A stretch of 13,145 nucleotides of DNA from the NCBI GenBank assembly GCA_015520245.1, contig WAQM01000164.1:1-13145 (forward strand). Direction: 5' to 3'. The translations under genes were made by a program, and so were the position numbers. The notes below the pieces were generated by a model that did no database searches, was not told the origin of the DNA, and saw nothing but the letters and a program-made list of their open reading frames with translations. This DNA is from Pyrodictiaceae archaeon. Its GTDB lineage: Archaea; Thermoproteota; Thermoprotei_A; Sulfolobales; Pyrodictiaceae. Below, one piece after another: positions 1-13,145 of the stretch (position 1 is the first letter of the stretch; the number at the start of each line of letters is the position of its first letter).

Positions 1-262
1 CAGGATAGCGTCGAGGCTGGGGCTGAGCAGTAGGGTTGAAACCCTAGCCCTAACCTTCACGAGGCTCCTCGCCAAGACGGGGCTGTCGCAGGGTAAGCCT
101 CCCCAGACGCTAGCGGCTGCGGCCGTCTACCTCGCAAGCATACTCATGGATGAGAAGAGGAACCAGTCCGAGGTAGCCAGGGTGGTCAACGTGAGCGACG
201 CCACTATAAGGAACCGCTACCGCGACATCGTGGACAACTTCTACATCGAGGTCTACCTGTGA
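1..262 (+). CDS. tfb: Transcription initiation factor B (TFB), C-terminal part, 5' end outside window
   Basis: TFB is the archaeal TFIIB homologue. It binds TBP on the TATA box, reads the BRE element upstream of it and recruits RNA polymerase. Only about 86 C-terminal residues are present, read in the frame starting at base 2 and ending in TGA at 260-262. They match the second cyclin-like repeat: a segment reading GLSQGKPPQTLAAAAVYLAS, then a helix-turn-helix whose second part reads VSDATIRNRYRDIVDN, which in the family holds the BRE-contacting recognition helix. The stop is 3 bp from the stop of the convergent endonuclease IV gene. Crenarchaea often carry more than one TFB, so which paralogue this is cannot be told. 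Family assignment is strong; the N-terminal zinc ribbon and first cyclin repeat are not visible. Confidence 0.92.
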   Translation, partial: RIASRLGLSSRVETLALTFTRLLAKTGLSQGKPPQTLAAAAVYLASILMDEKRNQSEVARVVNVSDATIRNRYRDIVDNFYIEVYL

Positions 263-265
263 CGA

Positions 266-1129
266 CTAGCAGTAGCCGTGCTCCTCGCAGCAAATCTTTT
301 TCATTACGACGGCGTCCTTGTCGAGGACCGGGCTCTCCGAGATGACTACGGCCTCGATGCCCAGCTGCTTGTAGGCCTCGCATACAAGGTGGAAGTCGGG
401 GCCGTAGCCCTCCTCTGAGAGGTTGTGGTGCTCCCTCTCCCCGCCCTCGCCGTACTCTATCTTGGAGAAGTGGGTGTGGAGGGGCTTGACCGCCCAGCTG
501 CCCAGCTCCTTCTCTATCCTCTCGACCGTCCTGACCACGTCGTCGAGCTTCACGACGAACTGCCCCTGGTACCTGGCGTAGAGGTGGGCCCAGTCGACCG
601 TCGGCCTGCAGTACTCGACCTCCCTGCATATCGCTATCACCTCGTCGACGTCGCCCACCTGGCTCCTCTTGCCCGTGGTCTCCGGCGACATCCAGACGCC
701 ACGTATGCCCCGCTGCCTCATCCACTCGGCCACGGGCCTCAGCGCGTCTACGACGCGGCGGAGCGCGTGCTCCCTGCTGGGGTTCCCCTTGTAGTAGCCC
801 GGGTGGAACACGACCGCGTAGGCCCCCATCCACGACGCGGCCTCGATGGCCGCCATCAGCCGCTCCTGGCTCTTCCTTACGGTACCCTCGTCCGTCGACG
901 CCAGGTTGATGTAGTAGGGGGCGTGCATGGACAGCACGACGCCGTGCCTCTCGGCGGCGAGCCGTATTTCGTACGCCTTCTTCTGGCTGATCCTGACGCC
1001 CCGGACCGCCTCGTACTCGAGCGCGTCCAGGCCCTCCTCTAGGGCTATGTACTCTATCGCCCTCACGTAGTCGGCGCCCTTAAGGTCGACGGGCTTGCCC
1101 GCCGGCCCGAAGCGTATGCGGCCCGGCAC
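266..1129 (-). CDS. nfo: Endonuclease IV (AP endonuclease family 2, TIM barrel)
   Basis: This is probably the abasic-site endonuclease of base excision repair, which cuts 5' of AP sites with a trinuclear zinc centre. The 287-residue length is normal for the family. Each metal ligand known from E. coli Nfo has a plausible counterpart: H69 in MHAPYYINLAS, H109 in VVFHPGYY, E150 in MSPETTG, D179 and H182 in VDWAHLY, H218 or H220 in LHTHFSK, D245 and H247 in PDFHLV, and E265 in ISESP. The family motif around H69 is especially clear. The gene starts at GTG; a palindromic TATA-like sequence lies about 33 bp upstream, which gives a short leader. It is convergent with TFB (3-bp gap) and divergent from the phospholipid-synthesis gene. 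Some archaeal members are annotated only as TIM-barrel sugar isomerase-like proteins, but the full ligand set favours the nuclease. Confidence 0.88.
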   Translation of the reverse strand: MPGRIRFGPAGKPVDLKGADYVRAIEYIALEEGLDALEYEAVRGVRISQKKAYEIRLAAERHGVVLSMHAPYYINLASTDEGTVRKSQERLMAAIEAASWMGAYAVVFHPGYYKGNPSREHALRRVVDALRPVAEWMRQRGIRGVWMSPETTGKRSQVGDVDEVIAICREVEYCRPTVDWAHLYARYQGQFVVKLDDVVRTVERIEKELGSWAVKPLHTHFSKIEYGEGGEREHHNLSEEGYGPDFHLVCEAYKQLGIEAVVISESPVLDKDAVVMKKICCEEHGYC

Positions 1130-1161
1130 GCCCCAGCCCGCACCCCCCTACGGCGGGGCTC

Positions 1162-1173
1162 ACGATATATCGT
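1162..1173. promoter_or_regulatory. Palindromic TATA-like element between divergent genes
   Basis: The sequence ACGATATATCGT is a perfect 12-bp palindrome in the 78-bp gap between the endonuclease IV gene (-, start 1129) and the CDP-alcohol phosphotransferase gene (+, start 1208). It lies about 33 bp from one start and 35 bp from the other, so one TATA box could serve both directions with leaders of about 8-15 nt. Because it is palindromic, direction would depend on flanking BRE sequence. Inferred from spacing and composition only. Confidence 0.55.
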
Positions 1174-1207
1174 TGCAGGCGAGCGCGAGGCGGGGGCGGG
1201 GCAGCCG

Positions 1208-1795
1208 GTGCTGGCCAGGCTGAGGGCGCGTGTTGCGCCCCTGCTGGCCCGCGCCGCCAGGCCCCTGGCGGTCGCCCCGGCCTGGGCCTACACAGCAGCG
1301 GGCGTGGCGCTGGCGGTCGGGTACGTGGCGGCCTGCGCGGCGGGCGACGTCCTGCTGGCTCTCGCCCTGCTCGTTGCGAGCGGCGTCATGGACGCCCTCG
1401 ACGGGGCTGTGGCCAGGCTGAGGGGCGAGGCCGGCCCCGTGGGCGCGCTGGTGGACTCGATCGCGGACCGGGCGGCCGACATCGCCTATGGTGTGGGGCT
1501 CGCACTCCTAGGCTACGACGCCGTGCTTGTGCTCGTGTTCACCTCGGCGTCCCTTGTGGTCAGCTACGTGAGGGCGAGGTTCGAGGCCCTGGGCGGGGGC
1601 TCCATGGAGGGCGTGGGGCTGATGGAGCGGGGCGACAGGGTGGCGGCGCTGGCGGCGGTCCTAGGGCTCCACGCGACGCTGGGCCCGGAGGCGGGCGGCT
1701 ACGCCCTCATCGCCCTCACGCTGCTGACGGCAGCGACTGTGGTCGAGCGCACGGTGGCCGCGGTTAGGGCTCTAGCCGGGGCTCGAGGAGCCTAG
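1208..1795 (+). CDS. CDP-alcohol phosphatidyltransferase, archaetidylinositol-phosphate-synthase type
   Basis: This integral membrane enzyme joins a CDP-activated lipid (CDP-archaeol in archaea) to an alcohol phosphate during polar lipid synthesis. The catalytic signature D-x2-D-G-x2-A-R-x8-G-x3-D-x3-D is complete: D62, D65, G66, A69-R70, G79, D83 and D87, in the segment beginning MDALDGAVARL. The rest is mostly hydrophobic helices (about 22-45, 47-61, 88-120 and 138-185), as expected for this six-helix family, and 195 residues is typical. The length and the archaeal setting favour archaetidylinositol phosphate synthase; archaetidylserine or archaetidylglycerol synthase cannot be excluded from the motif alone. 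The start is GTG. Its 3' end overlaps the convergent radical SAM gene by 32 bp. Confidence 0.85.
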   Translation: MLARLRARVAPLLARAARPLAVAPAWAYTAAGVALAVGYVAACAAGDVLLALALLVASGVMDALDGAVARLRGEAGPVGALVDSIADRAADIAYGVGLALLGYDAVLVLVFTSASLVVSYVRARFEALGGGSMEGVGLMERGDRVAALAAVLGLHATLGPEAGGYALIALTLLTAATVVERTVAAVRALAGARGA

Positions 1796-2873
1796 CCCAC
1801 GCCCGACCGGCTATCAGCCGCGCCAGCCTGCGCTCGTGCGCCCTTAGCGCCTTGGCCACCGGGCCGGGGTAGTTCTTCACCATATCGCCGTAGACGTAGG
1901 GGTGGCCCAGGCCCTCGGGCCACTGGCGCCCGCCGAGCCTCACGTACTCGTGAAGCGTAGGTCTGAGCGCCCGCTCGCGCACGGCCAGCCACGTCAGGCA
2001 GCAGTCGCGGCCCAACTCGTGCCACGGCTGTGAGCCGTCCTTGCACACCGCGTAGGGCCTGCCGTAGCCTCGCGCGAGGTCGTAGAGCGCTCGGTGCATG
2101 CGGCGCCTCCACGCGGCCGGGGGGTGGTAGAGGGGGGTACCGCCCTCTACCTCGGCGAGCTGGTAGGGCTCGAGCCCCGCCCTCTTGGCGACGTCGAGCC
2201 CCAGCAGCCTGGACATCTCTCTGAACCCCTGCTCGGTCTCCCTCACCGACTCGCCGATGAGGCCAAGGGCTCCCCGCTCCAGGGCCTCGCGGGCCACGCG
2301 GAGGTGGACCTCCTCGAGCCCAGGCACCAGCGGCTGCACCCTCACCACCACCGGCACGCCGTGCTCGCGGAGCACCTCGAGGGCCTCGAGCCTGCGGCTC
2401 GTGGGGGGCGCCCTGGGCTCGAGGACGCGCGAGAGGCCGTCGTCGAACGCGGCGCTGATCTGCACGAGCACTAGCCCCTCGTCGGCGAGCGCGCAGATCA
2501 CGTCGAGCCACGGGCTCCTCGCGACCATGTCGGACTTGGTGTTCACCACGACCGGCACGCGGTACCTCCAGGCCACCCTGAGCATCTCGAGGGCGGCCGC
2601 CGCCTGGTCCTCAACCCCCTGCTGCAGCGGGTCGCTCAGCGTGGCCAGGCGGAAGAAGGGCTTGGGCCACACCCGCTCGAGGCTCCGCGCGAGCCTGGCC
2701 CAGGCCCGGACGACCCACCACTGGGGTCTCGGGGGGCCCCTGCGGTACCACCTGGCGTAGCAATAGGTACAGGAGTGGACGCAGAGGCCGTACGGCTCCA
2801 GCCTGAAGATCGAGTAGCAGAGCCCGGTTATGTACGCGGAGGGCTTTATCGCGAAGACCGTCCAGTCGACCAT
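1764..2873 (-). CDS. Radical SAM protein, SplB-like (COG1533-type)
   Basis: This 369-residue protein has the radical SAM cluster motif C-x3-C-x2-C at C31, C35 and C38 (GLCVHSCTYCYA), which in the family binds the [4Fe-4S] cluster that cleaves S-adenosylmethionine. The context around it, with the motif within the first 40 residues and a following TIM-barrel-like region (segments RLATLSDPLQQGVE, VPVVVNTKSD, LVQISAAFDD, VPVVVRVQPLVPG), resembles the archaeal relatives of spore photoproduct lyase. A C-terminal region carries three further cysteines (C277, C291, C292) that could hold a second metal site. The substrate is unknown. The start is ATG at 2871-2873. The gene is divergent from the tRNA-binding protein gene and overlaps the lipid gene by 32 bp at its 3' end. 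Confidence 0.82.
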   Translation of the reverse strand: MVDWTVFAIKPSAYITGLCYSIFRLEPYGLCVHSCTYCYARWYRRGPPRPQWWVVRAWARLARSLERVWPKPFFRLATLSDPLQQGVEDQAAAALEMLRVAWRYRVPVVVNTKSDMVARSPWLDVICALADEGLVLVQISAAFDDGLSRVLEPRAPPTSRRLEALEVLREHGVPVVVRVQPLVPGLEEVHLRVAREALERGALGLIGESVRETEQGFREMSRLLGLDVAKRAGLEPYQLAEVEGGTPLYHPPAAWRRRMHRALYDLARGYGRPYAVCKDGSQPWHELGRDCCLTWLAVRERALRPTLHEYVRLGGRQWPEGLGHPYVYGDMVKNYPGPVAKALRAHERRLARLIAGRAWARLLEPRLEP

Positions 2874-2951
2874 GGCGGGCCCTCAGCAGCGGTAGGCCCT
2901 TTCATCGCCCCCGGCAGGCTCAGTGGTAATACCATTCGTCACCGGCGCCCA

Positions 2952-2973
2952 GGGGGCTAAGGCAAAAGCCCCC
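2952..2973. repeat. Short hairpin ahead of the tRNA-binding protein gene
   Basis: GGGGGCT (2952-2958) and AGCCCCC (2967-2973) form a perfect 7-bp inverted repeat around an 8-base loop. An overlapping alternative pairs GCTAAG (2956-2961) with CTTAGC (2976-2981), so the two stems exclude each other. The element lies 30-50 bp before the TTG start at 3003 and could be an RNA structure in a leader or a protein-binding site. No function is established. Confidence 0.35.
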
Positions 2974-3002
2974 GGCTTAGCTGTAGCGCCCGGTGGCCGC
3001 GC

Positions 3003-3335
3003 TTGCCGGAGGAGATCACTATCGAGGAGTTCTCGCGGGTCGACCTCCGCGTGGGGGTCGTCGTGGAGGCCGAGAGGATACCTGGCACCAGGCTGCTCCG
3101 CCTCATAGTGGACCTAGGGGGTGAGAGGCGGCAGATAGTGAGCGGGATAGCCGAGTGGTACAGGCCCGAGGACCTGGTCGGCAGGAAGGTAGTGGTGGTG
3201 GCGAACCTCAAGCCCAAGGTAATAAGGGGCTACCGCAGCGAGGGCATGATACTGGCCGCGGGCTGCGAGCGGGGCCAGCGCCCGGTGCTGGTGACGGTTG
3301 AGGACGGCGCTCAGCCAGGCTGGAGGGTCTGCTGA
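3003..3335 (+). CDS. EMAPII-type tRNA-binding domain protein (MetRS beta/CsaA-like)
   Basis: The 110-residue protein consists of a single OB-fold tRNA-binding domain, like the C-terminal appendix of methionyl-tRNA synthetase or free-standing archaeal MetG-beta proteins. Characteristic stretches are FSRVDLRVGVVVEAERIPG at about 10-28, RRQIVSGIAEWY at about 42-53, GRKVVVVANLKPKVIRG at about 60-76 and SEGMILAA at about 79-86. It probably binds tRNA non-specifically and delivers it to a synthetase. No other start codon lies in frame between the TTG at 3003 and the preceding gene, so TTG is used. The 3' end overlaps the convergent tRNA thiolation gene by 25 bp, so two tRNA-related genes sit tail to tail. 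A catalytic role is unlikely because no enzyme domain is present. Confidence 0.87.
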   Translation: MPEEITIEEFSRVDLRVGVVVEAERIPGTRLLRLIVDLGGERRQIVSGIAEWYRPEDLVGRKVVVVANLKPKVIRGYRSEGMILAAGCERGQRPVLVTVEDGAQPGWRVC

Positions 3336-4294
3336 GGGGCGCGGCGTAGCCCGACCTTCTCCAGGAGCTCGCAGGCCTTGCACAGCCTCCTGGTGGGCGA
3401 CGTTGGCGCCCCGCACCTGGCGCAGCGGGGGAGCTCGACCGGGCTCCTGGCGAGGGACCTCGCGGCCGGCTCCAGCAGCACGTCGAGTGCCTCCATCATC
3501 CGCAACAGGCTGCCCGGCCTGGACCCCTCGAGCCTGTACATGGCGAGCCTCGCCCTGAGCCTCAGCGTGGGCGCCTCGTAGAGGTACGGGCACTCCACGC
3601 TCTGGATTGGGTACCCTGAGCGGAACGCGTAGGCGGCGGTCTCCCACTCGTACACCTTCCTCAGCGGCTTCACCCTCGGCACGAAGTCCCTGGTTGCGAG
3701 CGCCGCAACCGGGTGCATGCGGACCAGCCCCACGTAGTCGCCCCGTAGGAGGTTCATCAGCGCCGTCTGGGCCTCGTCGTCGAGGTTGTGCGCGGTCACG
3801 ACCCTGTCGGCGCCGAGGAGCCTCGCCTGCTCCTCCATGATCCTCCTCCTCAGCACGCCGCAGAACGTGCACGGCTTCTCACCGACCCCGCGCCTCGAGG
3901 CCTCCCTGACCATCTCGGCCAGGGTGGCCCCGAAGTAGTCGCGGAAGCTGACGACTACGTGGTCTACGCCGTAGCTCCTGGCGTACCTGGAGATGGCCCT
4001 CGCCTCCTCGACGTGGTAGCCCCCGGGGATCCCCTCGATGATCGTGAGCGCCACCATGCGGCCGGTGTCGTGGATCTGCGACAGCACGTCCAGGAGCGTG
4101 AAGCTGTCCTTGCCCCCGCTCACGGCCAGCAGCAGGCGGTGGCCTGGCTCGAAGAGCCCCCAGCGTTTGACCTCGTTCCTCACCCTCTCGACGACCTGCC
4201 TGCGGAAGCACCTCCAGCACAGCCTTAGCCCCGTGTGCGGCTGCTTGATCTCAGCCCTCCCGCCCCCGCAGAGGCTGCAGGGCGGCAGGGTCAA
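3311..4294 (-). CDS. ttuA: tRNA 2-thiolation enzyme (TtuA/Ncs6/NcsA family)
   Basis: This enzyme adenylates a uridine in tRNA and replaces its 2-oxygen with sulfur. In thermophiles TtuA makes 2-thioribothymidine at position 54; Ncs6/Ctu1 relatives modify wobble U34. Visible in order: an N-terminal zinc finger (C6, C9, C26, C29), the PP-loop ATP site SGGKDS at 59-64, cysteines C142 and C145 (PCTFCG) and C235 that in characterised members hold a [4Fe-4S] cluster, and a C-terminal zinc finger (C291, C294, C305, C308). All key residues are present in 327 residues, the usual size. The start is TTG, 7 bp after the DUF211 stop, so the two genes are probably co-transcribed. U34 and U54 specificity cannot be separated by eye, so the symbol is provisional. 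Confidence 0.88.
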   Translation of the reverse strand: MTLPPCSLCGGGRAEIKQPHTGLRLCWRCFRRQVVERVRNEVKRWGLFEPGHRLLLAVSGGKDSFTLLDVLSQIHDTGRMVALTIIEGIPGGYHVEEARAISRYARSYGVDHVVVSFRDYFGATLAEMVREASRRGVGEKPCTFCGVLRRRIMEEQARLLGADRVVTAHNLDDEAQTALMNLLRGDYVGLVRMHPVAALATRDFVPRVKPLRKVYEWETAAYAFRSGYPIQSVECPYLYEAPTLRLRARLAMYRLEGSRPGSLLRMMEALDVLLEPAARSLARSPVELPRCARCGAPTSPTRRLCKACELLEKVGLRRAPQQTLQPG

Positions 4295-4301
4295 CCGCCG
4301 C

Positions 4302-4580
4302 TTACCTCTTGGGCACCTCGACGAGCCTCTCCCCGGCCACGACCTGGTCTATGCTGTGTATCGCCGCCCCGACCTCCTCGAGCACGCTCTTGACCTGCTC
4401 GAAGTCTATGTCCTTGCCCTCGATGACTATGGTTAGGCTCAGCGTCTCCACGTCCACCTCGTTCACGGTTATGTTAACTGCCTCGACGCCTCTGACCTTG
4501 CTGAGCTGGAGGGCCACGTCGACTATCGAGGGGTCCTTGAGGGGCTTGAGCACGTCGAGGACGAGCCTCCTTAAGCCCAA
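4302..4580 (-). CDS. DUF211 family protein
   Basis: This 92-residue protein matches the conserved archaeal DUF211 family: it begins GLRRLVLDVLKPLKDPSIVD, continues with VEAVNITVNEVDVETLSLTIVIEG and ends in an amphipathic helix plus IHSIDQVVAGE. The pattern is that of a ferredoxin-like alpha/beta fold that members use to form oligomers; no enzymatic residues are apparent and the cellular role is not established. The start is TTG; there is no ATG nearby and the conserved N-terminus begins immediately. It leads a probable two-gene unit with the tRNA thiolation gene (7-bp gap) and is divergent from the Lrp regulator across 60 bp, so the regulator may control it. Family confidence is high, function unknown. 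Confidence 0.82.
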   Translation of the reverse strand: MGLRRLVLDVLKPLKDPSIVDVALQLSKVRGVEAVNITVNEVDVETLSLTIVIEGKDIDFEQVKSVLEEVGAAIHSIDQVVAGERLVEVPKR

Positions 4581-4602
4581 GGCCCTTTTCGCTCCCTCCG
4601 CC

Positions 4603-4614
4603 GTGTGTAAGGGT
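4603..4614. promoter_or_regulatory. Weak AT-richer element in the DUF211/Lrp divergent gap
   Basis: GTGTGTAAGGGT is one of the few AT-richer stretches in the 60 bp between the DUF211 start (4580, -) and the Lrp start (4641, +). It is about 25-35 bp from each, the right distance for a TATA box in both directions. Lrp proteins often repress their own gene, so this gap is also the likeliest operator. The match to a TATA box is poor. Confidence 0.3.
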
Positions 4615-4640
4615 TCGGTGTTACGAGGGGTGGCAGGTAT

Positions 4641-5150
4641 ATGTTCTCATCCCCGACCGGGGAGCGCTCCCAGCGCCGGAGGCCCCCTCCCGACCTGGAC
4701 GCGGTGGACGTTAAGCTGGTCCGGCTGCTGGCCGAGGACTCCAGGCTCAGCACGAGGGCCCTAGCCTCCAGGCTCGGCCTCGCCCACTCCACGGTCGGCT
4801 CGAGGCTGAGGAGGCTGCTCGAGCTCGGGGTCATCAGGAGGTTCACGGTCCTGGTGGACCACGAGGCGCTGGGCTACGAGGTCACAGCGCTCACGCTGAT
4901 ACAGGCCGAGGGGAGCCACATAGAGGAGCTGGAGAGGGAACTGTCGACGCACCCGAACATCGTAGCAGTCTACGACATCACGGGGGAGTTCGACGTGGCG
5001 GTCATAGCCAGGTTTAAGAGCATGAGGCAGCTCGACGCCTTCCTGAAGGCCGTGAACAAGCTCCCCTACGTCAGGAGGACGGTCACCAGCATCGTGCTCA
5101 GGGTCGTCAAGGAGGACCCCAACGCCCCCCTCCTGGCCGAGCCTTTATAA
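4641..5150 (+). CDS. Lrp/AsnC family transcriptional regulator
   Basis: This is a leucine-responsive-regulator-type protein of 169 residues. A basic, proline-rich N-terminus (1-17) precedes a winged helix-turn-helix at about 18-70 ([20 protein letters not shown], then [20 protein letters not shown] as the helix-turn-helix). A RAM ligand-binding/oligomerisation domain follows at about 80-155, with the conserved G-x-x-D turn in GEFDVAV (115-121). Such proteins sense amino acids or related small molecules and act as dimers or octamers. The start is ATG, 60 bp from the divergent DUF211 gene. The last three codons, including the TAA stop, overlap the TATA box for the eL13 gene. The ligand and target genes cannot be deduced. 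Confidence 0.9.
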
Positions 5151-5151
5151 G
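5143..5151 (+). promoter_or_regulatory. TATA box for eL13, overlapping the Lrp stop codon
   Basis: CTTTATAAG is a strong archaeal TATA sequence. The TAA stop of the Lrp gene is bases 5148-5150 inside it. It lies about 38 bp before the GTG start of the eL13 gene, predicting transcription from about 5172 with a leader of around 12 nt. This gives the ribosomal protein gene its own promoter. Confidence 0.7.
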
Positions 5152-5184
5152 GGCAAGGCCCTCGGGGGCGGCGCGGGGCGCGCC

Positions 5185-5451
5185 GTGGCCGGCGAGGAGA
5201 AGGTCGAACCCCCGCGCGCCATAGTGAAGAAGCCCAGGCTCCGCAGGTACGGAGGTGTCGACCCCGGGCTCCGCGAGGGGCGCGGCTTCAGCATACCGGA
5301 GCTACGCGAGGTGGGGCTGGGGGTGCGCGAGGCGAGGCTGCTCGGCCTCTACGTCGACACGAGGAGGAGGAGCAAGTGGCCCTGGAACGTCGAGGCGCTC
5401 CGCAGGTACCTTGAGGAGCTGGGCTACAAGCCGCGTGGCTACCCCGACTAG
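5185..5451 (+). CDS. rpl13e: Large-subunit ribosomal protein eL13
   Basis: The 88-residue basic protein matches the archaeal form of eL13 (L13e), a component of the 50S subunit found in crenarchaea and eukaryotes. Diagnostic segments are [11 protein letters not shown] at about 12-22, [20 protein letters not shown] at about 30-49, [19 protein letters not shown] at about 50-68 and the helix [15 protein letters not shown]. The archaeal protein is naturally short compared with the eukaryotic one. The start is GTG, 34 bp after the Lrp gene, with its own TATA box. Its TAG stop and that of the convergent coiled-coil gene share one CTAG tetranucleotide. Confidence 0.86.
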
Positions 5452-6104
5452 CCCCCTTTGACGATCCTCTTGAGCTCTCCGACGGGCGTCCAGCCCTGGG
5501 ACGAGAACACGAGATAGCCGTTCCTCCTAAGCACCTCAAAGAGCCTCCGCAGCCTCCCGTCCAGCTTGGCGGCGACCTCGGCCTCGTCACCGACCTTGAT
5601 TGCGGAGAGCGCCTCGACGAGCGCCTCAAGGGCGTCCCTCTTCACGAAGACCACGTCGCCCTCGAGCCCCAGCGAGTAGACGCCGTGGGCCTCGGCCAGC
5701 CTGCTGTCGTAGCTATCGACTATCTCCCTGGGCAGCTGGCTAGCGAGCCTGAACCCGTCCTCCTCGAGCTCCTTCAGCAGGGCTGAGAGCCACCTGGGCA
5801 GCCTGCGGTCCTGCTGCCGGGCGCGGGAGGCCGTGGGCGCGCGCTGCAGCGCCTTGATGGACTCGGCAAGCTCCTCGATGCTCCTACGGAGCTCGGCCAC
5901 CTCGCGGCGGAGCGGCTCGAGCGCCCTCTCGACGGCCCTCGCCACCTCCTCGCCCCCGGCCTCGCAGCCGCGGCCCAGCCTGGCCGCGATCTCGTCCGCG
6001 AGCGCCTCGGCGAGCCTCCGGATGGCCGCCTCCAGCTCGACGTCGGCCCGGGCGACCCTGTCCGAGAACCTCCGTAGGTACTCGTCGAGCCTCCTTACCG
6101 GCAA
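5448..6104 (-). CDS. Unrecognised coiled-coil protein
   Basis: I do not recognise this 218-residue protein. Residues 1-90 are almost entirely helical and charged, rich in Ala, Glu and Arg with heptad-like spacing, so a coiled coil or helical bundle is likely (the strongest stretch is about 52-88, [18 protein letters not shown]). A basic, Gln-rich hinge (91-101) leads to a compact mixed domain at about 103-215, with [20 protein letters not shown] and near the end [20 protein letters not shown], which resembles small winged-helix or effector domains only in general pattern. There are no membrane segments and a single cysteine. The start is TTG at 6102-6104, with no alternative start in frame just upstream. 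A weak TATA-like CTAAGG lies about 40-50 bp upstream. DNA binding or a structural role is possible but not shown. Confidence 0.65.
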
Positions 6105-6209
6105 CCGGGGTGTCCACCACGGTGCGGGGTGCCGGGGGACGGGCTATCAAGCCTTAGCCGCCCCGGCCAAAAACGCGGCCGTGGGGCGCAGGCGGTGAGG
6201 CCCCGAGGG

Positions 6210-6422
6210 CTAGGCGAGGGCGACCCTCCTGGCCTCGGCGCGGCCGGCCCTCGGGGCCTCGAGGGAGGGGTGGTACTCGGTCACGCCCCACAGCTCGCGC
6301 TTGAGCAGCTCCCTCACCGCCACCCTTATCGCCTCGCTCCTGCTGCTGTACCTACCCATCCTCACCAGCTCGTCGAGGCCCTCGAGGTACGTCTCGGGCA
6401 TCTTGACGGTCACTATCCTCAT
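6210..6422 (-). CDS. Ribbon-helix-helix (CopG/NikR-type) transcriptional regulator
   Basis: This 70-residue protein starts with the classic ribbon-helix-helix pattern: beta strand RIVTVKMPE (2-10), helix ETYLEGLDELVRMG (10-23), the turn RYSSRSEAI (24-32) and helix EAIRVAVRELLKRE (30-43). Such proteins dimerise and insert the paired strands into the DNA major groove. A polar, Arg/Ala-rich tail of about 27 residues follows with no clear sensor domain. The start is ATG at 6420-6422, with a strong TATA box about 40 bp upstream. Ribbon-helix-helix proteins are often antitoxins, but neither neighbour looks like a known toxin, so a free-standing regulator is more likely. Confidence 0.82.
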   Translation of the reverse strand: MRIVTVKMPETYLEGLDELVRMGRYSSRSEAIRVAVRELLKRELWGVTEYHPSLEAPRAGRAEARRVALA

Positions 6423-6458
6423 AGCGGGCCACCGAGGTCCAGGTTGGGCTTAGAAAGG

Positions 6459-6466
6459 CTTATAAG
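6459..6466 (-). promoter_or_regulatory. TATA box for the ribbon-helix-helix gene
   Basis: CTTATAAG is a perfect palindromic TATA sequence 37-44 bp before the ATG of the ribbon-helix-helix gene. It predicts transcription from about 6438 with a leader of around 15 nt, and the upstream unknown gene ends at 6496, so the regulator has its own promoter. If autoregulated, its operator should overlap here. Confidence 0.65.
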
Positions 6467-6495
6467 GGGGGCGAGGGTATGTTACGGCCGCTGCG

Positions 6496-6852
6496 CTAGA
6501 CGCTCTCGGGGAAGAAGTCGGGCTTCTCGGCGAGGTCTATGATCGGTATCGGGACCCAGCCGGGCCTCGTGGACTTCGCCAGCTCGACGTGCTCGCCCTG
6601 GTCGTCAACCTTGACCAGTATGTAGTTGCCGTCCCCCAGCCTGCCGCCTTCGTCGACGTAGTAGTAGAGCATCGGCAGCCCGTAGAGGTTGTAGTAGTCG
6701 CGTAGCACGGCTATAAGACCGTAGACCACGCGGCCACCGTCGCGGAAGCGGACTATGTAGGCGACCTGGCCCAGGGAGACGATGCTCGCGGCGATCCTGG
6801 CGAGGTCGTTGATGCTGGTCACCCTCACCGGTACGAGCTTGTTCTCCCTCAC
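6496..6852 (-). CDS. Unrecognised small protein
   Basis: I cannot name a family. From the GTG at 6850-6852 the protein has 118 residues, with an alternating strand/helix pattern: LVPVRVTSINDLARIAASI, then QVAYIVRFRDGGRVVYGLI, an aromatic stretch LRDYYNLYGLPMLYYYVDE, NYILVKVD and a C-terminal PIIDLAEKPDFFPES. It has no cysteines or membrane helices and looks like a small soluble alpha/beta protein. An ATG at 6903 would add 17 residues, but those bases include a good TATA sequence (TTTTATAC on this strand) about 43 bp before the GTG and encode a low-complexity Gly/Ala/Arg stretch, so I chose the GTG. It is divergent from the por operon, which might hint at shared regulation, but nothing in the sequence shows a functional link. 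Confidence 0.68.
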   Translation of the reverse strand: MRENKLVPVRVTSINDLARIAASIVSLGQVAYIVRFRDGGRVVYGLIAVLRDYYNLYGLPMLYYYVDEGGRLGDGNYILVKVDDQGEHVELAKSTRPGWVPIPIIDLAEKPDFFPESV

Positions 6853-6892
6853 GGCGGCAGCGTCCCCGCGCAGCGCCGCGCCCCCGCGGAGT

Positions 6893-6900
6893 GTATAAAA
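6893..6900. promoter_or_regulatory. TATA-like element between the unknown gene and the por operon
   Basis: GTATAAAA on the plus strand (TTTTATAC on the minus) is the best TATA sequence in this gap. On the minus strand it is well placed for the GTG start at 6852. On the plus strand it lies about 85 bp before porG, which would give a leader of about 60 nt; a weaker GATTTAG at 6928-6934 is an alternative for the operon. Which strand uses it is inference. Confidence 0.5.
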
Positions 6901-6982
6901 CATGCACCACCTTACGGGTGGGGCACTGATTTAGCCCAGAACGATCACGCGGGTAGCGGGCAAGGACGGAGGCGGCGCCCGC

Positions 6983-7558
6983 GTGGCCCGCTACGAGGTG
7001 AGGTTCCACGGGCGCGGAGGCCAGGGGGCCGTCACGGCGGCCGAGCTGCTGGCCGAGGCGGCGATCGAGGAGGGGAAGTACGCGCTGGCGTTCCCGGAGT
7101 ACGGCGCCGAGCGGCGGGGAGCTCCGGTGCTGGCCTTCACGAGGATAGACGACGAGCCCATCCTCGAGAGGGAGCCGATACTGGAGCCGAACGTCGTCGT
7201 AGTCCTCGACCCCTCGCTGACCCCGGACATATACATGAGGGGGCTGAGGCCGGACGGCGCGCTCGTAGTGAACACGAAGAGGGGGGTGGACGAGCTGCGC
7301 AGGGCTATAGCGGAGGCGGGCTTCAGCCCCCCGCGCAGGCTCGCGGTGGTGGACGCGACCGACATAGCCCTGAAGGCCCTCGGCGCCCCTATAGTCAACA
7401 CGGCCATGCTCGGGGCCCTGGTGAGGGCGGTCGGGGTGGTGTCCCTGGAGACGCTTGTTAGGGTGGTCCACGCGAGGTTCGCGGAGAGGTCGCGCAGCCT
7501 GGCCGAGGCGAACGTTAAGGCCGTGCGTGAGGCCTACGAGGCCACCGTGGTGGGGTGA
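6983..7558 (+). CDS. porG: Pyruvate:ferredoxin oxidoreductase, gamma subunit
   Basis: This is the gamma subunit of the heterotetrameric 2-oxoacid:ferredoxin oxidoreductase, which converts pyruvate and CoA to acetyl-CoA and CO2 while reducing ferredoxin. The 191-residue protein opens with the family motif RFHGRGGQGAVTAAELLAEA (7-26), followed by FPEYGAERRGAPVLAFTRI, and later has VVVVLDPSL and NTAMLGAL, all hallmarks of the POR gamma domain. It lacks cysteine clusters, as expected. It is the first gene of the order gamma-delta-alpha-beta seen in archaea. The start is GTG, 6 bp separate its stop from porD, and the operon promoter probably lies between 6893 and 6950. Gamma subunits can be shared with the 2-ketoisovalerate enzyme, so substrate is not fixed by this subunit. 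Confidence 0.93.
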   Translation: MARYEVRFHGRGGQGAVTAAELLAEAAIEEGKYALAFPEYGAERRGAPVLAFTRIDDEPILEREPILEPNVVVVLDPSLTPDIYMRGLRPDGALVVNTKRGVDELRRAIAEAGFSPPRRLAVVDATDIALKALGAPIVNTAMLGALVRAVGVVSLETLVRVVHARFAERSRSLAEANVKAVREAYEATVVG

Positions 7559-7564
7559 GGCGCC

Positions 7565-7906
7565 GTGGAGCAGCTGAGGTACTCGAGGGTGCCGGAGCTC
7601 CGGGGGTGGCGCGACGTCCCCATCGCCGGCATAGTGCCGTGGCCCGGTAGCACGGCCGAGAACCGGATGCACGCGTGGAGGACGTTCCGCCCGGTGATAG
7701 ACCCCGAGAAGTGCGTTAGGTGCCGGCTGTGCTGGGTCTACTGCCCCGACGGGGCGATAGTCGAGCTCGACAAGCCCTACACGACGAGGAGCGGCAGGAC
7801 GTACAAGGTTACGTACGAGGTCAACTACGACTACTGCAAGGGCTGCGGCATATGCGCCAACGAGTGCCCGGTCAAGGCGATAAGGATGGTCCCCGAGGTG
7901 AGGTAG
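7565..7906 (+). CDS. porD: Pyruvate:ferredoxin oxidoreductase, delta subunit (2x[4Fe-4S])
   Basis: The 113-residue delta subunit is the ferredoxin-like electron relay of the complex. It has two [4Fe-4S] motifs, each C-x2-C-x2-C-x3-C-P: C50, C53, C56 and C60 in CVRCRLCWVYCP, and C91, C94, C97 and C101 in CKGCGICANECP. The N-terminal extension of about 40 residues (with IPW-type segment GIVPWPGST) is typical of the subunit and packs against the others. The start is GTG, preceded by GTGAGG as a ribosome-binding site. The next gene, porA, begins 1 bp after its stop, indicating tight translational coupling. Electrons pass from the proximal cluster in the beta subunit through these two clusters to ferredoxin. 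Confidence 0.93.
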   Translation: MEQLRYSRVPELRGWRDVPIAGIVPWPGSTAENRMHAWRTFRPVIDPEKCVRCRLCWVYCPDGAIVELDKPYTTRSGRTYKVTYEVNYDYCKGCGICANECPVKAIRMVPEVR

Positions 7907-7907
7907 C

Positions 7908-9137
7908 GTGGCGGCCAGGGCGGAGGTCGTGAGGGAGCGGCCCCCCCGGGGCCAGGAGAGGGTGTCGGCCACCGGTAACTACGCGGCAGCCTACGCGGCC
8001 CGCGACGCCGACGTGGATGTCGTCGCGGTCTACCCCATAACCCCGCAGGTGCAGATAGCCGAGAAGCTCGCGGAGATGATAGCCAACGGGGAGCTCGACG
8101 CCGAGATGATACACGTCGAGAGCGAGCACTCGGCGATGAGCGCGGTGATAGCGGCCGCGGCGACAGGGGCGCGCGCGTTCACCGCCACCTCCTCGCAGGG
8201 GCTCGAGCTCATGCACGAGATGCTGTGGATAGCGGCCGGCCTGCGCCAGCCGGTGGTCATGGCCGTCGCGACGAGGGCTCTCAGCGCCCCCATAAACATC
8301 TGGAACGACTACACCGACGTCATGAGCGCCCGCGACACCGGCTGGATCATAATCTTCAGTGAGAACGTGCAGGAGGTATACGACAACGTCGTCCAGGCGT
8401 TCCGGATAGCGGAGCACCCGGACGTGCTGCTGCCCGTGATGGTCGCGCTCGACGGCTACATACTAAGCCACACGGTCGAGCCAATGTACCGCATACCGCA
8501 GGACGAGGTGCTGAGCTACGCGCCCAAGAGGCCCCGCGGCTACAGGCCGGTGCTGGACCCCGACAGGCCGGTGACGATGGGCGTGCTGGCCGCCCCCAAC
8601 TGGTACTACGAGATCAAGAGGCAGCAGGCCGAGGCGCTAAGGGAGTCCAAGAAGGTCGTGCGCGAGGCCGGCAGGGAGTTCGGCAAGCGGTTCGGCAGGT
8701 ACTACGACCTGCTCGAGCCGTTCATGTTAGACGACGCCGAGTACGTGATGGTGAGCATGGGGGCCACGGCGAGCCTCGTCAAGGCGGCTGTCAAGAGGCT
8801 GAGGAGGGAGGGCGTCAAGGTGGGGGCGGTCAAGGTCAGGGTGTACAGGCCGTTCCCGGCCGACGAGCTGGCGGAGATGCTCCAGCACGCGAAGGCGGTT
8901 GGCGTGCTCGACAGAGCGATAGCGTTCGGGGGGCCCACCGAGGGCCCGCTCTTCGCCGACGTAGCGGTATCGCTGGCCACGAGGGGGGTGCACGTGCCCA
9001 TGGTCAGCTTCGTCCACGGCCTCGGGGGCCGCGACATATTCGTGAGGGACGTCGTCGAGATGTTCAGGATACTGGCCGACTACGCGCGCAAGGGCAGGAG
9101 CGCGACCACAACGATATTCTTCGGCGTGCGCGAGTAG
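7908..9137 (+). CDS. porA: Pyruvate:ferredoxin oxidoreductase, alpha subunit
   Basis: The 409-residue alpha subunit forms the active site together with beta and holds the pyrimidine-binding part of the thiamine pyrophosphate site. Visible signatures are VYPITPQ (41-47), the conserved acidic position in HVESEHSA (E72), FTATSSQGLELMHEML (91-106) and the pyruvate-type signature TRALSAPINIWNDYTDVMSA with ARDTGW (141-146). The C-terminal third (from about 275, VMVSMGATASLVKAAVKRL) is the transketolase C-terminal-like domain. The pattern favours pyruvate over branched-chain oxoacids, but assay would decide. The start is GTG with a GGTGAGG ribosome-binding site 5-6 nt upstream. About 20 N-terminal residues before VSATGNYAAAYA are poorly conserved. 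Confidence 0.93.
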   Translation: MAARAEVVRERPPRGQERVSATGNYAAAYAARDADVDVVAVYPITPQVQIAEKLAEMIANGELDAEMIHVESEHSAMSAVIAAAATGARAFTATSSQGLELMHEMLWIAAGLRQPVVMAVATRALSAPINIWNDYTDVMSARDTGWIIIFSENVQEVYDNVVQAFRIAEHPDVLLPVMVALDGYILSHTVEPMYRIPQDEVLSYAPKRPRGYRPVLDPDRPVTMGVLAAPNWYYEIKRQQAEALRESKKVVREAGREFGKRFGRYYDLLEPFMLDDAEYVMVSMGATASLVKAAVKRLRREGVKVGAVKVRVYRPFPADELAEMLQHAKAVGVLDRAIAFGGPTEGPLFADVAVSLATRGVHVPMVSFVHGLGGRDIFVRDVVEMFRILADYARKGRSATTTIFFGVRE

Positions 9138-9153
9138 CGGGGGTGGGGCGGCC

Positions 9154-10107
9154 GTGGCGCTTACCAGGCCCGTGAGGACCGTGTGGGACATACCGCGCGA
9201 GGAGAGGTTCGCGCCGGGCCATGCCATGTGCCAGGGCTGCGGCGCGGCCATAATAATGAGGCACCTCATGAAGGTCGTGGGCAAGGACGCGATAATCGTC
9301 ATGGCTACGGGCTGCGTCGAGGTCACGACGACGCTGTTCCCGCGCACGTCGTGGCTTAACCCGTGGCTACACCTAGCCTTCGAGAACGCGGGCGCGGCCG
9401 CCAGCGGCGTCGAGGCCGCGCTTAAGGTGCTGAGGAGGAAGGGGGTCATCGACGGCAGCAGGAGGGTGAAGGTCGTCGCCATAGCGGGGGACGGCGGCAG
9501 CTTCGACATAGGCCTCCAGAGCCTCAGCGGCATGCTGGAGCGCGGCCACGACGTGATGTTCGTGGTCTACGACAACGAGGCCTACATGAACACCGGCATC
9601 CAGAGGAGCAGCGCGACGCCGTACGGCGCATGGACCACTACGACGCCGGTCGGGAAGAGGTGGAGGGGCGAGTGGAGGCCCAAGAAGGACATAATAGGCA
9701 TAGCGCTGGCCCACCGCATCCCCTACGTGGCGACGGCGAACCCCGCCTACCCGACCGACATGGTCGAGAAGTTCCGCAGGGCCTTCGAGATCGAGGGGCC
9801 CAGCCTCGTCCACGTGCTATCGCCCTGCACGCCGGGGTGGAGGATACCCACGGAGAAGACCATAGAGGTCGCGAGGCTGGCGGTGCAGACCGGCGTCTGG
9901 GTCCTGCTGGAGGTGGTCAACGGGAGGCCCCGGGTGACGGTCAAGGTGCCGAGGAGGAAGCACGTCCGCCACTACCTAAGGCTCCAGGGCAGGTTCCGCC
10001 ACCTCACGGACGAGGAGATCGAGAGGATACAGAAGATGGTGGACCAGTACGTCGAGGAGATAAACAGGTGGGTGGGCGAGCAGGCTATAGGCCCCGTGGC
10101 GGAGTAG
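9154..10107 (+). CDS. porB: Pyruvate:ferredoxin oxidoreductase, beta subunit
   Basis: The 317-residue beta subunit binds the diphosphate of thiamine pyrophosphate and the proximal [4Fe-4S] cluster. Cluster ligands are C26 and C29 (AMCQGCGAA), C54 (ATGCVEV) and C225 (SPCTPGW). The TPP/Mg motif is GDGGSFDIG (112-120) through DNEAYMNTGIQ (140-150), matching the GDG...N pattern. The segments GHAMCQGCG and YDNEAYMNTG are diagnostic for POR beta. The start is GTG, 16 bp after porA, and the GPN-loop GTPase gene starts 1 bp after its stop. The C-terminal 45 residues (LRLQGRFRHLTDEEIERIQK onward) form a helical tail seen in archaeal members. Confidence 0.94.
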   Translation: MALTRPVRTVWDIPREERFAPGHAMCQGCGAAIIMRHLMKVVGKDAIIVMATGCVEVTTTLFPRTSWLNPWLHLAFENAGAAASGVEAALKVLRRKGVIDGSRRVKVVAIAGDGGSFDIGLQSLSGMLERGHDVMFVVYDNEAYMNTGIQRSSATPYGAWTTTTPVGKRWRGEWRPKKDIIGIALAHRIPYVATANPAYPTDMVEKFRRAFEIEGPSLVHVLSPCTPGWRIPTEKTIEVARLAVQTGVWVLLEVVNGRPRVTVKVPRRKHVRHYLRLQGRFRHLTDEEIERIQKMVDQYVEEINRWVGEQAIGPVAE

Positions 10108-10108
10108 G

Positions 10109-10918
10109 GTGCCGCAAGGCATGTACTTCGTCGTTTTTGTGGGGCCCGCCGGCAGCGGCAAGAGCCACCTGGTGGACGCCTTCGGCGACTGGCTCGAGTT
10201 CAACGAGCTGACCGCGATCCGCGTCAACCTCGACCCAGCCGCCGACTGGCTCCCCTACCAGCCCGACGTCGACGTCCGCGACTACGTGAACGCGCGGGAC
10301 GTCATGGAGAAGTACAAGCTGGGGCCCAACGGCGCCCTCGTCGCCTCCGTCGACATGATAGCAGACTACGCCGACAAGATCCGCGAGGACATCGAGAGCT
10401 TCAGGCCGAACTACGTCCTAGTGGACACGCCGGGCCAGATGGAGCTCTTCGCGTTCCGTGAGAGCGGGCCGGAGGTGCTGAGGATGATCATAGGCGACTC
10501 CAGGGCCGTCGCGGTGTTCCTCATCGACGCCGTCTTCGCCTCGAGGCCCGCGAGCCTGGCGTCCAGCCTCTTCCTCGCCTTCTCGACAAGGCTCCGCCTC
10601 GGCCTCCCCCAGGTGGTGGTGGTCTCCAAGGCCGACCTGCTGGACGAGAGCACAATGAACGAGATAGACGAGATGATGAGGGACCCCAGCATGTTCTACG
10701 GGAGGCTCGTGGACGCGGGTCTCGACCCCATGTTCGCCGAGGCGGTCGCCAAGGCCGTCGAGGCCCTCCTGCCCTCGGACTCCTCGAGCGCGACCGTCGT
10801 AACCCGCTTCGTCTCGGCGGTCTCCGGCTTCGGCCTCGACGACCTCTACGCGGTCGTCCAGCAGGTGCTGGCGGGCGGGGAGGACTTCTACACGGAGGAG
10901 CCAAACCCGAGGCTGTAG
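10109..10918 (+). CDS. GPN-loop GTPase
   Basis: This 269-residue protein belongs to the GPN-loop GTPases, homodimeric in archaea (Pyrococcus PAB0955) and related to eukaryotic Gpn1-3, which help assemble or import RNA polymerase II. The P-loop is GPAGSGKS (12-19), the family-defining Gly-Pro-Asn insert is LGPNGALV (71-78), the G3 motif is DTPGQMELF (106-114) and the G4 motif is VSKADLL (172-178). All catalytic elements are present. The GTG start is 1 bp after the porB stop; an ATG four codons later (MYFVVFVGPAG) is equally plausible. It is the last gene of the por transcript, although no metabolic link is known. The archaeal role is not settled. Confidence 0.92.
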   Translation: MPQGMYFVVFVGPAGSGKSHLVDAFGDWLEFNELTAIRVNLDPAADWLPYQPDVDVRDYVNARDVMEKYKLGPNGALVASVDMIADYADKIREDIESFRPNYVLVDTPGQMELFAFRESGPEVLRMIIGDSRAVAVFLIDAVFASRPASLASSLFLAFSTRLRLGLPQVVVVSKADLLDESTMNEIDEMMRDPSMFYGRLVDAGLDPMFAEAVAKAVEALLPSDSSSATVVTRFVSAVSGFGLDDLYAVVQQVLAGGEDFYTEEPNPRL

Positions 10919-10939
10919 CGGCTACGGTCATCGGGCAAG

Positions 10940-10948
10940 GTTTTAATC
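10940..10948 (+). promoter_or_regulatory. TATA-like element before the seven-helix membrane protein
   Basis: GTTTTAATC lies in the 75-bp gap after the GPN-loop GTPase, about 46-54 bp before the ATG at 10994. Transcription would begin near 10970. A good Shine-Dalgarno sequence, GGGAGGA (10981-10987), sits 6 nt before the ATG, which fits a leadered mRNA and fixes the start. Confidence 0.5.
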
Positions 10949-10993
10949 AGCTGGGCCCGGCGGGGGCCGTAGCCGGCAGCGGGAGGATCCGCC

Positions 10994-11674
10994 ATGCACG
11001 TCGAGGTGGTGTACCCGGTCGCCACCGGGGTCATACTGGTGCTCGCGAGCGCGTACGCCCTAAAGCTCTACCAGGTTAGCGGCAACGCGGCGGTCCTCTG
11101 GCTCGGCCTCGGCCTGCTGTTCGTCGCGCTCCAGGTCTTCATGGACGGCTACCTGGCCTACCTGGTCGCGAGCAGCCCCGCCATCAAGGGAACCACGTAC
11201 TACTACTTCCTCGACGCCGTGCGCGGCACGTTCATAGTGCTGTGGGCCATGGCCCAGTCCGGCATGATGCTGTCGATGGCCGGCGTCCAGGACAGGTGGG
11301 TCTACCTCGGCCTGCCGCTCGTCATACTGGTGGCGGGCGTCGTCTACACGTTCACGATCAACATGCTCAGCGGCATACCGGAGCCCGACCACAGGATAAA
11401 GATCAGCAGCATAGGCAGGGTGATGGGCCTGCTGATACCGGTCGCGCTCCTGCTGGGCATCTACATGCTGGCCGCCGTCGCGAGGCCCACGGGCAGCCGG
11501 GGGGCGGCGTTCGTGGGGATCGCGTTCATCGTGCACGCGCTGACGCTGCCGGCGTACCCGTTCGCCAAGGCTGCCGGGCCGGCGGCACTGGGGCTCTGGT
11601 ACGGCCTCGGAGGGGTCGTGCCCTCCTTCCTAGCGCTGTGGGGCTTCAGGCTGATGCTGAGGGAGCAGGCGTGA
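10994..11674 (+). CDS. Seven-helix membrane protein of unknown function
   Basis: I do not recognise a family. The 226-residue protein has seven hydrophobic segments at about 5-26, 31-60, 76-98, 101-124, 141-165, 170-190 and 197-222, with short loops and no signal peptide or large soluble domain. Charged or polar residues within or at the edge of helices include D51 (VFMDGYLAY) and R77 (AVRGTF), and basic residues cluster in the loop between helices 4 and 5 (DHRIKISSIGR). No cysteine or clear cofactor ligand is seen. The topology recalls small sensory or carrier-type membrane proteins, but no motif supports transport or signalling. The ATG start is fixed by GGGAGGA 6 nt upstream. It appears monocistronic, between the GPN-loop GTPase and the scrambled cdvC locus. 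Confidence 0.72.
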   Translation: MHVEVVYPVATGVILVLASAYALKLYQVSGNAAVLWLGLGLLFVALQVFMDGYLAYLVASSPAIKGTTYYYFLDAVRGTFIVLWAMAQSGMMLSMAGVQDRWVYLGLPLVILVAGVVYTFTINMLSGIPEPDHRIKISSIGRVMGLLIPVALLLGIYMLAAVARPTGSRGAAFVGIAFIVHALTLPAYPFAKAAGPAALGLWYGLGGVVPSFLALWGFRLMLREQA

Positions 11675-11691
11675 GCGGCACGACTCGCGGC

Positions 11692-11699
11692 GTATTAAG
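11692..11699 (+). promoter_or_regulatory. TATA-like element before the four-Cys/CdvC reading frame
   Basis: GTATTAAG lies in the 45-bp gap after the membrane protein gene, about 25 bp before the GTG at 11720 and about 72 bp before the ATG at 11768. It would start transcription near 11720. That leaves either a leaderless GTG start or, more likely, translation from the ATG behind a purine-rich GGGGAATGGGG. Confidence 0.5.
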
Positions 11700-11719
11700 G
11701 TGGGAACCGCGACACACCC

Positions 11720-12907
11720 GTGGAGCCCCGAGGTGCTGGGCCGGCCGGGTACGGGGAATGGGGCGGCATGGCGTGCCCGCACGCTGAGAGACGGGGCCCC
11801 GTGGTCTACTGCGCCGTGGCAGCCAGGACCGTGAACCCCTTCGTCATGCCGTGCCTTAGCGCGAGGTACGTCAGGTGCAGGTTCTACGCCGAGGCCGAGC
11901 GGAGGGCCAGGGAGGAGGCGGCCGCCCGGCCGCAGGCGGCCGCGGAGGCGCCCGCGGCCGAGGCGGAGGCCGCGGCGAGGCCGGCGGCTGAGCAGCCCTC
12001 GCCCGCGCCGGTGGCCGTGGAGGTAAGGACGGTGGGGGCACCGGAGGAGGCGGCCGTGCAGGCGCCGGCCCCCGCGGCCGAGGAGGAGAGGGCGGCGGAG
12101 GAGCGACCCTCGTGGAGCTTGGAGGAGTCCGAGAAGCTGCTCGACCCGACCTACGTCGCCCCGGTGATACTCCGGGCGCCCATAGCGCTGAGGCGCGTCG
12201 TGACGGTCGAGGGCGTAGACGACCTGGTCGGCAAGGTGCTGGAGGGGCTCGAGGGCTGGAGGGACGGCTGCTTCCTGGTCGACGCCGCCACGATAATGTC
12301 CAAGTGGCTTGGCGAGGCCGAGAAGAAGGTCAAGCTGCTCTTCCGGAAGGCCAGGGAGGTCGCGAGGAGCGGCAAGCCGGCCATCATATTCATCGACGAG
12401 ATAGACGCGCTGCTGGGGGTGTACGACGCGGAGGTTGGGGGTGAGGCGAGGGTCCGGAACCAGTTCCTCAAGGAGATGGACGGGCTGCAGGACAAGTCGA
12501 ACACCCTGCACGTCTACGTGATAGGCGCGACCAACAAGCCGTGGAGGCTCGACGAGCCTTTCATACGCAGGTTCCAGAAGAGGATATACATACCGCCCCC
12601 CGACTTCAGGGCCAGGCTGGAGATATTCAAGATGTACACGAGGAAGCTCAAGCTGGCGCCCGACGTCGACCTTGAGGAGCTGGCCAGGATAACCGAGGGC
12701 TACAGCGCGAGCGACATAAAGGACATAGTCATGGAGGCCCACCTGAGGACCGTGAGGGAGCTCTTCGAGAAGAACGGCGGGGTCGGCGAGCCGAGGCCGA
12801 TAACGATGGAGGACTTCATCGAGGCGATAAAGTCGAGGAAGCCCAGCATCACGCCGGAGATGGTCGAGGCCTACAGGAGGTGGTTCGAAAAGTTCAGAGC
12901 AGTCTAG
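11720..12907 (+). CDS. Chimeric reading frame: four-Cys protein N-terminus fused to CdvC/Vps4 AAA core lacking the P-loop
   Basis: The 395-residue frame joins two unrelated parts. Residues 1-57 hold four cysteines (C19, C31, C45, C53) in a probable zinc site; 58-130 are an Ala/Pro/Glu-rich linker; 131-189 run through [20 protein letters not shown] to FLVDA, which I do not recognise. From A190 ([16 protein letters not shown]) the sequence is the AAA core of crenarchaeal CdvC (Vps4), the ATPase that disassembles ESCRT-III-like CdvB filaments in cell division. It has Walker B IIFIDEID (222-229), sensor 1 in VIGATN (267-272), arginine fingers R283 and R284, GYSASDI and the C-terminal helix. The MIT domain and Walker A are missing, so ATP binding should fail. 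The junction coincides with an inverted repeat, so the fusion is probably not a natural gene. The ATG at 11768 (MACPH) may be the true start. Confidence 0.75.
12206..12285 (+). repeat. 80-bp perfect inverted repeat, left copy
   Basis: These 80 bases recur without mismatch as the reverse complement of 13066-13145; I compared them base by base. Identity stops at 12286, where this copy has C and the other has G, and on the other side is cut off by the window edge, so the true length is unknown. The copy encodes the stretch from VEGVDD to FLVDA and ends just after the palindrome GTCGAC (12278-12283). The two copies are separated by 780 bp. Confidence 0.95.
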
Positions 12908-12914
12908 CTGCCCC

Positions 12915-13145
12915 TCACTCGCTCAAAGGCCCGTAGACCGTGACCCGCAGCGTGCCCCGGACCTTGTCGTCCAGCTCCTCGGGGGCGACCACCGACGTCC
13001 TCGTCGCGGATGCGACGAGCGTGCCCCGGCAGAACTTCATGTAGACGGTCACGGCCCCGCTCGACGCGTCGACCAGGAAGCAGCCGTCCCTCCAGCCCTC
13101 GAGCCCCTCCAGCACCTTGCCGACCAGGTCGTCTACGCCCTCGAC
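12915..13145 (-). CDS. C-terminal part of an unrecognised protein; probably the displaced end of the four-Cys protein
   Basis: The minus-strand frame is open from the window edge to a TGA at 12915-12917. It begins within the inverted repeat ([18 protein letters not shown]), then continues after FLVDA with 49 residues not found elsewhere in the window: SSGAVTVYMKFCRGTLVASA, then TSVVAPEELDDKV, and finally GTLRVTVYGPLSE. This looks like a beta-rich end of a small domain. Joined to residues 1-189 of the plus-strand frame it would make a coherent protein of about 238 residues, which I think is the native form. The gap to the convergent CdvC stop is 7 bp, as tight as other convergent pairs here. 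There is no recognisable function; one cysteine is present. The true 5' end lies outside the window. Confidence 0.65.
   Translation of the reverse strand, partial: VEGVDDLVGKVLEGLEGWRDGCFLVDASSGAVTVYMKFCRGTLVASATRTSVVAPEELDDKVRGTLRVTVYGPLSE
13066..13145 (-). repeat. 80-bp perfect inverted repeat, right copy, running off the window
   Basis: This is the reverse complement of 12206-12285 with no mismatch up to the last base of the window. In a fold-back structure the identity would continue beyond the edge into a copy of 12205 and leftwards; in a bounded repeat it would end soon after. Confidence 0.95.

Follow-up and report, generated by a model that had tools for sequence, protein, structure and literature searches.

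An exact inverted repeat at the end of a Pyrodictiaceae-related contig: probable fold-back chimera joining gene X to part of cdvC

Introduction

An archaeal contig of 13,145 bases closes with one copy of an exact 80-nt inverted repeat, the other copy of which lies 780 nt upstream within coding sequence. The question raised by this locus is whether the repeat belongs to the genome of the archaeon or arose in the handling of its DNA. The window analysed here is the entire contig (C164), which belongs to an assembly of 1,081,757 bases in 240 contigs with an estimated completeness of 76.49%. Judged from the relatives of its CdvC protein, the genome is one that belongs near Pyrodictiaceae; the four named loci nearest to the C164 CdvC are labelled Pyrodictiaceae archaeon and are 82-85% identical to it. 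The repeat is very probably a technical product, namely an in vitro fold-back chimera that was carried into the assembly and is absent from the genome of the archaeon. This reading, also favoured in the first-pass annotation, is supported because unrelated genes are fused exactly at 12285/12286, because intact versions of both genes exist in a near-identical organism, and because five more contigs, out of 51 others, end in fold-backs.

The repeat and the contig end

A repeat search of the window confirmed that the two arms are 100% complementary over all 80 nt and are separated by a 780-nt spacer (Table 1); the second-longest inverted pair listed by the same search measures 34 nt at 74%. The expected number of exact 80-base inverted matches in 13 kb is approximately 13145 squared / 2 x 4^-80, i.e., of the order of 1e-41, an estimate that assumes equal base frequencies and would be higher, though still irrelevant, for a GC-rich composition. 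As described earlier, each arm falls within coding sequence, and their inner ends are located two bases past the palindrome GTCGAC. The second copy had been thought to run off the edge of the window; the arm does stop there, but that edge is the end of the contig itself, and the right arm stops at 13145 because the window is the complete contig and the assembly ends at that point.

Table 1. Features of the window and terminal inverted repeats of sampled contigs
Feature	Contig	Coordinates	Strand	Repeat	Loop	Basis
Gene X, 5' part, ~172 residues of 222	C164	11768..12285	+			ORF list; match to P0001
Left arm, exact inverted repeat, genuine gene X sequence	C164	12206..12285	+	80 nt	780	Repeat search; colinear with P0001, P0003, P0004
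GTCGACGC at the false junction, probable microhomology	C164	12278..12285	+			Sequence; P0005 and P0001 residues
cdvC/Vps4, 3' part, 207 residues and stop	C164	12284..12907	+			Pfam, PDB alignment, P0005 identity
Gene X, 3' part with stop codon; continues into gene X as reverse complement	C164	12915..13145	-			Translation; colinear across the junction with P0001, P0003, P0004
Right arm, gene X piece of the left arm read back, truncated by the contig end	C164	13066..13145	-	80 nt	780	Repeat search; contig size 13145
Terminal repeat	C20 (L164)	1-1134		131 nt, followed after one mismatch by 48 more	872	
Terminal repeat	C159 (L169)	4011-4160		64 nt	22	
Terminal repeat	C161 (L171)	4915-5016		43 nt	16	
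Terminal repeat	C36 (L220)	6955-7115		32 nt	97	
Terminal repeat	C81 (L185)	1-67		18 nt	31	

Genes joined at 12285/12286

The plus-strand open reading frame at 11720-12907 consists of two unrelated proteins: gene X, whose open frame reaches upstream to 11720, followed from about residue 184 by CdvC/Vps4. In a Pfam scan that covered four open reading frames of the window, the CdvC piece matched positions 27-130 of the 131 positions of the AAA profile as well as AAA_lid_3 and Vps4_C, and showed neither the MIT domain nor the Walker A motif. CdvC structures align with the frame from query residues 182-186 onward (PDB 4lcb, E 3.5e-89, from residue 184; PDB 4lgm, 2.5e-88, from residue 182). Thus, the piece can be aligned with the CdvC/Vps4 AAA ATPases over almost its full length, whereas the N-terminal half of the enzyme is absent from C164, most simply owing to the false join. 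The protein collection contains an intact CdvC of 371 residues (P0005), with an MIT domain and a full AAA domain, that is identical to the piece at 207/207 positions. It also holds the fused X-CdvC protein (P0002, 379 aa), the product of C164 itself, as indicated by its contig size of 13145.

Gene X begins with a cysteine-rich segment (CP.AE.RG..V.C...VNPF.MPC...Y.RC), followed by an Ala/Pro-rich linker and a C-terminal domain; its full-length counterpart P0001 has no Pfam match at E 0.001. On the minus strand, translation from 13145 to 12915 starts with the residues that end the X part and then diverges up to a stop codon. When the two X pieces are joined in silico, the composite is identical to P0001 (222 residues) at 221/222 positions in the protein collection search, and the sole difference, at codon 12161 (P versus S), lies outside the arms. 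The 3' part of gene X and the cdvC piece are convergent, with 7 bases between them. Most simply, these translations mean that the minus strand holds the true continuation of gene X, the passage into cdvC at 12285/12286 being false. Consistent with this, the alignments of the X family and of the CdvC family both pass straight through the false junction: CdvC is whole in P0005, P0006, and P0007, X is colinear in P0001, P0003, and P0004, and at the junction gene X (P0001) reads CFLVDASSGAV and intact CdvC (P0005) reads FFNVDAATIM. A genuine X-CdvC fusion gene was also considered and was rejected, as the near-identical organism has intact versions of both proteins on record.

The locus in related organisms

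P0001 and P0005 share the same listed longest contig of 8664 bases, and two further X/CdvC pairs have a longest contig in common (P0004/P0006 at 227879 and P0003/P0007 at 100064). From these shared figures, gene X apparently adjoins cdvC on three contigs. For the 8664-base contig, we infer the linkage and convergence of X and cdvC from the equal figures; P0005 is listed from ncbi and ena and P0001 with no source given. Based on the protein matches, the native locus would comprise gene X, 7 bases, and cdvC in the opposite direction, without a repeat.

Of 13 loci of the CdvC family, seven are on the forward strand, and each of these has Walker A and MIT-side sequence ahead of the position of the junction. 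In 33 of 38 relatives, the open frame that contains the best CdvC match measures 370-430 aa, and in another relative it measures 598 aa; the remaining four have only weaker, paralogue-like matches. A search of 109 loci from relatives, with flanks of up to 1.5 or 10 kb, yielded no gene X next to cdvC; as X diverges fast, misses are likely. Where a relative possesses an X-like gene, it lies far from cdvC, the exception being G034, in which a weak X match with a stop is located ~10 kb from cdvC. In a BLASTP comparison of the C-terminal domain of X with relative L135, 28 residues were aligned, all of them before the junction. As for the genes upstream of X, the open frame at 7565-7906 alone gave matches near cdvC in the loci of relatives, and these were weak and confined to three loci. 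A search of the genome's own contigs for the 5' half of cdvC gave no match; among the contigs sampled, those shorter than 3 kb read as N.

Survey of contig ends

To place the repeat in the context of its assembly, 80 of the 239 other contigs were sampled; 29 of these read as N (22 among the first 60 sampled and 7 among the rest), which left 51 for examination in addition to the window. Counting the window, 6/52 readable contigs have an exact inverted repeat, 18 nt or longer, that touches a contig end (Table 1). Across these 52 contigs (285 kb), inverted repeats of 24 nt or more are otherwise limited to the continuation of the 131-nt repeat. Among 45 control contigs from other genomes (16 readable of 20 from G002, 7 readable of 20 from G018, plus 22 complete contigs from the named loci), none had a terminal inverted repeat of at least 15 nt. 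With the window left out, the difference is modest (5/51 versus 0/45; Fisher one-sided p 0.038). Away from the contig ends, the controls gave two hits: L237 has a palindrome of 24 nt, and L101 has a 67-base hit that overlaps itself and may be a run of N.

The repeats of C20, C159, and C161 are located within or adjacent to open frames in which RIO1, Hydantoinase_A, and SIS domains were identified. A domain search of the open frames of C36 gave no match, and the single domain match in C81 lies in an open frame away from the repeat. The fold-back of C159 totals exactly 150 bases, which could equal one read length. Moreover, some contig ends duplicate part of another contig (the right end of L184 and L179, 105 bases; the right end of L164 and L185, 50 bases; the right end of L176 and L174, 47 bases), which likewise points to ends that are chimeric or redundant.

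Proposed mechanism

The 80-nt inverted repeat is most likely a by-product of the false join at 12285/12286. Both gene X and cdvC encode Val-Asp-Ala at the junction, and therefore the two genes can share up to 8 bases in the same direction (GTCGACGC), 6 of the 8 positions being fixed by the genetic code; this estimate derives from the protein residues. During in vitro copying, a strand made along gene X would halt at GTCGACGC and re-anneal to the opposite strand some 780 bases further downstream, at the Val-Asp-Ala codons of cdvC. Its extension would then run back through the 3' half of cdvC and the 3' end of gene X, and subsequently through gene X in reverse. The assembler presumably followed this chimeric join and halted 80 bases after re-entry into gene X, a halt that would account for the apparent exact inverted repeat. 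The palindrome GTCGAC had been proposed as the microhomology for template switching. That proposal is probably off the mark, since the two genes can share up to GTCGACGC in the same direction and the palindrome as such need not matter.

Inverted chimeras of this kind are known from multiple displacement amplification (MDA) with phi29 polymerase. In Lasken and Stockwell 2007 (PMC1855051), inverted chimeras are the main chimera type in single-cell MDA (406 of 475), chimera partners tend to lie within 10 kb of each other, and 76.8% of the junctions have 2-21 complementary bases. The same paper argues that self-primed hairpins are no major route in MDA; a downstream partner is compatible with the MDA model and incompatible with hairpin self-priming. 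C164 resembles these chimeras in several respects. It likewise joins a segment to an inverted downstream one less than 10 kb away, the 5' part of X being linked to cdvC read back towards X, where the nearness of X and cdvC is judged from 12286-13145 of the contig and from the equal longest-contig figures. Its junction likewise possibly shares a few bases, and fold-backs recur within one data set, at unrelated places of the assembly. In contrast, the published chimeras were seen in reads and the present one is seen in an assembled contig; moreover, some other contigs of this assembly have very short loops instead.

The chimera most probably stems from a presumed whole-genome amplification by strand displacement, starting from little DNA or from a single cell. 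A different in vitro source of fold-backs is possible, because the short-loop fold-backs of other contigs resemble self-primed hairpins. PMC13141652 and PMC9484634 describe palindromic or fold-back chimeric reads obtained with ligation libraries or with T7-replisome amplification, which are in vitro inverted-repeat chimeras too; they involve other enzymes and platforms and are indistinguishable here from the case of C164.

Alternative explanations

The repeat might instead have been generated by the assembler alone, through a fixed-length overlap in its graph and with no chimeric molecule involved. Graph assemblers leave overlaps of length k at contig ends, and the right arm does end exactly at the contig end. 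Nevertheless, the sizes of the arms vary across the assembly (131, 80, 64, 43, 32, 18), for which reason a fixed k-mer overlap was rejected as the sole cause, and the joining of two genes with at most 8 common bases at the junction would require some read that spans it. An origin in the assembler is thus very unlikely.

Less probable still is a real fold-back inverted duplication, formed in vivo by a replication template switch in the cell or in a subpopulation, with an intact copy elsewhere. The contig alone cannot separate an event in vivo from one in vitro, and an intact cdvC could be hidden, given that the sampled contigs below 3 kb read as N. On the other hand, the fold-backs that end five further contigs of 51 are unrelated to one another, and so many point to the method. 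It is highly improbable that, alongside intact copies, a subpopulation carries an inverted duplication in which half of cdvC is fused to gene X.

The least credible reading, and one that the first-pass annotation had offered as its alternative, is a genuine 780-bp segment flipped by a recombinase between the 80-bp repeats: the repeat is exact and the spacing plausible, but cdvC would be broken in either orientation, long inverted repeats in the contigs sampled occupy contig ends, inversion at the short junction would place the 5' half of CdvC at the right, where 72 more bases of gene X are found instead, and the near-identical organism, a different individual or strain compared through its proteins, does not have the repeat at both ends of the locus: its intact CdvC (P0005) has no gene X fragment before the second half, so that the second arm is absent there.

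Significance and neighbouring genes

The in vitro fold-back chimera is most likely an ordinary artefact of a kind that is well known, and its significance is limited to caution: the repeat of C164 would be no real biological feature, yet P0002 stands in the protein collection as though it were a real gene product. As further contig ends of the assembly are fold-backs, inverted repeats and gene fusions found there are not to be taken for biology.

Upstream of gene X, the window contains an operon-like run of genes at 6983-10918, which we take to resemble a 2-oxoacid:acceptor oxidoreductase with the order gamma, delta, alpha, beta. The last oxidoreductase-like open frame of the run has a TPP_enzyme_C match and is followed by an ATP_bind_1 protein, presumably of the GPN-loop type.
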